From: an uncultured Paenibacillaceae bacterium
GTDB taxonomy: Bacteria > Bacillota > Bacilli > Paenibacillales > K13
NCBI GenBank assembly: GCA_913056365.1
Contig: CAJXLT010000010.1
Location: 1-64,000, forward strand
DNA: 64,000 nt
Reading direction: 5' to 3'
In this document: positions 1 to 64,000 of the stretch, piece by piece
Layout: every line of letters starts with the position of its first letter
Position numbering within the stretch: position 1 is the stretch's first letter
Program-made: the position numbers and the translations under genes
The notes under the pieces: generated by a model
Databases searched by the model: none
What the model was told of the DNA's origin: nothing
What the model saw: only the letters and a program-made list of their open reading frames with translations

Positions 1-11
1 TCTCCAATAAA
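1..11 (-). rRNA. 16S rRNA gene, extreme 5' end (rest lies outside the window)
   Basis: Read on the minus strand, the window ends with TTTATTGGAGA, which matches the first bases of Bacillales 16S rRNA (family start: TTTAT-GGAGAGTTTGATCCTGGC). Only about 11 nt are present, so the call rests mainly on context: tandem rRNA-type promoters, a boxA-like element and the conserved bofA-rrn gene order lie directly upstream. The next bases outside the window would settle it. Confidence 0.6.
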
Positions 12-108
12 TTGTTCCTCCATTGGTGAGATTGATCGGTGATCAAACTCTCCAATAAGGTCGCTTCGCTCCTTGGAGACTTTGATCCGGGATCAACCTC
101 TCCAGCAG
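1..108 (-). repeat. 16S-5'-end-like hairpin repeats in the rRNA leader
   Basis: The ten bases TTATTGGAGA occur at the 16S start (1-10) and again at 49-58, where the match to the 16S 5' end runs on as GAGAGTTTGATC. A third, weaker copy (CTGGAGAGGTTGATC) lies near 91-105. The two upstream copies each sit in the left arm of an imperfect palindrome: GGAGAGGTTGATCC with GGATCAAAGTCTCC (about 75-103), and TTGGAGAGTTTGATC with GATCAATCTCACCAA (about 24-56). Period is about 48-50 nt. Their role is unknown; they could be processing stems or misfolding decoys. Confidence 0.7.
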
Positions 109-260
109 CACTAGTGCTACCAAGAGCAATCCCGATACCATCATCTCTAGGATGAAGCATTATTAGAAAGAGCGTCTGCTCATTTCAATGCTTGCGTTGT
201 TTCGATTCTCTCGAATCGATGTTGGATCATATTCATGATCCGGACGTTTACTCGCTGTTC

Positions 261-274
261 AGTTTTCAAAGTGC
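261..274 (-). promoter_or_regulatory. rRNA boxA-like antitermination element
   Basis: The minus-strand sequence GCACTTTGAAAACT matches the CTTTGAAAAC core found in Bacillales rRNA leaders, the site where Nus factors load for ribosomal antitermination. It lies about 40-50 nt downstream of the proximal promoter and about 260 nt before the 16S start. Family knowledge plus position; the match is to the core only. Confidence 0.5.
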
Positions 275-317
275 GATTACTCTTTTGCCTCGTCACCGTT
301 TCTGCGGCGACTTGATT

Positions 318-347
318 ACTATACCACAGTCGAACTAATGAATGCAA
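318..347 (-). promoter_or_regulatory. rrn promoter P2 (sigma-A)
   Basis: -35 TTGCAT at 342-347, 18-nt spacer, -10 TATAGT at 318-323 preceded by TGG (extended -10). An A-rich stretch sits immediately upstream of the -35 and may act as an UP element. Downstream are the boxA-like element and the 16S leader. Confidence 0.75.
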
Positions 348-450
348 GTGTTTCTTTTTTCCACTGTGCTTGTGCTGTCAATCAAACTCGACTATAATCC
401 AGTTTAACTTCGAGCATCCGTGCCAACTCCAGTTCTGAGCGGCGAAGAAT

Positions 451-479
451 AATATATCACGATTAAGAAACCGTGTCAA
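451..479 (-). promoter_or_regulatory. rrn promoter P1 (sigma-A)
   Basis: A perfect -35 TTGACA at 474-479, 17-nt spacer and -10 TATATT at 451-456, on the minus strand just after the bofA stop codon. It forms a tandem pair with the promoter at 318-347, as is usual for Bacillales rRNA operons. The rest of 1-518 holds no coding sequence. Confidence 0.8.
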
Positions 480-518
480 CAGATAAATTCACATTTCATA
501 TTGTGTACGATCTAGGAT

Positions 519-782
519 TCAGATTAGAGATACCTTTAATGCAATTAATAAAATCAAACCTGGCAGGCCAAGAACGGCCATTACCATGACAGAGACAGGG
601 TTTATCGGAATAGTAATGTCACCTAGCATCTGCGTTGTATTCATAATATACAGAACAATCGCCGCAACCAATGCATGAATAATCGCATAACCAACGAGTC
701 GTCCTGATGAACGTTTCTTGATGACCATAACCAACAATGTCCCGATCGATATAATCATCAATCCCCACATGACATTATTCAT
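519..782 (-). CDS. bofA: BofA, inhibitor of pro-sigma-K processing
   Basis: An 87-residue membrane protein. In B. subtilis BofA sits in the outer forespore membrane with SpoIVFA and holds the SpoIVFB protease inactive, so that pro-sigma-K is cleaved only after a forespore signal. The start MNNVMWGLM gives the usual family length and has GGGGTGGG upstream; an extension to 845 exists but lacks support. Two or three hydrophobic segments are visible (about residues 3-20, 30-48 and 65-87). Its first codons overlap the end of the yaaL-like gene, and the rRNA operon follows, the same order as yaaL-bofA-rrnA in B. subtilis. That order supports the call as much as the sequence does. Confidence 0.85.
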   Translation of the reverse strand: MNNVMWGLMIISIGTLLVMVIKKRSSGRLVGYAIIHALVAAIVLYIMNTTQMLGDITIPINPVSVMVMAVLGLPGLILLIALKVSLI

Positions 783-1101
783 CTGTTCCCACCCCTTCAC
801 GTGCCCGCTGTTCTTCCCAATATAGCGCCAATTCTGTAAATCCAATTTTCAGTTTCTGTTGCTTCGCTTGTCGAATCAACATTTCGTATCTTTTTTCCGC
901 TGCCTCCAATGAATAGATAGCATAATCGATCTGATCCTTGCTCACGGCTTCGTTCATCCGCTGTTCAGCTACGCGCCAATTGTGTTCAGCTTCTTTTATC
1001 TCTCTGTACAGCGCCATATTCTGCGGATTCGGTTGCGGTCTTGCAAGCTGCCCGCTTGTCGCTCTACCCGTCCACCAACGCAACATATTGCGCAACCCCA
1101 T
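775..1101 (-). CDS. YaaL-like DUF2508 protein
   Basis: A small charged protein of 108 residues, probably cytoplasmic, with a helical, possibly coiled-coil central part rich in E, A, K and R. The family (YaaL, DUF2508) has no firmly known function; it is placed between recR and bofA in many Bacillales. The chosen start MGLRNMLRWW has AAAGGGG nine bases upstream; the open frame continues to 1173 without a comparable ribosome site. The stop overlaps the bofA start by eight bases, so the two are probably translated from one mRNA. A terminator separates it from recR, which suggests its own promoter; I could not identify one with confidence. Confidence 0.7.
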   Translation of the reverse strand: MGLRNMLRWWTGRATSGQLARPQPNPQNMALYREIKEAEHNWRVAEQRMNEAVSKDQIDYAIYSLEAAEKRYEMLIRQAKQQKLKIGFTELALYWEEQRAREGVGTDE

Positions 1102-1240
1102 TACTTTCGGCCCCTTTCCCTGTCTTCTCTTGGTCCTACCGGTATGACTTTCATCTGCTATTAGTAAGAACAAGCTTTAAGACATACATATCGGGACTGT
1201 GCCAAATTTAGAACCAGCGAATTGCACTCCTGCAAAATAC

Positions 1241-1277
1241 CAAAAAAAAGCCTGCCCGATTATCTCAGACAAGCTTG
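1241..1277 (-). terminator. Intrinsic terminator after recR
   Basis: On the minus strand AAGCTTGTC pairs with GGGCAGGCTT (nine pairs, several G-U) across a ten-base loop and is followed by eight T. It closes the dnaX-ybaB-recR unit. Confidence 0.8.
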
Positions 1278-1320
1278 TATCCATTATCATCTTCCATACA
1301 CCTGTTACACTGGTACCTAC

Positions 1321-1917
1321 TTAGAGTTCTCTGCGACCTTCTAAGGCTTTGGACAATGTAACTTCATCTGCATATTCCAAATCTCCGCCGACCGGGAGCC
1401 CATGCGCTATTCTCGTCACCTTCAACTCGAACGGCTTCACCAACCGAGAAAGGTACATAGCAGTCGCCTCACCCTCTATGTTCGGATTCGTCGCCAAGAT
1501 CAGTTCCTGCACCTGTTCATCCGCAAGCCGATTCAACAACTCGGCCACACGCAATTCATCCGGTCCGATCCCTTCCATCGGTGAAATGGCACCATGCAAT
1601 ACATGATACATCCCGTTGTATTCCTTCATCCTCTCCAACGCGATCATGTCCTTGGGCTCCTGCACGACACATATAGAAGAAGTGTCCCGGGATTTATCCT
1701 GACATATCCGGCATGGATCCGTATCTGTAATATTGCAGCATACAGAGCAATATAGCAAATTGCGCTTCACACTAACCAATGCCTTCGCAAATTCGACGAC
1801 ATTGTCCTCTTCCATACGCAGGACATGAAAGGCTAAGCGAGCTGCCGTCTTGCTACCTACGCCCGGCAAGCGGGTGAATGAGTCAATCAGTTTCGCAATC
1901 GGTTCCGGGTAATACAA
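1321..1917 (-). CDS. recR: Recombination mediator RecR
   Basis: A 198-residue protein of normal family length. RecR works with RecF/RecO to load RecA on single-stranded gaps during DNA repair. In order: helix-hairpin-helix near residues 10-30 ([14 protein letters not shown]), a C4 zinc finger near 57-72 (CSVC and CRIC pairs), and a Toprim domain from about 80 with VVQEPKD and [11 protein letters not shown]. It lies 37 bases after ybaB in the conserved dnaX-ybaB-recR cluster, so co-transcription with the DNA polymerase III tau gene is likely. Nothing unusual seen. Confidence 0.95.
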
Positions 1918-1954
1918 GAGATACGCTCCTTTTGCCTATTAATGTGGAAACAGC

Positions 1955-2275
1955 TTAGAACAAGCCTGGGATGTTCATACCTCCGGTATACTTGCCCATA
2001 TCTTGGTTCGCCAGCTCATCAGCCTGATTCAGAGCATCATTCACCGCAGTCAGCACTAAGTCTTGCAGCATCTCCACATCATCGGGATCGACGGCTTCCG
2101 GTTTAATGTTGACGCTGATTAACTTCTTCTGGCCATTCGCCACAGCTGTTACAACCCCGCCTCCCGCTGTACCTTCCACTGTCTTGTTTGCTAGTTCCTC
2201 TTGCGCTTTCATCATTTGCTCCTGCATTTTCTTCACTTGTTTCATCATTTGATTCATCTGATTATTGCCGCGCAT
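1955..2275 (-). CDS. YbaB/EbfC-family nucleoid-associated protein
   Basis: A 106-residue homologue of B. subtilis YaaK and E. coli YbaB, small dimeric DNA-binding proteins that coat the nucleoid. Seen: an N-terminal methionine/glutamine/lysine-rich helix, then EGTAGGG and the C-terminal MNIPGLF that are typical of the family. Three in-frame ATGs are close together; I chose the one giving [10 protein letters not shown] because AAAGGA lies nine bases upstream and the family begins with MRG. The upstream alternative at 2293 overlaps the dnaX stop. It is the middle gene of dnaX-ybaB-recR. Confidence 0.9.
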
Positions 2276-2289
2276 ATTCATCGTTCCTT

Positions 2290-4074
2290 TCATTTATCAT
2301 CTTTGATCGTAACCAGTTCTTCGCCGAACAACTCAATTGCTTCTCGAATCCACGGCTCCTTATGCTTGACGGATTCGGATACTTCCTCCGGTTCCAAACG
2401 CAGTTCCTCTGCCCGAGGTTCCTGTTTGCTTCCTGCACTGCTAGAAGCAGGTCGACTCTTCATCGCTTCATCCCAGTCCTTGTGCAAGATCGTGTCCAAG
2501 CGTAACGGCTTGCCGTATATGTCGGCCATCTCCTGCTCGATGAGCTGCTTATTGGCAGGCTTCTCCGTCGTGTCCCGATGGATAGCATTCTTGAATGCGA
2601 CCAGCACTGCATCCTCTGTGACAGACACTGGTTCACCATCAACTAACCAAGCATGCACCGTAATCTTCCGAGTCTTCACCCCTTGCAGCACTTTGCTCCA
2701 CTGGGGCAGCACTTGGGATATAGCCTTCACGGATGCTTCTTCCGTGTACTTCCCCAGCTGCGCGCTGATCGGTCGACCCAGAGCAGCAGCAGCTGTCTTC
2801 GATGGACGAGCAACCGACTCTTGCTTGCCTGCCGAAGAACGTACAGACTGAACATTGCCGGCACTCCCTAATGCTTCAAGCTTGCGCTCTAATAATTCTA
2901 CTTTACGAGCGAGCGCCTGCCAACCCCCTGCCGCTGCCCCATCCGCCGTTGTAGCCTCTGACTCGGTCGAAGCTGCAGAGGTTGCCGTATCTGCTGCGCT
3001 GCATATCTTCAAGATAGCCATTTCGAATAAGAGCTGGGGTCCTGATGCATACTTCATCTCATGCTGATAATGATTCAAAATATCCATAATAGCAAATAAT
3101 CGCCCAGTCTCGAACCGGTCAGCCGTCTCCTGAAATCGTGCTGCATCCAAAATGCGCTCGGTCATCTCTGCAGCACCGGGTACTAGCTTAAGCAGCATTA
3201 GATCACGGAAGAAATATATGAGATTGTCCATACATTTGTCCGGACTTCTACCGTTCTGCATCATCTCATCAATCGCTTGCAACGCAGCAGCAGCATCCTG
3301 ATCAGCCAGTATATCGGCAAACCGTGCAAATTCATCGGCGGGTATACCGCCGGTCACTGCGACAACCTGCTCGTAGCCTATGGAAGTTCCGCAGAAGGAA
3401 ACAACCTGGTCAAGCAGGCTGAGCGCATCGCGCATACCCCCGTCAGACAAGCGCGCAATGTATTGGAGCGCTTCCGCATCGGCATGAATTCCCTCTTGCT
3501 CGCACACATAAGAAAGCCGGTTAACCTGCTCGGTCAGATCAACTCGCTTGAAATCATACCGTTGGCAACGGGAGATGATCGTAGGCGGCAGCTTGTTCGG
3601 TTCTGTCGTCGCCAGAATAAACATGACGTGAGCAGGCGGTTCTTCCAATGTCTTCAACAGGGCATTGAATGCCTCTGTAGTCAGCATATGAACCTCATCA
3701 ATAATGTAAACCTTCAAGCGAACTTCGGTAGGCGCGTACTTCACCTTGTCACGAATTTCACGAATTTCATCGACACCGCGGTTCGATGCCGCATCAATTT
3801 CCAACACATCCATGACCGTGCCCTCGGTAATGCGCTTGCAGCTCTCGCATGTATTGCACGGCTCTTCCGCCGGAAATCGCTCACAGTTCACCGCTTTGGC
3901 CATAATCTTAGCCGCACTGGTCTTGCCTGTTCCCCTTGGTCCGCAGAACAAGTATGCATGGGAAAACCGTTCTTCCCTTATGGAATTGCGCAATGTGCGG
4001 ACAATCGCTTCTTGCCCGACCACATCCCTGAACGATTGAGGCCGCCAAGCGCGGTATAACGCAATATGTCTCAT
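2290..4074 (-). CDS. dnaX: DNA polymerase III subunit tau/gamma
   Basis: A 594-residue clamp-loader ATPase that loads the beta sliding clamp and links polymerases in the replisome. Visible: Walker [13 protein letters not shown] (about 44-52), a four-cysteine zinc module at about 64-79 (CNTCESC), DEVHML Walker B, the SRC sensor motif and a C-terminal tau region. The ATG is preceded by GGAG at seven bases. The alanine/proline-poor linker at about 365-400 is variable as in relatives. No shift site for a gamma form was noticed. The upstream neighbour is the sporulation-type kinase instead of the SRP RNA, which directly precedes dnaX in B. subtilis. Confidence 0.95.
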
Positions 4075-4143
4075 GTTTCAACTCCATGGGTTGTCTTGTC
4101 AAACTTGTCCCTTCATTATACACCATACCTACTGGCAAAAAAA

Positions 4144-5586
4144 CTAGGAGACTCTCACATACGGAATTGAAATCGTGAATGTGGTGCCATATCCCTTCGA
4201 GGAAACACGAAGCTGCCCGCCTGCATCATGGATAATTCGCTGACAAACCGCAAGACCCAAGCCTGTTCCATTCTCCTTCGTAGTGAAGAAAGGATCGAAG
4301 ATCTTGTCCACGACATAGCTCGGTATGCCGGGACCCGTATCATGAATGTCCACATGGATGAATTGCTTCGCTTCGTCCAATCGCTCCGTTATCGTTAGTG
4401 TCCCTCCTTCTGACATGGCTTCAATGCCGTTCTTACTAACATTAATGTATACTTGCTTCAGCAACTCTCGATCGGCTACGACTAGAGGCAATTCCTCTTC
4501 CGCTTCATATTGGACAATCACATTATGAAGGATCGCTTCATTATTGATAATCGGGAGAATGTCACGAATGCATGCAGAAATGTTGACGGGAGAGTACTTA
4601 TTGTCCTTCGGCTTACTCAGCAACAGAAATTCACTTACTAGATTATTGATGCGGTCAATTTCATCGAGCATAATCTTCGTGTATTCAAATTCTCTGTGCA
4701 ATCCATGCCCCTGCAGCGTCTTCTTCAACACCTGTAAGAATCCCTTGATGGATGTTAGCGGATTGCGAATTTCATGTGCGGTTCCTGCCGCGATCTGCCC
4801 GATCATGGACAAGCGATCGCTTCGCTGTACCTGTTCTTCCAATGAGCGCAAATTCGTTACATCTTTGAAGATCACATATGCGCCAATGCGCTTGCCTGCT
4901 TCATTGTACAGCAAACTCGCATCCAGCAGCAGCTCATACCTCGTCTCTGCATTTGTCCAAGCTACCGCATGATTGCGGACGACGACCCCCTCAAGCAGAG
5001 AACGAGAAATTAGCCGGTATTCCTCAGGTACAGCAGCAAACAGCGTGTCCAACGGTTGATTCAATGCAAGCTTCCTCTCCAAGCCTAGCACTTGACAGGC
5101 ACTTGGACTGATATCTACTAATTTGAAGGCATCATTCAGCAGCAGGACACCAAGGTTAGCACTTTTGACGAAAGAATCAGAAAATTGACGCAGCAATTGT
5201 ATGTTGGATGAGGCAGCGAGCTCCTGGATCAATAAAGCATAATGAATGCGGCCACTCGGTGTATCCTCCATCCACCACAGGTCGGCTTGAACGGCAATGG
5301 ACTCTCCGTCGCTCTTGCGCAAGTGAATATCAAGATTCTCTCCAGCTTGGGCAATACACCCTGTGCGTGAACGAACCAATTGCAGGATATTGTCATCGAG
5401 CAACGATTCTGCATGCAGCGACCTATCCTCATCTCCATACCCGAGCAGCTTCAATAGCCTGTCGCTGGCGGATACGCATACTCCGTCCTCACGAAACACT
5501 AATACGGACATGCAAGCGTTCTCCTGAAGCCATTCGACAAACCTTTCCATCGGAAAAGGCAAATGAATCTTCGCGTGTTTGGACAC
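4144..5586 (-). CDS. PAS-domain sensor histidine kinase, sporulation-kinase type
   Basis: A soluble kinase of 481 residues with no membrane segment. Order: a first PAS domain (about 15-125), a second (about 140-250), the HisKA domain with AHEIRNPLTSIKGF (phosphorylated His near 271), and the ATP-binding domain with N box, DTGPGI and GTGLGLAV motifs. Domain plan resembles KinA/KinE-type kinases, which feed phosphate to Spo0F, and spo0F lies in this window; the link is inference. No response regulator is adjacent, so it is an orphan. A full sigma-H consensus promoter lies about 36 bases upstream of the transcript's coding start. The GTG start at 5584-5586 is chosen because GAGG lies eight bases before it; ATG at 5592 is an alternative. 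Confidence 0.8.
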   Translation of the reverse strand: MSKHAKIHLPFPMERFVEWLQENACMSVLVFREDGVCVSASDRLLKLLGYGDEDRSLHAESLLDDNILQLVRSRTGCIAQAGENLDIHLRKSDGESIAVQADLWWMEDTPSGRIHYALLIQELAASSNIQLLRQFSDSFVKSANLGVLLLNDAFKLVDISPSACQVLGLERKLALNQPLDTLFAAVPEEYRLISRSLLEGVVVRNHAVAWTNAETRYELLLDASLLYNEAGKRIGAYVIFKDVTNLRSLEEQVQRSDRLSMIGQIAAGTAHEIRNPLTSIKGFLQVLKKTLQGHGLHREFEYTKIMLDEIDRINNLVSEFLLLSKPKDNKYSPVNISACIRDILPIINNEAILHNVIVQYEAEEELPLVVADRELLKQVYINVSKNGIEAMSEGGTLTITERLDEAKQFIHVDIHDTGPGIPSYVVDKIFDPFFTTKENGTGLGLAVCQRIIHDAGGQLRVSSKGYGTTFTISIPYVRVS

Positions 5587-5628
5587 TAGCATCACCTCAA
5601 GACTGGAACAAATATCTTCCTTTATTGC

Positions 5629-5658
5629 TTATTCTCTGGCAACCTGTCGTTTTCCTCC
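5629..5658 (-). promoter_or_regulatory. Sigma-H promoter of the PAS kinase
   Basis: Minus-strand GGAGGAAAA (5650-5658), 12 nt, AGAGAATAA (5629-5637). This fits every position of the published B. subtilis sigma-H consensus RnAGGAwWW-N11/12-RnnGAATWW. It points at the kinase gene only, downstream of the SRP RNA terminator. Confidence 0.75.
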
Positions 5659-5686
5659 AACTATATTGGAATCGCTGTAGAAAACA

Positions 5687-5734
5687 ACAAAAAAACACCA
5701 TCCCTGACTCAAGCGAGCACGATTCAGAATGATG
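5687..5734 (-). terminator. Terminator of the SRP RNA gene
   Basis: On the minus strand CATCATTCTGA pairs with TCAGGGATGGTG (with G-U pairs), followed by seven T. It lies about 45 bases past the RNA's 3' end and separates it from the kinase gene. Confidence 0.7.
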
Positions 5735-5777
5735 TTTTGATACATTCATTGTATGTAACATGTGCATAGTATGTAAG

Positions 5778-6043
5778 CCGTGCACCTGTTATTGATGATT
5801 GCGATCCAAGCGGCACTCTTGTCGTTAGCTCAGGCCAGGCTACCCTCCGGCACATGAACCTTCTTGCTTACGGCTGCTTTCTTCCGAACCTGACCGGGTT
5901 CACAAGCGTTCATTGCGAAGGACCCGGCCGTCAACACCACGTGCAAACGCCAGCCTCACATCAGCAATACCTCTAACAGGAATTCAACCCCGCTGTAGCG
6001 GATTGCGGGTTACAGGGCACCGCTACCTCCCCGTCTAGCACGG
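5778..6043 (-). ncRNA. ffs: Signal recognition particle RNA, Bacillus large type
   Basis: About 266 nt, matching the length of B. subtilis scRNA (271 nt). The 5' end CCGTGCTAGACGGGGAGG and the 3' end GGTGCACGG pair to close the molecule. The conserved helix 8 region is clear: GGGTCCTTCGCAATGAACG, then GTCAGGTTCGGAAG and AAGCAGCCGTAAG. It binds Ffh and HBsu and directs co-translational membrane targeting. The Alu-like 5' domain is present, as in Bacillus and unlike the 4.5S RNA of enterics. Ends are estimated from the closing stem, so they may be off by a few bases. Confidence 0.93.
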
Positions 6044-6051
6044 TAATGAAT

Positions 6052-6080
6052 AGTATAGCGAAGTACTAAGTAAATAGCAA
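6052..6080 (-). promoter_or_regulatory. Promoter of the SRP RNA gene
   Basis: -35 TTGCTA at 6075-6080, 17-nt spacer, -10 TATACT at 6052-6057. The predicted start is within a few bases of the 5' end of the RNA at 6043. Confidence 0.75.
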
Positions 6081-6126
6081 CCTGAGGGAAAAAGTTAACG
6101 CAATCACCAGCGATTCATTACCATTA

Positions 6127-6504
6127 CTAACGATCGTAGCCTTCACTCTGATTGCTGGTAACTCGGAAATCATAACGAGGCAGCATAAATTCCAACGCAT
6201 CCATCGCCTCTTCCTCGATCGTCTCAATCTCCGTACGTGAATAGCCATTCGGTATATTCAGCTTGATCCGTACGTTATCTGAGTCAATCTGCACATGGGC
6301 ATCCTGGATACCCTTGATTTCGCGTAGGGTTCCGCGTATCAGTCTGACATCGGCTCTGTAAGAGTGATACCCAGGGTTCATCGGGTCGTTCGGATTCGTA
6401 CTGGTGAGTCCTAGATAGCCATCATTCCGGTCATAATCCTTCGCATCCCCTGTATTGCCTGCGCAGCCTGCAACGAACACTAGGATACATAGCCCTATTA
6501 TCAT
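6127..6504 (-). CDS. YhcN/YlaJ-family spore lipoprotein
   Basis: A 125-residue lipoprotein. The N-terminus MIIGLCILVFVAGCAG is a lipobox signal with the lipidated Cys near residue 14. The body contains a charged, slightly acidic domain with VQIDSDNVRIKLNI followed by a helix, typical of the YhcN/YlaJ sporulation lipoprotein family, whose members sit in the inner spore membrane and affect germination or outgrowth. ATG at 6504 has AGAAGGG five bases upstream. A GTG eight codons earlier has AAGGGGG upstream and gives a better basic leader, but that ribosome site lies inside the rpmE terminator. No spore-type promoter was recognised. Confidence 0.7.
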   Translation of the reverse strand: MIIGLCILVFVAGCAGNTGDAKDYDRNDGYLGLTSTNPNDPMNPGYHSYRADVRLIRGTLREIKGIQDAHVQIDSDNVRIKLNIPNGYSRTEIETIEEEAMDALEFMLPRYDFRVTSNQSEGYDR

Positions 6505-6525
6505 TCGACCCTTCTGCTTCCACAC

Positions 6526-6566
6526 AGAGAAAACCCCCTTTAGCCTATAGAATGGCTGAAGGGGGT
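6526..6566 (-). terminator. Terminator of rpmE
   Basis: Minus-strand ACCCCCTTCAGCC pairs with GGCTAAAGGGGGT across an eight-base loop (one mismatch), followed by TTTTCTCT. It lies 18 bases after the rpmE stop and its tail runs into the possible upstream start of the lipoprotein gene. Confidence 0.8.
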
Positions 6567-6583
6567 GTCCAATATGCATGCAA

Positions 6584-6781
6584 TTACATACCGTATTTCT
6601 TCTTGAACTTGTCTACGCGACCGCCGGCATCCAGGAATTTCTGCTTTCCTGTAAAGAATGGATGACATACCGAGCAAATTTCTACGCGCAGATTTTCTTT
6701 CACCGAACCCGTTTCGAACGTATTGCCGCAAGCACAAGTTGCGGTCGTTACGTGATATTTCGGTTGAATTTCCGTTTTCAT
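6584..6781 (-). CDS. rpmE: Ribosomal protein bL31, zinc-binding form
   Basis: A 65-residue large-subunit ribosomal protein. CACGN (two cysteines) and CSVC (two cysteines) make the zinc ribbon of the C+ type, so this is the zinc-replete paralogue, not the zinc-free YtiA type. [10 protein letters not shown] and [17 protein letters not shown] are standard ends. It has its own strong promoter at 6847-6875 and a terminator. In B. subtilis it directly follows rho; here about 24.5 kb separates them, on the same strand. Confidence 0.95.
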
Positions 6782-6846
6782 CTTCCTTCACCTCTTTCCG
6801 CCCTGGACTCTAAGCAAATCCAGAGTAAAAATGACACAGTAAAAGA

Positions 6847-6875
6847 ATTATAGCACGCCGCTACTTGCCTTGCAA
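6847..6875 (-). promoter_or_regulatory. Promoter of rpmE (sigma-A)
   Basis: -35 TTGCAA at 6870-6875, 17-nt spacer, -10 TATAAT at 6847-6852. The leader carries a small hairpin, CTGGA with TCCAG. The promoter abuts the end of xylH with no clear terminator between. Confidence 0.8.
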
Positions 6876-6894
6876 GATGAAATTCAACCCAGCA

Positions 6895-8076
6895 TTACGC
6901 ATGCTTCTTCCGTTGTCTGCTATAGATGTCCACCCATACAGCAAGAATCAAGATCGAGCCCTTCACAATGAATTGCCAATAGCTGGGCAAATTCATAATG
7001 CTCATGCCATTGTCGAGACTTCCCATCACGAGAGCGCCAATGACTGCGCCGAATATGGTGCCCGCTCCGCCCATTAAGCTCGTGCCGCCGATGACACATG
7101 CGGCGATGGCGTCCAGTTCCATCATTTCACCAGCACTGGTTGTACCGGCATTCAAGCGAGACGTATAGATAATGCCAGCGATCGCTGCTAACGTACCGTT
7201 CAATACAAAGACGAGTAGCAATCTGCGCTTAATGTTAATGCCGGACAGCCGAGCCGCCTCCGGATTACCTCCAAGCGCGTAGACCTGCCTGCCGAACACA
7301 GTGTTCTTCGCTATAAAGGTGAATAAGAGCGCAAGCACAATGACGATGATGAATGGAACGGGTATCCCTTGATATACATTCATCACGATGACAAACACCA
7401 TGATCAGCATTGCTGTCAGCACAACCTTGCTCGTATCTATCATGAAAGGAGCCAATTCAAATCCGTATTTGCGTCGCGCACTGCGCTTACGGAGCATGTT
7501 AAAGATGACGAATACAATTGCCACTGCTGCCAGCACATAACCAAGCAGCGGGGTGACATATTCCTGCCCGACATAACGAAGAGACGGATCTAGCGGAGCG
7601 ACCGTCTGGCTGTTGCTAACCATCAACAGCAAGCCCCTGTAGATCAGCATCCCCCCTAAGGTGACAATGAATGCGGGCACCGCTCGATAAGCGACCCACC
7701 ACCCCTGCACGAACCCGATAACTGCACCTAGTAATACAGTAGCAATAATGACCGGTATCGTATTCCAGTCATGCCATACATTCAATATCGCTGCAACCCC
7801 ACCGGTAAATCCAAGAATAGAACCGACGGACAAATCGATCTGACCTGCTACGATGACTAATACCATACCGACAGCCAGAATAGCGGTTACAGACATTTGC
7901 AAGAATAGATTGGACAAGTTCCGCGGCGTAAGGAATGCATCGCTCATGAATGAGAATAGTACCCAAATGGCCACGAGCGCAGCGATCATGCTGTATGCGC
8001 GAATGTCCATCTTGAACCAGACGATCTTGCGTGCCGGTTCAGGCTTCGTTACTTGCGGATTAGACTGTGCACTCAT
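6895..8076 (-). CDS. xylH: D-xylose ABC transporter permease XylH
   Basis: A 393-residue membrane protein with about ten hydrophobic segments, of the BPD_transp_2 family. The segments VGMVLVIVAGQIDLSVGS, GWWVAYRAVPAFIVTLGGM and LDAIAACVIGGTSLMGG match the XylH group closely. It would form the channel through which XylG drives xylose brought by XylF. The start lies one base after the xylG stop, so translation is coupled. Third gene of xylFGH. Related GguB/MmsB permeases for other sugars are the main alternative, though the binding protein favours xylose. Confidence 0.85.
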   Translation of the reverse strand: MSAQSNPQVTKPEPARKIVWFKMDIRAYSMIAALVAIWVLFSFMSDAFLTPRNLSNLFLQMSVTAILAVGMVLVIVAGQIDLSVGSILGFTGGVAAILNVWHDWNTIPVIIATVLLGAVIGFVQGWWVAYRAVPAFIVTLGGMLIYRGLLLMVSNSQTVAPLDPSLRYVGQEYVTPLLGYVLAAVAIVFVIFNMLRKRSARRKYGFELAPFMIDTSKVVLTAMLIMVFVIVMNVYQGIPVPFIIVIVLALLFTFIAKNTVFGRQVYALGGNPEAARLSGINIKRRLLLVFVLNGTLAAIAGIIYTSRLNAGTTSAGEMMELDAIAACVIGGTSLMGGAGTIFGAVIGALVMGSLDNGMSIMNLPSYWQFIVKGSILILAVWVDIYSRQRKKHA

Positions 8077-8077
8077 G

Positions 8078-9598
8078 TTACTTCCCTCCTGTAGCCGCTG
8101 TCATAATGCGTTCTTGTGTCGCTTCACTATAATGAAATTCGCCGCGCTTGCGTCCTTCGCCAAGCACTAATATACGGTGGCTCATGCCGAGCACTTCGGG
8201 CAGCTCGGAAGAAATCATGATGATCGCCACACCTTTCTTGACCAATTCGTTCATAATCGTATAGATTTCGAACTTTGCGCCTACATCGATTCCTCTAGTC
8301 GGCTCATCCAAGATAAGCACCTTCGGCTCAGTCATGAGCCACTTCCCTATGACGACCTTCTGCTGATTACCGCCGCTCAACGTGCCAACGATTGTTTCTA
8401 CCGAAGGCGCCTTCACACGCAAGGAATGGTGGTAATGCCACGCTTCCTTCACTTCGCGGTTCTCATCAATGACTCCGCGGGGAGAGAGTCGACCAAGGCT
8501 TGGCATGCTTAGGTTGTTCTGAATGCTCATGCCGAGCACCAGACCGTCCTTCTTGCGGTCTTCCGATACAAGCGCCATGCCGGCACGGATCGCCTGACCC
8601 GTATTTTGAAACTTCACGGGTTTGCCGTCCAGCTCTACATGGCCCTCAGCTTTGCCTGGATAAGCACCGAACAAGCTCATGACCAGCTCTGTCCGCCCGG
8701 AACCCATCAGTCCGGCAATGCCCAGAATTTCTCCGCTTCGTGCCTCGAAGGAGATATCCCGAACGACTTGCGCATCTGGCATATCCTTGTTCCATACCGT
8801 GTAGTTCTGAACCGACAGCACGGTTCGCCCGGGAGTAGCCTCTGCGCGGGGAAACCGCTCCTTAATCTCCCTTCCTACCATTAAAGAGATGACCTGATCC
8901 TCGCTCAGCTCGGATGCTGGCTTCGTAGCCACTGTCTGACCGTCTCTCAATACCGTAATCGTGTCCGCGATATCGAATACTTCATTTAACTTGTGAGAAA
9001 TATAGATGCATGTCACACCGCGGCTGCGGAACTCCTTCAAGATGTTCAGTAATATCTCAACCTCATGCTCAGTCAAAGCGGCAGTCGGTTCATCCAAGAT
9101 GAGAATCTTGGCATTCTTGGACAGCGCCTTTGCTATCTCTACCAGCTGCTGCTGGCCAATGCCTAAGGTGCCTGTGATCCGGTCTGGCTTGATCCCGCGC
9201 AGTCCTACTTCACGGAGCCACCGTTCACTCTCTCGGTTCACCTGATCCCACTGGATGATGCCGAATCGCTTCGGCTCGTTCCCGAGAAATAAGTTCTCGC
9301 TTACTTGCATCTGCCTGACCAGCGCAAGCTCTTGATAAATGATAGCGATTCCGGCACGTTCCGCATCCTTAATATGTTGAAATTCCTTCTGCTTGCCGTC
9401 TATATAGATATCCCCTTCAAAACTGTCGGACGGATAGAGACCGCTTAGCACCTTCATTAAAGTAGACTTGCCAGCACCGTTCTCTCCGCACAAGGCGTGG
9501 ATCTCCCCTTGCTTGACTTGAAAGTTGACCTGATCCAGCGCTTTCACACCCGGGAACTCTTTCGTAATGTTCTTCATTTCCAATGCTATTGCAGCCAT
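8078..9598 (-). CDS. xylG: D-xylose ABC transporter ATPase XylG
   Basis: A 506-residue double ATPase of the sugar CUT2 class. First half: Walker A GENGAGKST (about 38-46), the altered signature LGIGQQQLVEIAKAL and ILDEPTAALT. Second half: degenerate Walker A GLMGSGRTE, LSGGNQQKV signature and LDEPTRGIDVG. Start MAAIALEMKN is chosen because GGAGGAG lies just upstream; a ten-residue extension exists. It follows xylF after a strong hairpin and is coupled to xylH. Confidence 0.9.
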   Translation of the reverse strand: MAAIALEMKNITKEFPGVKALDQVNFQVKQGEIHALCGENGAGKSTLMKVLSGLYPSDSFEGDIYIDGKQKEFQHIKDAERAGIAIIYQELALVRQMQVSENLFLGNEPKRFGIIQWDQVNRESERWLREVGLRGIKPDRITGTLGIGQQQLVEIAKALSKNAKILILDEPTAALTEHEVEILLNILKEFRSRGVTCIYISHKLNEVFDIADTITVLRDGQTVATKPASELSEDQVISLMVGREIKERFPRAEATPGRTVLSVQNYTVWNKDMPDAQVVRDISFEARSGEILGIAGLMGSGRTELVMSLFGAYPGKAEGHVELDGKPVKFQNTGQAIRAGMALVSEDRKKDGLVLGMSIQNNLSMPSLGRLSPRGVIDENREVKEAWHYHHSLRVKAPSVETIVGTLSGGNQQKVVIGKWLMTEPKVLILDEPTRGIDVGAKFEIYTIMNELVKKGVAIIMISSELPEVLGMSHRILVLGEGRKRGEFHYSEATQERIMTAATGGK

Positions 9599-9679
9599 AT
9601 ACTCTCCTCCAAAGAGATGAATTCGCATCTGTTGTCACCTGAGATTCGCTGCGCGCGCAGTAATCATAACTCTCGTGCA

Positions 9680-9714
9680 AAAAGGGGCGTCCGAGTTCGC
9701 CGCAGACGCCCCTT
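9680..9714 (-). terminator. Intercistronic hairpin with U-tract between xylF and xylG
   Basis: Minus-strand AAGGGGCGTC pairs perfectly with GACGCCCCTT and is followed by TTTTTG. A partial terminator or 3' stabiliser here would give more binding protein than ATPase and permease, a common arrangement in sugar ABC operons; that function is inferred. Confidence 0.75.
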
Positions 9715-9740
9715 CAACTATGAACAATTCACCTGCAGAT

Positions 9741-10796
9741 TTACTCCACGTTCTTGTATACGTCCTCTTCGGAATGGAAGCCGTCTGCAATGATCGTATC
9801 GTCGATGTTATCCTTCGTAACCGCAATCGGATCGAGCAGGATCGACGGTACATCGATCTTCGCATTATTGACCGTTGTATCCGTTGCAATCTCTTCACCC
9901 TTGGCCATCTTCACTGCTAATTCAGCAGAATTCCGAGCCAGATCACGAATCGGCTTATAGACGGTCATCGTCTGTGTGCCTTCAACGATCCGCTGAGCAG
10001 CTGCAAGCTCCGCATCCTGTCCAGACACTGGTATATTACCTGCCAAACCTTGCGCTTCCAATGCCTGAATAACACCGCCTGCTGTACCATCATTCGCTGC
10101 TACGACTGCATCAATGTCATTGTTGTTCGCCGTCAGGGCGTTCTCCATATTGGCCAAGGCGTTGGCAGGGTTCCAATCCTTCGTCCATTGGTCATACACG
10201 ATCTCGATTTCGCCTGCATCGATCTTCGGCTGCAAGATATTGAATGCACCTTGCTTGAACAGATGCGCGTTATTATCAGTATCCGATCCGCCAATATACA
10301 CGTACTTGCCGGTTGGTGCTGCTTCTACAATCGCTTGGGCTTGCATCTCACCGACACGCTCATTGTCGAAGGACACATACAGATCCACATCAGAGTTCTT
10401 GATCAACCGATCATACGATAACACTTTGATGCCTGCCTCGTGCGCCTTCTCGACAATAGCCGCTGCTGCATCTGCATTGTGCGGCACGACGACCAGTACA
10501 TCAACACCTTGGCTAATCAGGTTCTCGGCTTGTGCGATCTGCTTCGCATCATCACTGTTCGCCGACTGTACATTGACTTCTGCGCCAAGCTCCTCCGCTC
10601 TTTCTACGAACAAATCGCGATCCCGCTCCCAACGTTCCTCCTGCAGCGTATCCATCGAGAAGCCGATGACAATCTTATCATCGTCTCCTCCACCGCCGCC
10701 ATTGCCTTCTGTGCTTGCATTACCGCCGCCGCAAGCAGACAGCACCATAGCCAATACGGCTACCCAGAGAACAATCCCCCATTTTTTCATTCGCAT
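9741..10796 (-). CDS. xylF: D-xylose-binding lipoprotein XylF
   Basis: A 351-residue extracellular binding protein. Signal MRMKKWGIVLWV ends in a lipobox (LSAC), so it is tethered to the membrane, followed by a glycine-rich linker. The mature part matches E. coli XylF strongly: ERWERDRDLFV, VQSANSDD, GVDVLVVVPHN, LSYDRLI, FDNERVGE, ENALTANNN and TQTMTVYKPI, with Asn, Asp, Arg and Trp positions expected to contact xylose. ATG at 10796 has AAAGGGGAAGGG upstream; the longer frame to 10901 has no ribosome site. A cre-like site lies about 100 bases upstream, and the sensor operon is directly upstream, consistent with YesN-type activation. Confidence 0.92.
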   Translation of the reverse strand: MRMKKWGIVLWVAVLAMVLSACGGGNASTEGNGGGGGDDDKIVIGFSMDTLQEERWERDRDLFVERAEELGAEVNVQSANSDDAKQIAQAENLISQGVDVLVVVPHNADAAAAIVEKAHEAGIKVLSYDRLIKNSDVDLYVSFDNERVGEMQAQAIVEAAPTGKYVYIGGSDTDNNAHLFKQGAFNILQPKIDAGEIEIVYDQWTKDWNPANALANMENALTANNNDIDAVVAANDGTAGGVIQALEAQGLAGNIPVSGQDAELAAAQRIVEGTQTMTVYKPIRDLARNSAELAVKMAKGEEIATDTTVNNAKIDVPSILLDPIAVTKDNIDDTIIADGFHSEEDVYKNVE

Positions 10797-10895
10797 ATTC
10801 CCTTCCCCTTTCGTATGTTTCCTTGTATTTATATTAGTACGTTTCCACTTTATCACCGTTATTGCTGACGTTAGCCTGTAATCATCTGCACATTT

Positions 10896-10910
10896 TTGCA
10901 AACGCCTTCA
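10896..10910 (-). promoter_or_regulatory. cre-like site upstream of xylF
   Basis: TTGCAAACGCCTTCA fits the CcpA operator WTGNAANCGNWNNCW with one mismatch (C at the W after CG). It lies about 100 bases before the xylF start, in the 194-base gap between the regulator gene and xylF. Confidence 0.5.
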
Positions 10911-10990
10911 TTTTTTTACGAACCCGACTTCGAACCCATATAATCCCCGGAAAGAAAGGAAAGCTCCGAAGCATGGCTTCGAAGCCGGTC

Positions 10991-12565
10991 CTATTCCTTA
11001 TTCTCACCAAGCAATCGGGTTCGATAAGCAGTTGGTGATGTGCCGCAACACTTCTTGAATACGCGTGAGAAGTAATTCGGGTTATGATAACCTACCTCGT
11101 ATGCGATGGCTTTCAGGCTTTTATCCTTATCTAGCATTAGCTGCTTCGCTTTCTCGATCCGGCACGCTGTCAAGTAATCGATATAATTCATGCCGAATTG
11201 CTCCTTGAACAGCTTGCTTACATAATAAGGACTGCGATGAACGTACTGCGCTATACTCTCTAATGAGAGGTCCGTATGCGCATGCTCCATAATATACGAC
11301 TTCAAATTAGCGAACGCATCAGGAGGTATCGCCTGCTTCTGCTCATCTGCTGAAGCTAACAGACGATCGAGCAGCAAACCCGTCTCAGTTCGTAGTTGTG
11401 TATATGTAGTCGATTGCGAGGTGTAATAGGGCTTCGCTACATCATTACCGCGTTCTTGAAGGAGACGCCATACGATTAGCATCAGATCCAGAAGGCGCTG
11501 CTGGGCTGCTAACAGGGCACGACCGTTGCGCGCATATGTATCTACGACAGCCAATACTTGCTGACGCAGTGAATCTCGATGATCACGGCGAACCGCTTCT
11601 AGCACCTGCTTCTCTACTTCCAGATAGGATAGGGTATCATCGTCTGACCTGTGCTTCAAATCCTCATAGAAGCTATGTCTAGCAGGCAGGCGGAGATCAG
11701 CAGATGCAAGCAGTGCTTCATAGTACGATTGGCGAATCTTCTCTAATTGTTGAACCGGACTTCCTATTCCGATAAACAAGTCGAAGTGAGCGTCGTCATG
11801 CATACGATTCAACAGCTTGCGCAGCAGGAGCGCTGCGTGTGCCCTATATGACGTACTACTCGTATCATTGTGAACCAGGATGACAGGGATTTGCCTAGCG
11901 ACCATAGGTCCTACCCTTGCATCACTATGAACGTGAATCAGCTGCTTCAACACACGATAGCTCTCGTACTCTTCTTCCCTGCCGAGACTTGCATGGTCCC
12001 GCTTCGCAAGCAGTGTCAGCACTACTGATGTATACTGAACCGACTGATCGGATTGCGGCATCAACTCTGCCAAATGCACTTCGTGCACATGATCGAACAG
12101 CAGCTGTGTCACAACGTCTGCTTCGGCAATCGGCAGCAATCTTGCCAGCCGATCCCGTTCCTGTTCACGTTGTCCCTCTTCTCTGCGTTCCTCCAGCAGT
12201 ACATCGATAACTGCACGTACTGTCTTCACAATATCTGCCGGACGAGTCGGCTTCAGCAGATAGTCCTTGACTCCGAGTCGGATCGCTTGTCGAGCGTAAT
12301 CGAAGTCATCATAGGCTGACACCATAATGCACTTGACTCCCGGACGCTTCGCCTGAATGCGCTCCAATGCTTCCAGTCCATCCATACCGGGCATGCTGAT
12401 GTCCATCAAGATCACATCCGGCTCCAATTGTTCGGCTTGCTCTACTGCAATTCTGCCGTTAGGCGCCAATCCGACGACCTCTGCATCCGGCAACCCTTTC
12501 TCTACAATTTGTTGCAAAGCCATCCGCTCTATCTGTTCATCATCCACGATTAACAGCTTGATCAT
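10991..12565 (-). CDS. YesN-type response regulator of the xylose sensor system
   Basis: A 524-residue regulator: receiver domain at the N-terminus (MIKLLIVDDE, phospho-acceptor Asp55 in ILMDISMPGMDG, Lys in LLKP), a long middle region of the YesN type, and a C-terminal AraC-type double helix-turn-helix (about 420-515) with YYVSKLFKEQFGMNYIDY. It overlaps the kinase gene by 26 bases, and GGAGAAGG precedes the ATG. In Clostridium beijerinckii the XylFII-LytS-YesN trio senses xylose and activates xylFGH; gene order here is the same, so xylFGH is the likely target. Its stop is 194 bases from the xylF start. Confidence 0.82.
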   Translation of the reverse strand: MIKLLIVDDEQIERMALQQIVEKGLPDAEVVGLAPNGRIAVEQAEQLEPDVILMDISMPGMDGLEALERIQAKRPGVKCIMVSAYDDFDYARQAIRLGVKDYLLKPTRPADIVKTVRAVIDVLLEERREEGQREQERDRLARLLPIAEADVVTQLLFDHVHEVHLAELMPQSDQSVQYTSVVLTLLAKRDHASLGREEEYESYRVLKQLIHVHSDARVGPMVARQIPVILVHNDTSSTSYRAHAALLLRKLLNRMHDDAHFDLFIGIGSPVQQLEKIRQSYYEALLASADLRLPARHSFYEDLKHRSDDDTLSYLEVEKQVLEAVRRDHRDSLRQQVLAVVDTYARNGRALLAAQQRLLDLMLIVWRLLQERGNDVAKPYYTSQSTTYTQLRTETGLLLDRLLASADEQKQAIPPDAFANLKSYIMEHAHTDLSLESIAQYVHRSPYYVSKLFKEQFGMNYIDYLTACRIEKAKQLMLDKDKSLKAIAYEVGYHNPNYFSRVFKKCCGTSPTAYRTRLLGENKE

Positions 12566-14003
12566 GGTACCTTCTCCTTTTTGGCAATTTCAATGTGAAG
12601 CAAGAGCCTGTCTCCGGTGAACTGGCAATCTGCATAATATCCTCTTGCCCATAGTACAAGCGAAGACGTTGAATGACATTGCCCAAGCCAATGCCTGTGG
12701 AATGCCCTTTGCCACTGTCCATACTATGTCCTTGCAGCACCTGTTGAATGGTGTCTTCTTGCATGCCTCCGCCGGAATCACGTACTTGGATATCAATCGT
12801 GTGTGTCGAATCAGCAACCTCGACTTCGATCGTTCCCCCATCCTCAGAAGGTTCAATCGCATGGATGAAGGCATTCTCCACAAGCGGCTGCAGCGTCAGA
12901 GCAGGGATGATGAAGGAAGAACAACCCGGCCCCACCTTAACACGGTAAGTGACGCGATCTCCGAATCGGGCCTTCTGTATCGTCATATACTCTTCGAGCA
13001 CTTGCAGTTCCTCTTGGATCGTTACGGTACCATCAGAACGCCGTAGATTATACCGAAGCAAATTCGAGACTGATGTAATCAACTCGCACGTTTCCGGTGC
13101 TCCTTCCAAGTAGGCTTTTTTGGACAAAATATTTAAGGAATTGAATAGAAAGTGCGGATTAATCTGGCTCTGCAGATGCTTCAACTCACTTTCCTTAAGC
13201 AGCAGCTTATGCGATTGCAGGTCTTGCTCAACCTGTGCCTTGCTGCGTATTTCTTCAATATAATTGCTGATATCCTCCCGCATTCTCTCGAAGGTTCTTG
13301 CTAGGAACACCATCTCATCACTGCCCTTAAGCGCAATGGGTTTGTTGAAGTTCCCGCGGGAGATGTCCTTGGCAGCGGAGGTGAGTTCAATAATCGGTCG
13401 GGTAATACTGCGGGCAAATCGATAGGAGAGCCAGAACAATATCAATGAAGACATCACTAATATCCAGATTCCTAATCGCAGCACATATTCGCTTTGCTGA
13501 ATGATCTCACGATAAAATTGTTCGGAAGTCGTCAATTCCTGGCTGAACAAGCGCATGGCCGAGTCCTGTAAGTATTGCGACAGCTTCTCTGCTTCTTCGA
13601 AGTGCTTCGCAGCATCTCCCTCGTTCCCATCACGAATAATCTCGACAACCCGATTCATCTCGTTGAGCTGGGCTTGACTGACGTAATAATAGTTGGTCAA
13701 TTCGAAGCGATTCCGATTGTGACGCAGGCGATACAGCTCCTCCCTGCTCTGCTCGATCTGCTCTCGCAGCCGTTCATAAGGTCCGAGCAAATATTGCTGC
13801 GGGGATTGCACATAACGGTCAAGCTCACTCATGGCGCTGCTGCTAAGCTGTGCCAATCCATTCATTAACATATATCGACTTAAAATTTCGTTATACTTAT
13901 TAATAGATTGCTGCGTATAGGCGTTCATCATCAGCCATATCACTGCCATGATGATCCATATAAGCACCGACAGAAGCACAATTTGATTCTGAATCCTTCT
14001 CAT
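12540..14003 (-). CDS. LytS/YesM-type sensor histidine kinase of the xylose system
   Basis: A 487-residue membrane kinase: first transmembrane segment at about 8-28, an extracytoplasmic helical sensor (about 30-165) with no Cache-like beta pattern, second transmembrane segment at about 172-192, HAMP (about 193-245), then the His_kinase domain with QINPHFLFNSLN (His near 284) and the ATPase domain with DSGGGM and GIGLGNV. A small helical outer domain fits a kinase that reads a partner binding protein instead of the sugar itself. ATG lies two bases after the stop of the binding-protein gene, with GAGGAAG upstream. Confidence 0.8.
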   Translation of the reverse strand: MRRIQNQIVLLSVLIWIIMAVIWLMMNAYTQQSINKYNEILSRYMLMNGLAQLSSSAMSELDRYVQSPQQYLLGPYERLREQIEQSREELYRLRHNRNRFELTNYYYVSQAQLNEMNRVVEIIRDGNEGDAAKHFEEAEKLSQYLQDSAMRLFSQELTTSEQFYREIIQQSEYVLRLGIWILVMSSLILFWLSYRFARSITRPIIELTSAAKDISRGNFNKPIALKGSDEMVFLARTFERMREDISNYIEEIRSKAQVEQDLQSHKLLLKESELKHLQSQINPHFLFNSLNILSKKAYLEGAPETCELITSVSNLLRYNLRRSDGTVTIQEELQVLEEYMTIQKARFGDRVTYRVKVGPGCSSFIIPALTLQPLVENAFIHAIEPSEDGGTIEVEVADSTHTIDIQVRDSGGGMQEDTIQQVLQGHSMDSGKGHSTGIGLGNVIQRLRLYYGQEDIMQIASSPETGSCFTLKLPKRRRYHDQAVNRG

Positions 14004-14004
14004 C

Positions 14005-15009
14005 CTATACCGCTTCCTCGTCTGTTATGAGTTCGAATGGAGTGTGGTACACGTCCGGCAGCGGGATATCGATCCCTTCTAGCCAGCGCATCATCAACTC
14101 CATGCTTACCCGCCCCATTTCCTCCGGACTTTGAATGATTGCACCATCCGCTGTCCCTTCACGCACTAATGAAACGGTTTCCATATTGTCATCAAAGAAA
14201 TAAATACCATACGGTTCTATCTGCGCCCTTCGTCTAATAGCCTCTACAATCTTCTCCCCGGATTCCGAGCTGAGTCCGATCATCACCTTACAATCGGGAT
14301 GCTCATTCATCAGCACCCGTATCCCTTCCACTACATCCTGCTCTGCATCTTGATCAGACAAGCGATTCTCAATCACTTCAATCCCAGGATACTGCCGCAG
14401 CACCTCACGCAAGCCTTCCATTCTAAGCGACTGATTGCTCAAATTGGTGTGGCCTGTAATGATACCTAGCTTCCCTCGTCCGTCCATTCGCGCGGTTACA
14501 TACTCGCCCATACGCACGCCTTCCTGATAATGGTCGGAGCCAACATAGGACTTGCGCACCGATTCAGGTCCGGCCGGCATATCACTCGCAGTCGTAATCA
14601 CAGGGATGCCTGCAGCCGAAGCCTTGAGCAGAATGAGTTGGCTGAAGTCTGGATGAGCCACAGCTTGAACGATGATGCCATCAACATTAGAAGCGATTGC
14701 CAGCTCCATATTTTTAATCATTTCCTCGCTGTTCGGTCGCAATGTACCCCAAAATTCCAAATCAATTGCTCGCTCACCAGCGACAAGCATTGCCCCTTGC
14801 TTGAAGATGTTCCAGAACGGATTGCCAATCTCCTCTCCGATCACGATGATGCGATACGGCTCCTGTTCCGAAGAATGCTGCTGATAGATGCCTGAAATTT
14901 TCTTGTGACCGCTATATACTTGGTAGCTGTAGTAGACTGAGAAACCTAACGCTACCACAAAAACACTGAAGCCTATGAACCATACCGTTGCTCTTTTCAT
15001 TGTGGGCAC
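14005..15009 (-). CDS. Membrane-anchored sugar-binding sensor protein (XylFII-like)
   Basis: A 334-residue periplasmic-binding-protein fold (Peripla_BP_4) attached by an uncleaved N-terminal helix (VWFIGFSVFVVALGFSVYY) in place of a lipobox. Motifs GNPFWNIFKQGAML, VDGIIVQAVAHPD, ITTASDMPAGPES and GIITGHTNLS are of the RbsB/XylF group. It is the first gene of sensor-kinase-regulator, so it most likely presents bound sugar to the kinase, as XylFII does to LytS in C. beijerinckii. Xylose as ligand is inferred from the xylFGH neighbour. A cre-like site sits in the leader. Confidence 0.75.
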   Translation of the reverse strand: MPTMKRATVWFIGFSVFVVALGFSVYYSYQVYSGHKKISGIYQQHSSEQEPYRIIVIGEEIGNPFWNIFKQGAMLVAGERAIDLEFWGTLRPNSEEMIKNMELAIASNVDGIIVQAVAHPDFSQLILLKASAAGIPVITTASDMPAGPESVRKSYVGSDHYQEGVRMGEYVTARMDGRGKLGIITGHTNLSNQSLRMEGLREVLRQYPGIEVIENRLSDQDAEQDVVEGIRVLMNEHPDCKVMIGLSSESGEKIVEAIRRRAQIEPYGIYFFDDNMETVSLVREGTADGAIIQSPEEMGRVSMELMMRWLEGIDIPLPDVYHTPFELITDEEAV

Positions 15010-15016
15010 CCTTCTT

Positions 15017-15031
15017 CTGTAAGCGCTTTTT
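15017..15031 (-). promoter_or_regulatory. cre-like site before the xylose sensor operon
   Basis: The stretch CTGTAAGCGCTTTTT keeps the core AAGCG but has two mismatches to the CcpA operator. It lies 8-22 bases upstream of the start codon, where bound CcpA could block elongation or initiation. Weak on its own; listed because the same locus has better sites. Confidence 0.35.
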
Positions 15032-15161
15032 TTACTAGTTTATCATATTCCGATTTGCATGCGGAGGGTGCTTGCTGGAAAGAGTACTTGAGACATATCT
15101 TCCATGTAGAGAACAGAAATAGGCGCTAGTCGTTCCCCACTTGCAAAGCACCCTTATAGCA

Positions 15162-15204
15162 AGAAATGGTTGGGAAGGATACTTGATCCCGCCCAACCAT
15201 TTCT
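15162..15204 (-). terminator. Hairpin at the end of the glycosidase operon
   Basis: A perfect 13-base inverted repeat, AGAAATGGTTGGG with CCCAACCATTTCT, 42 bases after the GH43 stop. The U-tract is short, so it may protect the 3' end as well as terminate. Confidence 0.6.
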
Positions 15205-15245
15205 AACATGCCCTATCTACCTTTCCACTCCAACGAAAATGGTGC

Positions 15246-16136
15246 TTACTTTTTCACCACAATCCTTCCCTCGCGCTCATCCATCTCGATGAACAGCGGG
15301 CGTTCAGACGGGGTTTTGTTCGGCGTGTGCAAGGTCAAGTACAAGCGATTCTCCAAGGAGCGGAATAGCATACCATGTCCCCCGTCATTGCGAAAAACGG
15401 GTGTCGGCTCATGAATCCACGGTCCTCGAATCGAACCCGAGACCGATCGCGAGATGCCCTGCGCGTATATGTGGTCCACAAAACTTGCCCACAGCATCAG
15501 CCATTCCCCGTTCGAAGTCTTGTAGACGTAGGGTCCGTCCGTAACGTAATTGTTCCTATCCGGGAAGCGGGGATGCCTGAGCGGCGTCGGCCAAGGCGCA
15601 TCGGAAGCGCTGAACAGAACAATCGGCTCCCCATCTGCTGTGCTAAGATCCTCCTTCAACCGGATTGCGCAGATTTGCCCGTCCGCCACCTGCACCCATT
15701 CCCGGCAAAAGACCATCCACGGCTTGCCTGCTTCGTCCACGTGCAGTGTGCCGTCCAGCGAGAACCATTCCTTCGGCGTGACAGGACCGTCGCTGTGCGG
15801 CAGAAAAGGTCCATGCAGCGAGTCAGATTTCAATATCGCCGTTCCCCGCTTGCCGTTATCCTTGCGTAGGAACGTGGCGAACATATAGTACTGCCCGCGG
15901 TATGCATGCACTTCCGGCGCCCAAAAGTTCTCTTCTGCATAGAAATCCGCATCCGGGCGAAATACTGGAAACGGTCCTTCCCAATGCTCCAAATCGTCAC
16001 CGACATACACATCGAATCCCGTTCCCGGTCCCCAAATGTTCGCATCCGTGCTGCCGTACAGATAGTACTTGCCTTGGGACTGGTCTACATACACGAATGG
16101 ATCGCGAATTTGGATAGCCTTGTTCGTGAACACCAT
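15246..16136 (-). CDS. Glycoside hydrolase family 43-type protein
   Basis: A 296-residue five-bladed beta-propeller glycosidase with no signal peptide, hence cytoplasmic. IRDPFVYVD carries the expected catalytic base (Asp12); WAPEVH and SLDGTLHVD are family motifs with the pKa-modulating Asp. At the general-acid position, where GH43 normally has Glu-Gly-Pro, this protein has Asp200-Gly-Pro (YVTDGPYVYK). This may be a subfamily feature or alter activity. GH43 enzymes cleave beta-xylosides or alpha-arabinosides. Last gene of a seven-gene operon with an ABC importer, so it likely trims imported oligosaccharides. Confidence 0.75.
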   Translation of the reverse strand: MVFTNKAIQIRDPFVYVDQSQGKYYLYGSTDANIWGPGTGFDVYVGDDLEHWEGPFPVFRPDADFYAEENFWAPEVHAYRGQYYMFATFLRKDNGKRGTAILKSDSLHGPFLPHSDGPVTPKEWFSLDGTLHVDEAGKPWMVFCREWVQVADGQICAIRLKEDLSTADGEPIVLFSASDAPWPTPLRHPRFPDRNNYVTDGPYVYKTSNGEWLMLWASFVDHIYAQGISRSVSGSIRGPWIHEPTPVFRNDGGHGMLFRSLENRLYLTLHTPNKTPSERPLFIEMDEREGRIVVKK

Positions 16137-16161
16137 ACTCCTTTTTTCTCCTCTCTGCTTC

Positions 16162-18222
16162 CTATAGGATCGGCATAAGTCCTTCCCATTGCACCTGCCA
16201 TGTGCCGTCCTGCGGAAAACCCGGATTCGACTCTTTGGGTCCGTCCTGCCAGCCGCAAGCCATCATCGCGACTGCTGTCAGCAGGCCGCCGTTGCCCGGT
16301 AAGTAGCAGCTTAAGCCTTCCCGCTGATAATTGTGGCCGTTCGGCAAATACGTGTTCTTCGCTGCATCCATCAGCAGAAAGTCCACGGCCAGCTTGCCGT
16401 CACCGAGTCTAGCCGCCGTCATGGCGCACATTGGAAAATCCCAGCCCCATGCCGTATCCCACTGCCATTCGGCTTGCACTTTGTGCAATGTTGCTTTCAT
16501 GATGGACGGGTCGATCCGACTGCCGGGCAGGATGCCCAGAGCGCCAACCATAGAGGGGTGGTCGTGATGAAACGAGCGGAACGTGTCCTGACAGTTCGCA
16601 TGCGCGAGGTAAACACCGTCTGCATGCGGTGGCGGGCTTAGCGCTTGCGCGACGTTAGACCACTTCGGTTCGGCCGGCTTGCCCAGCCGCTCCATCCAGC
16701 GAATCGCAGTTTCCAATCCGTACTTCCAATACTCCAGCTCGTAAGGCGGATTCCAGCTCTCCTCCGGCTTATGGCACTCCTGGGCGGGAATGAGCGGCGG
16801 ACCCAGCACATATGCTCCCTTCTCCTCCACCCACTGCGCATAGGAGGTCATGAAATCAGCTGTTGCTTGGACGATGGAACGCCAGCGACGCAGCGTCTCC
16901 GGCTTCGGGTCCGCCTGATAGATCAGCTCCGCCAACGCAATGGGATGCGGCTGTTGCCAGATCAGCACCGGCGAGATCGGCGATGGGCTCCATTGTCCAT
17001 CCGGTCCGACCTGCTTCGGCCAGCGCGCACCTGCATAGCCTTGCGCAGCCGCGAGCTCCCGGGCGGTCGGAAGGATCGACACGTACCAATCCATGCTCCG
17101 TTCCAACAACTCCTTCCGTCCCCATAGCGGAAAATGCGCACCATGCCACCAGTGCATCTCCAGATGGCATTTGCCATACCAGCTGTTGTACATGAGCCCC
17201 GTTTCCTGCGGCGGAAGTGGTCCGGCGCTGTGCAGCGCAGTCAAAAACTGCGACAGCACCACACGCCGTTCCAGCTCCGGTGCGCGCGGATCTGTACAAG
17301 CGGCAAAGTCAACGGCTCCACCAGCTTGCCAGAACCCCTGCCAATGCGTCTTCGCCGCTGCGAATGTATCCGCTACAGACTGACAATCGCTCAAAGCTTC
17401 ACGCTCTGCAAAGCATACCGCAAATGCCAGTTCGGATTGCCCGCTTTCCGGGACGAGCTGAAACGCATGCGCGGATATCTGTTCCCAGAGCCCGCAGTTC
17501 CAACTGATGCCCACGTCGTACCCGTCATCGTCCATGCTTCGGTGAATGCATGCCTCATGGGCAGATCGCAGTGAACATTTGCTAACATGTCGATGATGCT
17601 GGCTCCAGTCCAGCCCGATACTCTCCTCCCATACGTTCGATGTCACATCCGGAGAGGGAAACCGCACTAGGACCTGCAGTCTTCCCGATGCGACCAGCGG
17701 AGAGCGTACCTGAACCGCAAGCTCATCCCGATGCGGATGGCATGCCGTCACGACCGAAACTGGCTGCCCTTGCAGAACGAATGTGCTGTACAGTGTCCCT
17801 TCCCATAAGTTCAATTCCTGGCTAATCTGTTCAAGCTCGTCCGCGCAAGCCAGTTCGCCATTCTCCATAAGCAACCGAAATCCGATCTGACCCAGCTGCA
17901 ACCGATGCGGATTTTGCCTCATCCAATGGTACGCCTGCACATGCTCTCCCGGATACAGCGGATAACCGACTTCACGCCCATGCGTATGCAGCTTCGTAAG
18001 TTCGATATCCTCTGTGCCGTAGACGCTATGCCCGCCGGTCCAATGCCAGCCCCAATGCGACTGTGTGCCAAGCGGCACCTCGTATGCCTCAGGGAACGTC
18101 TGCAGTCCCGTCACGTCCGCCGTAAATGCAAAATGCCCGTTGCCGACGGACAATGGGGACAACGACTCGACCCGATCCAATCGCGGATGATGCCGTTGGA
18201 TTACGTTCTTGCGCTCGATCAT
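16162..18222 (-). CDS. (alpha/alpha)6-barrel glycosidase, GH65/GH95-like
   Basis: A 686-residue cytoplasmic protein without signal peptide. An N-terminal beta-rich part (about 1-270) precedes a helical barrel with MYNSWYGKCHLEMHWWHGAH, GRKELLERSMDWY, GYAGARWPK and DTAWGWDFPMCAM. Trp/His/Glu-rich stretches of this type occur in clan GH-L and GH-Q enzymes (phosphorylases and alpha-glycosidases). I recognise the fold but not the exact family or substrate. The gene lies between the response regulator and the GH43 gene in an oligosaccharide operon, which suggests a joint role in breaking down a branched or decorated oligosaccharide. Confidence 0.6.
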   Translation of the reverse strand: MIERKNVIQRHHPRLDRVESLSPLSVGNGHFAFTADVTGLQTFPEAYEVPLGTQSHWGWHWTGGHSVYGTEDIELTKLHTHGREVGYPLYPGEHVQAYHWMRQNPHRLQLGQIGFRLLMENGELACADELEQISQELNLWEGTLYSTFVLQGQPVSVVTACHPHRDELAVQVRSPLVASGRLQVLVRFPSPDVTSNVWEESIGLDWSQHHRHVSKCSLRSAHEACIHRSMDDDGYDVGISWNCGLWEQISAHAFQLVPESGQSELAFAVCFAEREALSDCQSVADTFAAAKTHWQGFWQAGGAVDFAACTDPRAPELERRVVLSQFLTALHSAGPLPPQETGLMYNSWYGKCHLEMHWWHGAHFPLWGRKELLERSMDWYVSILPTARELAAAQGYAGARWPKQVGPDGQWSPSPISPVLIWQQPHPIALAELIYQADPKPETLRRWRSIVQATADFMTSYAQWVEEKGAYVLGPPLIPAQECHKPEESWNPPYELEYWKYGLETAIRWMERLGKPAEPKWSNVAQALSPPPHADGVYLAHANCQDTFRSFHHDHPSMVGALGILPGSRIDPSIMKATLHKVQAEWQWDTAWGWDFPMCAMTAARLGDGKLAVDFLLMDAAKNTYLPNGHNYQREGLSCYLPGNGGLLTAVAMMACGWQDGPKESNPGFPQDGTWQVQWEGLMPIL

Positions 18223-18268
18223 ACTTTCGAAGCACCTGCTTTCTCCGGCCTAATCCCAGTCTGCCGGG

Positions 18269-19885
18269 CTACTTGTAATATTCAGACGGACTGACACCCG
18301 TGATCGACTTGAATACTTGGCTGAAATACGTCGGATTTTGATAGCCGACCATCTCACTGACTTCGTAGACCATGTAATGGCCTTCTCTCAATTTTTCTTT
18401 GGCCAGCTCGATCCGGTATTTATTGAGATAGGTGACGAATGTCTCCCCCGTGACGCGCTTGAATAGCTGCGACAAATAGTTGCGATTCACATACAGCGAT
18501 TCCGCAATGTCCGCCAACGTAATTTCCTTATCATAATTGTTCGCCACGCGGTCTTTTACCGCCTGAATCAGCTTGTTGCTCGTCTTGCCGGACACTTCCT
18601 TCCTCGTTCGCGCGATCCATTCCTCGAACTTCTTCATCATCCAGCAACGCAGCTCGCCCGTAGACACGATTGCATAGATGTCCTGAACAAGTCCTGCCAT
18701 TGCAGTCTGGTCCTCCTGCGGATCAAAGTGCTGCAGCTCCATCATGACAGCGCCGATCACGCTGACGCATACGTTCTGCGTCATGGGCAGCGGCATCCGC
18801 TGCTGAACGAATACTTCCTGCTCGAAGGCAATCCACAGCGCTTCCAATTGATCGGGGTCCCGACGTTCCACTGCATGCTGCAAATCCTTCAATAGTTCCA
18901 GCGGATAACTGAGCGCGGGTTGCCGCTCTTGACCGTACACCTCATCGAACGTATAGACTTTGTTGATTTCCTCGTATTCTGCTGCCTCGAGCGCGCGCTG
19001 ACTTTCCAAGAAGGAATCCATCATTCCATGAACACCGGTCTTGACTCCGCCAATTCCGGCGGTCAGCGATACTCTCATATAGAGCAAGATGTGCTGTACA
19101 GCCTCCTCAGCTACGGCTCGACTAACCTGCTGCAGGTGCATAGACGACTGATTCGCCATGAATACAAGCGCAAAGATCGAATCGGAATATTCGACCACAT
19201 GCATCGACGATTCCCTGGACGGATTCCGGCGCTCAATAATTTCTTGCAAAATATTGGCGGCACCAAACTTCATCAACTGCCATTCCCGCTCCTTCGACTT
19301 GGTCAAGTATGGTGGACGAAGGATAGACAAGCTGGCGACGACGAGTTCGGCATCCGCGGACAATTGCAGCAGCTCCAGCTTTTCCCGTGGAATATCTGAA
19401 GGACTGTACCGGGTTGTCAGCAGTTCGCGCAAGAAAGCGTCCTTCGTGTAGGTCAGATATTCCTTCATCTGCTCATTGTATTGCTCCAGCAGCTTTTGCT
19501 GCTTCTGCTGAACCTCGATTTCCTGTACGATGTCCAGCAGAACCGATTCGATCTCCTTCACGGTGGAAGGCTTATAGAAAAAATGCTGGACCCCCAGACG
19601 CATCGCGCGCCGGGCATTCTCAAAGTCGTCGTATCCGCTGTGAATAATCATATAAATCGACGGATAGGTCAACCTTACCCGCTCGATCAGCTCCAATCCA
19701 TCCATCTTGGGCATATAAATATCCGTAATCATCATGTCAGGGGGATTTGCTTCGATCTTGCTCCATGCTTCTTCGCCATTCGCCGCAGTATCCTGGACAT
19801 GTATGCCGAACTTGGCCCAGTCGATATGGTCCAATAGGCCCCGGATGACCTTCACCTCATCGTCCACAATCAGCAATGATTTCAT
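18269..19885 (-). CDS. YesN-type response regulator of the oligosaccharide operon
   Basis: A 538-residue regulator: receiver domain with MKSLLIVDDE, Asp55 in MMITDIYMPKMDG and FYKP lysine; middle region; C-terminal AraC-type DNA-binding domain (about 435-535) ending with FSQVFKSITGVSPSEYY. It starts 12 bases after the kinase stop with AGGGGGG upstream. The gene is inside the operon it probably controls: transporter genes upstream and glycosidases downstream. Paralogous to the regulator at 10991-12565 but the two differ clearly in the middle region. Confidence 0.85.
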   Translation of the reverse strand: MKSLLIVDDEVKVIRGLLDHIDWAKFGIHVQDTAANGEEAWSKIEANPPDMMITDIYMPKMDGLELIERVRLTYPSIYMIIHSGYDDFENARRAMRLGVQHFFYKPSTVKEIESVLLDIVQEIEVQQKQQKLLEQYNEQMKEYLTYTKDAFLRELLTTRYSPSDIPREKLELLQLSADAELVVASLSILRPPYLTKSKEREWQLMKFGAANILQEIIERRNPSRESSMHVVEYSDSIFALVFMANQSSMHLQQVSRAVAEEAVQHILLYMRVSLTAGIGGVKTGVHGMMDSFLESQRALEAAEYEEINKVYTFDEVYGQERQPALSYPLELLKDLQHAVERRDPDQLEALWIAFEQEVFVQQRMPLPMTQNVCVSVIGAVMMELQHFDPQEDQTAMAGLVQDIYAIVSTGELRCWMMKKFEEWIARTRKEVSGKTSNKLIQAVKDRVANNYDKEITLADIAESLYVNRNYLSQLFKRVTGETFVTYLNKYRIELAKEKLREGHYMVYEVSEMVGYQNPTYFSQVFKSITGVSPSEYYK

Positions 19886-19897
19886 GCTGTCACCCCC

Positions 19898-21715
19898 CTA
19901 TCCACCTTCAAACCATTCCTGTTCGCGTTCCATCCATGCCTGCAACTCCGCCTCATTGCGGATTACGGGCAGAAGCATGCGAACAGCCACACCGCCTTCC
20001 GGTCGATTGAACAGCTCAATACCAAAGTCATGACCGCAGTACATATGAATCCTTTCTTTTACGTTACGAATGCCTATACCGTGTGCCGAGTCTGGATGCC
20101 ATCCTTCCGGCAGCCCCGTACCGTTGTCTTCGATCCGCAGCTCCACATATTCGCGGTGCTGCTCTTCCACGATCTCCGCGCGCACCCGAATACAAATGTG
20201 GTCGTCAAATTCGTCCGGATAGCCGTGTCGCATGCTGTTCTCGATGAATGGCTGCAGGACAACCTTCGGGACGTAGCATTTCTTCATGCTTGCGGACACT
20301 TTCACATCATACCGGATTTGCCGATCCATCCGGATTTGCTGAATCTCCACATAAGCTTTGGCGTGCTCCAGCTCATGCCACAACGTGATGAATGTCTTGC
20401 CGCCGCTCAAGCCGATGCGAAACATTTTGCTCAGCTGATTCACCATGTGGCTGATGTCTTCCGCTTGGTGATCCATTGCTTTCCAATGAATGACATCCAA
20501 TGTATTGTACAAGAAATGTGGCGTGATCTGGTTTTGCAGCGTACGCAGCTCTGCGTCCCGCCTCGCGCGGTTCTCTGCCTTGATCTGCTTTAATGAGTGA
20601 TCAAGCTCTGTAATCATATGGTTGAAATTGTTCGCCAATACATCGTATTCCTCAATGTAATGCCCTTGTAGACGCACATCGAATCGCCCGCGCTCGACCG
20701 ATCGCATCCCTTGAATAATCTTCAGAATCGGTACGATGATGCGCTTGCCGACCCAATACGCCAGCGGCACGGAGAGAAGCAGGCCACATAGTCCCAGCAG
20801 CACCACTAGTAAACCAAGCTCTTTCGTCTGAGCGTACAGGGGATCGATCGGGATCAGCTGGACCAATCGCCACCGCTCATAGTTCGGCTCCGAAATCAGC
20901 AGCAAATACAACTCATTCCCATGCTTCAGCACTTGATGGTGGTCGGAAAGCCGATCGAATGAATCCTTTAACGTCATATAAGAACCTGAAGGCGCCGGAT
21001 GGATCATGCTATCGATGACGACAGACGCATGCGACGGTCCTTTATGAGAGACGATGCGCCCGCCGGAATCGAGCACAATCATGGGATCCTTCTTGGGATC
21101 GAACATATCGTCGTCAGTTAGGTAGGAGAAAAATGTGTTATCGAGCACATTTACCTTTACGTACCCGACTGTATTGCCGCGATGATTAATGAGCCGGTTC
21201 ACATAGCTGATAAATGTCAAATTGCCGTGACGTGACTGATGCTTCGGAATCCAGCCGCTGTCCATGTTCTCGAATAGGCTGTACCATGCCTCATCCTTGA
21301 GCTCTTCTAGCGGATAGATCACTTGGTCGCTAATGCGGGGATACGCATCATATCGACTCGTAAACATCTCAATGGAATGGATCGAAGTCTTGAGGCTGGC
21401 CACGCCGTTCAACAAGTCCTCCAGCGCCCGTTGCTCTTCAATGGCCCGATAGTCACTGGCCACCGGCTCGGAGAACGTTTCGATCACTGTCTTATTGGCG
21501 GCGATATAGGCAGCCGCTTCTTTGATACCGGAATTCAGATTGGATACTTTCCTCGTATTCTCATTCAGCAGGGCTAACCGGGCTTCAGAGATTTCCTGCG
21601 ACGTAAAATCGAAGAAGATCGTGTAGGACAACAGGCTAATACCTATAATAAACAGCGCAAATACGGTTACGAAACTTGCGACGATGATCGTTGTGAGCTT
21701 GTATTTTTTGTTCAT
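19898..21715 (-). CDS. YesM-type sensor histidine kinase
   Basis: A 605-residue membrane kinase. First transmembrane segment at about 8-30, a large extracytoplasmic dCache-like sensor (about 35-290) with FTSRYDAYPRISDQVI and LDSGGRIVSH, second transmembrane segment at about 297-320, HAMP, His_kinase with NQITPHFLYNTLDVIH (His near 400) and an ATPase domain with DNGTGL and GIGIRNV. The large outer domain suggests direct ligand sensing, unlike the neighbouring xylose kinase. MNKKYKLTT is chosen as start; a TTG three codons earlier is possible. It lies between the permease genes and its regulator. Confidence 0.85.
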   Translation of the reverse strand: MNKKYKLTTIIVASFVTVFALFIIGISLLSYTIFFDFTSQEISEARLALLNENTRKVSNLNSGIKEAAAYIAANKTVIETFSEPVASDYRAIEEQRALEDLLNGVASLKTSIHSIEMFTSRYDAYPRISDQVIYPLEELKDEAWYSLFENMDSGWIPKHQSRHGNLTFISYVNRLINHRGNTVGYVKVNVLDNTFFSYLTDDDMFDPKKDPMIVLDSGGRIVSHKGPSHASVVIDSMIHPAPSGSYMTLKDSFDRLSDHHQVLKHGNELYLLLISEPNYERWRLVQLIPIDPLYAQTKELGLLVVLLGLCGLLLSVPLAYWVGKRIIVPILKIIQGMRSVERGRFDVRLQGHYIEEYDVLANNFNHMITELDHSLKQIKAENRARRDAELRTLQNQITPHFLYNTLDVIHWKAMDHQAEDISHMVNQLSKMFRIGLSGGKTFITLWHELEHAKAYVEIQQIRMDRQIRYDVKVSASMKKCYVPKVVLQPFIENSMRHGYPDEFDDHICIRVRAEIVEEQHREYVELRIEDNGTGLPEGWHPDSAHGIGIRNVKERIHMYCGHDFGIELFNRPEGGVAVRMLLPVIRNEAELQAWMEREQEWFEGG

Positions 21716-21752
21716 CAGTCCCAACTTCCCCGCCTGTGAATTTGTTTGCCCT

Positions 21753-22598
21753 TTATCCTTTCAACCCTGTCGTCGTAATCCCTTCTACAATATACTTCTG
21801 GAAGATAAAGAAGATCGTTGCGGTCGGCATGAGCGACAGGATCGACATCGCGAACACTGCTCCCCAGGACGAATCGCCCTGCGAATCGAGGAACAGGCGC
21901 AAGCCGAGCGGTACCGTAAAGTTTTGCACCGTGTTTAAGTACAGCACTTGGCTGAAGAAGTCATCCCAAGTCCAGATGAACGTGAAGATGGACGTCGTGA
22001 TTAACGCCGGAACCGCCAGCGGCAAAATAATTTTCATATAGATCTTAATCGGTCCGCAGCCGTCAATTGTCGCGCTCTCGTCCAAATCACGGGGAATCCC
22101 CCGGAAAAATTGCACCATCAGGAAAATAAAAAATGCATCCGTCGCGAATATCTTCGGTACAATCAAGGGCAGCTTCGTATCGATCCAGCCCAGCGAATGG
22201 AAGATCGAGTATTGCGGAACCAAGGTGACATGCGCCGGCAGCATGATCGTCATCAGCATACAAGCGAACCACAGCTTCTTCAATGGAAACTTCATGCGAG
22301 CGAACGCATAGGCTGCCATGGAACAAGTAACCAAATTGGCGATGACACAGACGGCGCTGATCATAAAGGAGTTTTTGAAAAACAGGCCGAACGTCGTGTC
22401 TCTAACCACATGCCAGCCTTTGAAGTAGTTTTCCAGCGTAACCTCCCTTGGCCATAATCCCGGCTCCGAGAAGATCAATCGCTCCGGCTTGAAAGAACTG
22501 AACACCATCCACAAAACCGGGTACAGCATGAAGATGCCTACGCCTATGATGAAAATATGCACAAGCATCTTCTGCCATTTCATTGACATACCCATCAC
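21753..22598 (-). CDS. Carbohydrate ABC transporter permease, MalG type
   Basis: A 281-residue inner-membrane permease with six predicted helices and the EAA loop (DLDESATIDGCGPIKIYMKI at about 186-205), through which it contacts the ATPase. The ending KYIVEGITTTGLKG is the usual C-terminus of CUT1 MalG-type permeases. GTG or the next ATG overlaps the MalF-type stop, so the two are coupled. No ATPase gene is in the operon; as in many Paenibacillus CUT1 systems a shared MsmX-type ATPase elsewhere would be required. Confidence 0.88.
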   Translation of the reverse strand: MMGMSMKWQKMLVHIFIIGVGIFMLYPVLWMVFSSFKPERLIFSEPGLWPREVTLENYFKGWHVVRDTTFGLFFKNSFMISAVCVIANLVTCSMAAYAFARMKFPLKKLWFACMLMTIMLPAHVTLVPQYSIFHSLGWIDTKLPLIVPKIFATDAFFIFLMVQFFRGIPRDLDESATIDGCGPIKIYMKIILPLAVPALITTSIFTFIWTWDDFFSQVLYLNTVQNFTVPLGLRLFLDSQGDSSWGAVFAMSILSLMPTATIFFIFQKYIVEGITTTGLKG

Positions 22599-23509
22599 AG
22601 CTTCCCTCCATCTTCATAGTGTACCCAGTATCTGGACGTTAAGAACAAGACCGCTGTCATCGCGCCGAGACCTAGTACCAATAACCAGGCCATGGCCGAT
22701 GCATAGCCCATTTCAAAATACGAGAATCCACGTTGATACAAATACAGGGTGTAAAATAGCGTCGAATTGATCGGTCCGCCGGTTCCTTCGCTCACGATGT
22801 AGGAGGACGTAAAGGACTGCATCGTCTTAATCAGCTCAATGACCAAGTTAAAAAAGATGACCGGGGTTAACAGCGGCAGCGATATCATGCGCAACTGCCT
22901 GAACTTCCCGGCTCCGTCTACTGCAGCCGCTTCATAAAGCTCCTGCGGGATTTGCTTCAAACCAGCAAGGAAAATGACCATAGATGCACCGAACTGCCAA
23001 GTTGCCAAAATGATTAGGGTATACAGCGCATAATCCGGATGCGTGACCCATCCGCGACCTTCCACACCGAAAAAAGACAAAAAATCGTTCACGATCCCGT
23101 TCATGCCAAACAAGTTTTTCCACAACAGCGCAATAGCTACGCTGCCACCCAGCAATGAAGGGATGTAATACACTGTCCGATAAATGCCCAAGCCCCGCAG
23201 TCCCCGGTTCAACAGCAGCGCGACAAGCAGCGCGGCAATGAGCTGGGTCGGCACAGATATGAACACATACGTGAGCGTCACCTGCACGGCATCACGAAAG
23301 TTGCTATCCTGAAGCAATCCCTCATAATTGCTCCATCCCGTCCACTGGGGCGGCTGCAGCAGGTTATATTGGGTAAAGGACAAGTACAGCGAACTGATCA
23401 TTGGACCTAACACCAATCCGAAAAACCCAATCAACCATGGAAGCAAAAAAAGATAAGCGATCCACGCGTGGTTTCCAGCTGCACGATTTCTCCGTTTGGC
23501 CATCTGCAT
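22595..23509 (-). CDS. Carbohydrate ABC transporter permease, MalF type
   Basis: A 304-residue permease with six predicted helices (first at about 14-36). The EAA motif is LYEAAAVDGAGKFRQLRMIS at about 196-215. WIAYLFLLPWLIGFFGLVLGPM and LSFTQYNLL are typical of UgpA/MalF-type CUT1 permeases. It pairs with the MalG-type gene, with which it overlaps, and follows the binding-protein gene after a hairpin. Confidence 0.88.
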   Translation of the reverse strand: MQMAKRRNRAAGNHAWIAYLFLLPWLIGFFGLVLGPMISSLYLSFTQYNLLQPPQWTGWSNYEGLLQDSNFRDAVQVTLTYVFISVPTQLIAALLVALLLNRGLRGLGIYRTVYYIPSLLGGSVAIALLWKNLFGMNGIVNDFLSFFGVEGRGWVTHPDYALYTLIILATWQFGASMVIFLAGLKQIPQELYEAAAVDGAGKFRQLRMISLPLLTPVIFFNLVIELIKTMQSFTSSYIVSEGTGGPINSTLFYTLYLYQRGFSYFEMGYASAMAWLLVLGLGAMTAVLFLTSRYWVHYEDGGKL

Positions 23510-23527
23510 GCACTCCCACCTTCATGA

Positions 23528-23561
23528 ATAGAGAAGATCGGCGGTTAGACCGATCCTCTCT
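23528..23561 (-). promoter_or_regulatory. Hairpin between binding protein and permease genes
   Basis: AGAGAGGATCGG pairs with CCGATCTTCTCT around an eight-base loop in the 69-base gap. There is no U-tract, so a role in mRNA stability of the binding-protein message is more likely than termination. Confidence 0.5.
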
Positions 23562-23578
23562 CGTGTCTGTTTATGTCG

Positions 23579-24922
23579 TTACTGTTCGTACTTTTCCATC
23601 ACTTTTTGAACTTCTGTCCAGTATTCGTTCGTTGCATCCTCCACGGACGCTTCGCCGAATGCGATCTTTTCCGCAGCTCGCTTGAACAGCGCTTGTGTCT
23701 CGTTGTAGCCCGGAAGGTTCGGCACATAGGGGGCATCGGACGTTTGGCTCACGGTCTGGATGTAGGAGAAGATCACCTCGTCGATTTCGCTCGCGTTGCT
23801 GATCAGATTCTCGCGAACTTCAGAGTTGACTGGAGCTCCACGGTCATTGCCCAACACGGCCGTCGCATCCAAGTCGTTCGTGAAGAAGGCGAGGAACTTG
23901 GCAACCTCTTCCGGATGCTCGGTTTCCGCGTATCCAGACAAGAATTGGCTCGGACGCAGGGATGCACCGTTCTCACCTGTATCGCTATTATTCGGAGGCA
24001 AATATAAGGCGAATTGGTCTTCCGTTGCATTGCTGTATGCCCCGTACTGATTGCTGGCGATCAATTGCATCGCCACATCGCCTTTGACGATCAAGGACTG
24101 CTCTGGTGTTTGCGTGGCGGCCGCCTGAATTTCCGGAATAACCGCAGCGCCACTGTTTCGGAATCCATCCCACATTTGGAACCAATCTTTCACATCCTGA
24201 TCATTGAAGCCGAGCTTGCCGTTCTCATGCACAACCTTTCCTCTCTGTGCGAGGAAGATGCCGAAGCCATCCTCTTCGAAATCTGCGGTGCCGTACATGC
24301 CTTCCACATTCTCTGTGATTTGGATCGCGGCTTGCTCGAACTCTTCCCACGTCCATTCCGGAGAAGGCAACGGTACGCCGGCTTGCTCGAATGCAGTCTT
24401 GTTCACAAGGACGCCCCACCCATTGCTGCCCAGTGTAACGCCGTATAGCTTGCCATCCATCGTGGCAGCGTCGATCATGCTTTGGTCATGCTTGCTGAGG
24501 TCTAGTGCGCCGCCCACGTACTCATCTAGCGGAAGTACAACGCCTCTGGCTACAAAATCATTCAGGTTGCCGCCGTATTGAATGATATCCGGTGCATTGC
24601 CTGCCGCAAATTGCGTCGTCAGCTTGTCGAAGTAGCCGTCGAAGCCGGAGTATTCTGCTACGATTTTGACATTCGGGTTTTTCGCTTCATACATTTCAAT
24701 GACTTCCAGTGTGCGGTCGTGACGTTCTTGCCCACCCCACCATGTCATGCGAAGCTCAATCTGCTCATCGGTCGTAGACGATTCCGACGGCGTTCCGCCT
24801 TGATTAGACGAATTGGAAGCGTTTGGCGTATTTTCGGATGTGCCGTTATTCGAAGACGAGCACGCTGCCAAGACGACCACCAACAGCAGAACACACACAT
24901 GGACAAACCATTTTTTCTTCAA
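23579..24922 (-). CDS. Sugar-binding lipoprotein of a CUT1 ABC transporter
   Basis: A 447-residue extracellular solute-binding protein of family 1. The signal peptide (MKKKWFVHVCVLLLVVVLAA) ends with a lipobox Cys near 21, followed by a Ser/Asn/Thr-rich linker. ELRMTWWGGQERHDRTLEVI starts the mature fold. The TTG at 24922 is chosen: AAGGGGG lies eight bases upstream, and it gives a normal signal; an ATG six codons earlier overlaps that ribosome site. First gene of the operon, preceded by a perfect cre site. The sugar is unknown; the GH43 partner suggests a pentose oligosaccharide. Confidence 0.88.
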   Translation of the reverse strand: MKKKWFVHVCVLLLVVVLAACSSSNNGTSENTPNASNSSNQGGTPSESSTTDEQIELRMTWWGGQERHDRTLEVIEMYEAKNPNVKIVAEYSGFDGYFDKLTTQFAAGNAPDIIQYGGNLNDFVARGVVLPLDEYVGGALDLSKHDQSMIDAATMDGKLYGVTLGSNGWGVLVNKTAFEQAGVPLPSPEWTWEEFEQAAIQITENVEGMYGTADFEEDGFGIFLAQRGKVVHENGKLGFNDQDVKDWFQMWDGFRNSGAAVIPEIQAAATQTPEQSLIVKGDVAMQLIASNQYGAYSNATEDQFALYLPPNNSDTGENGASLRPSQFLSGYAETEHPEEVAKFLAFFTNDLDATAVLGNDRGAPVNSEVRENLISNASEIDEVIFSYIQTVSQTSDAPYVPNLPGYNETQALFKRAAEKIAFGEASVEDATNEYWTEVQKVMEKYEQ

Positions 24923-24989
24923 GATTGCAACCCCCTTCATCGGTATGTCCCTACTGTAACACGATCTATTTTCGATCGGAATGAAGAAA

Positions 24990-25004
24990 AGTAAGCGTTT
25001 GCAT
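24990..25004 (-). promoter_or_regulatory. cre site (CcpA operator) of the oligosaccharide operon
   Basis: ATGCAAACGCTTACT on the minus strand matches WTGNAANCGNWNNCW at every position. It lies 68 bases before the TTG start. A possible promoter just upstream (TTGGAG, 17 nt, TAAGAT) would put the site at the start of transcription, suited to repression. The remainder of the divergent gap 25005-25296 shows no other clear element. Confidence 0.7.
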
Positions 25005-25296
25005 AAGAAATCTTAGGTTGACATACTTACAGCTCCAAGACCTCCCAGTCAAGATATAAATCCCACTCTTAATCTAGCATTGCTTTTCCAGCAGAGTACT
25101 ATTATCATAGATTTTGGAATTGCTAGTATCACTTCGATTAGGACTATGTTCATTGTACAGTTTTGCTAGTTCCTTACCGATATGTGGTTAGGTCAATGCT
25201 TATGCAAAAAGAGAGGATGATGAGATACATAGAGGTGCACGTTGTAGTCTGTTTTTTTGAAATTTCAAGAATAGTCCGGGAGAGTGATAGGTTGCT

Positions 25297-28200
25297 ATGA
25301 ATACTAGTAAGATACGAGTTGTATTTAGTTTGTTGATGTCCATCATATTGATTGCTCATGTCGCCCCAATGTATGCCACTGCCGGATCAGTGGCTTCTGG
25401 ATCGCCAAGCAGTGATTCCATTCTCCAGTTCCCTTCATATCCTGACACGGGCGGAACGAGGAGCATTGCTGGATTTAAGCGAGACTCACAGGGCAAGAGT
25501 CACATTCTATATCAGCAACAATACCAGGGAATTCCGGTGTACGGGAAGTACGCCTATGTACACAAGACTGCCGCCAACCAAATTTACGCGACCAGCGACA
25601 AGTTTGATCATTCACTTGCCAGCTTGGCGCTCGATGTGACACCTGTTCTGACAGCTGCAGATGCGATTGACGAGCTCCAGCTGTTCCTAGAGGACCGGCA
25701 CGGACAACCCGTACAGTTCGGAAGCGGTGAAGAAGCATTTCCGATCGACCCTCCGACAGCAGAATTGGTCATCTATCCGCAGGACGGACAGTATTATTTG
25801 GCTTATCAAGTAGAAGCAGACTACATTGTTCCTACTGTCGGCAGTTGGACCGCATTCGTTGATGCGAAAGACGGACGTATGATCCACTCGATTAATAAAG
25901 TGCGGCACGTCGTTAGCCCGGTTGAAGGGTCTGGCACAGGCACTTATGGTGAGCTACCTCTAGAGGTGGGCCACAATCACGACGATAATCTCTACTATAT
26001 GCTGGATGCGACGCGCGACATGTATGACGAGCAGCCTGTTGATCTTGAACGATATCTGGATTTTAGTTCAGGTGTGGTAGAAGAGCAGGGTCTGATTATA
26101 ACGATGGATTATGCCGATTTGCAAGAGAAACATGACAATATGTCGTACGAACTTAAACCTGTTTCCAGTACGACAAGTACAGGATTCATGGATACACATG
26201 CTGTCGATGCGCATTATTGGGCGGGTGAAGTATATGAATTTTATCTAGAACAGTTTGAGAGGAACAGCATCGATGGAAATGGTATGGATTTGGTTTCATT
26301 CGTGCATGTGCCCGATATTGATTTGGATACCGAACAAGAAGTTCCACTCGATAATGCTTTCTGGTCATCGGGAGCAATGTGGTACGGGGATGGTGCTGAA
26401 CAATTCGACTGCCTATCATGTGCGAATGATATTGTAGCGCATGAATTAACCCATGGAGTGATTGAGCATACAGCCAACCTGAATTACGAATATCAGTCCG
26501 GCGCTTTGAACGAGTCGATTGCGGACATTATGGCTGTCGTCTTCGACACGGATGACTGGACGATTGGCGAGGATGCCGCGGCTGCTCCGCTACGTGATTT
26601 CGCCAATCCTCATAATGGCGGTCAACCTATGCACATGGACGAATACGTGAACCTCCCTAATACGGAAAATGGCGATTATGGCGGTGTACACGTCAATAGC
26701 GGTATCCCGAACCATGCTGCCTACTTAATGGCTACCCGTATGGATAATGCGAGCTATAACGGCCGTTCCTTGCTGGGTCAACTTACGTATCATGCATTGA
26801 CCCATTACTTGCATCCAGCGTCTGACTTTATGGATGCTCGACTAGCCTACCTAGAGGCTGTCGATTCCTTGTCAGTATCCGCTGCGTCCAAGAGCGAGAT
26901 CAAGCAGATCGTGAAGAGCGCTTGGGAGGATGTCGGTGTTAGATTAAGCCCTGATCCTTACATGTTCGCTGTCGATCACTATTACAACGAGGATAATGGT
27001 AGATTCCCATTTTACTTCAACACTTCTGTAACAGAGTCGGTCTATTACGATGACATTACGGTGAACGATGGGGATACGATTGTTCCAATAGAGACAACTG
27101 TTGAGGAAGATACGCTGTGGATTCAACCTATTGACTCCTTAACCCATAGCGTAACTTATGATGTCTACGTACCAGCTGGCGCGTTCACCGATCAGCTAGG
27201 CGATCCGAATCTGTATGCAGCTACGGTGTCCTTCACCGCGGACAAAGTAGGGCCAAGCTGGTCCAGCAATGCACTTACTTCATCACATATTACAGAGAGC
27301 CGATTCAGAATATCTTGGCCACATGCTACAGATGATCACGGAGTTTTCTTATATGCCGTATACGTGAATGATTATTTGTGGAACGTCTATTCACCAGATG
27401 TCCGGAGTGTTCTGTTCAATGGACTTGAACCAGGTACAACTTACACAGTTGATGTCGTTGCTTATGATGAAGCCGGCAATTATACTGTCCGCACCAAATC
27501 AGTCAAGACCAATAATGCTGGTGGTGGTTTAGGCGGAGGATTTGGTGGCGGCGGTTGGTTCGGCCCCGTGCCAGCAGAAGATGATCAAGAAACCGCGGAG
27601 AATGGGGAATCTATCATTACGGTGAAGCCTGACGAACAACGTATACAGCAAGCGATAGCGAGTGATGATTCGACTATCTCGATTGATGCCAAGGCTGAAA
27701 GCCGTGTAGACACTGTAATCGTTGAACTGCCCACTGATTTGGTGAAGCAGGCCAATGCGAAGCAGAAATCATGGACGATTGAGACGAATGAAGCTTCGTT
27801 CAGCTTTGATCCCGGATTTGTACTGGATGGACAGTTAAGCGGCACGCTGGTGTTCACCATTCATGATACGACAGCAGATGGAGCACTTGACCAGAAGCAG
27901 GCCCACAGCACTGCGGTCGCTCCTGTATATGATCTGCAATTGAAGATCAATGATCGGACGATAGCAACGTTCCAGAAGCCCGTGAAAATTAGTATGGATG
28001 TACGTGCTCAGGCAAGTCCCCTGCATACGCTTGGCGCTTATTATTACAATGAACGTCAACGCAAGTGGGAATACATTGGGGGCAAGCTAAGCGCTAACGG
28101 TCGAGTCATGCAGTTCGAAACTGACCACTTCTCTCAATATACCGTGATGGCCTATCACAGAATATTCGACGATATACAAGGACACTGGGCACAAGTAGAT

Positions 28201-28710
28201 ATCGAAACGATGGCCGGACGTCATGTTGCGCAAGGCGTATCTGAAAGTGCATTTGCACCGAATACACCGATTACCCGTGCAGCATTCACCGCCTTGCTAG
28301 TGCGGACGCTTCAGCTTGAGGAGCAATCGGAGATTTCGTTCTCCGATGTACCTGCGGATAGTTGGTACGGGGCAGCGGTGAACATCGCCTACACTGCCGG
28401 GATTGTGAATGGCATCGATGCAGATCATTTCGCGCCAAGTGCACGCATCACTCGTGAACAAATGGCGGTCATGATCATACAAGCCTATGCCGAAGCGAAC
28501 AACATCGATCCCGCAAGTCTGCTGTCCACTGGAGACGTCGAGTTTCCAGATATCGCAACTGCCAGCGATTGGGCGAAGCCGTCTATCAATGCAGCCGCCT
28601 CGCTGCAGCTGATTAGCGGCAGAACGAACGGCAGCTTCGACCCAGGGGCGAATGCCTCCCGGGCTGAAGCGATTGCGATAATCAAGCGGTTGATGGATCA
28701 GATTGAGTAA
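25297..28710 (+). CDS. SLH-anchored thermolysin-family (M4) metalloprotease
   Basis: A 1137-residue secreted protease, far longer than free thermolysins (about 550). Order: signal peptide (1-30), FTP/PepSY-type propeptide (about 45-200), M4 catalytic domain (about 205-545) with HELTH (His382, Glu383, His386), third zinc ligand Glu406 and the active-site His in VHVNSGIPNH; a bacterial Ig-like part, a fibronectin type III domain (about 650-730), a glycine-rich hinge, a beta-rich domain, and three SLH repeats (from about 957) that bind pyruvylated secondary wall polymer. All catalytic residues are present. It would act as a cell-surface endopeptidase. Divergent from the sugar operon; ribosome site weak (AGG). 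Confidence 0.92.
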   Translation: MNTSKIRVVFSLLMSIILIAHVAPMYATAGSVASGSPSSDSILQFPSYPDTGGTRSIAGFKRDSQGKSHILYQQQYQGIPVYGKYAYVHKTAANQIYATSDKFDHSLASLALDVTPVLTAADAIDELQLFLEDRHGQPVQFGSGEEAFPIDPPTAELVIYPQDGQYYLAYQVEADYIVPTVGSWTAFVDAKDGRMIHSINKVRHVVSPVEGSGTGTYGELPLEVGHNHDDNLYYMLDATRDMYDEQPVDLERYLDFSSGVVEEQGLIITMDYADLQEKHDNMSYELKPVSSTTSTGFMDTHAVDAHYWAGEVYEFYLEQFERNSIDGNGMDLVSFVHVPDIDLDTEQEVPLDNAFWSSGAMWYGDGAEQFDCLSCANDIVAHELTHGVIEHTANLNYEYQSGALNESIADIMAVVFDTDDWTIGEDAAAAPLRDFANPHNGGQPMHMDEYVNLPNTENGDYGGVHVNSGIPNHAAYLMATRMDNASYNGRSLLGQLTYHALTHYLHPASDFMDARLAYLEAVDSLSVSAASKSEIKQIVKSAWEDVGVRLSPDPYMFAVDHYYNEDNGRFPFYFNTSVTESVYYDDITVNDGDTIVPIETTVEEDTLWIQPIDSLTHSVTYDVYVPAGAFTDQLGDPNLYAATVSFTADKVGPSWSSNALTSSHITESRFRISWPHATDDHGVFLYAVYVNDYLWNVYSPDVRSVLFNGLEPGTTYTVDVVAYDEAGNYTVRTKSVKTNNAGGGLGGGFGGGGWFGPVPAEDDQETAENGESIITVKPDEQRIQQAIASDDSTISIDAKAESRVDTVIVELPTDLVKQANAKQKSWTIETNEASFSFDPGFVLDGQLSGTLVFTIHDTTADGALDQKQAHSTAVAPVYDLQLKINDRTIATFQKPVKISMDVRAQASPLHTLGAYYYNERQRKWEYIGGKLSANGRVMQFETDHFSQYTVMAYHRIFDDIQGHWAQVDIETMAGRHVAQGVSESAFAPNTPITRAAFTALLVRTLQLEEQSEISFSDVPADSWYGAAVNIAYTAGIVNGIDADHFAPSARITREQMAVMIIQAYAEANNIDPASLLSTGDVEFPDIATASDWAKPSINAAASLQLISGRTNGSFDPGANASRAEAIAIIKRLMDQIE

Positions 28711-28768
28711 ATCGCAATAGCCCAACTCTGCGTTAACATGATGTGATTGATAAGTAGCATACAAATTG

Positions 28769-28797
28769 AACAGCGGGGGCACTGCGCCTCCGCTGTC
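28769..28797 (+). terminator. Hairpin after the M4 protease gene
   Basis: ACAGCGGGGGC pairs with GCGCCTCCGCTGT (one bulge). It lacks a U-tract, so termination strength is uncertain. Confidence 0.45.
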
Positions 28798-28873
28798 TTA
28801 CGTGAATATGGTCAAGAAACCATTCAATATTACAAGTTATTCCTACAATTCAATCAATGATTGAGGCGAGTCT

Positions 28874-29507
28874 ATGAAAGCTAACAAAAACATGCTTGCA
28901 GTAAAGGTAACGATTTCGCTAAGTACATTAATTATATTTACACTTGGTGTATTATGATTTATGGAATTATACAAGAGAAACCGCGGACAGTCCATTAATT
29001 CTGTGGAAGAAGCACTTCGACATGCTATCGAAAGGGCTCATTCGTGGCGCAGTGATGCAATATTAACTCAGATAACACTAATTTCAACGGAGAAGAAAGA
29101 TATACAAGACAAGTCAGGAAAGGTTAACTTCAGATTTGAATTTCCGTATAGCAGTGACTCTGAACCAAGTGGGATCATGTACGTTATTGTGAATCTAAAT
29201 AATAATAGTATCGACTTTTTAGAAGCGATACACGGTTATAGCGAGCATAACGATATAAAGGGATTAAAGTTAGATGATTATCCACTTCAAGCGAAAGAAC
29301 TATACCAAATTGCATTCAATGAAAATAGGAGAAGAAAACATATATGCTTATGCACAGCCTCTAGTCAGATTGTTCCTTCATCCAACAGATAATGCAAGCT
29401 TCTCCGTTTATCGTTCTATGACTGACCAGCAATCAGCACAATATGAATTAACAGTGGATATGCTTACAGGAGAAATTCTTGATGACATCATACAAGACTA
29501 TCATTAG
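28874..29507 (+). pseudogene. Broken gene for a small membrane-anchored or secreted protein
   Basis: Three open pieces join into one protein. 28874-28957 encodes MKANKNMLAVKV and a hydrophobic helix, then stops at TGA (28955). The same frame resumes at once (FMELYKRNRGQSINSVEE) and runs to about 29330; the end of the protein (KIGEENIYAYAQPL ... IIQDYH, stop 29507) is in another frame. TGA could replace a TGG in LGVLWFMEL, and the shift falls in an A-rich run (AATGAAAATAGG). Restored length is about 210 residues. No family recognised. The two lesions indicate decay, unless sequencing error explains them. Confidence 0.65.
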
Positions 29508-29528
29508 AATATTGCTCCCCGAGGTCAT

Positions 29529-29559
29529 CTGTTGAATTTTCCATACGAAAATTCAACAG
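29529..29559. repeat. Perfect 12-base inverted repeat
   Basis: CTGTTGAATTTT and AAAATTCAACAG around a seven-base loop, 22 bases after the end of the broken gene. It could act as its transcription end but has no clear U-tract. Confidence 0.6.
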
Positions 29560-29581
29560 TAAGGTAAGAGTTTGAATAATA

Positions 29582-29815
29582 CCTGCGGTTGTGCAGGAAT
29601 TCTCTCGGATAATGAGACAAATGGAGATAATGCCTACGATTGTACATCTTCTTGAAGCATTGTCAGCCCCAAACGGCAAATTCGCTATATGAAAGATGCA
29701 GATCCGCAGGCATTTTCAAGATTCGCTCGATTTCGGTATGACATACCTGCAGATTCGCAGGAATATATCGACGGCATCACCCGTGCCTGCAGTTTTGTAG
29801 GAATTTCGCAGGCTC
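29582..29815. repeat. Cluster of CCTGC...TGCAGGAAT repeats, including an 84-bp inverted-repeat element
   Basis: Related short units: CCTGCGGTTGTGCAGGAAT near 29582-29600, CCTGCAGATTCGCAGGAAT near 29746-29764 and CCTGCAGTTTTGTAGGAAT near 29787-29805. Between them 29630-29713 is bounded by inverted copies: ATGCCTACGATTGTACATCT on the left and AAGATGCAGATCCGCAGGC on the right. The same 84-bp arrangement recurs at 54866-54949. The 430-base gap 29508-29938 holds no gene besides these repeats and the terminator. Confidence 0.7.
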
Positions 29816-29876
29816 CTCCACCGACATTGAGCAAAGACTACATATTGCGTATGTACCCATAACAACACGCACACAA

Positions 29877-29921
29877 ACAAACCTGCCTCACTCGTCGCAC
29901 CAATCGACGAATGAGGCAGGT
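29877..29921 (-). terminator. Terminator of the radical SAM gene
   Basis: ACCTGCCTCA(C/T)TCGTCG and its complement form a 16-17-base stem with one mismatch and a short loop, followed on the minus strand by TTTGTTTGTG. It starts 18 bases past the stop codon. Confidence 0.8.
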
Positions 29922-29938
29922 TATGTTCACGTGTACGC

Positions 29939-31216
29939 TTATGAAGAAGCAACGGACCGCTTCGGTCTGCGCTCTGCCAACGGCGGCACATGTGAATACG
30001 ATCCGATCACGACGTCCGGCAGCTCTGCTCGGAAGATCTCCAGCATCTGCTTCATGCCGTACAGCTCACCCTGCGGCTTCGGGATCAGATTCAGGTAGCT
30101 CTCGGGATCAAGGTTCAAATTCCGCATCTGAATGAGCTTAAGCCCTGTACGCTTGACGAATTCGAGCATCGCTTCGATCTCTTCCTCACGATCCGTCACA
30201 CCCGGGAATACCAAATAATTGATCGAGGTATACACCCCTTGCTCAGCAGCATAGATCAGGCTGCGCTCCACATTCGCCAACGTGTAGCCGCGCGGCATAT
30301 AGTATGCATCATAATGCTCATCCAAAGCACTGATCGTACTGACACGCATCAAGTCCAGTCCTGCGTCGACAATCCCCTTGATCTGATCTGTCAAGCCGGC
30401 ATTGGTATTGATGTTGATATAGCCGTTGTCTGTCTGCGCACGTACCCTTCGCATCGCTTCAATGATCGTCGGCGCCTGCGTAGAAGGCTCGCCCTCACAG
30501 CCCTGACCGAAGCTAATAATCGCATCCGGTTCCTTCAACTGCTCCAGCATTATATCGACCACTTCATCTACGCTTGGGCGGAATTGAAGACGGGTTTGCG
30601 GAGCAACGAACGCCCGCTCCTCCGGTTGTTCAGAGATGCAGCCGAAGCAGCCCGCGTTACAGGAGAAGGATACGGGCACGGCACCTTCCAGCCGCTGCAA
30701 GAACGTGTTCGAAGCAGTCAAGCATTCGTAAGACAGCGCACAGTGCGACAGATGCTCATAGAGTCGATTCTCTGGATAGCGCAGCTTCAGCTGCTCCACC
30801 TTCAGATTCAACTCGTCCACATCACAGTTTCTCGGATTCCACGGCTCCGGATCGTCCGTTGCATCGGCAGCTACATAGAACTGACCATCCTGCCAAGCGA
30901 CCGCTGTATAGCCGAACAATGGCAGCACTGCCTCTTCATTCGCCTTCACATAAGCAGGCAGATACAAGCGAGTAAATCCCTGCGGCATGAGCGCACCTAC
31001 CGCCGTGCATCCATCCGGCAGCAGCGACATGCGTTCATCATCCGCTTGTAAACCTACAGCTCTAGTGCCTGGCAGGCTGACTAAGGTTGCGCCTTCGGGA
31101 AGCGGAATCCACTCCTCCGAGACAAGCTCTGTGAGCATCTCGCCTCCACGTCCTAAGGCCAAGTATTGTTCATGTTCAAACACATTTCCTTCTGGATCTG
31201 CGTATACGGCATACAT
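29939..31216 (-). CDS. Radical SAM protein of unknown function
   Basis: A 425-residue cytoplasmic protein. The N-terminal third (about 1-165) is not recognised. The radical SAM core (about 175-400) begins with CNAGCFGC, a C-x3-C-x2-C iron-sulfur motif, followed by SFGQGCEGEPST (SAM-binding Gly-Glu type) and NINTNAGL. No extra C-terminal cysteine cluster of the SPASM type is seen, so a single cluster is likely. It follows rho by 88 bases on the same strand. No precursor peptide or partner enzyme is adjacent, so the substrate cannot be guessed from context. Confidence 0.75.
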   Translation of the reverse strand: MYAVYADPEGNVFEHEQYLALGRGGEMLTELVSEEWIPLPEGATLVSLPGTRAVGLQADDERMSLLPDGCTAVGALMPQGFTRLYLPAYVKANEEAVLPLFGYTAVAWQDGQFYVAADATDDPEPWNPRNCDVDELNLKVEQLKLRYPENRLYEHLSHCALSYECLTASNTFLQRLEGAVPVSFSCNAGCFGCISEQPEERAFVAPQTRLQFRPSVDEVVDIMLEQLKEPDAIISFGQGCEGEPSTQAPTIIEAMRRVRAQTDNGYININTNAGLTDQIKGIVDAGLDLMRVSTISALDEHYDAYYMPRGYTLANVERSLIYAAEQGVYTSINYLVFPGVTDREEEIEAMLEFVKRTGLKLIQMRNLNLDPESYLNLIPKPQGELYGMKQMLEIFRAELPDVVIGSYSHVPPLAERRPKRSVASS

Positions 31217-31304
31217 GCTAGCTTTCTTCCTTTCCTATCTCCGAGACTGATCAAGCTGTAGATTGGACGAGCATAGCTTCCTTTCGATACTACCTGCCAA
31301 CCAA

Positions 31305-32594
31305 CTAAGATTGGGATACGGAGTTGCGCGGTCGACGGGTACTGCTTTGCGCATTCGCTTCGAGCGTGGCCAGGAACTCCTCGTTCGTTTTGGTATCCCG
31401 CAGCTTTCTTAACAAGGCTTCTGTTACCTCCGGCGAATCGTTCATCGTCTTACGCAGCGCCCATATCTTGTCTAATTGCTCCTTAGTGAGCAGCAATTCC
31501 TCTCGACGCGTACCCGAACGACGAATATCGATAGCCGGGAATACACGGCGTTCAGCCAATCTGCGATCCAAGTGAAGCTCCATGTTGCCTGTTCCCTTAA
31601 ATTCTTCATAGATAACATCGTCCATACGTGAGCCTGTTTCTACCAAGGCTGTAGCCAAGATCGTCAAGCTTCCGCCTTCTTCCACATTCCGAGCCGCACC
31701 GAAGAACCGCTTCGGCCGATGGAAGGCCGCTGGGTCTATGCCTCCAGACAAAGTCCGTCCTGACGGCGGTATCACGAGGTTATACGCGCGCGCTAAGCGT
31801 GTAATGCTATCCATCAGAATAACAACTTCCTTCTTATGCTCCACTAGCCGCATCGCTCTCTCCAGCACAAGCTCTGCTACTTTGATATGATTCTCCGGCA
31901 ATTCATCGAAGGTAGATGCAATCACTTCCCCGTTAACCGAGCGCTGCATATCCGTGACTTCCTCGGGACGCTCATCAATGAGCAAGACAAAGAGCTCGAC
32001 GTCCGGATAATTCGTCGAAATACTGTTGGCAATCTGCTTAAGGAGCAATGTCTTGCCTGCCTTGGGAGGAGCTACAATTAGTCCGCGTTGCCCTAATCCT
32101 ACTGGTGATAATAAATCCATCGTTCGTGTTGCCAGATGAGTTGGGGTTGTTTCCAAGATGAGTTTGGTTTGCGGAAATAGAGGAGTCAGTGCGGGAAAAT
32201 GAAGGCGTTCTGCTGCTTTATTCGGATTCTCGCCATTGACTGCTTCCACATGGAGAAGTCCGAAATAACGTTCATTTTCTTTGGGCGGTCTGCATTTGCC
32301 TGATACTAAGTCACCCGTTCGCAAATCAAACTTTCGAATTTGTGAGGCAGAAATATAAATATCCTCTGTGCTTGGCAAGTAATTGATTGGCCTTAAGAAA
32401 CCGAAGCCTTCCGACAAAATTTCAAGCACGCCTTGCATAAACATGTATCCGCTGTCTTCTGCTTGCGCTCGCAATATCGCAAAGATCAGCTCTTTCTTTT
32501 TCATTTGACCGTAATAAGCGATCTGATGCTCCTTAGCCAAAGCGTAGAGCTCCGTCAACTTCAGCCCTTCTAGTTGGGCTAAATTCTTCTCCAT
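31305..32594 (-). CDS. rho: Transcription termination factor Rho
   Basis: A 429-residue hexameric RNA helicase: N-terminal helix bundle (about 1-45), cold-shock RNA-binding domain (about 50-120) with [11 protein letters not shown], and RecA-like ATPase with Walker A APPKAGKT and Q/R-loop sequences ([12 protein letters not shown]). The start [10 protein letters not shown] is used because AGGTGG is eight bases upstream; the GTG at 32606 overlaps that site. No long insertion is present in the N-terminal domain. In B. subtilis rpmE follows it; here the radical SAM gene does. Confidence 0.95.
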
Positions 32595-32678
32595 ATCATG
32601 TACCACCTACATTATTCAATTTCGTATCGCTTCTATCACTCTATATCTCTATGCCTTCCCTATTTCAAGGCAGTTCAT

Positions 32679-33926
32679 TCATTCTCGCCAAACTTCTGCG
32701 CCTAATGCGGACAAATTGTCTACCATACGGTCATATCCGCGATCAATATACTCGACCCCGGTCACTTCAGTAACCCCTTCCGATGTGGTTAAGGCTGCAA
32801 TAACTAGCGAGGCTCCTGCCCTTAAATCACTAGCCTTCACCTTCGCCGGATGCAGTGCGGCTCGTTCAATGATTGCAGAACGACCTTCAATTCGAATACG
32901 TGCGCCCATTCGGTTTAACTCAGGAATATGCTTGAAGCGGTTGCTGTATACTTGATCCGTTAAGATACTGACTCCCTGGGCTTGTGTAAGCAGACTCGTC
33001 ATCGGCGATTGCAAATCCGTAGCGAAGCCCGGATATACAAGCGCCTTCACATCGACACTCTGATACTCCGGCTGTCCGACTACACGAATCGCTTCATCCA
33101 TCTCATAAATATGAACGCCCATTTCTTGCATCTTGGCTGTTAATGCTTCCATATGCTTCGGAATGATGTTGTCGATAAGGACATCGCCTTGCGTTGCTGC
33201 AGCGGCGATCATGTATGTGCCTGCTTGAATACGATCGGGGATGATGGAGTGTCTGCAGCCGTGCATCTCGTCCACGCCTTCAATCCGAATGGTCTCCGTG
33301 CCTGCACCTTTGATGTTAGCCCCCATGGAACTAAGCAAGGTGGCGACGTCAATGATTTCAGGCTCCTTGGCTGCATTCTCAATAATCGTGGTACCCTTGG
33401 CGCGTGCTGCAGCCAGCATAATATTAATGGTCGCCCCTACACTGACAATATCGAGATAAATCTTCGCACCACGCAGTTCCTTGGCGCGAATATGCAGTGC
33501 GCCGTTCTCATTCGTAACGACTGCACCGAGCGCCTCGAACCCTTTCACATGTTGATCGATCGGCCGCGGCTCGAAATTGCATCCACCTGGCATACCGATG
33601 TGCGCTTCGCCGAATCGACCTAACAACGCGCCCATTAGGTAGTAGGATGCGCGCAGTTTCTTGACGTTCCCGTTAGGCATCGGTACAGAACGAATATGAG
33701 TCGGATCGATACGCAGCTCGTCTTCCTTCCAATCTACGGTGCAGCCCAGCTCCTGCAACAGCTCACAGTAGATGGCAACATCGCTCAGCACAGGCAAGTT
33801 GTCCAAGGTCACCGGTTCGTCCGATAAGACAGCTGCTGGAATAAGTGCTATCGCACTGTTCTTGGCGCCGCTTATCTGAATTGTACCGCGAAGAGGCCGA
33901 CCTCCGGCGATCATCAGTTTATCCAT
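32679..33926 (-). CDS. murA: UDP-N-acetylglucosamine 1-carboxyvinyltransferase
   Basis: A 415-residue enzyme for the first committed step of peptidoglycan synthesis, transferring enolpyruvate from PEP to UDP-GlcNAc. Catalytic Cys116 is present in [13 protein letters not shown], so it should be fosfomycin sensitive. ISGAKNSA at the start and [14 protein letters not shown] at the end are typical. Its place between fba and rho corresponds to B. subtilis murAB (murZ), the second paralogue; another murA is expected elsewhere. A terminator-like hairpin lies only about 40 bases upstream, so it may have its own promoter or be attenuated. Confidence 0.93.
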
Positions 33927-33958
33927 AGCTATCCTATTCCCTCCATCGTGCTGTTAAG

Positions 33959-34021
33959 AAAAAAAACCACGAAACTGTTTCCAGTATGTGATAAAGGGAA
34001 AGCCCTCCCGCACCTTCGTGG
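33959..34021 (-). terminator. Terminator after fba, close to the murA start
   Basis: CCACGAAGG and the distant TTTCGTGG form a closing stem around a 41-base loop that contains a second small stem (GGGA/TCCC); eight T follow on the minus strand. It is 33 bases before the murA start, so it can act on fba or as an attenuator for murA. Confidence 0.6.
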
Positions 34022-34059
34022 CTGCAGAAGCGACTTCCCCCATTGACTAGTCAAGCCGA

Positions 34060-34914
34060 TTAGGCTTGATTGTCGCTGCCGAACAATTTGATCTTGGATT
34101 TGACGACCTCTACCATAGCTTTCTTAGCAGGTCCTAAGTATTTGCGCGGATCATATACCTTCGAATCGTTGTTCAGCACTTCGCGGATTGTGTCCGTACA
34201 AGCTACCTGATTCTCCGTATTGACATTAATCTTGCCAACCCCTGCCTCAATCGAGCGGCGAATCATCGCGTCCGGCACACCGGAACCGCCGTGCAGTACG
34301 ACTGGAACTGGAATCTTGCTAGTCACTTCTTCGATAATATCGAATCGGATATTCGGCTCACCCGCATACATGCCATGCGCTGTTCCGACTGCAATCGCCA
34401 TCGCGTCTACTCCTGTTTCTTCCCAGAAACGGATCGCTTCATCCGGCTTCGCCAGCGCCGCATCTGCCTCATCTACGCTGATGTCGTCCTCCACACCACC
34501 GATTGTGCCAAGCTCGCCTTCCACTGATACGCCCATCGCATGAGCTGCTTTGACAATTTCCTTCGTCATAGCAATGTTCTCTTCATACGGATGATGCGAA
34601 CCGTCGAACATGACGGATGAGAAGCCTCCGCGAATACAAGCCATAGCTACTTCGAAGCTGCTTCCATGGTCTAGATGAAGTGCGATAGGCAGACCTGACT
34701 TCTTCGCTGCAGCTTCTGCCATAGCTACGGTGTATTCCATCCCCATATATTTCAAGGCGCCTTCACTGACACCGTAAATAAAAGGTGATTTCAATTCCAT
34801 AGCTGCTTGCATGATCGCCTGGGCAAATTCCAGGTTGTTCATGTTAAACTGACCTACGGCAAATTTCTTTTCTTTTGCCTTAGGCAAAAATTCATTCATT
34901 GACACAAGTGGCAT
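34060..34914 (-). CDS. fba: Class II fructose-1,6-bisphosphate aldolase
   Basis: A 284-residue zinc aldolase that splits fructose-1,6-bisphosphate in glycolysis. Metal-binding and active-site motifs: ALHLDHGSS, FDGSHHPYEENI, VGTAHGMY and VLHGGSGVPD. MPLVSMNEFL start with a good upstream AGGAGG-like site. It stands between spo0F and murA as in B. subtilis (without the tal gene found there) and has its own promoter at 34981-35010. Confidence 0.95.
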   Translation of the reverse strand: MPLVSMNEFLPKAKEKKFAVGQFNMNNLEFAQAIMQAAMELKSPFIYGVSEGALKYMGMEYTVAMAEAAAKKSGLPIALHLDHGSSFEVAMACIRGGFSSVMFDGSHHPYEENIAMTKEIVKAAHAMGVSVEGELGTIGGVEDDISVDEADAALAKPDEAIRFWEETGVDAMAIAVGTAHGMYAGEPNIRFDIIEEVTSKIPVPVVLHGGSGVPDAMIRRSIEAGVGKINVNTENQVACTDTIREVLNNDSKVYDPRKYLGPAKKAMVEVVKSKIKLFGSDNQA

Positions 34915-34980
34915 GGTTTTCTTCCTCCTCAGAAAGTGGTTATCTCTGTTATTCTTGCCAGCCGAAATTCATACTATTGT

Positions 34981-35010
34981 ATTATAACACAATCCCTTTA
35001 CATTTGGTAA
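34981..35010 (-). promoter_or_regulatory. Promoter of fba (sigma-A)
   Basis: -35 TTACCA at 35005-35010, 18-nt spacer, perfect -10 TATAAT at 34981-34986, 67 bases before the ATG. Confidence 0.7.
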
Positions 35011-35059
35011 GACAAGCCTTGAAAATCAAGGCGGCAAAAGTCATGTCCCATCTGAAGGC

Positions 35060-35091
35060 AAAAAAAATGACCCTTACGAATAAGGATCATT
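35060..35091 (-). terminator. Terminator of spo0F
   Basis: AATGATCCTTA pairs with TAAGGGTCATT (one mismatch) around TTCG, followed by seven to eight T on the minus strand, immediately after the spo0F stop. Confidence 0.85.
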
Positions 35092-35095
35092 CCCT

Positions 35096-35476
35096 TCACG
35101 CATTCATATGCGGTTCAGCAAGCTGATCGTTAACCGCCATTCGCAGCTCATCAATGTCAAAGGGCTTGGTGAAGTGCATGAGTGCACCGAGTGCGGTAGC
35201 TTCATTAATCATGTCCAGCTCGCCGTATGCCGTCATCATGATGACCTTCGCCTCACTGTCGATCGTCTTGATATGCTTCAAGATCTCCAGTCCGTCCATC
35301 CCCGGAATCTTCATATCCAGCAAGACCAAGTCCGGCTTCTCCTTCTCGACAATGTCTAAGGCTAATTTGCCGTTAGAAGCTTGAAACGTCTCGTAGCCTT
35401 CACTGCTGAACACCTCAACCAATAACACTCGAATTCCGTTCTGATCATCTACGATTAACACTTTCTTCTTCTCCAA
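35096..35476 (-). CDS. spo0F: Sporulation phosphotransferase Spo0F
   Basis: A 126-residue single-domain receiver of the phosphorelay: it takes phosphate from sensor kinases and passes it to Spo0B. The acidic pair Asp10/Asp11, phospho-Asp54 (VLLDMKIPG), MTAYGE Thr and FTKPFD Lys are all present. Starting at TTG (35474-35476), with GGAGG eight bases upstream, puts the acceptor at residue 54, exactly as in B. subtilis; the ATG at 35494 would add six residues and overlap that site. A sigma-H-like promoter is upstream. Monocistronic: terminators on both sides. Confidence 0.95.
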
Positions 35477-35554
35477 CAGAATTACCTCCGCCATACTATA
35501 CTAGACTAGACGTGCCCATGCTAACGTTGGTAAAACCTAAGTTGTCCTAGTACA

Positions 35555-35582
35555 CATTCGCTGCTGACGAAGGATATCCTGC
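35555..35582 (-). promoter_or_regulatory. Sigma-H-like promoter of spo0F
   Basis: Minus-strand GCAGGATAT, 11 nt, AGCGAATGT. It fits the sigma-H consensus except one base after GAAT. In B. subtilis spo0F is known to be transcribed by sigma-H, which supports the call. Confidence 0.65.
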
Positions 35583-35603
35583 ATGGCAGAAGAAAAAAAT
35601 GTA

Positions 35604-37223
<1,620 letters not shown>

Positions 37224-37238
37224 TCAGTATGAGCCCAT

Positions 37239-37293
37239 AAAAGAACCCGCGAAACCCTGCGGCGATCGGCCGCTTGCGGACTCTATTCGCGGG
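37239..37293 (-). terminator. Terminator-like hairpin in the pyrG leader (possible attenuator)
   Basis: CCCGCGAA pairs perfectly with TTCGCGGG around an inner stem rich in GCGGC/GCCGC, followed by TTCTTTT; the ribosome site comes about 25 bases later. A separate terminator for rpoE lies upstream, so this second one probably serves control of pyrG. I did not find the GGGC transcription start used for reiterative initiation in B. subtilis. Confidence 0.65.
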
Positions 37294-37327
37294 ACTCGTC
37301 TATCATGCCGGCACAATCCCGGCCATC

Positions 37328-37365
37328 AAAAAAATAAAGCACACCCGATGTCATCGAGGCACTTT
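37328..37365 (-). terminator. Terminator of rpoE
   Basis: AAAGTGCCTCGATG pairs imperfectly with CATCGGGTGTGCTTT around a short loop, followed by a seven-T run on the minus strand. It is about 100 bases after the rpoE stop. Confidence 0.7.
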
Positions 37366-37463
37366 AATCGAACGATTAAATATATTGTAAATGATTAGCC
37401 CATGCAATAGTTTACTCTGAGAAAAAGGGGATGTCAAGCGATCATCCCCGCTCCCCTCATGCT

Positions 37464-38018
37464 TTACTTATAGTCATCCTCATCGGACTCTTCACTGTCT
37501 TCTTCGCCATCGGATTCCTCATCCATATCTTCATCGTCCATGTCCTCGTCAACCTCTTCGTCGACGTCATCATCAACCTCATCGTCTATTTCTTCGTCTT
37601 CATTCTCGCTATCGAAATCATCACCGTCAGCTTCTTCGAAGTCGCTGTCGTCATCGGTGTCATCTTCGGTGTATAATTCCTCGTCCTCATCATCGTCTTC
37701 ATCGTTAATAATTCGCGGACGAGTCGCATTGCCTAACGCATCTTCCGCTTTATCCAGCGGATACCAACGCTTCAATCCCCACAAGTTGTTGCCGACACAC
37801 GCGAACCGCCCGTCAATGTTGATCTCTGTGTACAGCTGGGCGATCAAGTCCATCATCTGATCTTCGGCAATCCCCTTGATCTTCGCCACTTCCTGCATCA
37901 AATCGCGGTAATAGTGAGGGGTGTTAGCTGTTTTCAAAATAAGAAAAGCCAAATCTACCATCGGCATTTCTCTTGCTCGTTCCGGAGTTATCTTCAGCGT
38001 CTTCGCACTGCTCATCAT
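37464..38018 (-). CDS. rpoE: DNA-directed RNA polymerase delta subunit
   Basis: A 184-residue protein with the HARE-HTH domain at the N-terminus (about 8-95; FACVGNNLWGLKRWYP) and a disordered Asp/Glu-rich tail from about 110, which displaces nucleic acid from RNA polymerase and raises transcription specificity. The tail is typical. The start used (ATG at 38018) has AAAGGA about seven bases upstream; the GTG two codons earlier is too close to it. Its position before pyrG matches B. subtilis. Confidence 0.92.
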   Translation of the reverse strand: MMSSAKTLKITPERAREMPMVDLAFLILKTANTPHYYRDLMQEVAKIKGIAEDQMMDLIAQLYTEINIDGRFACVGNNLWGLKRWYPLDKAEDALGNATRPRIINDEDDDEDEELYTEDDTDDDSDFEEADGDDFDSENEDEEIDDEVDDDVDEEVDEDMDDEDMDEESDGEEDSEESDEDDYK

Positions 38019-38107
38019 ACGCACTTCCTTTCGGCATTCTTACGTCAACAAGCCGTTATCATCATATAGTTAACCTTATTTTCACGGAAAATGCAACCAA
38101 GATGAGT

Positions 38108-38240
38108 CAATTCTGAATAGAAAAAAGCGAAGAGACCTGTTCATCCCCTCGCCTTCGACTGTATCCGCCCCGTCTGCCGGAAGTAACGAGGCCTTGCTTC
38201 ACCTGCAATGAAAGACCCGAAAGGTCCTCTCTTCATCCTA
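38108..38240 (-). ncRNA. Possible structured RNA or long terminator in the rpoE upstream gap
   Basis: On the minus strand GAAGAGAGGACCT at the 5' side pairs with AGGTCTCTTC at the 3' side, which is followed by GCTTTTTTC. Between them lie further stems: GACCTTTCGGGTC, TTGCAGGTGAAGCAA and a GGCC...GGGC stem. The whole looks like a multi-stem domain of about 120 nt ending in a terminator, within the 349-base gap between rpoE and the S8 protease gene. No known riboswitch signature recognised. It may instead stop antisense read-through from argS. Confidence 0.4.
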
Positions 38241-38367
38241 TGTCCATCCACCGCGTTTGACACCCTTTCCCCGCCTAATCGCCGCCCAATCCGGGCCATC
38301 AACTAACCATCCGCATTCCGGCAACATACAATAGGGAATCAACACTGTCCGGGAGGTTGGACACTTC

Positions 38368-39747
38368 ATGAATACAGATACATGGCTCCAACGGCTGCAC
38401 CGCCATATGGATACGAGAAGCAAGCGTATCCAGCTGATTCGCTTTCGCAAGCGCAAGGATTTCGATCAATGCTTGGCCGCATTGAAGCAGCTGCATGCGC
38501 GTTGGCCGAAGTTGCGTTCGATCGAAACCTTTCCTTTCATTTGCACCTTGCGCTGTTCTCTGAGAACGACTGCCGGCTTGCATGATCCGAAACTGCTATT
38601 TGAGCCTGACTTGAAAATATCGATTCACGCGTATACACCGGTATCTGACTTGCACAAGGGGATGAAGTCGACGCCGCCCCGTATTCCCTGGGGTGTGCGG
38701 CAAATCGGTGCACCTAAGCTGTGGAAGTCAACTAGAGGAGAAGGGATTCGCATTAGTGTCATAGATACAGGCATCGATCCGAGCCATCCGGATTTGAAAG
38801 ACCGTATCCTCGGAGGCATTAATGTACTCCAATCATTCGTTCCGCCTAATGACGATAACGGACATGGCACACACATCGCCGGCACGATTGCGGCTTCTGG
38901 CGGCAGCCAAGGCATGACTGGCGTAGCACCCGCTGCTAGCTTATTCGCTGTCAAATCCTTCGATCGACACGGCTCCGCCTATTTATCAGATATTGTCAAA
39001 GGCATTGAGTGGAGTGTGCACAATAAGATGGACATCATCAATATGAGCTTCGGTATGACAGACACCAGTCCCGCACTGCGTGAGGCTGTCAAACAAGCGG
39101 TGCACGCCGGCATCATTGTGTGTGCGTCGTCGGGCAACGACGGCAAAACCGGCATCATTGACTATCCGGCTCAATACAAAGACACCATCGCCGTTGGCGC
39201 CACAGAGAAAGGACGATACATCGCCTCTTTCAGTAACCGGGGCGAGCGCATTGACATCTACGCTCCAGGTGAGCGCATCGTCTCCACCTGGCCCAAAGGA
39301 CGCTACGAAATACTGAGCGGCACATCGATGGCTACCTCTCATGTGACAGGGCTGATTGCTCTGCTCATGGCCAGCAGGAGGAAGGGCGTCCGTCCTACCA
39401 CTGTGCGCCGGATGCTGCGGCATACTGCCAAGACCGTCCGAAGCCGTACGGAAGGGAGGGCGGGTGACGGGGAGATCGACGGTCCCGCCGCTCTTCAGTA
39501 CCTTCTGGAGCAGTCTAATAAACGCTCGCAGCGAATGAAACGCCGCACTAGACCGCGCGAACGCAAACAGGCCCGTCCGAAGACTGGCCTGAACGGCAGC
39601 AAAGCTGCTGTATCTGCTATGAAGATGGCTGCTACATTCTCTCAGGGGCGGACACGCCGACGAGACGCAGCACATTCTGCAAGACGACTTGCACAGCCTC
39701 TAACAATGCAAGCCGCGCGTGTGTCAAGGCGTCGTCCTCAGTCATAA
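38368..39747 (+). CDS. S8-family subtilisin-like serine protease
   Basis: A 459-residue protease without a normal secretion signal, hence probably cytoplasmic or exported by another route. A prodomain-like N-terminus (about 1-100) precedes the catalytic domain with Asp133 (VIDTGID), His166 ([10 protein letters not shown]) and Ser320 (SGTSMATSH); the oxyanion Asn region CASSGNDG is present. After about 375 comes a tail very rich in Arg and Lys that is not part of the fold. The last 38 codons overlap argS on the other strand by 116 bases. Best ATG has GGGAGG upstream. Confidence 0.85.
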
Positions 39748-41308
39748 CCCTCTCCGCCTTATAATAGCTGTGGAACTGAGAAGCCAGTTCATACACGTAA
39801 CGGATCAACCGGTGGGGCGCATATTGCTCCGCCGCCACACGCACTTCCTCCTCGAGCTCCGCCAGTTTCTTGAGCAGGGCGAATTCGGACTCCAGTACCA
39901 GCACACTCACATCTGCTGCCTGACCGGATTTCCGCTGAATGCCTTGCTCTTCCGCTTGACGGAAGATGCTGCAGATCCGGGCATGCGCGTACTGTACATA
40001 ATAGACGGGATTGTCATTCGACTGGGAGACGGCCAAGTCCATGTCGAAGTCCAAGTGGGAATCAATTCCCCGCATGGCGAAGAAATAGCGAACGGCATCC
40101 ACACCTACCTCATCCATCAGGTCCTCCATTGTGACAGCCTTCCCTGTTCGCTTGGACATCTTAACCTTGTCCCCGTTCTGGAACAGACTGACCATCTGTG
40201 CGATCAACACCGTGAGGCGTTCAGGTTCATAGCCAAGGGCTTCCATCGCCGCTTTCATACGCGGCACATACCCGTGATGATCGGCTCCCCAAATATTGAT
40301 TAACCGATCGAAGCCCCGCTGGAATTTGTTCTGATGGTAGGCTATGTCTGGCGTCAAGTAGGTGTAGCTGCCATCGTTCTTAATCAGCACACGATCCTTG
40401 TCATCCCCGTAGTCGGTCGTACGAAGCCAGAGCGCATCTTCGTGCTCGAAGGTTTGCTGCTTCTGCTTCAGCTCCTCCAATACTTGTTCCGTCTTGCCCG
40501 CTTCATACAGAGAGGTCTCGCTGAACCATTGATCGAACGAGACACGGAACCGCTTCAAGTCACGCTTGATCTTGTCCAGCTCGCGCTCCAGCCCGTAGCT
40601 GCGGAAGAATGTCCTGCGCTCGTCCTCAGGCATGTCTAGCAGACTGTCGCCCTTCTCCTCAACCAGCTCCTTGGCGAATCGAACGATGTCCTCACCGTGA
40701 TAACCGTCCTCAGGCATATCCGCTTCACGTCCGAGTGCCTGCATGTAACGCGCCTCAATGGATACTGCCAAGTTGGCTACCTGATTGCCAGCGTCATTAA
40801 TATAATATTCGCGTGATATGCGATAACCTGCGAAATCGAGCAGATTGCACAGCGCATCCCCCACTGCGGCTCCGCGAGCGTGACCAAGATGCAGGCTGCC
40901 CGTTGGATTGGCACTCACGAACTCAACCTGAATGCGTTCGCCACCGCCAAGATCGATCCGCCCATAATCGTCTCCTGCCTGCACAATATGCGAAACAATG
41001 CGATGCAAATAACGATTGTCCATGAAAAAGTTAATGAATCCCGGACCTGCTATGTCTACCTTCGACACATGCGCCTTCCCCGTATCCAAGTGCTTCACAA
41101 TCGACTCTGCGATTGCACGCGGATTCTGCCTAGCAATGCGTGTAAGCTGCATGGCCGCATTCGTGGCGAAGTCCCCGTGCTCCTTCTCCTTCGGTGTTTC
41201 CAGTACGATCTCCGGCAGCTCCGCGTCGCCAACCATACCGGAAGCTGTGATGGCCTTCGCTATTTCATCCTTCAACGTCTGCTTGACTTGCTCCATTACA
41301 TTGTTCAT
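39632..41308 (-). CDS. argS: Arginyl-tRNA synthetase
   Basis: A 558-residue class I synthetase: Arg_tRNA_synt N domain, HIGH motif as HLGHARGA (about 138-145), KMSK motif as KMSKRTGK (about 352-355) and the DALR anticodon-binding domain at the end. Normal length. Its ATG overlaps the stop of the DUF1934 gene by four bases, the same pair as ywiB-argS in B. subtilis. The 3' end lies inside the S8 protease frame on the opposite strand. Confidence 0.95.
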
Positions 41309-41724
41309 CCCTGATCCTCCCGTATCGAAAGCCTAAGCTTGAAATCTCCCGCCCGTTCATCCCCGATCCACAATACATAGGACCAAGAAGCCTGTCCATA
41401 TCCTGCTTCATCTATTGCCAGCTTCCACTGTGTAGTTTGCGTCATTAATGATAAGCGGGTATGAGGGGTATGGTAGAAGCCATTATGCTTGCCATTGTTC
41501 GTAAAAGTCTGTTCCGCCGAGACATCACCGTGGCGAATAATACGAATTTCACTCTTACCCACCTTCACCGTCGTGACCGTATTCCCCATCGCGCTGCTAT
41601 CCGGTTCACGGTAACGGTAATAAGTCGTGTCAGACTTGCGAAACATCTCTGCCCGAGCTGTATGCACTTGGGTCTCCCCTTGATGGCTGCTTGCTATGCG
41701 AATTTCGACCTGCTGCCCTGGCAT
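41305..41724 (-). CDS. YwiB-like DUF1934 beta-barrel protein
   Basis: A 139-residue protein, mostly beta strands (calycin-like fold proposed for the family), function unknown. [12 protein letters not shown] begins the domain and [15 protein letters not shown] ends it. ATG at 41724 has AAGGGA nine bases upstream; a TTG two codons earlier is too near the site. Translationally coupled to argS. Clusters with argS in many Bacillales, so a link to translation or arginine is possible but unproven. Confidence 0.8.
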
Positions 41725-41854
41725 TGTCAATCTTCCCTTACTTGTGAAATAAAATCTACTATATAAATAGGATACTTGTCCAGAATGTGTAGTACGGCAC
41801 TATGTTATAATAATTCCCTTTGCAAAGCAATACAAGCCCCTGCTGCACGCCAGA

Positions 41855-41902
41855 ATAAAAAAAGAAAGCAAGCCCCTTCAATTAAGAAGGAAGGCTTGCT
41901 TC
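41855..41902 (-). terminator. Terminator of the GH5 gene
   Basis: AAGCAAGCCTTCCTTC and GAAGGGGCTTGCTT form a long stem with mismatches around TTAATT, followed by TCTTTTTTT on the minus strand. The gap 41725-41933 holds nothing else clear. Confidence 0.85.
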
Positions 41903-41933
41903 ATGTATCAGCTCGTTCTATCGCATCAAGCTT

Positions 41934-44900
41934 CTATTCCTCGCTCAGCAGTTGCGCGATAACTTGCACACTCTCTGCGCGATTCGCCACACCTTGCGGG
42001 ACGAATAGATTGTCGCCGCGACCTTGCAGCAAGCCAAGCTCCACTGCATTGTCCACCGCCGCTTGCGCCCACGTGCTAATCGCCTCGCTATCCGCGAAGC
42101 CGGCCGCTGCCGAAGCGCCTAATGCTTCGCCCGACTTGTGCGCATAAGCCTTCACAATAATTACCGCCATCTCTTCGCGCGTGATCGTCGCATTCGGTGC
42201 GAATGCGTCAGCACTGCGGCCGGACACAATGCCGGCTTCATAGGCGGCTGCCACCGCTTCCGCATACCACTTGCTTGCATCCACATCCGCGAACGGCGCT
42301 TGTTCGCTCGCTGTTAATCCGAGCGCACGGACGACCAATGCGGCAAATTCTGCTCGCGTCACATGCTGCTTCGGCGCAAACTCATCTGCACGGATTCCTG
42401 CTACAATATTCAGCTCAGCCATACGCTTGATAACATCGGCTGCCCAATAGTCAGCACTCACATCGACGAAACCTGTAACATGATCCTGACTAGGTTCGTC
42501 TGATTGCGCACCCTCTGTCGTCATTCTTACATTGTCTATATAAAGCTTGCCAGCAAAGTCACTTTGTTCATCAGCAAATATCAAAATCATATTGCGAAGG
42601 TCCATATCATCCGTAATGCTTCCAATCGAATGCAGGTCGAATGCAACCGGATAATGATACAGCCCAGCCTCTGTTGCTTCGGCTTGCTCCAATTCAGCCA
42701 GCTTAATTGAGAATGTGTCGGTAGCCTGTGCCCAGTAACCGGCATCCTCTGGCTGGAAGACAAGATGGATAGAGATTGCACCTTCAGTAGCGCGAACTGG
42801 ATTGAGATAGAGATCGAATTGTACATGACTATTGTCGCCGCGTGTCATACCTTCCTTCCAGAAGTCAAGACGCGGTGCAGACGCCCAGCCATCATCAGGC
42901 TTCACCTCAGGGTAGGCAAATTCCCATGACAGCGCCTGTGAGCCGCCTGCTTCCTCAATGGTAAGCGCCGTCTTCACACCTGATTCTCCATGCCACACCC
43001 AGTTTTGTCTCGTACCGTCTTCGAAGTCCGAAGGAAGCACTGCCTCGCCTAGATCAGCATGGACAACGGGCAATTCGATTCTGCTGCCCGAGAATGTAAT
43101 GTTATCCAACCAGATAACGTCCGCATCTTCCGCTCCAACGAACAGAATGACATTATTCAGTATATGACCATCAGCGTTCTCCCCTACAGCTTGTATCGCT
43201 GGAGAATCATCAGCAGTAATCGTCAACACCGCTTTATAAGTGCCATCTTCTTGAAGTTCGAATTGGTCAGCCGTTGCGATTGTTTGCTTCAATGGATTGA
43301 CCCAACTTCCTTGATTTTGCGGAATTGCGGCAATACCTACAGCTGTTGGCTCTTCTACGATCACATCGATCGTCATTTGCTGCGCACCGAGAATACTTGC
43401 TTCCGGATCATAGCCATCTGAAGAGATACGCGCATTACTCCAGAAGTCGCCATCACCCATTGCGTTGCTCGCGCCCATTCCTGAAATTTTCAGTGCGCCA
43501 TTCTCATTCTCAAGCGTAAGATCAGTAACCGGACTATCGCTGTTCAGTCCGAAGCCTTGTGTTGTCCCCTCATCAAAGCTCCATATCACCTCACTGAATG
43601 CATGGCGATCGATCGGGCGATACGGAATCCCTTTCATTCTAGCTCGCATATACTCGCCAGACAGGCTCAATTCCTCGCTTGCCCACAGTTGATCTTCACC
43701 TGGGTTCAGATCTGTCGCTTCAGACTTGCCCATTTCGAACGGGACGAAGGCGCCTGAGGTTTCATTCTTATTCGTTAACGACCAGTTCACCCAACTGATG
43801 TTGTTCTCGTTCAAGAACTCCAACCACACATCGGCTTCCGCCAAGTATGGACCGTTGTTTCCATTCGCTTCGCTCGTCCCCCACTCTGAGACGAAGATCG
43901 CTACGCCATTCTCCAATGCGTACCGAGCATTGCTCATGACGTTCCCTCTATCTTCATTCGGTGTATCCGTCGGGTAGCTCTCTTCCGATGCACCATGTGT
44001 GCCGGAATAGAAGTGTGTCGTATATACGATATTGTTAGAATCGATAGGATCATCTGCGGCCAAGTCTGGACGCTGACTCCAGTTCGGACTTCCTACAATA
44101 ATAATATTGTCTCCTCTATCACGCAGCATGTCCACAATAGGCTCCGCATAGCTCTTAATCGCTTGCCAGCCTGCCGCATCGTTCGTCAAGCCCTTGCCTC
44201 CATTATTATTCGGGCTTGGCTCATTGGCTAATTCCCATATAATGGAATGGAATTTCGGGTGGTCTTGGTACGCATCCGCCAATTCTTCGAAGAAATCATA
44301 TGCACCTGCGTAGACAGGTTCATTCGGGTCACCTGGCGCGTGAACATGCCAGTCCACAATGACATACATATCATGTGCGAATGCATACTCAATGCCGTCC
44401 TTCACAAGATCCTTCAGATCTGGGTTAGTCGCGTATCCGTTCTCCCCTACATACATCGCTAGACGGACAACGTTCGATTCCCAGTCGTTGGACAGTGCGG
44501 CGAAGGCATCATCATTTACGATCTCAGGGAACCATTGCAGACCGTGTGTGCTCATACCGCGCAATTGAATCTTATTGCCCGCTTCATCTGCCAATGTCAT
44601 CTGACCATCAATCTCAGTCACTTGCAGTTCACCGGCTTCCGACGGTTTGCGGACGCGATCGTTATCTAACAGCGCAGGACGATCTGCTTCAGATTGCTCC
44701 GGATCGTATGCGGACTCATCTTCTTCAGCGTCTCCAGTAGACGTAAACCGCACATTGTCAATGAACACTCTGCCGGAGAAATCACTGTCTACATCTGATA
44801 GAACCAGTAAGATGTTACGCAGATCTGTATCATCCTCCACGTCAGGAATGGCGGAGATGTCATATGTCATGGAGAAGTGATACAGTCCGTCATCTGTTTG

Positions 44901-45377
44901 CTCGACATCATCAAGCTCATAGAACTTCACTTGATTGGCACCTACTTGCTTCCAACCGCCATCCGGCTGAAAGATCAGATTAACGTCCATCGCGCCAGTA
45001 GTGCCTGCTTCAACATCCAAGTAGAAATCAAGCTCGACTGTATCGTTGTCACCTCGTGCAAGACCCTCTTGGAACATTGCCAACCGCGGCGCGGATGCCC
45101 AAGCATCCGAAGGCTTCTCCGCTGGATAGGCCAGGGCGAACGACAATGCGTCAGAAGCGTTGGCTTCTTGAAGCGTTAGTGCGGAATCAACACCTGTGTC
45201 TTCTGCCCATATCCAGCCTTGTCTCGTTCCGTCTTCGAAGTCGGATGGAAGCGAGGCTGTTCCTTCTGGTGCTGATGCTGTCTCTTCTGCTGCCATTGCG
45301 ACACCTGCGAACATCGTAGCAACCATTGCAACGGCCATCATGATCGCTAGCATCTTCCTTAATGAGTTATTGTTCAC
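41934..45377 (-). CDS. S-layer-anchored GH5 endoglucanase with binding modules
   Basis: A 1147-residue secreted enzyme. Order: signal peptide (1-29), a beta-sandwich module (about 40-215), GH5 catalytic domain (about 250-560) with acid/base Glu386 in ELANEP and nucleophile Glu498 in FVSEWGT, a CBM17/28-type module (about 600-790), a second copy of the first module (about 795-955), and three SLH repeats (from about 965). The catalytic part resembles GH5_2 endo-beta-1,4-glucanases of alkaliphilic bacilli. The two sandwich modules share LPSDFEDGTRQ and WASAPRL. It should cut soluble or amorphous cellulose at the cell surface. Tandem cre-like sites upstream. Confidence 0.9.
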   Translation of the reverse strand: MNNNSLRKMLAIMMAVAMVATMFAGVAMAAEETASAPEGTASLPSDFEDGTRQGWIWAEDTGVDSALTLQEANASDALSFALAYPAEKPSDAWASAPRLAMFQEGLARGDNDTVELDFYLDVEAGTTGAMDVNLIFQPDGGWKQVGANQVKFYELDDVEQTDDGLYHFSMTYDISAIPDVEDDTDLRNILLVLSDVDSDFSGRVFIDNVRFTSTGDAEEDESAYDPEQSEADRPALLDNDRVRKPSEAGELQVTEIDGQMTLADEAGNKIQLRGMSTHGLQWFPEIVNDDAFAALSNDWESNVVRLAMYVGENGYATNPDLKDLVKDGIEYAFAHDMYVIVDWHVHAPGDPNEPVYAGAYDFFEELADAYQDHPKFHSIIWELANEPSPNNNGGKGLTNDAAGWQAIKSYAEPIVDMLRDRGDNIIIVGSPNWSQRPDLAADDPIDSNNIVYTTHFYSGTHGASEESYPTDTPNEDRGNVMSNARYALENGVAIFVSEWGTSEANGNNGPYLAEADVWLEFLNENNISWVNWSLTNKNETSGAFVPFEMGKSEATDLNPGEDQLWASEELSLSGEYMRARMKGIPYRPIDRHAFSEVIWSFDEGTTQGFGLNSDSPVTDLTLENENGALKISGMGASNAMGDGDFWSNARISSDGYDPEASILGAQQMTIDVIVEEPTAVGIAAIPQNQGSWVNPLKQTIATADQFELQEDGTYKAVLTITADDSPAIQAVGENADGHILNNVILFVGAEDADVIWLDNITFSGSRIELPVVHADLGEAVLPSDFEDGTRQNWVWHGESGVKTALTIEEAGGSQALSWEFAYPEVKPDDGWASAPRLDFWKEGMTRGDNSHVQFDLYLNPVRATEGAISIHLVFQPEDAGYWAQATDTFSIKLAELEQAEATEAGLYHYPVAFDLHSIGSITDDMDLRNMILIFADEQSDFAGKLYIDNVRMTTEGAQSDEPSQDHVTGFVDVSADYWAADVIKRMAELNIVAGIRADEFAPKQHVTRAEFAALVVRALGLTASEQAPFADVDASKWYAEAVAAAYEAGIVSGRSADAFAPNATITREEMAVIIVKAYAHKSGEALGASAAAGFADSEAISTWAQAAVDNAVELGLLQGRGDNLFVPQGVANRAESVQVIAQLLSEE

Positions 45378-45437
45378 GCTGAAACCTCCTAGTAAATGAA
45401 AAATAAGTTGTGAAAACTGCGCCTGCGTTGCATAAAA

Positions 45438-45464
45438 AGAAAACGCTGTCAGAAAACGTTTTCC
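45438..45464 (-). promoter_or_regulatory. Tandem cre-like sites upstream of the GH5 gene
   Basis: Two adjacent copies, AGAAAACGCTGTC and AGAAAACGTTTTC, repeat with a 13-base period. Each fits the CcpA operator with about one mismatch, in opposite best orientations. They lie between the -10 and the start codon, suited to blocking transcription. Confidence 0.55.
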
Positions 45465-45466
45465 AC

Positions 45467-45497
45467 ATTATATAACAAAATGAACATGGCGGACAAG
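45467..45497 (-). promoter_or_regulatory. Likely promoter of the GH5 gene
   Basis: A perfect -10 TATAAT at 45467-45472; the best -35 candidate is TTGTCC at 45492-45497, with a long 19-nt spacer. The cre-like pair begins immediately downstream. Confidence 0.5.
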
Positions 45498-45588
45498 AGG
45501 AACGATGTCGGATTATTTATGAATCTAAGATTATATTTTATCGTTATACACAATCAAAAGATATATGATAGTCAACAAGGAGGGATGA

Positions 45589-45717
45589 ATGATGAAAAAT
45601 TGGATGTTGTCTACAATACTATTTGCTCTTCTTGTAAATACCGTGGGTTCTACAACAATGGGCCAAAATCGAAAAGAACTGCAGAGCAGTTCAAATTTCA
45701 ATCTCTTGAAGAACTGA
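45589..45717 (+). CDS. Possible small exported peptide (42 residues)
   Basis: ATGATG at 45589 follows a perfect AAGGAGG (45577-45583). The product begins MMKNWMLSTILFALLVNTVG, a basic-hydrophobic leader, then a polar tail SSTTMGQNRKELQSSS-like region ending NLLKN. Size and layout resemble pre-Phr or similar signal peptides, but no rap-type gene is next to it. A competing frame from ATG at 45585 encodes a 53-residue peptide with CSSC ending at 45743; it starts only one base after the ribosome site. Either, or neither, may be real. AT-rich compared with neighbours. Confidence 0.35.
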   Translation: MMKNWMLSTILFALLVNTVGSTTMGQNRKELQSSSNFNLLKN

Positions 45718-45826
45718 AAGGAAAAATTAAAAATAAGTCATGATGAACGTACACAAACAACGCCCCGTCATTCCTGCACAAGCAGAAATAATCAGGGCGC
45801 TGCCGACTGAGACGATTGGAAGTAAT

Positions 45827-46013
45827 TATAACGGTCATAGGTGACCGTTATAGGGGTGTATGAGGCGTGTTTGCCAATGTAACGGTCACGGATGACCGTA
45901 AGCGATGAATGGACTGGTCAAAACGACGGTTTTTTGCCGCTAGCGGTCATCGGCGACCGTTAAAAATCAAAAATGCGTGTTTTTTCGCTCTAATGGACAC
46001 GAGTGACCGTCAC
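45827..46013. repeat. Array of four ACGGTCA...TGACCGT palindromes
   Basis: Copy 1 (45827-45852) is a perfect palindrome, TATAACGGTCA and TGACCGTTATA with a four-base centre. Copies 2 (about 45879-45900), 3 (about 45942-45961) and 4 (about 45991-46013) decay stepwise. Spacing is 51-60 bases, and the spacers share GTTTTTTCGCTC-like text before copies 3 and 4. The 846-base gap 45378-46223 otherwise holds the GH5 promoter, the small peptide and an imperfect hairpin near 45758-45801; 46014-46223 shows nothing clear. Confidence 0.8.
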
Positions 46014-46223
46014 AGTTTGAAATGGCTAATCCTCCAGTCATTCTTTCCGCTCCCCACCGCTACTCTTTCCGCCCCAGATACAGTTGCTTACTTTGAGTCC
46101 AATGCAACATGCGCTAAGTAGTAGATTTCGAGCAGGTAAGTAGTAACGACAAATCACACAAATCATTTCAGCAACTTAAAAATCAGCCCACTGATTCTAG
46201 AAATCGCCCGATATTGCCCAATC

Positions 46224-47093
46224 TCACTTCACAAACCCCAGCAGCATCTCTCGGATCAGCTTGGAAGCGACGATCTGCGTCTGTTCCGAGTGGTCGTAGA
46301 CCGGCGCAACCTCTACCAGATCAGCCCCGACAACCTGCACGTCGGACTTGGCAATCGCATGGATTGCGGCAAGCAGCTCCTTCGAGGTGATGCCGCCTGC
46401 TTCTGCTGTTCCGGTGCCCGGTGCAGCGGATGGGTCCAGCACATCGATATCGATCGTCACGTATACGGGACATCCAGCGAGCTTCGGCAACTCCTGCTGC
46501 AGCGGCTCCAGCACGTCGAACGGATGGAAGTTCAAGTGATCGCGTGCGTATGCGAATTCTTCCTTCATGCCGGAGCGAATGCCGAATTGATAGACGTTGC
46601 CGCCCCCAATCAGCTCCGCTGCCTTGCGGATCGGGGTCGAATGGGAGAGTGGCTCGCCTTCGTATTCCTCTCGCAGATCGGTATGCGCATCGATATGAAT
46701 TAGCGCCAAGTCGGGATAGCGCGCATAGACCTGCTGGATGACCGGCCAGGACACTAGATGCTCGCCGCCGATACCGAACGGGAACTTCCCGTCAGCCAGC
46801 AGCCCCTTCACATAGTCAGCGATGATCTCCAAGCTGCGCGCGGCGTTGCCGAAGGGAAGCAGCAGGTCGCCTGCGTCGAAATAACGAATGTCTTCCAAGG
46901 AGCGATCCAGATAAGGACTGTACTCTTCCAGTCCTATGGAAACCTCGCGAATGCGTGCCGGACCGAAGCGCGAGCCCGGGCGAAAGCTTACGGTATAATC
47001 CATCGGCATGCCGTACAAGACGGCTTGCGCTTCTTGATAGTTCTCAGAGCTGGCAATAAACACATTCCCCGAGTATGCTTGATCCAATTTCAT
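46224..47093 (-). CDS. speB: Agmatinase / ureohydrolase
   Basis: A 289-residue manganese enzyme that hydrolyses agmatine to putrescine and urea. Metal-binding motifs: GIGGEHLVS, IHIDAHTDLR and TIDIDVLDPSAAPGTG. The start MKLDQAYSGN matches family length; the upstream open frame to 47288 overlaps speE and is not supported. It lies 45 bases after speE, giving the polyamine unit speE-speB. The ribosome site (AAAGGA) is somewhat far from the ATG. Confidence 0.92.
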   Translation of the reverse strand: MKLDQAYSGNVFIASSENYQEAQAVLYGMPMDYTVSFRPGSRFGPARIREVSIGLEEYSPYLDRSLEDIRYFDAGDLLLPFGNAARSLEIIADYVKGLLADGKFPFGIGGEHLVSWPVIQQVYARYPDLALIHIDAHTDLREEYEGEPLSHSTPIRKAAELIGGGNVYQFGIRSGMKEEFAYARDHLNFHPFDVLEPLQQELPKLAGCPVYVTIDIDVLDPSAAPGTGTAEAGGITSKELLAAIHAIAKSDVQVVGADLVEVAPVYDHSEQTQIVASKLIREMLLGFVK

Positions 47094-47137
47094 GCTTTGT
47101 GCCCATTCCTTTCTATTGTGCAACTGCCTGTCTCTGC

Positions 47138-47968
47138 TTAGTCTTGAAGCAGCTCCTCCACTAGCTTCGGCAGGGCGAAGGCTGCCTTGTGCAGACGTGG
47201 CGAATAATACTTCGTATTCAGTTCTGGGATTCCTGCTTCGTCTACAGCCAGCGGATCGTACTTCTTGCTGCCCATCGTGAACGTCCACAGTCCGCTAGGA
47301 TAGGTCGGGATATTGGCCCCATAGACGCGGGTAATCGGGAAGATCTCCTTCACGTCACGGTTCACATTACGGATGAGGTCCGCCTTGAACCAAGGGTTGT
47401 CCGTCTGTGCCACGAAGATGCCGTCATCCTTCAGCGCCTCGCTAATCCCTTGATAGAAGCCCTTCGAGAAGAGCTCTACAGCAGGACCAACCGGCTCCGT
47501 GGAATCTACCATAATCACATCATACGTCTGCTTATGCTCGTGAATGTGCATATAGCCGTCGCCTACAATGACTTCGACGCGCGGGTTATCCAATTCGCCT
47601 GCAATAGTGGGTAGGAACTTCTTCGAGTATTCGATGACCTTGCCGTCGATGTCTACGAGCACTGCCTTCTTCACCTTCGGATGCTTCATCACCTCGCGAA
47701 TGACCCCGCCATCACCGCCGCCCACTACTAGCACATGCTCTGGATTCGGATGCGTAAATAGCGCAGGATGCGCGACCATCTCGTGGTAGACGAACTCGTC
47801 TCGCACTGTAGTCATGACCATACCGTCCAGCAGCAGCATGCGACCGAACTCTACCGTGTCTACAATGGCTAAATGTTGAAAATCCGTCTGTTCTACGACT
47901 AACGTTTCTTTGATACTGAAAGTAATGCCGTAGTTCTCCGTCTGCTTCTCGGTAAACCATAATTCCAT
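47138..47968 (-). CDS. speE: Spermidine synthase
   Basis: A 276-residue aminopropyltransferase that makes spermidine from putrescine and decarboxylated S-adenosylmethionine. [39 protein letters not shown] and QTDNPWF are diagnostic. First gene of speE-speB; putrescine from SpeB is its substrate. It is divergent from the penicillin-binding protein gene, as in B. subtilis. Confidence 0.95.
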
Positions 47969-48165
47969 ATGCCGTTCAACCTCTCTCTTCTATATATCCA
48001 TCGTCGATCTGCTTCCATATTCGCTATGACCGCTGACGGGATTTTCCGTAGTGTGCCACATAGATAAGGCTAACATCCCCTTGATTATAGATGATCCTTG
48101 TGAAAATGCAAGATATCCTGCCGCCGCTGATCGAAAATATTTTGTAAAGGAAATTCATCCTCCTG

Positions 48166-48197
48166 TGAATAGCCCTCTCTATGATTTACCCATACTA
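48166..48197 (+). promoter_or_regulatory. Sigma-G-like promoter of the PBP gene
   Basis: TGAATA at 48166-48171 and CATACTA at 48191-48197, with a 19-nt spacer (one longer than the usual 17-18). CATACTA is the ideal -10 for sigma-G. B. subtilis pbpG is expressed in the forespore, which fits. Confidence 0.5.
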
Positions 48198-48233
48198 CTA
48201 ATAGAGAACTTATCCGTTAAGGGGGGTGGCGAC

Positions 48234-50297
48234 TTGGAGGAACGCGGCAGAAATCAGACACATAGCTCTCAGCCCCGCTCGGGGTTGCGCTTAGTGCGCA
48301 AGCTAATCTCCCTCACACTGTCATTTTGTCTGCTCTGTGTCGCTACATTGGCTGGCTCGCTCTTGTATTTGCGCGGACAATCCTTGCCAGTCTCCTATAC
48401 GCCCCAAACTACGACCATCTATGACGCGAACGGGGATGTGATCGATTCTCTCTATAATGGGCAAAATCGCGACGTCATTCCGCTCGATCAAATTTCCCCT
48501 TATTTGATTCAGGCGACATTGGCGATAGAGGATCACCGCTTCTTCGATCATTACGGCATTGACTTTCGCGGGCTCGCCCGCGCCGTTGTCACGAATGTAC
48601 AGCAGATGAACAAAAGTCAGGGAGCCAGCACGATTACCCAACAGCTAGCGCGCAACCTGTATCTTACGCACGAGAAGACGTGGAGCCGCAAGTTGAAGGA
48701 AGCCGTCTATGCCGTGCAGCTGGAGATGACATTTACGAAGGAAGAAATATTAACCAAGTACTTGAACCAAATTTATTACGGTCATGCAGCATACGGCATT
48801 CAAGCAGCGGCCAAGCTGTACTTCGCCAAGCCGGCCTCTGAATTGACCTTGGCCGAGAGTGCCTTGCTCGCGGGTGTGCCGAAGGGACCTTATTATTACT
48901 CCCCTTATATGAATGAAGGCAATGCATTCGCTCGTCAACGAATCGTCTTGGACAAGATGGTAGAGGTCGGTCTCATTACGCAGCAAGAAGCGGAGGAAGC
49001 GAAGCGTACGCCTCTGACCTTGCGGAAGCTAGAAGGGGACAGTCCTGCTGAAGCCCCATATTTCCGAGATTACATTCGCCAGGTAGCTGTGAATGAACTC
49101 GGGATCGACGAGAAGCAGTTCGAGGAAGGCGGGCTATCCATCTACACGACGCTGGATCTACCTACACAGCGCATTGCCGAGCAGGCTGTTCAGGACAACC
49201 TAGGCGACAGCGAGCTGCAAGCAGCATTGGTTGCGATTGACCCGCGCAACGGATACATTCGCGCCATGATTGGCGGCAAAGACTACGCGGATAACCAGTA
49301 CAATCGCGCATTTGCCAAGACACGGCAGCCCGGCTCGTCCTTCAAGCCATTCGTATACTTGACCGCATTGGAGACGAATGCATTCAACGCGACGACGCAG
49401 TACATGAGCGAGCCAACCACATTCACATACGATGAAGGGCGTGAGATTTACCAGCCGAGCAATTTCGGCAATCGCTATCCGAACGAGGAGATCGATATGC
49501 GTGAAGCCATCTCGAAATCCGACAATATCTATGCCGTCCACACTATTCTGGATGTCGGTGCGGACCGGGTGATCGAGACAGCGAGGCGGCTTGGAATCGA
49601 CAGCCCTATGCAACCGCTGCCTTCCCTAGCGCTCGGCACCTTCCCTGTCAGTCCGTTCGATATGGCTACCGCCTTCAGTACGTTCGCCAATGGCGGGGTT
49701 CGATACAAGCCGTTAGCCATTACCCGTATCGAAGACAGCACAGGTCAGTTACTCTACGAGGCAGAGCTGATGAGCGAGCAAGTCGTAGAGCCTGCCTACG
49801 CCTATGTGCTTACCCATCTGATGCAGAGCGTATTCAGTCCCGGCGGCACAGGGGCACGGGTCGCCTCGATGCTGAAGCGACCTGTAGCCGGCAAGACAGG
49901 AACGACAGATTCAGATGCCTGGATGGTCGGCTACACACCCGAGCTGTCTACAGCCGTATGGATCGGCTACGATCAAGGGCGTACGATCAGCGCAGTAGAG
50001 ACGCATCTGGCAGCACCGATCTTCGCTGCATTCACCGAGCAAGCGTTGGAAGCTGTGCCACCCAAGCTGTTCCCTGTGCCAGACGGCATAGTCAGCGTCT
50101 ACATCGACCCTGCAAGCGGGAAGCTGGCAGGACCGGACTGCCCTGATCCTAGAGCTGAAGTGTTCGTATTAGGAACAGAACCTACTGAAATCTGCCTGCT
50201 GCACCCCTCGCAGCAGACAGTGCCAGATGCACCCGCTGAACAGCCTGATCCCGATCGTTCGTGGTGGGAGGATGTGCGACGCTGGTGGAGCGATTAA
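48234..50297 (+). CDS. pbpG: Class A penicillin-binding protein (PbpG-like)
   Basis: A 687-residue bifunctional cell-wall enzyme: short cytoplasmic start, transmembrane anchor (about 22-45), glycosyltransferase family 51 domain (about 75-250; ATLAIEDHRFFDHYG with catalytic Glu, GASTITQQLARNLYL) and transpeptidase domain (about 335-610) with serine motif SSFK (RQPGSSFKPFV), SKSDN box and KTGTT. TTG at 48234 is the start: AAGGGGGG lies seven bases before. Neighbours speE-speB and ywhD equal the B. subtilis pbpG locus, where the product helps make spore cortex/germ-cell wall. A bidirectional terminator follows. Confidence 0.85.
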   Translation: MEERGRNQTHSSQPRSGLRLVRKLISLTLSFCLLCVATLAGSLLYLRGQSLPVSYTPQTTTIYDANGDVIDSLYNGQNRDVIPLDQISPYLIQATLAIEDHRFFDHYGIDFRGLARAVVTNVQQMNKSQGASTITQQLARNLYLTHEKTWSRKLKEAVYAVQLEMTFTKEEILTKYLNQIYYGHAAYGIQAAAKLYFAKPASELTLAESALLAGVPKGPYYYSPYMNEGNAFARQRIVLDKMVEVGLITQQEAEEAKRTPLTLRKLEGDSPAEAPYFRDYIRQVAVNELGIDEKQFEEGGLSIYTTLDLPTQRIAEQAVQDNLGDSELQAALVAIDPRNGYIRAMIGGKDYADNQYNRAFAKTRQPGSSFKPFVYLTALETNAFNATTQYMSEPTTFTYDEGREIYQPSNFGNRYPNEEIDMREAISKSDNIYAVHTILDVGADRVIETARRLGIDSPMQPLPSLALGTFPVSPFDMATAFSTFANGGVRYKPLAITRIEDSTGQLLYEAELMSEQVVEPAYAYVLTHLMQSVFSPGGTGARVASMLKRPVAGKTGTTDSDAWMVGYTPELSTAVWIGYDQGRTISAVETHLAAPIFAAFTEQALEAVPPKLFPVPDGIVSVYIDPASGKLAGPDCPDPRAEVFVLGTEPTEICLLHPSQQTVPDAPAEQPDPDRSWWEDVRRWWSD

Positions 50298-50300
50298 CAG

Positions 50301-50339
50301 AAGCAGCCCTGCAAGTGCTAGTCACTTGCAGGGCTGCTT
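50301..50339. terminator. Bidirectional terminator between pbpG and ywhD
   Basis: A perfect 17-base inverted repeat (AAGCAGCCCTGCAAGTG) around a five-base loop, placed between two convergent genes. Confidence 0.85.
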
Positions 50340-50355
50340 GTTATCAGACTGGTAA

Positions 50356-50856
50356 TTACATCAGACCTTGCTTCAATTCCTCCGGTGAGCGTTCCCACAT
50401 CTCTTCATTGTTCGCGATTAAGGCCTGCTTAAGCGCAGCTCGCTCCGTATCACTGAGTCCATCCAGAATAATCCGGCGCTTCAACGCGTAATCCATCAAA
50501 TTGACGTGATGGGCAAGAATCTTCCAACCACGCTTCGCCTCTGTATCGATCGCCATTTCACAAGCAGTCACACCTGCATAGTAGGCCTCCCCCTGCTCAT
50601 TGCGATCGACTGCCACCCAGACGATCCAGCACTTGCGCCCATTCGGCACTTCTGATCGTTCAGTCGTAAACTTGATGCCCCGCTCCACCTTGCTCTTGGC
50701 ATGAATGGCGCCAACGTCGATGTATGCTGCGTCGCCGTCAATAATAATGCTAGACAGATTGCTCAAGTTAATCGTTCCCGCACCGAAGCCTTTATGATCT
50801 CTTTTCTTCGGCACAATATTTAAAGAAAGCTTATCTTTCTTCTTGTCCTCGGACAT
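50356..50856 (-). CDS. ywhD: YwhD family protein
   Basis: A 166-residue soluble protein of unknown function, matching B. subtilis YwhD in size and in its place beside pbpG. The N-terminus is charged (MSEDKKKDKLSLNIVPKKR), followed by GFGAGTINLSNLSS and KGWKILAHHVNL-like motifs. The second ATG (50856) is used as it has AAAGGCGG seven bases upstream; the frame extends far upstream but without a ribosome site. Convergent with pbpG and divergent from the M1 peptidase. Confidence 0.8.
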   Translation of the reverse strand: MSEDKKKDKLSLNIVPKKRDHKGFGAGTINLSNLSSIIIDGDAAYIDVGAIHAKSKVERGIKFTTERSEVPNGRKCWIVWVAVDRNEQGEAYYAGVTACEMAIDTEAKRGWKILAHHVNLMDYALKRRIILDGLSDTERAALKQALIANNEEMWERSPEELKQGLM

Positions 50857-50941
50857 GTTCATCCCGCCTTTCAATTTCTTGCGACTATTCCTATTGTGAC
50901 AAGCATATACATGCTGTAGACGCTTGTCAACGAGGTGAGAA

Positions 50942-53026
50942 ATGATGGTGCGACCTAGCAAACAGACAACATCCGGCATTTGGGCAGTGTTGATTATGCT
51001 GACAATCGCCTTCGTCCTCTTCCCGGATGGTCCGGACGGCGACTCGGAACCGACCGTTCCCGTCTGGACAGATGCTACACAATCAGAGGAAAGCTTACAG
51101 TACACCTCCGGTCAACCGGAGCAACAGCCGCAATCGCCCCGTAATGAGTCACCAGGAGCACGCTCACCGAAGCCTGCTTCACCCGGCGCCAATCCAGATG
51201 CTGCTGGGGATGCACCAGCCAAGCCCAAGTCACTTAGCAAGCATGTGACGGAATACCATATCCAAGTGTCCTTGGATGAAGGCAGCAAACAGCTGGCCGG
51301 CACCGAGACCGTAACATGGACGAACCCCGGCACCCAATCGGTGCGCAATGTTGTGTTCCATCTATACCCGAATGCATTCCGCTCGGAACAGTCCACCTTC
51401 ATCCGAGAATCCGAAGGGAGGCTGCGCAACGACAAGATGCAGGATGGCAGCTGGGGGGAGATGCGCATTACCGGTATCCGTCATTCCGGGGAGGGCGACC
51501 TGCTCCACCGTACTCGCTACCTGCAGCCAGATGACGGCAATACGCATGACCGAACCTTGATGGAGGTGAAGCTGGCCGATCCGATTCCGCCAGGCGGTAA
51601 AGTTACGCTGCACTTGCAATTTGAAGTGGATTTACCGCAAGTATTCGCCCGTATGGGCTATCACGACGATTTCGTTATGGCTGGTCAATGGTTTCCGAAG
51701 CTTGCTGCCTATGAGCGCAAAGGGAGCCGAGGCAAGGAGGAAGAAGGCTGGAATCTTCATCAATATCACGGTAACTCTGAGTTTTATGCGGATTTCGGTA
51801 TTTACAGCGTGCAAATTAATGTGCCTCAGACCCACGTCGTGGCAGCATCCGGATTCCCTACAGGCAGAGCTACAGTAGCCGACGGCCGCAAGACGTACCG
51901 CTTCTACGCCGACGATGTTCATGACTTCGCATGGGCGGCATCCCCTCACTTCATCTATGCGGAGGAGCCGTATGCTGACAAACACATTCCCGGTGTGAAG
52001 ATCAAGCTATATCTCGATCCCGTGCATGCGGAATTGAAAGAACGCTACTTCTTCGCTGCCAAGCAGTCATTGAAGAAGTACAGTGAATGGTTCGGCTCTT
52101 ATCCATACTCTACGCTATCTATTGTCGTGCCGCCGGAAGGAGCGAATGGCGCCGGAGGGATGGAATACCCGACGCTGATCACTGCTTGGGGTGCTGCAGA
52201 AGCGCAGCCGGACTGGTCGCTGGAGCAAGTACTCGTCCATGAGATTGGTCATCAATATTGGCACGGTATGGTTGCCAACAATGAATTTGAAGAAGCATGG
52301 CTAGATGAGGGCTTCACCTCGTATGCCGAGGATAAAGCGATGAAGGCTATCTATGACTTGTCCGGATATTTACCGCTGCAAGCCGCCTCGCTTACTTCAC
52401 CTGCGCCGCTGAAGCAGAATTCCTGGGAATTCGAGAACCATCGCCAATATGCGGACAACGTGTACACGCGAGCCAAGCTCGTTCTCATCGATATCGAGAG
52501 TCAGATTGGTGAAGCGAAGATGCAGCGTGTACTTCGAACATACTTTCAACAATGGCGCTTCAAGCACCCAGGTACCGATGACTTCCGCAAGGTATTAGAG
52601 AAGGTCAGCGGCCAAAGCTGGGAGTTCTACTTTCAACAGTATGTACATGGGGGACTTGTGCGCGACTTCTCTATCCGCAGCATCGATGTGCGACCGATTG
52701 AAGATCAGGGAAGGAAGCGCTATGAATCGATTATCGTAGCGGAACGCAGCGGTGGATTTCACCGCTCAGTGCCCATTCGCTTCGGTCTAGAGGACGGTAC
52801 CATCCTTACGGAACGATGGGACGGCGAAGAAGGTGAGATGAAATTCAGGCTTATTCAGGATAGCCCCGTTGAATGGGCGGCCATCGATCCTGATCGACAG
52901 AACGTGCTGGATACGAAGCCATCGAATAATTTCATGCGCAGCGAAGTCGACGAGGTATGGCAGACACGGTGGAACACTGGCGTGTCACGCATGCTAGAGA
53001 CATTAATCGGCTTGTTCGCATGGTGA
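50942..53026 (+). CDS. M1-family zinc metallopeptidase, membrane-anchored
   Basis: A 694-residue aminopeptidase-like protein. One N-terminal hydrophobic helix (about 12-28) followed by a Pro/Ser-rich linker places the rest outside the membrane. N-terminal beta saddle (about 95-300), the substrate motif as GAGGMEYP in place of GAMEN, and the zinc site His433-Glu434-x-x-His437 with Glu456 eighteen residues on. The C-terminal helical domain of classical aminopeptidase N is short. Typical annotation is peptidase M1 of unclear substrate. Ten bases separate it from the next gene, so they form a unit. Confidence 0.88.
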   Translation: MMVRPSKQTTSGIWAVLIMLTIAFVLFPDGPDGDSEPTVPVWTDATQSEESLQYTSGQPEQQPQSPRNESPGARSPKPASPGANPDAAGDAPAKPKSLSKHVTEYHIQVSLDEGSKQLAGTETVTWTNPGTQSVRNVVFHLYPNAFRSEQSTFIRESEGRLRNDKMQDGSWGEMRITGIRHSGEGDLLHRTRYLQPDDGNTHDRTLMEVKLADPIPPGGKVTLHLQFEVDLPQVFARMGYHDDFVMAGQWFPKLAAYERKGSRGKEEEGWNLHQYHGNSEFYADFGIYSVQINVPQTHVVAASGFPTGRATVADGRKTYRFYADDVHDFAWAASPHFIYAEEPYADKHIPGVKIKLYLDPVHAELKERYFFAAKQSLKKYSEWFGSYPYSTLSIVVPPEGANGAGGMEYPTLITAWGAAEAQPDWSLEQVLVHEIGHQYWHGMVANNEFEEAWLDEGFTSYAEDKAMKAIYDLSGYLPLQAASLTSPAPLKQNSWEFENHRQYADNVYTRAKLVLIDIESQIGEAKMQRVLRTYFQQWRFKHPGTDDFRKVLEKVSGQSWEFYFQQYVHGGLVRDFSIRSIDVRPIEDQGRKRYESIIVAERSGGFHRSVPIRFGLEDGTILTERWDGEEGEMKFRLIQDSPVEWAAIDPDRQNVLDTKPSNNFMRSEVDEVWQTRWNTGVSRMLETLIGLFAW

Positions 53027-53036
53027 GGAGAGAACT

Positions 53037-53867
53037 ATGTGGAATTACGTCAAGACAGGTTTTCACGCGGCTAGAGGACACATGGGCATCTGGTTGCTCC
53101 TGTTCCTCTATCAGTTCGCTTGGGGATTCTTCCTCTTCCGCTGGATTCATAGTGCAGTCTATCCGTTGCTCAAACGCTACCCGGGAGATGCCTTAGCCTC
53201 ATCCGACGTTATGCTGTTCTGGGCTGAGGCGGAATTCTGGCTGACACGAACCGAGGAAGTGATGCCCTACATATGGACGCTGGGAGCGGTCCTGCTGGCA
53301 CGAATGGTACTGACACCGCTCTTGGATGCTGGCTTGTATCATGCTGTCCATCAACGTGGCATTATAGGCAAGCGTTCAGGCCGCCGCCTCTTCCTGAGCG
53401 GTATTCGATCATTCGGGAGAGCCTTCACACTAGTCTATTGGATTAAGATTATCGCAGCTATCCTCCCGCTTCTGTATCTAGTTCCGTGGCTGCATCAACT
53501 TCTGCTATCTGCACAACAGTGGTCCGATTACTTAGGAAGCGGACTTCCTGCCGCAGTCGCTTATCTTCTCTATTTAGCCTTCCTACAGCTCCTCTCAATG
53601 TATGTGCAATTCAGCATCGCCGCCAAGCAGGCTGCCTTATCAGCGCTAACCTCGCTTGCGAAGAGCCTGCTGCGTGCTGTCGGCATCGGTCTGACCATTC
53701 TAGCTATTACAGGTGCAGCTGCGCTGCTCTCTGCGAGTATTTCCCTCGTATGGGCAGGGTTAGCAGCCGTCATTCTCCATCAGCTCTACACGGTCATTCG
53801 ACCGTTCTTCAGCATCTGGCATGTAACCGCACAACATCATCTCTGGAAAGAGAAGGCTACCATCTAA
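53037..53867 (+). CDS. Multi-pass membrane protein of unknown function
   Basis: A 276-residue protein with about six hydrophobic segments (near 18-38, 78-100, 128-152, 160-190, 205-232, 236-256). No catalytic motif and no family recognised. The start is preceded by GGAGAG, ten bases after the M1 peptidase stop, so it is translated from the same message and may help that enzyme or share its regulation. A terminator follows. Confidence 0.7.
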   Translation: MWNYVKTGFHAARGHMGIWLLLFLYQFAWGFFLFRWIHSAVYPLLKRYPGDALASSDVMLFWAEAEFWLTRTEEVMPYIWTLGAVLLARMVLTPLLDAGLYHAVHQRGIIGKRSGRRLFLSGIRSFGRAFTLVYWIKIIAAILPLLYLVPWLHQLLLSAQQWSDYLGSGLPAAVAYLLYLAFLQLLSMYVQFSIAAKQAALSALTSLAKSLLRAVGIGLTILAITGAAALLSASISLVWAGLAAVILHQLYTVIRPFFSIWHVTAQHHLWKEKATI

Positions 53868-53903
53868 GTAATACAACACATATTACGGACTTCATCATAA
53901 AGG

Positions 53904-53940
53904 GCTGACTCCGAGCATCTTCGCTCAGAGTCAGCTCTTT
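53904..53940 (+). terminator. Terminator of the M1 peptidase unit
   Basis: GCTGACTCCGAGC and GCTCAGAGTCAGC form a 12-13-base stem with one mismatch, followed by TCTTT. Confidence 0.8.
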
Positions 53941-54049
53941 GCCTATTTACGGAACCTTTGAATCTCTTATGAATATTTTAGAATCAAGAAGGAGATTTAC
54001 AAGCTTTGTAGAATAGTATACGCTGTGCAATTTTATCATTTTCAAAAAA

Positions 54050-54176
54050 AGATCGCCGAATTCCTGTATAGGAAACGGGGGAACCACGAGTTAGGGTGAA
54101 TTGGCTGCCATACACGTCAGCCATAGGGGACCTTCTACCGAACCCGATAGCTAACCTCGCAGGCGTGGAAGGAGTA
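54050..54176 (+). promoter_or_regulatory. Cyclic di-AMP riboswitch (ydaO/yuaA class)
   Basis: The conserved elements occur in order: ATCGCCGAA, CGGGGGAACC, TTAGGGTGAATTGGC, and CCGAACCCGATAGCTAACC followed by TCGCAGGCG, whose GGCG closes P1 with CGCC. This class shuts off its gene when c-di-AMP is high and often controls wall hydrolases and potassium uptake. The ribosome site GGAAGGAG (54167-54174) begins two bases after the last P1 base, leaving no room for a terminator, so control is probably at translation. Confidence 0.9.
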
Positions 54177-54182
54177 TTGAAA

Positions 54183-54683
54183 TTGAAAAAGGCAACAGCG
54201 GCGGTCATTGCCGTCATCATGATGCTTTCCATCTTCGCGGGAAGTGTTCAAGCAGCAAGCCCGCTTCAAGAGAAGGTGGACGAGCTGCTAGGGACAGCTT
54301 ACACATACGGAGGAACAACGACCAAGGGCTTCGATTGCTCTGGATTTACGCAATATATATTCGCGCAATTCGATATTGAGCTTCCTCGCAGTTCCCGTCA
54401 GCAGGTATATGCAACCGGAGAAGATGTAGAGCAGGATGATCTGCGAACTGGAGATCTCGTCTTCTTCAATACGAGCGGCAGCGGTATATCCCATGTCGGT
54501 ATCTATATGGGAGACGGCACCTTCGCCCACGCTTCCTATGACGGTGTAGAGTACACGGACATGGACGATGAATATTACGCCAAGCGCTATGTATCGGCTC
54601 GCCGGGTGTTAGGAGAATTCATGTATGAGAAGCTGACCACTGAAGAAGAGAACACCGAAGCAGAGACTGCAGCAGTTGAATAA
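54183..54683 (+). CDS. Secreted NlpC/P60 cell-wall hydrolase
   Basis: A 166-residue exported endopeptidase: signal peptide (MKKATAAVIAVIMMLSIFAG, cut after QAA), then a single NlpC/P60 domain with catalytic Cys52 (KGFDCSGF) and His104 (GISHVGIYMGDG), and a polar Glu/Thr-rich C-terminus. No cell-wall binding repeats. It would cut peptide stems in peptidoglycan. TTG at 54183 is the start (GGAAGGAG eight bases upstream); upstream in-frame codons belong to the riboswitch. c-di-AMP control fits its role in growth and osmotic balance. Confidence 0.9.
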   Translation: MKKATAAVIAVIMMLSIFAGSVQAASPLQEKVDELLGTAYTYGGTTTKGFDCSGFTQYIFAQFDIELPRSSRQQVYATGEDVEQDDLRTGDLVFFNTSGSGISHVGIYMGDGTFAHASYDGVEYTDMDDEYYAKRYVSARRVLGEFMYEKLTTEEENTEAETAAVE

Positions 54684-54709
54684 TGACAATCCCATACCTT
54701 GACACCATA

Positions 54710-54746
54710 CCTGCCCCTCACATTGTTGGGGGCAGGTTTTCTTTTT
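54710..54746 (+). terminator. Terminator of the NlpC/P60 gene
   Basis: CCTGCCCC and GGGGCAGG, eleven-base loop, then TTTTCTTTTT. Confidence 0.9.
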
Positions 54747-54865
54747 ATCGCAGCCACGTCAAACTGATCACTTGAAGGTCACTACTTCCCTGTTGTCCAT
54801 GAAATGAAGTGAGAATTACTGCAAATGTGCAGGTTTGGAGCGTACAGAACAGTTGATTTCCCAGA

Positions 54866-54949
54866 ATTCCTGCGATTGTGCATCTTTGCATTCGGATAAT
54901 CGCTTATTCAGGCGTTCTGAGCTACACAAAGATGTATATCAGCAGGCAT
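54866..54949. repeat. Second copy of the 84-bp inverted-repeat element
   Basis: Left end ATTCCTGCGATTGTGCATCT and right end AAGATGTATATCAGCAGGC are imperfect inverted repeats, the same ends and length as 29630-29713. The inner stretch TTCGGATAATCGC also resembles TCTCGGATAATGAG near 29602. Another short unit, CTGCAAATGTGCAGG, lies just upstream near 54829. The 420-base gap 54684-55104 holds no gene. Confidence 0.7.
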
Positions 54950-55104
54950 TCACAACTTCAGTGCGGGTTTGGGAGGAGAAGCCTGCATAATCGAGTCCAT
55001 TTCATCATGTTGTACCTTTTGTAATTATGGAAATTTACTCGGATCGCAGTCATTTACCTAAACACCGCACATCGACATTGTTAGTCGCAGCTTTTTTTTG
55101 CAAA

Positions 55105-56706
55105 TTATGGCTCCAGTGCGAAGAATACAACCGGATACTGTATGACAGCCTCCTGACCGTTACGATCCGTCACCCCAGTAATCTTCACCTCAAGCGCATC
55201 ACCTGGCTCAAAGCCAGATTCACCGGACGGTCGGAAGATAATGCAATAAGGAATGCCGTATCCATCCGTACTCACACGGAAGAATTCGTCACTCTTGCTG
55301 ACAGCCGTGTCCTTACGATCTAATGTCCATACCTTCCCGTCAGATAGCCGTTTCAATGTCACCTTCACACGAGCGGCATCCGGTTCATCATATTTCTCAG
55401 GATTGAGCGAAACCGACCACGGATCGTTGCCAGGGAAAAATTCGAGCGGGAAATAGCCCTTGCCCGGCCAGCTCACATAATCGTACGACACATCTACCGT
55501 AGGGCGCTTCTCCTGAATGACACGCATAACCGAGAACTGATTGTAATAGGCCTTACCCGATTCTTCTCCCCATCGATCTGCATACCCGAATCCAGTCGCC
55601 TGCAATGTCGGCTCAAGAATCCATCGCCGATGACCGACCTGAGCCATATTATAAGTATCCTCGTCACGCATATATTCCCGGACAGATACTGCCGGACTCA
55701 ATCGCTCTCCTGCCATGCCGGCAGGTACTTCCGACAATCGCCCGCTGTAACGGCTATAGTATTGCGCCAGATTGCTGCTCTTGGTAGCCGCATAGCCCTG
55801 CTCATAGAAATCCTGCGCCATCTTCTGCGGCTTCGGTTCTGGTTCATGGGACAGCTGACCATGTGCCGCAAGCAATACAGCCCCATATTGTGCTTCTTCA
55901 TTCAAGCTAGTCTGCCCCTGCACATTATCCGGTAAATCGGCCAAGTAACGCACGAAGTTCGTCATCGCCACACCGTCTGCTATGAAATCCTCCTGCAGCT
56001 TGCCAATGGCATAAGGCGCTGTAGTGGCGGGTGCAGCGACATACGGCTGCCCATCATACACCGGTGCCAGCTGCCCCCACTTGACCCGGATGTCGTCTAT
56101 CGACTTCCATTCATCCGGTATCGCAACGGTCTGCTCTCCTCCGAGATCCATCTGCCAATCGGAGGGAGCATCACTATCACTTGGCGTGGTCGAGTTCCCA
56201 TCAGGCTGGGACCAGCTGTAAGTCTCATCATGACCCTGCTCATTAATAATGGCCGTCTTGCTCTCCGTATTCCACATGACCTCTGCACCGAGCGCTTCTG
56301 AGACGAAACGCAGCGGCACCATTGTCGTCTGATTCACTAGCTGCGCTGGTGTCTCTAGCCTCAGCTGCTGCGAACCGAGCCTCGCATAGTTCTGACCGAT
56401 CTCGATAATCAAGCGACGTTCGCCCTTCTCAGCTGTGACAACCTTGGCTTGCCCATCCCACTCTACTTCCGCAGACAGCGCCTCGAAAATTGCACGCATA
56501 GGTACAAGCAAGCGATTGTCGGCATAGACCGGATCTATCTGAACCTGCAGCTGCTCGCCATTCACAATTATCCGTGCTTTGTCAGCTGCTTCCGATGTCC
56601 ATGGCGCAGATACCAGCAGAAAGCACAAGCTTGCCAACATCCCCATCAACCCGGCTTTATATAGTGCTCTGCGAATCTTGTTATTGGCTTTGCCCAATTC
56701 AGCCAC
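55105..56706 (-). CDS. Secreted CAP-domain protein with copper-amine-oxidase-like N-terminal domain
   Basis: A 533-residue exported protein. After a signal segment (about 20-45) come paired copper-amine-oxidase N-terminal-like repeats (about 50-160; VYADNRLLVPMRAIFEALSA and VNQTTMVPLRFVSEALGAEV), a wall-associated module common in Paenibacillus, a Ser/Thr/Asp linker and a large C-terminal region with a CAP/SCP-like core (HRRWILEPTLQATGFGYADR). No copper oxidase activity is implied. Enzymatic role unknown. The GTG start at 56706 has AAGGG seven bases upstream; ATG at 56724 is possible. The gap to motA (56725-57016) holds no clear element. Confidence 0.75.
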   Translation of the reverse strand: MAELGKANNKIRRALYKAGLMGMLASLCFLLVSAPWTSEAADKARIIVNGEQLQVQIDPVYADNRLLVPMRAIFEALSAEVEWDGQAKVVTAEKGERRLIIEIGQNYARLGSQQLRLETPAQLVNQTTMVPLRFVSEALGAEVMWNTESKTAIINEQGHDETYSWSQPDGNSTTPSDSDAPSDWQMDLGGEQTVAIPDEWKSIDDIRVKWGQLAPVYDGQPYVAAPATTAPYAIGKLQEDFIADGVAMTNFVRYLADLPDNVQGQTSLNEEAQYGAVLLAAHGQLSHEPEPKPQKMAQDFYEQGYAATKSSNLAQYYSRYSGRLSEVPAGMAGERLSPAVSVREYMRDEDTYNMAQVGHRRWILEPTLQATGFGYADRWGEESGKAYYNQFSVMRVIQEKRPTVDVSYDYVSWPGKGYFPLEFFPGNDPWSVSLNPEKYDEPDAARVKVTLKRLSDGKVWTLDRKDTAVSKSDEFFRVSTDGYGIPYCIIFRPSGESGFEPGDALEVKITGVTDRNGQEAVIQYPVVFFALEP

Positions 56707-57016
56707 ATCCTTTCCCTTGTCCATTCCTACAGCATCGTGATCCTCGAAGTTAACCTCACTTGTTCCTGGTGTGCATGGTAGCCTGTGACAGTAGCTGGAG
56801 CTGAATCGACAACCCCTAGTTTCATTGTTTCTGTTCTATTCATGCAATCAATTTATCGTTTCTACTACTTTATTTTCGCTGTCCAACCGATATTCCCTTT
56901 AGAGACGTCAAAATCACAACTCCATAGAAGTCTCAGCAGGGATTACACGGTTTCTGTCGAATACTGTAGTAAACTGAAGAATGGTTTTTTCGGATCATAG
57001 AAAGAGGAGTGTAGAT

Positions 57017-57829
57017 ATGGAAAAATCCACGGTTATCGGGGTAGTACTTGGTTTTCTCGCTGTCGGAGTCGGCATGCTTATGAAGGGGGCTGGATTATCT
57101 TCTCTATACAATCCTGCTGCTTTCTTAATTATCATCGTCGGCACAGTGGCGGCTATTTTCATTGGTTTTCCGATGTCTGACATCAAGAATGTACCGGCCC
57201 TATTCAAGAAAGTGTTCAAGTCTCAGCAGCTCATAGCCAAGAAGGAAGTTATCTCCATGTTCATGAACTGGGCATCCATTACTCGCCGTGAAGGCTTGCT
57301 TGCATTAGAGAGCAACGTGGATGAAATTCAAGATCCGTTCTTGAAGAATGGCATGCGTATGATCATAGACGGCAACGATCATGAATTTGTGCGCGATGTA
57401 CTCATGGAAGAAATCTCTGCAACAGAAGAACGACATAAGGTTGGCGCTTCCATCTTCTCACAAGCCGGTACATACGCACCGACTTTAGGGGTATTGGGGG
57501 CTGTCGTCGGCTTGATTGCCGCTCTCGCTAACCTCAATGATATTGATAAGCTAGGTCCGTCAATCGCCGCCGCCTTTATCGCGACATTGCTCGGTATTTT
57601 TACCGGTTATGTACTGTGGCATCCGATCGCCAATAAGCTTAAGCGTCTATCCAAGCAGGAAGTAGAAATCAAGCTGATGATGGTCGAAGGCTTGCTGTCC
57701 ATCCAGTCCGGCGTTTCCACCATTGCAATCGAGCAGAAGCTTGCCGTATTCCTGACACCGCAGGAACGATTGCCGGATAGCGTAGAAGGCCAGGAGGGAG
57801 TAGAGAATGAAGAGACGCAAACAGCATGA
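57017..57829 (+). CDS. motA: Flagellar motor stator protein MotA
   Basis: A 270-residue membrane protein with four helices; with MotB it forms the proton channel that turns the flagellum. FLKNGMRMIIDGNDHEFVRD lies in the cytoplasmic loop that contacts FliG; TYAPTLGVLGAVVGLIAAL and GIFTGYVLWHPIANKLK are diagnostic helices 3 and 4. ATG at 57017 has AGAGGAG upstream. Overlaps motB by 23 bases. The residues match the proton type (MotA) better than sodium-type MotP. Confidence 0.93.
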   Translation: MEKSTVIGVVLGFLAVGVGMLMKGAGLSSLYNPAAFLIIIVGTVAAIFIGFPMSDIKNVPALFKKVFKSQQLIAKKEVISMFMNWASITRREGLLALESNVDEIQDPFLKNGMRMIIDGNDHEFVRDVLMEEISATEERHKVGASIFSQAGTYAPTLGVLGAVVGLIAALANLNDIDKLGPSIAAAFIATLLGIFTGYVLWHPIANKLKRLSKQEVEIKLMMVEGLLSIQSGVSTIAIEQKLAVFLTPQERLPDSVEGQEGVENEETQTA

Positions 57830-58607
57830 TCATGAAGAGCATATAGACGAAACATGGCTAATTCCTTATGCGGATTTGTTGACCTTGTTGCTTGCGCTAT
57901 TCATCGTGCTGTTCGCTTCCAGTCAGGTTGATCAGAAGAAGTTTGACGAAATTGCCAGCTCACTTAGCTCTGCCTTCAATGGCGGGGAATCCTTCTTCGA
58001 ACCATCAGCTATTATCCCGCTTGATGATGAGATGCCGAATCAGCGAGAGAACAAGCGGCATGATCAGGCCAGTGATACGGAACAGCTGGAGAAGTTCCAG
58101 CAGGAAACCATTGATCTGGAGAATTTGAAGCAGGAGCTGGACCAGTACATAGCGAGCAACGAATTAAGTACCGAGCTGGAGACTGGTCTCGACAACGAGC
58201 AGCTGAAGATCATCATTCGGGATAACGCCTTGTACACATCGGGAAGCGCTGAGGTGAAGCCGGAAGCGCAAAATTTGGCTGTAGCGATTAGCGATATGCT
58301 GAGCGATTATCCAGAATATGAAATTGTTGTCGCCGGTCATACAGACGACGTTCCAATCAACACGGCTGAATTCCCTTCGAATTGGGAGCTGAGTGCCAAG
58401 CGCGCGCTGAACTTCATGAAGATCTTGCTTCAGAATGAGGAGCTCGGTCCGGATCGCATCAGCTCCGTAGCATACGGAGAACAGCGGCCGATCGCTACGA
58501 ACAGGACGACCGAAGGCAGAGCGGCCAATCGCCGTGTCGAGGTGTCCATCATTCGTACCATTCAAGAGGTGCCGGATTCAACTGTTGACGTAGAGAATCA
58601 AGGTTAA
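57807..58607 (+). CDS. motB: Flagellar motor stator protein MotB
   Basis: A 266-residue protein: short basic N-terminus, one transmembrane helix (about 18-40) with the proton-carrying Asp23 (PYADLLTLLLALFIVLFA), a charged linker with coiled-coil potential (about 90-120), and an OmpA-type peptidoglycan-binding domain (about 135-250; VVAGHTDDVPI, NWELSAKRALNFM, RRVEVSI). Anchors the stator to the wall. Overlap with motA indicates coupled translation. Confidence 0.94.
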   Translation: MKRRKQHDHEEHIDETWLIPYADLLTLLLALFIVLFASSQVDQKKFDEIASSLSSAFNGGESFFEPSAIIPLDDEMPNQRENKRHDQASDTEQLEKFQQETIDLENLKQELDQYIASNELSTELETGLDNEQLKIIIRDNALYTSGSAEVKPEAQNLAVAISDMLSDYPEYEIVVAGHTDDVPINTAEFPSNWELSAKRALNFMKILLQNEELGPDRISSVAYGEQRPIATNRTTEGRAANRRVEVSIIRTIQEVPDSTVDVENQG

Positions 58608-58668
58608 AGAGGCTTGCATACGACCTGTCTGGTTGTGTAGGATAAACATATAAGTTGGCCGCTTGAAG

Positions 58669-58697
58669 AAGCCCCCACCATTGCGTGGGGGCTTTGA
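58669..58697 (+). terminator. Hairpin after motAB
   Basis: AGCCCCCAC and GTGGGGGCT around six bases, then TTTGAGGTT. The U-tract is weak, so partial read-through into the next gene is possible. Confidence 0.6.
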
Positions 58698-58755
58698 GGT
58701 TGCGAACACCTGCGAAGCAGGACAACAACTCAATGAACATAAAGGACGTGACGGC

Positions 58756-60312
58756 ATGAGCGATCTGGACCTGTCCCAATACGAGAAAAAAATGATCGTG
58801 CGCCAAATGGAGCATCGTGATTTCCCCAAGATTATCGACCTGCAGAAGCTATGCTTCACTGGGATGGAGCCGTGGAAATACAGTCAGTTGGAGAGCCATC
58901 TGCGGCACTTTCCCGAAGGCCAGCTCGTCGTTGAATACGATGGCTTGATTATCGGTTCTTGCTCTAGCTTGATTGTGAATTTCGACGAGTATCAAGACGA
59001 GCACAGCTATGATCAAATTACAGACCGCGGCTTCATTACGAACCATGATTCGAGCGGACAGGAGCTATACGGCATTGAAGTTATGGTCCATCCTGACTAC
59101 CGGCGCATGAAGATAGGCCGGCGGCTGTATGAAGCCCGCAAGGACCTGGCTCGCCGACTCAACTTGAAGTCGATCCTCATCGGCGGCCGCATTCCGAATT
59201 ATCATCTGCATGCCGATGAGATGAGCCCGCGTGAGTACGTGGAAGAAGTGACACGCCACAATCTGTATGATCCAGTTCTTTCCTTTCAGTTGATGAACGG
59301 CTTCGTCCTGAAGCGGATTAATCGCAATTATCTCAAGGACGATTCCAAGTCAATGAAGTATGCGACGCTCATGGAGTGGCCGAATGTTGACTTCCGGCCG
59401 GAGACCGCGCGCAAGCGCATGCGCACCGCACTCCCTGTTCGAGTATGCGCCATCCAGTACATGATGCGCAAGATCAACTCCTTCGACGAATTTGCACAGC
59501 AGGTAGAGTACTTCACAGACGTCGCATCCGGATTCGGTTCCGACTTTGCCGTATTTCCTGAAATCTTCACGACACAGCTGCTGTCCTTCCTAGACAACGG
59601 GTCGCCCAGTCAAGCGATTCGCGAGCTGACAGAGTTTACAGAGGATTATATTAAGCACTTCACTCATCTCGCTGTCAAGTATAACATCAACATCGTGGGC
59701 GGCTCTCACTTCGTGATGGAAGACAGCAATGTCTACAACATTGCTTATTTGTTCCGGCGCAACGGAACGATCGAGAAGCAATACAAGCTGCATATTACAC
59801 CGAATGAAACGAAATGGTGGGGCATCGATCCCGGAGACCGTCTGCACGTATTCGATACCGATTGCGGTAAGATTGCCATTCTTATCTGCTACGACATCGA
59901 ATTCCCAGAGCTTGCACGCATTGCAACAGAGCGCGGTGCGAACATTATATTCACACCATTCTGTACGGACGATCGTCAAGGGTATTTGCGCGTACGCTAT
60001 TGCGCGCAGGCGAGAGCTGTGGAGAATCAAGTCTATACGGTAATCACCGGTACGGTCGGCAACCTGACGCATGTGAAGAACATGGATATCCAGTATGCGC
60101 AATCCGCCATCTTCACTCCTTCAGACTTCACGTTCCCGCGAGACGGCATCATCGGCGAGTGCACACCGAATGTGGAAACAGTCGTGGTCGGCGACCTCGA
60201 CCTCGAGGTACTGCGCCGCCACCGCCAGAACGGCAGCGTCATGCAGCTGCGTGACCGCAGGCTGGACTTATATGAGACGACTTGGAAATCAGATGATTCC
60301 CAGTCCCGGTAA
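58756..60312 (+). CDS. GNAT acetyltransferase fused to a nitrilase-family hydrolase
   Basis: A 518-residue bifunctional protein. Residues about 15-215 form a GNAT acetyltransferase with the acetyl-CoA loop HPDYRRMKIGRRLYEARK; residues about 225-500 form a carbon-nitrogen hydrolase with the catalytic triad Glu269 (FPEIFTTQ), Lys344 (QYKLHITP) and Cys378 (LICYDIEFPE). The fusion is a known but uncharacterised family; an amide hydrolysis plus N-acetylation reaction is plausible, substrate unknown. ATG at 58756 has AAAGGA nine bases upstream; the upstream frame includes the motB hairpin. Confidence 0.88.
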   Translation: MSDLDLSQYEKKMIVRQMEHRDFPKIIDLQKLCFTGMEPWKYSQLESHLRHFPEGQLVVEYDGLIIGSCSSLIVNFDEYQDEHSYDQITDRGFITNHDSSGQELYGIEVMVHPDYRRMKIGRRLYEARKDLARRLNLKSILIGGRIPNYHLHADEMSPREYVEEVTRHNLYDPVLSFQLMNGFVLKRINRNYLKDDSKSMKYATLMEWPNVDFRPETARKRMRTALPVRVCAIQYMMRKINSFDEFAQQVEYFTDVASGFGSDFAVFPEIFTTQLLSFLDNGSPSQAIRELTEFTEDYIKHFTHLAVKYNINIVGGSHFVMEDSNVYNIAYLFRRNGTIEKQYKLHITPNETKWWGIDPGDRLHVFDTDCGKIAILICYDIEFPELARIATERGANIIFTPFCTDDRQGYLRVRYCAQARAVENQVYTVITGTVGNLTHVKNMDIQYAQSAIFTPSDFTFPRDGIIGECTPNVETVVVGDLDLEVLRRHRQNGSVMQLRDRRLDLYETTWKSDDSQSR

Positions 60313-60325
60313 CAGCAACAAAACA

Positions 60326-60366
60326 GAAAAAGAGCCTTCTCCTTTTATCTGGAGATAGGCTCTTTT
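60326..60366. terminator. Bidirectional terminator
   Basis: AAAAGAGCC(T)TCTCC and GGAGATAGGCTCTTTT form a 14-15-base stem flanked by A-run and T-run, between the convergent GNAT-nitrilase and hflC genes. Confidence 0.85.
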
Positions 60367-60386
60367 GCATAAAAGCAGGGCTTTGC

Positions 60387-61265
60387 TTATTGCTCACCTA
60401 ACAGGATGCGCGCATACGGGGAATCAATTGGCAGCATAATGACCGGCTCACCCTGGAACGTCGTCTTATAGCTGTCCAAGGTGCGGTATAGCTGGTAGAA
60501 GGCCGGATCTTGCCCATACGCCGCATTATAGATCTTCGCCGCTTCTTCTTCGCCTTCGGCAATAATCTCCTTGGCTTGCGCTTCTGATTGGGCGATAAGA
60601 ACCCGTGCGTCACGGTCTGCGATGGCCGTTATCTTCTTCGACTCCTCATCCCCTTCGGACAAGTAACGGGCTGCCATCGATTGGCGATCGGAGATCATTC
60701 GATTGTATACGCTCTGCTTATTCTCTTCCGGCAAGTCGGTACGCTTGATGCGAACATCAATAATATCAATACCATAGCCGCTCGTGCCGACAATGCTAGA
60801 AACCTCGCGGGTAATTTCATCGTTCAAGTTGCCTCTCTCGGTATTCTCACTAATTATCGCGCCGTATTCGATTTCAGACAGCTTCCTGCGCACGACGTTG
60901 TATACAGCCGAGTCAATGCGCTGTTCACCGTAAGCGACAGTTTTCAGCGTTCTCAGATAGGCTCTAGGATCTTCAATTCGCCATACCGTGTAGTTATCGA
61001 CCTGAATCGGCTTCTTGTCCTGCGTCAGAATCGAAGCCGGGCTGCTGTCATAGATTTTCTGATATTTCGGCAAGGTCTCCGTTGTTTCAATGAATGGGAT
61101 TTTCAAATATAAACCCGGCTCTTCATGCACGCGTGTAAATTCACCAAACTGCAGCACAACCTTGTACTCGCCTTCCTTCACGACGAACATGGAAGCAATC
61201 AGCAATCCAAGCACAATGACACCGATGACGCCTATTCCTATCCATTTGCTATTCTTCTTATTCAT
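60387..61265 (-). CDS. hflC: HflC, membrane modulator of FtsH protease
   Basis: A 292-residue band 7/SPFH protein with one N-terminal transmembrane helix (about 8-28), the SPFH domain (about 30-200; VLQFGEFTRVHEEPGLYLKIPF) and a coiled coil. It forms a large cage with HflK around FtsH. ATG overlaps the hflK stop by four bases. No NfeD-like partner is nearby. Confidence 0.92.
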   Translation of the reverse strand: MNKKNSKWIGIGVIGVIVLGLLIASMFVVKEGEYKVVLQFGEFTRVHEEPGLYLKIPFIETTETLPKYQKIYDSSPASILTQDKKPIQVDNYTVWRIEDPRAYLRTLKTVAYGEQRIDSAVYNVVRRKLSEIEYGAIISENTERGNLNDEITREVSSIVGTSGYGIDIIDVRIKRTDLPEENKQSVYNRMISDRQSMAARYLSEGDEESKKITAIADRDARVLIAQSEAQAKEIIAEGEEEAAKIYNAAYGQDPAFYQLYRTLDSYKTTFQGEPVIMLPIDSPYARILLGEQ

Positions 61266-62293
61266 TGTGCGTCACTCCCCTTCGGCTGTGCTGTAGATCC
61301 ACTGGATGTGCTAGACGTGCTGGACGTGTTGGATGTGCCTGATCGTGTATTCATGAGTTCATTCAACGGCAAGTATTTCACAGTATCACCTGAACCGTCT
61401 GTCACGAAGATACGCGCGTTCGGAAGAATCGTCTCCAATGTCTCAATGATCAAGCGGCTCTCTGTTACTTGCGGACTATTCACGTACGCGTCGTATAACG
61501 CATTGAAGTTAGCCACATCGCCTCGTGCATTCAATATCCGCGATTCCTTCTCTGCTTCCGCCTGTTCAAGAAGCGCTTGCGCTTCACCGCGCGCCTTCGG
61601 AATCCGATCATTCTCATATCTCCGCGCGTTGTTGATCTTCGTATTCTTCTCCTCCCGAGCGTTAGTGACATCCCGGAACGCTTCCTGCACTTCCCCTACC
61701 GGCGGTTCAATGTCTTGGAATTTCAAATCCTGAATGAAAATACCGGTGTTGTACTTCTCATTGAGTTCATCGAGCTTTTCCTTAGCTTGCGACTGCACAA
61801 CCGTCTTCCCGTCGGTAATCACGTAATCAAGCGGCTGCGATCCAATGACCGAGCGAATCGCTGCGCTTGTCGAGTTACGCAGGAACACCTCAGGGTCTTC
61901 GATGTTGTACAGATAATCTTCCATATTGCCAACCCGCCATTCCACTACAGCATCTGCAGATACGATATTCTCATCCCCCGTAATCATAAGCGCCTCGTCC
62001 TCTACAGCAACGGTCTGCCCATTCTCCTCACGGAATCCGATTTCAATCCGCTGTGTAATATTGGCCGGTACTTTGACAACCTGTTGGATCGGATACGGCA
62101 ACTTAAACTGCAAGCCCGCTTCGGCAGTAGTTGTATACTTGCCGAATGTCAAGACCGCGGCTTTCTCCTGCTCCTGTACGGTATAGAAGCACGTTGAACC
62201 CAGTGCAAGCACAACGAGCACAATCACGCCGATGGCGATCTTTCTTCCCAAGTTTTTCGGCATCTTGGGCATTTCAAACTGTTGCTCTTCCAT
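61262..62293 (-). CDS. hflK: HflK, membrane modulator of FtsH protease
   Basis: A 343-residue SPFH protein: cytoplasmic lead (MEEQQFEMPKMPKNL), a helix at about 14-36, SPFH domain (about 45-230), a long coiled coil rich in E, A, R and N, and a Ser/Thr/Gly-rich disordered tail (from about 320). The tail contains a short repeat of Thr-Ser-Ser units. The N-terminal Gly-rich part of enteric HflK is missing, as usual in Firmicutes. First gene of hflK-hflC. Confidence 0.92.
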   Translation of the reverse strand: MEEQQFEMPKMPKNLGRKIAIGVIVLVVLALGSTCFYTVQEQEKAAVLTFGKYTTTAEAGLQFKLPYPIQQVVKVPANITQRIEIGFREENGQTVAVEDEALMITGDENIVSADAVVEWRVGNMEDYLYNIEDPEVFLRNSTSAAIRSVIGSQPLDYVITDGKTVVQSQAKEKLDELNEKYNTGIFIQDLKFQDIEPPVGEVQEAFRDVTNAREEKNTKINNARRYENDRIPKARGEAQALLEQAEAEKESRILNARGDVANFNALYDAYVNSPQVTESRLIIETLETILPNARIFVTDGSGDTVKYLPLNELMNTRSGTSNTSSTSSTSSGSTAQPKGSDAQ

Positions 62294-62424
62294 GTCGCAA
62301 TTTCCTCCCTTAGTTAACTATTGTTCCATACGTTCCTCTACTGCATTCGGTTTCAGAAATGAGGCAATTTCCGGAAGCTGTATCAGGAATCGAGAGCGCT
62401 AACCCTGTGTCCCGGCACACATGC

Positions 62425-62463
62425 CAAAAAAGACTGCCGCAGCTCACCTTGCGCAAGCAGTCC
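62425..62463 (-). terminator. Terminator of the DUF420 gene
   Basis: GACTGCTTGCGC and GCTGCGGCAGTC form a stem with small mismatch around AAGGTGA; six T follow on the minus strand. Confidence 0.8.
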
Positions 62464-62497
62464 TCATTCCCGCTGTCTGTCACGTTAGTTCGGTGCA

Positions 62498-63043
62498 TCA
62501 ATAATAAGGGGATATGAGTAAGTATACCACAACTCCTGTGAAGCTGACATACAGCCATACCGGCATCGTCCAGCGAGCAATCCGACGGTGTGCTTCTATG
62601 TGCATATTCAGGCCGCGCACAACCGACAGCAGAGCAAGCGGCACATTCACAATCGCCAGAATGATATGCGTGAACAGGACGAACAGGTAAATCCCCTTCA
62701 GCCAGTCCGGTCCACCAAACTTCGCTGGTTCTGTCAGGAAGTGATACATCACATAGCAGATCAAGAAGAATGCCGTAGTCGTAAATGCAGCGAATATAAA
62801 TCGACGATGCACCTTAATATTCTTCTTCTTGATCGCAACCAACGACAGCACCAAGAACGAAAAAGTAAACACATTGAACACCGCATTCAACAGCGGCAGA
62901 ATCGTCACATCGAAGGGCACTTCCCCCTCATACCCCGGCAAAAAGAACAAAATCGCAATAATAATGATCAGCACAGCCGATAGCGCATAGACGAACCGAT
63001 TCATCGTCCGCGTTCGGTCTTTCGTTGCTTTCGAAGCACTCAC
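62498..63043 (-). CDS. DUF420 (YozB/CtaM-like) membrane protein
   Basis: A 181-residue protein with five predicted helices (about 20-38, 48-68, 80-103, 115-140, 157-177). Conserved His residues lie in KVHRRFIF, VMYHFLTE, LFTHIILA and EAHRRIARW, as in the family. CtaM, a DUF420 member of Staphylococcus aureus, is needed for active quinol oxidase, so a role in terminal oxidase assembly is plausible. GTG at 63043 has AAGGGGG eight bases upstream; ATG two codons earlier is too close to it. Confidence 0.82.
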   Translation of the reverse strand: MSASKATKDRTRTMNRFVYALSAVLIIIIAILFFLPGYEGEVPFDVTILPLLNAVFNVFTFSFLVLSLVAIKKKNIKVHRRFIFAAFTTTAFFLICYVMYHFLTEPAKFGGPDWLKGIYLFVLFTHIILAIVNVPLALLSVVRGLNMHIEAHRRIARWTMPVWLYVSFTGVVVYLLISPYY

Positions 63044-63286
63044 GCGCATTGCCCCCTTATCCAGACTAGTTTGCCCGCTTCACACACGTTTCGCACTATG
63101 TACTAGCTTAATGAATTCCAGCGCAAAAAACAACGCCCCCCTTCAGGGAAATGTGACAGATCGGGTACGATGAGAGGGAATTGGAAAGGGAATTGCAAGA
63201 AAATTAGAAACTTTACTTTCTAGTGCTTCGTCTAATGTTTGGATGCAAAGTACGGTCATACAATAGCGCAAGAAAGGAGTAATACG

Positions 63287-63712
63287 ATGACAAACAAGGC
63301 TGTTGTATTCTTCGTAGGAGCAGCCCTAGTTGCACTAGTAGGATGTTCTGGTAACACCCACAATCAGACTATACAGGAAGATCCGCTGGCGATCGAACAT
63401 AGGTTACATCTAGAGGAAGTTCAGCAGATGACGGAAACCGTTCAGCAATACTTGGAGGGTTCGATTAGTGAAGAGGAGCTAGCAAGTGCGCAACCACTCT
63501 TAGATCGACATCCGGAAATGGCTGCAACTGTAGAGAGGAAGCAGGCACTCAAGGATCCAAGTCTCCCCAAGCTATCACGTGAAGATCATGAGCGTATGGC
63601 CACTATTATACAGAAAGTAAATGAGGGGGAATTGCCGGAATCAGCTCTGCAAGAAGCGCAGCCGTTGATCGAGCGGAATCCGGAATATGTGCATACAGAA
63701 CGGAACCAATAA
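63287..63712 (+). CDS. Small lipoprotein of unknown function
   Basis: A 141-residue lipoprotein: signal MTNKAVVFFVGAALVALVGC with the lipid Cys at about 20. The mature part is acidic, helical and has two similar segments, EELASAQPLLDRHPEMAAT and ESALQEAQPLIERNPEYV, each a QPL(I/L)-(D/E)R-(H/N)PE motif, so an internal duplication is likely. No family recognised. ATG at 63287 is preceded by AAAGGAG at seven bases. The 237-base gap before it shows no clear promoter. Confidence 0.75.
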   Translation: MTNKAVVFFVGAALVALVGCSGNTHNQTIQEDPLAIEHRLHLEEVQQMTETVQQYLEGSISEEELASAQPLLDRHPEMAATVERKQALKDPSLPKLSREDHERMATIIQKVNEGELPESALQEAQPLIERNPEYVHTERNQ

Positions 63713-63743
63713 AGCAGCCCTATCAATATAGGACTGCTTTATT
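63711..63743. terminator. Terminator after the lipoprotein gene
   Basis: AAAGCAG and CTGCTTT with an inner CCTAT/ATAGG stem, then ATTCT. Works for the plus-strand gene and possibly for the convergent minus-strand gene. Confidence 0.75.
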
Positions 63744-63757
63744 CTACGCTAATAATA

Positions 63758-64000
63758 TTATTCGTATCTCGGAAGTTTCTTGTTTTCCGCCGCTTTAACT
63801 ACAACTTTTATAAACTCCTCCGTCTTCAAGCCTTTCAGCTTGGTGAAATGGCTATCGGCAAATTCTGCGTCAACCACCCCGTCTTTTTCCTTCCAAATTC
63901 CGTTGTTAGGTTTGATTTGTGCATATTCTCCTTTGTCATTCCCAATTAGTATTAAATATACTTCTTCACCTGGGTAAGCATAATTTTTGTGAGAAGCAAA
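63758..64000 (-). CDS. C-terminal part of a hypothetical protein (cut by the window edge)
   Basis: An open frame of 80 codons enters from the right edge on the minus strand and stops at 63758. The visible end reads FASHKNYAYPGEEVYLILIG, then charged text ending KKLPRYE. No family recognised; the pattern of Lys, Glu and aromatic residues suggests a small soluble or secreted protein. The start lies outside the window. Convergent with the lipoprotein gene. Confidence 0.6.
   Translation of the reverse strand, partial: FASHKNYAYPGEEVYLILIGNDKGEYAQIKPNNGIWKEKDGVVDAEFADSHFTKLKGLKTEEFIKVVVKAAENKKLPRYE

Follow-up and report, generated by a model that had tools for sequence, protein, structure and literature searches.

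We asked how a c-di-AMP riboswitch can control a cell wall hydrolase gene when the aptamer runs almost directly into the ribosome binding site of that gene. The question arises in a stretch of 64,000 nucleotides from an uncultured Paenibacillaceae bacterium (contig CAJXLT010000010.1; hereafter the window), in which a first-pass annotation, made from the letters of the DNA, had placed such a riboswitch ahead of a wall hydrolase. Both identifications were borne out. A cmscan of the whole window matched RF00379 (ydaO/yuaA, c-di-AMP) at 54044-54179 on the plus strand with 80.7 bits (E 3.6e-17, curated cut-off 38 bits) over the full length of the covariance model (1-134 of 134), and the 166-aa protein encoded immediately downstream (54183-54683, plus strand, TTG start) matched the NlpC/P60 family PF00877 with 118.3 bits (cut-off 23, E 1.9e-34) and has, by eye, a hydrophobic stretch at its N-terminus. 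The only other RNA that cmscan found in the window was a large bacterial SRP RNA (5778-6043, minus strand, 205.4 bits). On the 5' side of the aptamer, 24 bases (54004-54027, plus strand) are identical in a genome of the same genus (G001, exact match in L193). They could, as a guess, be a promoter region; a consensus promoter scan found no plus strand site at 54004-54027. The interval that separates the riboswitch from the gene upstream also holds a minus-strand hairpin of 14 pairs with a T-rich flank (53904-53935), probably a terminator.

In the Rfam alignment, the P1 helix is formed by 54054-54057 and 54162-54165 (plus strand) and ends at G54165, with an outer pair (54054/54165) that is C-G in 2, T-A in 46 and unpaired in 13 of 61 aligned leaders. 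The Shine-Dalgarno site, assigned from the sequence and from homologues, is GGAAGGAG at 54167-54174 (plus strand). Thus a single base, T54166, separates P1 from this site, one fewer than the two that had been annotated, and 17 bases only lie between the end of P1 and TTG 54183. The motif CCTTC lies exactly where it had been placed, at 54131-54135 (plus strand), and is complementary to GAAGG at 54168-54172 within GGAAGGAG; it is the sole exact 5-mer within 54044-54166 complementary to the ribosome site. The sequence and the homologues assign to CCTTC the roles of pseudoknot loop strand and anti-Shine-Dalgarno strand, and to GAAGG that of pseudoknot tail strand, so that the loop-to-tail pseudoknot of the RF00379 class is represented in the window by CCTTC/GAAGG.

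TTG 54183, 8 bases past GGAAGGAG, is the most likely start of the gene, because homologues show a TTG at similar spacing. The annotation had suggested that a TTG start might add further tuning; TTG is common in this family, being used in 56 of 61 P60 leaders for which a start was called. Two other candidates were set aside: the in-frame TTG at 54177 is merely 2 bases from the ribosome site whereas the spacing in homologues is longer, and the open frame that begins at GTG 54096 crosses the aptamer and is unsupported. A strict terminator scan of 53700-54900 found none on the plus strand ahead of the gene, in agreement with the annotated absence of a terminator between aptamer and gene, for which the 17 bases would be all the room. 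The intrinsic terminator after P1 that defines a terminator-type ydaO riboswitch is thus absent from the window by the strict scan. The one plus strand terminator in the same scan lies downstream of the gene (54715-54732), within a terminator-like hairpin at 54710-54746 whose longer stem, read by eye, is CCTGCCCC/GGGGCAGG. A lax search also reported a hairpin with a T-rich tail in the coding region, 253-295 bases past P1; this search fires within coding regions and classed 41 of 62 P60 leaders as 'both' (i.e. with a terminator and a ribosome site), while a strict terminator, ∼180 bases past P1, was found in 2 of the 62.

Could c-di-AMP nevertheless act on transcription, by promoting termination without a canonical terminator (through Rho, through pausing or at a hairpin early in the coding region), with the contact to the ribosome site being secondary? 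Many RF00379 relatives use terminators, including the other copy in the same genome (see below), and a Streptomyces coelicolor riboswitch without a canonical terminator gave terminated transcripts in vitro (cited in PMC9960051). We nevertheless consider this improbable for the window: apart from the missing strict terminator and the 17 bases of room, it leaves the conserved anti-Shine-Dalgarno loop unexplained.

We searched for relatives of the hydrolase at the protein level, taking one genome per species, and kept the best 80 of 284 homologues (Paenibacillus, Cohnella and kin). All of them except L045 (79 of 80) have the 3' core of the aptamer directly ahead of the gene; when Rfam was run on 18 of the 80 (L032-L049), RF00379 was found in 17, again all except L045. 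Parsing gave 62 distinct P60 leaders, including those of the window and of G001, of which two were spurious second matches (L077, on the other strand, and L097, inside the gene), leaving 60 genuine ones. CCTTC in the loop together with GAAGG in the tail was present in 58 of these 60. The other two keep a complement in different letters: L108 pairs CCCTT with AAGGG, and L047 pairs CTCTC with GGGAG, including one G-T. A called start lay within 70 bases in 61 of the 62 parsed leaders. Moreover, 5-mers complementary to the tail occurred in the loop window of 59 of 62 leaders, compared with at most 8 of 62 in each of 97 earlier 11-base windows. Among shuffled leaders, 315 of 2000 held an anti-Shine-Dalgarno 5-mer at any position, which is not rare, and for this reason the letters of a single leader prove little; in one given 11-base piece such a 5-mer was rare (22 of 2000). 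It is the conservation of the pair in the same place across homologues that speaks, on this comparative footing, against chance. A chance pairing was rejected in view of this conservation together with the class-wide covariation described below. Two side observations were made at these loci. A guanidine-I riboswitch lies ∼0.1 to 0.9 kb past the hydrolase in L034, L036, L037, L040 and L044 (2102-2968), and at five Paenibacillus loci (L069, L071, L075, L094 and L279) two aptamer cores occur within ∼1 kb, each preceding a start codon, with genes that look like paralogous wall genes.

Is the pairing peculiar to the hydrolase leaders or a property of the riboswitch class? Another 178 distinct aptamers (92 sampled from the order, 86 from the phylum) were examined for complementarity between the loop and the tail that follows P1; of all 283 records, three (L045, L228 and L274) gave no parse. 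The letters of the two strands vary widely in the class and are mostly still complementary (e.g. CTCTC/GAGAG, CCTGT/ACAGG, CTTGG/CCAAG and CTCTTTCAA/TTGAAAGAG). The mean duplex energy of 87 distinct pairs from the order was -10.26 kcal/mol versus -8.17 kcal/mol (sd 0.24) when tails were swapped between aptamers, and that of 86 pairs from the phylum was -10.16 versus -7.96 kcal/mol (sd 0.24); in each case 0 of 60 swaps reached the true value, a contrast inflated by the relatedness of the aptamers. The P60 set (53 distinct pairs) showed no loop-tail covariation (-9.05 versus -9.02 after tail swapping, the true value being reached by 24 of 60 swaps) because both strands scarcely vary there, and conservation of the Shine-Dalgarno sequence alone could explain the constancy of one of them. 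For the P60 leaders we relied on alignment-free counts. A MAFFT alignment of 61 of the 62 leaders (L058 was dropped; the set comprised the P60 leaders passing the motif filter plus the leaders of L279 and L282) had 55, 20, 60, 58 and 55 of 61 rows paired at the five core pairs, and these pseudoknot columns were not used, as the alignment slips in the tail where the spacer between P1 and the ribosome site varies. Three P3 pairs in the alignment were guesses, one of them unpaired in every row, and were likewise left unused.

On these comparisons, CCTTC/GAAGG is the loop-to-tail pseudoknot that belongs to the ydaO class rather than an ad hoc anti-Shine-Dalgarno pairing, and in the hydrolase subfamily the Shine-Dalgarno sequence serves as its tail strand. 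In RNA-Puzzle 12, the ydaO RNA carries CUCCUUCG in its loop and CGAAGGAG in its tail (PMC5393176), and therefore contains the same CCUUC/GAAGG complement; by our own reading, these strands are the pseudoknot mentioned in the text of that paper. The simple translational switch through CCTTC and GAAGG that the first-pass annotation had proposed is thus favoured by the comparative evidence. It had missed that the pairing is the pseudoknot of the class, that this predicts an OFF switch, and that a translational riboswitch ahead of an nlpC gene had already been reported (PMC9960051).

How would the leader then work? Since loop and tail mostly pair across the class, their pairing belongs to the folded, ligand-binding form of the aptamer, and from this the OFF direction is predicted. 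We propose, with a probability of about 0.78, that the element is a translational c-di-AMP OFF switch for a secreted NlpC/P60 wall hydrolase, in which the pseudoknot hides the Shine-Dalgarno sequence. The leader RNA would fold as a ydaO aptamer, binding of c-di-AMP would lock P1 and the loop-to-tail pseudoknot, and the locked form would conceal GAAGG (i.e. the Shine-Dalgarno sequence) and turn the gene off; at low c-di-AMP the pseudoknot would be loose, the 30S subunit could occupy the site and initiation would take place at TTG 54183. What was computed is the aptamer, its layout before the gene, how well that layout is conserved, and the covariation of the pseudoknot across the class; we infer that the ligand stabilises the pseudoknot in the window RNA, that the switch is OFF and that it acts on translation. 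The genome encodes two DAC-domain proteins, so c-di-AMP is probably made. The estimated energy of the loop-tail duplex is -12.1 kcal/mol, and that of the ribosome site with the 16S tail, whose letters we presume, is -12.5 kcal/mol; as the two are nearly equal, a modest gain from the ligand could tip the balance.

The reverse direction was also considered. In the unconstrained minimum-energy fold of the window, CCUUCUAC pairs with GUGGAAGG (the ribosome site) in a nested hairpin that uses G54165 of P1, and the ligand-free form might therefore hide the ribosome site too. If the ligand broke up this hairpin, the element would be an ON switch. The nested hairpin has a probability of 0.37 in the window and exceeds 0.5 in just 1 of the 58 leaders that have the needed letters; being unconserved, it was rejected as the main model. 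With the class pseudoknot being part of the folded aptamer and the relatives tested so far being OFF switches (per PMC9960051), we regard an ON switch as very unlikely. In a pseudoknot-free model, the window leader folds no better than its shuffles (z 0.49).

It might also be argued that the pairing is purely structural, i.e. that the tail aids folding of the aptamer and that the adjacent P1 alone impedes the ribosome. In the class, the loop-tail pairing is indeed also found where the tail is no ribosome site, and with P1 only one base away, binding to the site could be impeded. What this explanation leaves unaccounted for is why, in nearly all parsed P60 leaders, the tail is a ribosome site suitably spaced for a start (a called start lies within 70 bases in 61 of 62), and we give it very little weight as the whole explanation, although such a structural effect could act jointly with the clamping of the Shine-Dalgarno sequence by the pseudoknot.

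Next, we asked whether the layout of the aptamer goes with the kind of gene that it precedes. The genome of the window itself contains one other RF00379 match (L001:1501-1760, G000:C12:7805-7960), in which the canonical tail is followed by CACAGGGGGCTGCCTCTGTG and a T run, with a TrkA_N/TrkA_C gene downstream; this copy is of the terminator type whereas the copy in the window lacks a terminator. (In related genomes, 5 to 10 RF00379 copies are common; this genus has 2.) Among the 178 aptamers outside the P60 set, the lax search classed 20 as 'trans', 21 as 'both', 129 as 'term' (terminator only) and 8 as 'neither', and a strict terminator was present within 200 bases in 86. The remark in the annotation that most ydaO examples act through a terminator therefore roughly matches the sample (86/178 strict, 129/178 by the lax terminator-only class). 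In 36 of the 178, P1 is followed within 30 bases by a ribosome site and a start, and there is no strict terminator; these are the 20 'trans' aptamers and 16 of the 21 'both'; the five 'both' aptamers with a strict terminator (L167, L172, L197, L205, L215) were put in neither set, and the eight 'neither' aptamers were left out of the comparison. Genes could be called for 123 of the 129 in the terminator set, and dropping seven that were already listed in either set left 116; each gene was taken as the longest of the open frames that begin no more than 750 bases on, a rule that will have picked some wrongly.

Wall-type families accounted for 34 of the 36 ribosome-site genes: CAP in 17, NlpC/P60 in 10, Hydrolase_2 in 5 and two single cases, a DPBB lytic transglycosylase and a PG_binding_1/LysM protein. 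The two remaining genes encode an octopine-dehydrogenase type protein and an amino acid permease. These identities combine the family tally with single scans for 20 genes and motifs for the other 16, and three of the genes (two at L279, one at L282) are homologous to the hydrolase gene of the window. The commonest families of the 116 terminator-type genes were Radical_SAM (17), TrkH (16), DUF348/G5 (11/10), LAM_C (8) and NAD_binding_2 (7), with CAP in 3 among the families listed; as this tally covers 25 of the 68 families, the last with 2 members, further wall genes may be hidden in the set. At least one NlpC/P60 gene is in it: L237 starts 12 bases past P1 and has no strict terminator, and looks translational although the lax search had filed it as terminator type. 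Counting DUF348/G5, CAP and L237 as wall-related, the proportions were 34 of 36 for ribosome-site layouts versus 15 of 116 for terminator layouts (Fisher p = 8e-20, which is descriptive only, given the relatedness of the members and the roughness of the gene calls). Exceptions in the terminator set that Pfam confirmed were four DUF348/G5 proteins and the CAP proteins L220, L243 and L271. A strict terminator lies ahead of L220, L243 and L190, and the lax search also places one before L147, L156 and L190; L271 has no terminator and starts 62 bases past P1. At L211 and L231, two aptamers stand before one called gene, a terminator type followed by a ribosome-site type, and are possibly tandem switches.

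Thus, among the sampled aptamers, ribosome-site layouts seem to precede wall enzymes and terminator layouts mostly do not, an arrangement that is possibly new; titles and abstract openings from text searches gave no description of this split or of the Paenibacillaceae layout, and an earlier mention is possible. Whether the c-di-AMP regulon of Bacillota as a whole is divided in this way, with terminators for transporters and metabolic enzymes and translational pseudoknot–Shine-Dalgarno clamps mostly for secreted wall-lytic enzymes, we regard as an evenly balanced question. If it is, wall lysis would be shut off at translation, at once and on pre-existing mRNA, whereas transporter genes would respond via new transcription only. 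The target split is worth following up, and so is the fusion, conserved among relatives, of the pseudoknot with the ribosome site. The locus offers a simple, testable structure by which c-di-AMP could stop the synthesis of a wall-cutting enzyme, and the sixty distinct leaders are a natural test set.

Finally, we compared the window with known systems. Wall remodelling is named among the targets of the class (PMC7266159), and an RF00379 element ahead of a wall-associated hydrolase appears in RNA-seq data from Paenibacillus riograndensis (PMC5670726). The riboswitch of B. subtilis ydaO/kimA shares the Rfam family, the ligand and the OFF direction with the element proposed here and, unlike it, works via a transcription terminator (per PMC9960051). 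The ydaO aptamer crystallised for RNA-Puzzle 12, with two c-di-AMP bound, has CCUUC/GAAGG as in the window and differs from it in being a construct without a gene (PMC5393176). A review counts ydaO, citing Nelson et al. 2013, among the riboswitches whose ligand-bound aptamer occludes the ribosome binding site (PMC10907184). The interdomain-docking translational riboswitches that it describes resemble our model in that the bound aptamer docks downstream RNA and hides the ribosome binding site, although preQ1-III, cobalamin and yjdF, which are also on its list, are aptamers unrelated to ydaO. The closest precedent is C. glutamicum nlpC (cg2402), reported in 2023 as an OFF switch that most likely acts on translation, with the transcript level unchanged, on the basis of a reporter and RT-qPCR; according to its authors, translational action had previously been unshown for c-di-AMP riboswitches (PMC9960051). 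A translational c-di-AMP riboswitch ahead of an nlpC gene is, by that report, already known. Both loci have a ydaO-type aptamer before an NlpC/P60 gene and no canonical terminator. In the window, the traits of the nlpC type are seen as a ribosome site that appears to be the paired tail strand, with the start 8 bases on, and as 17 bases between aptamer and gene in which the strict scan finds no intrinsic terminator. C. glutamicum is an actinobacterium, and its ligand-induced pseudoknot between CTCC and the ribosome binding site is a suggestion of the authors (PMC9960051). In the window, it is the pseudoknot of the class whose tail strand serves as the ribosome site.
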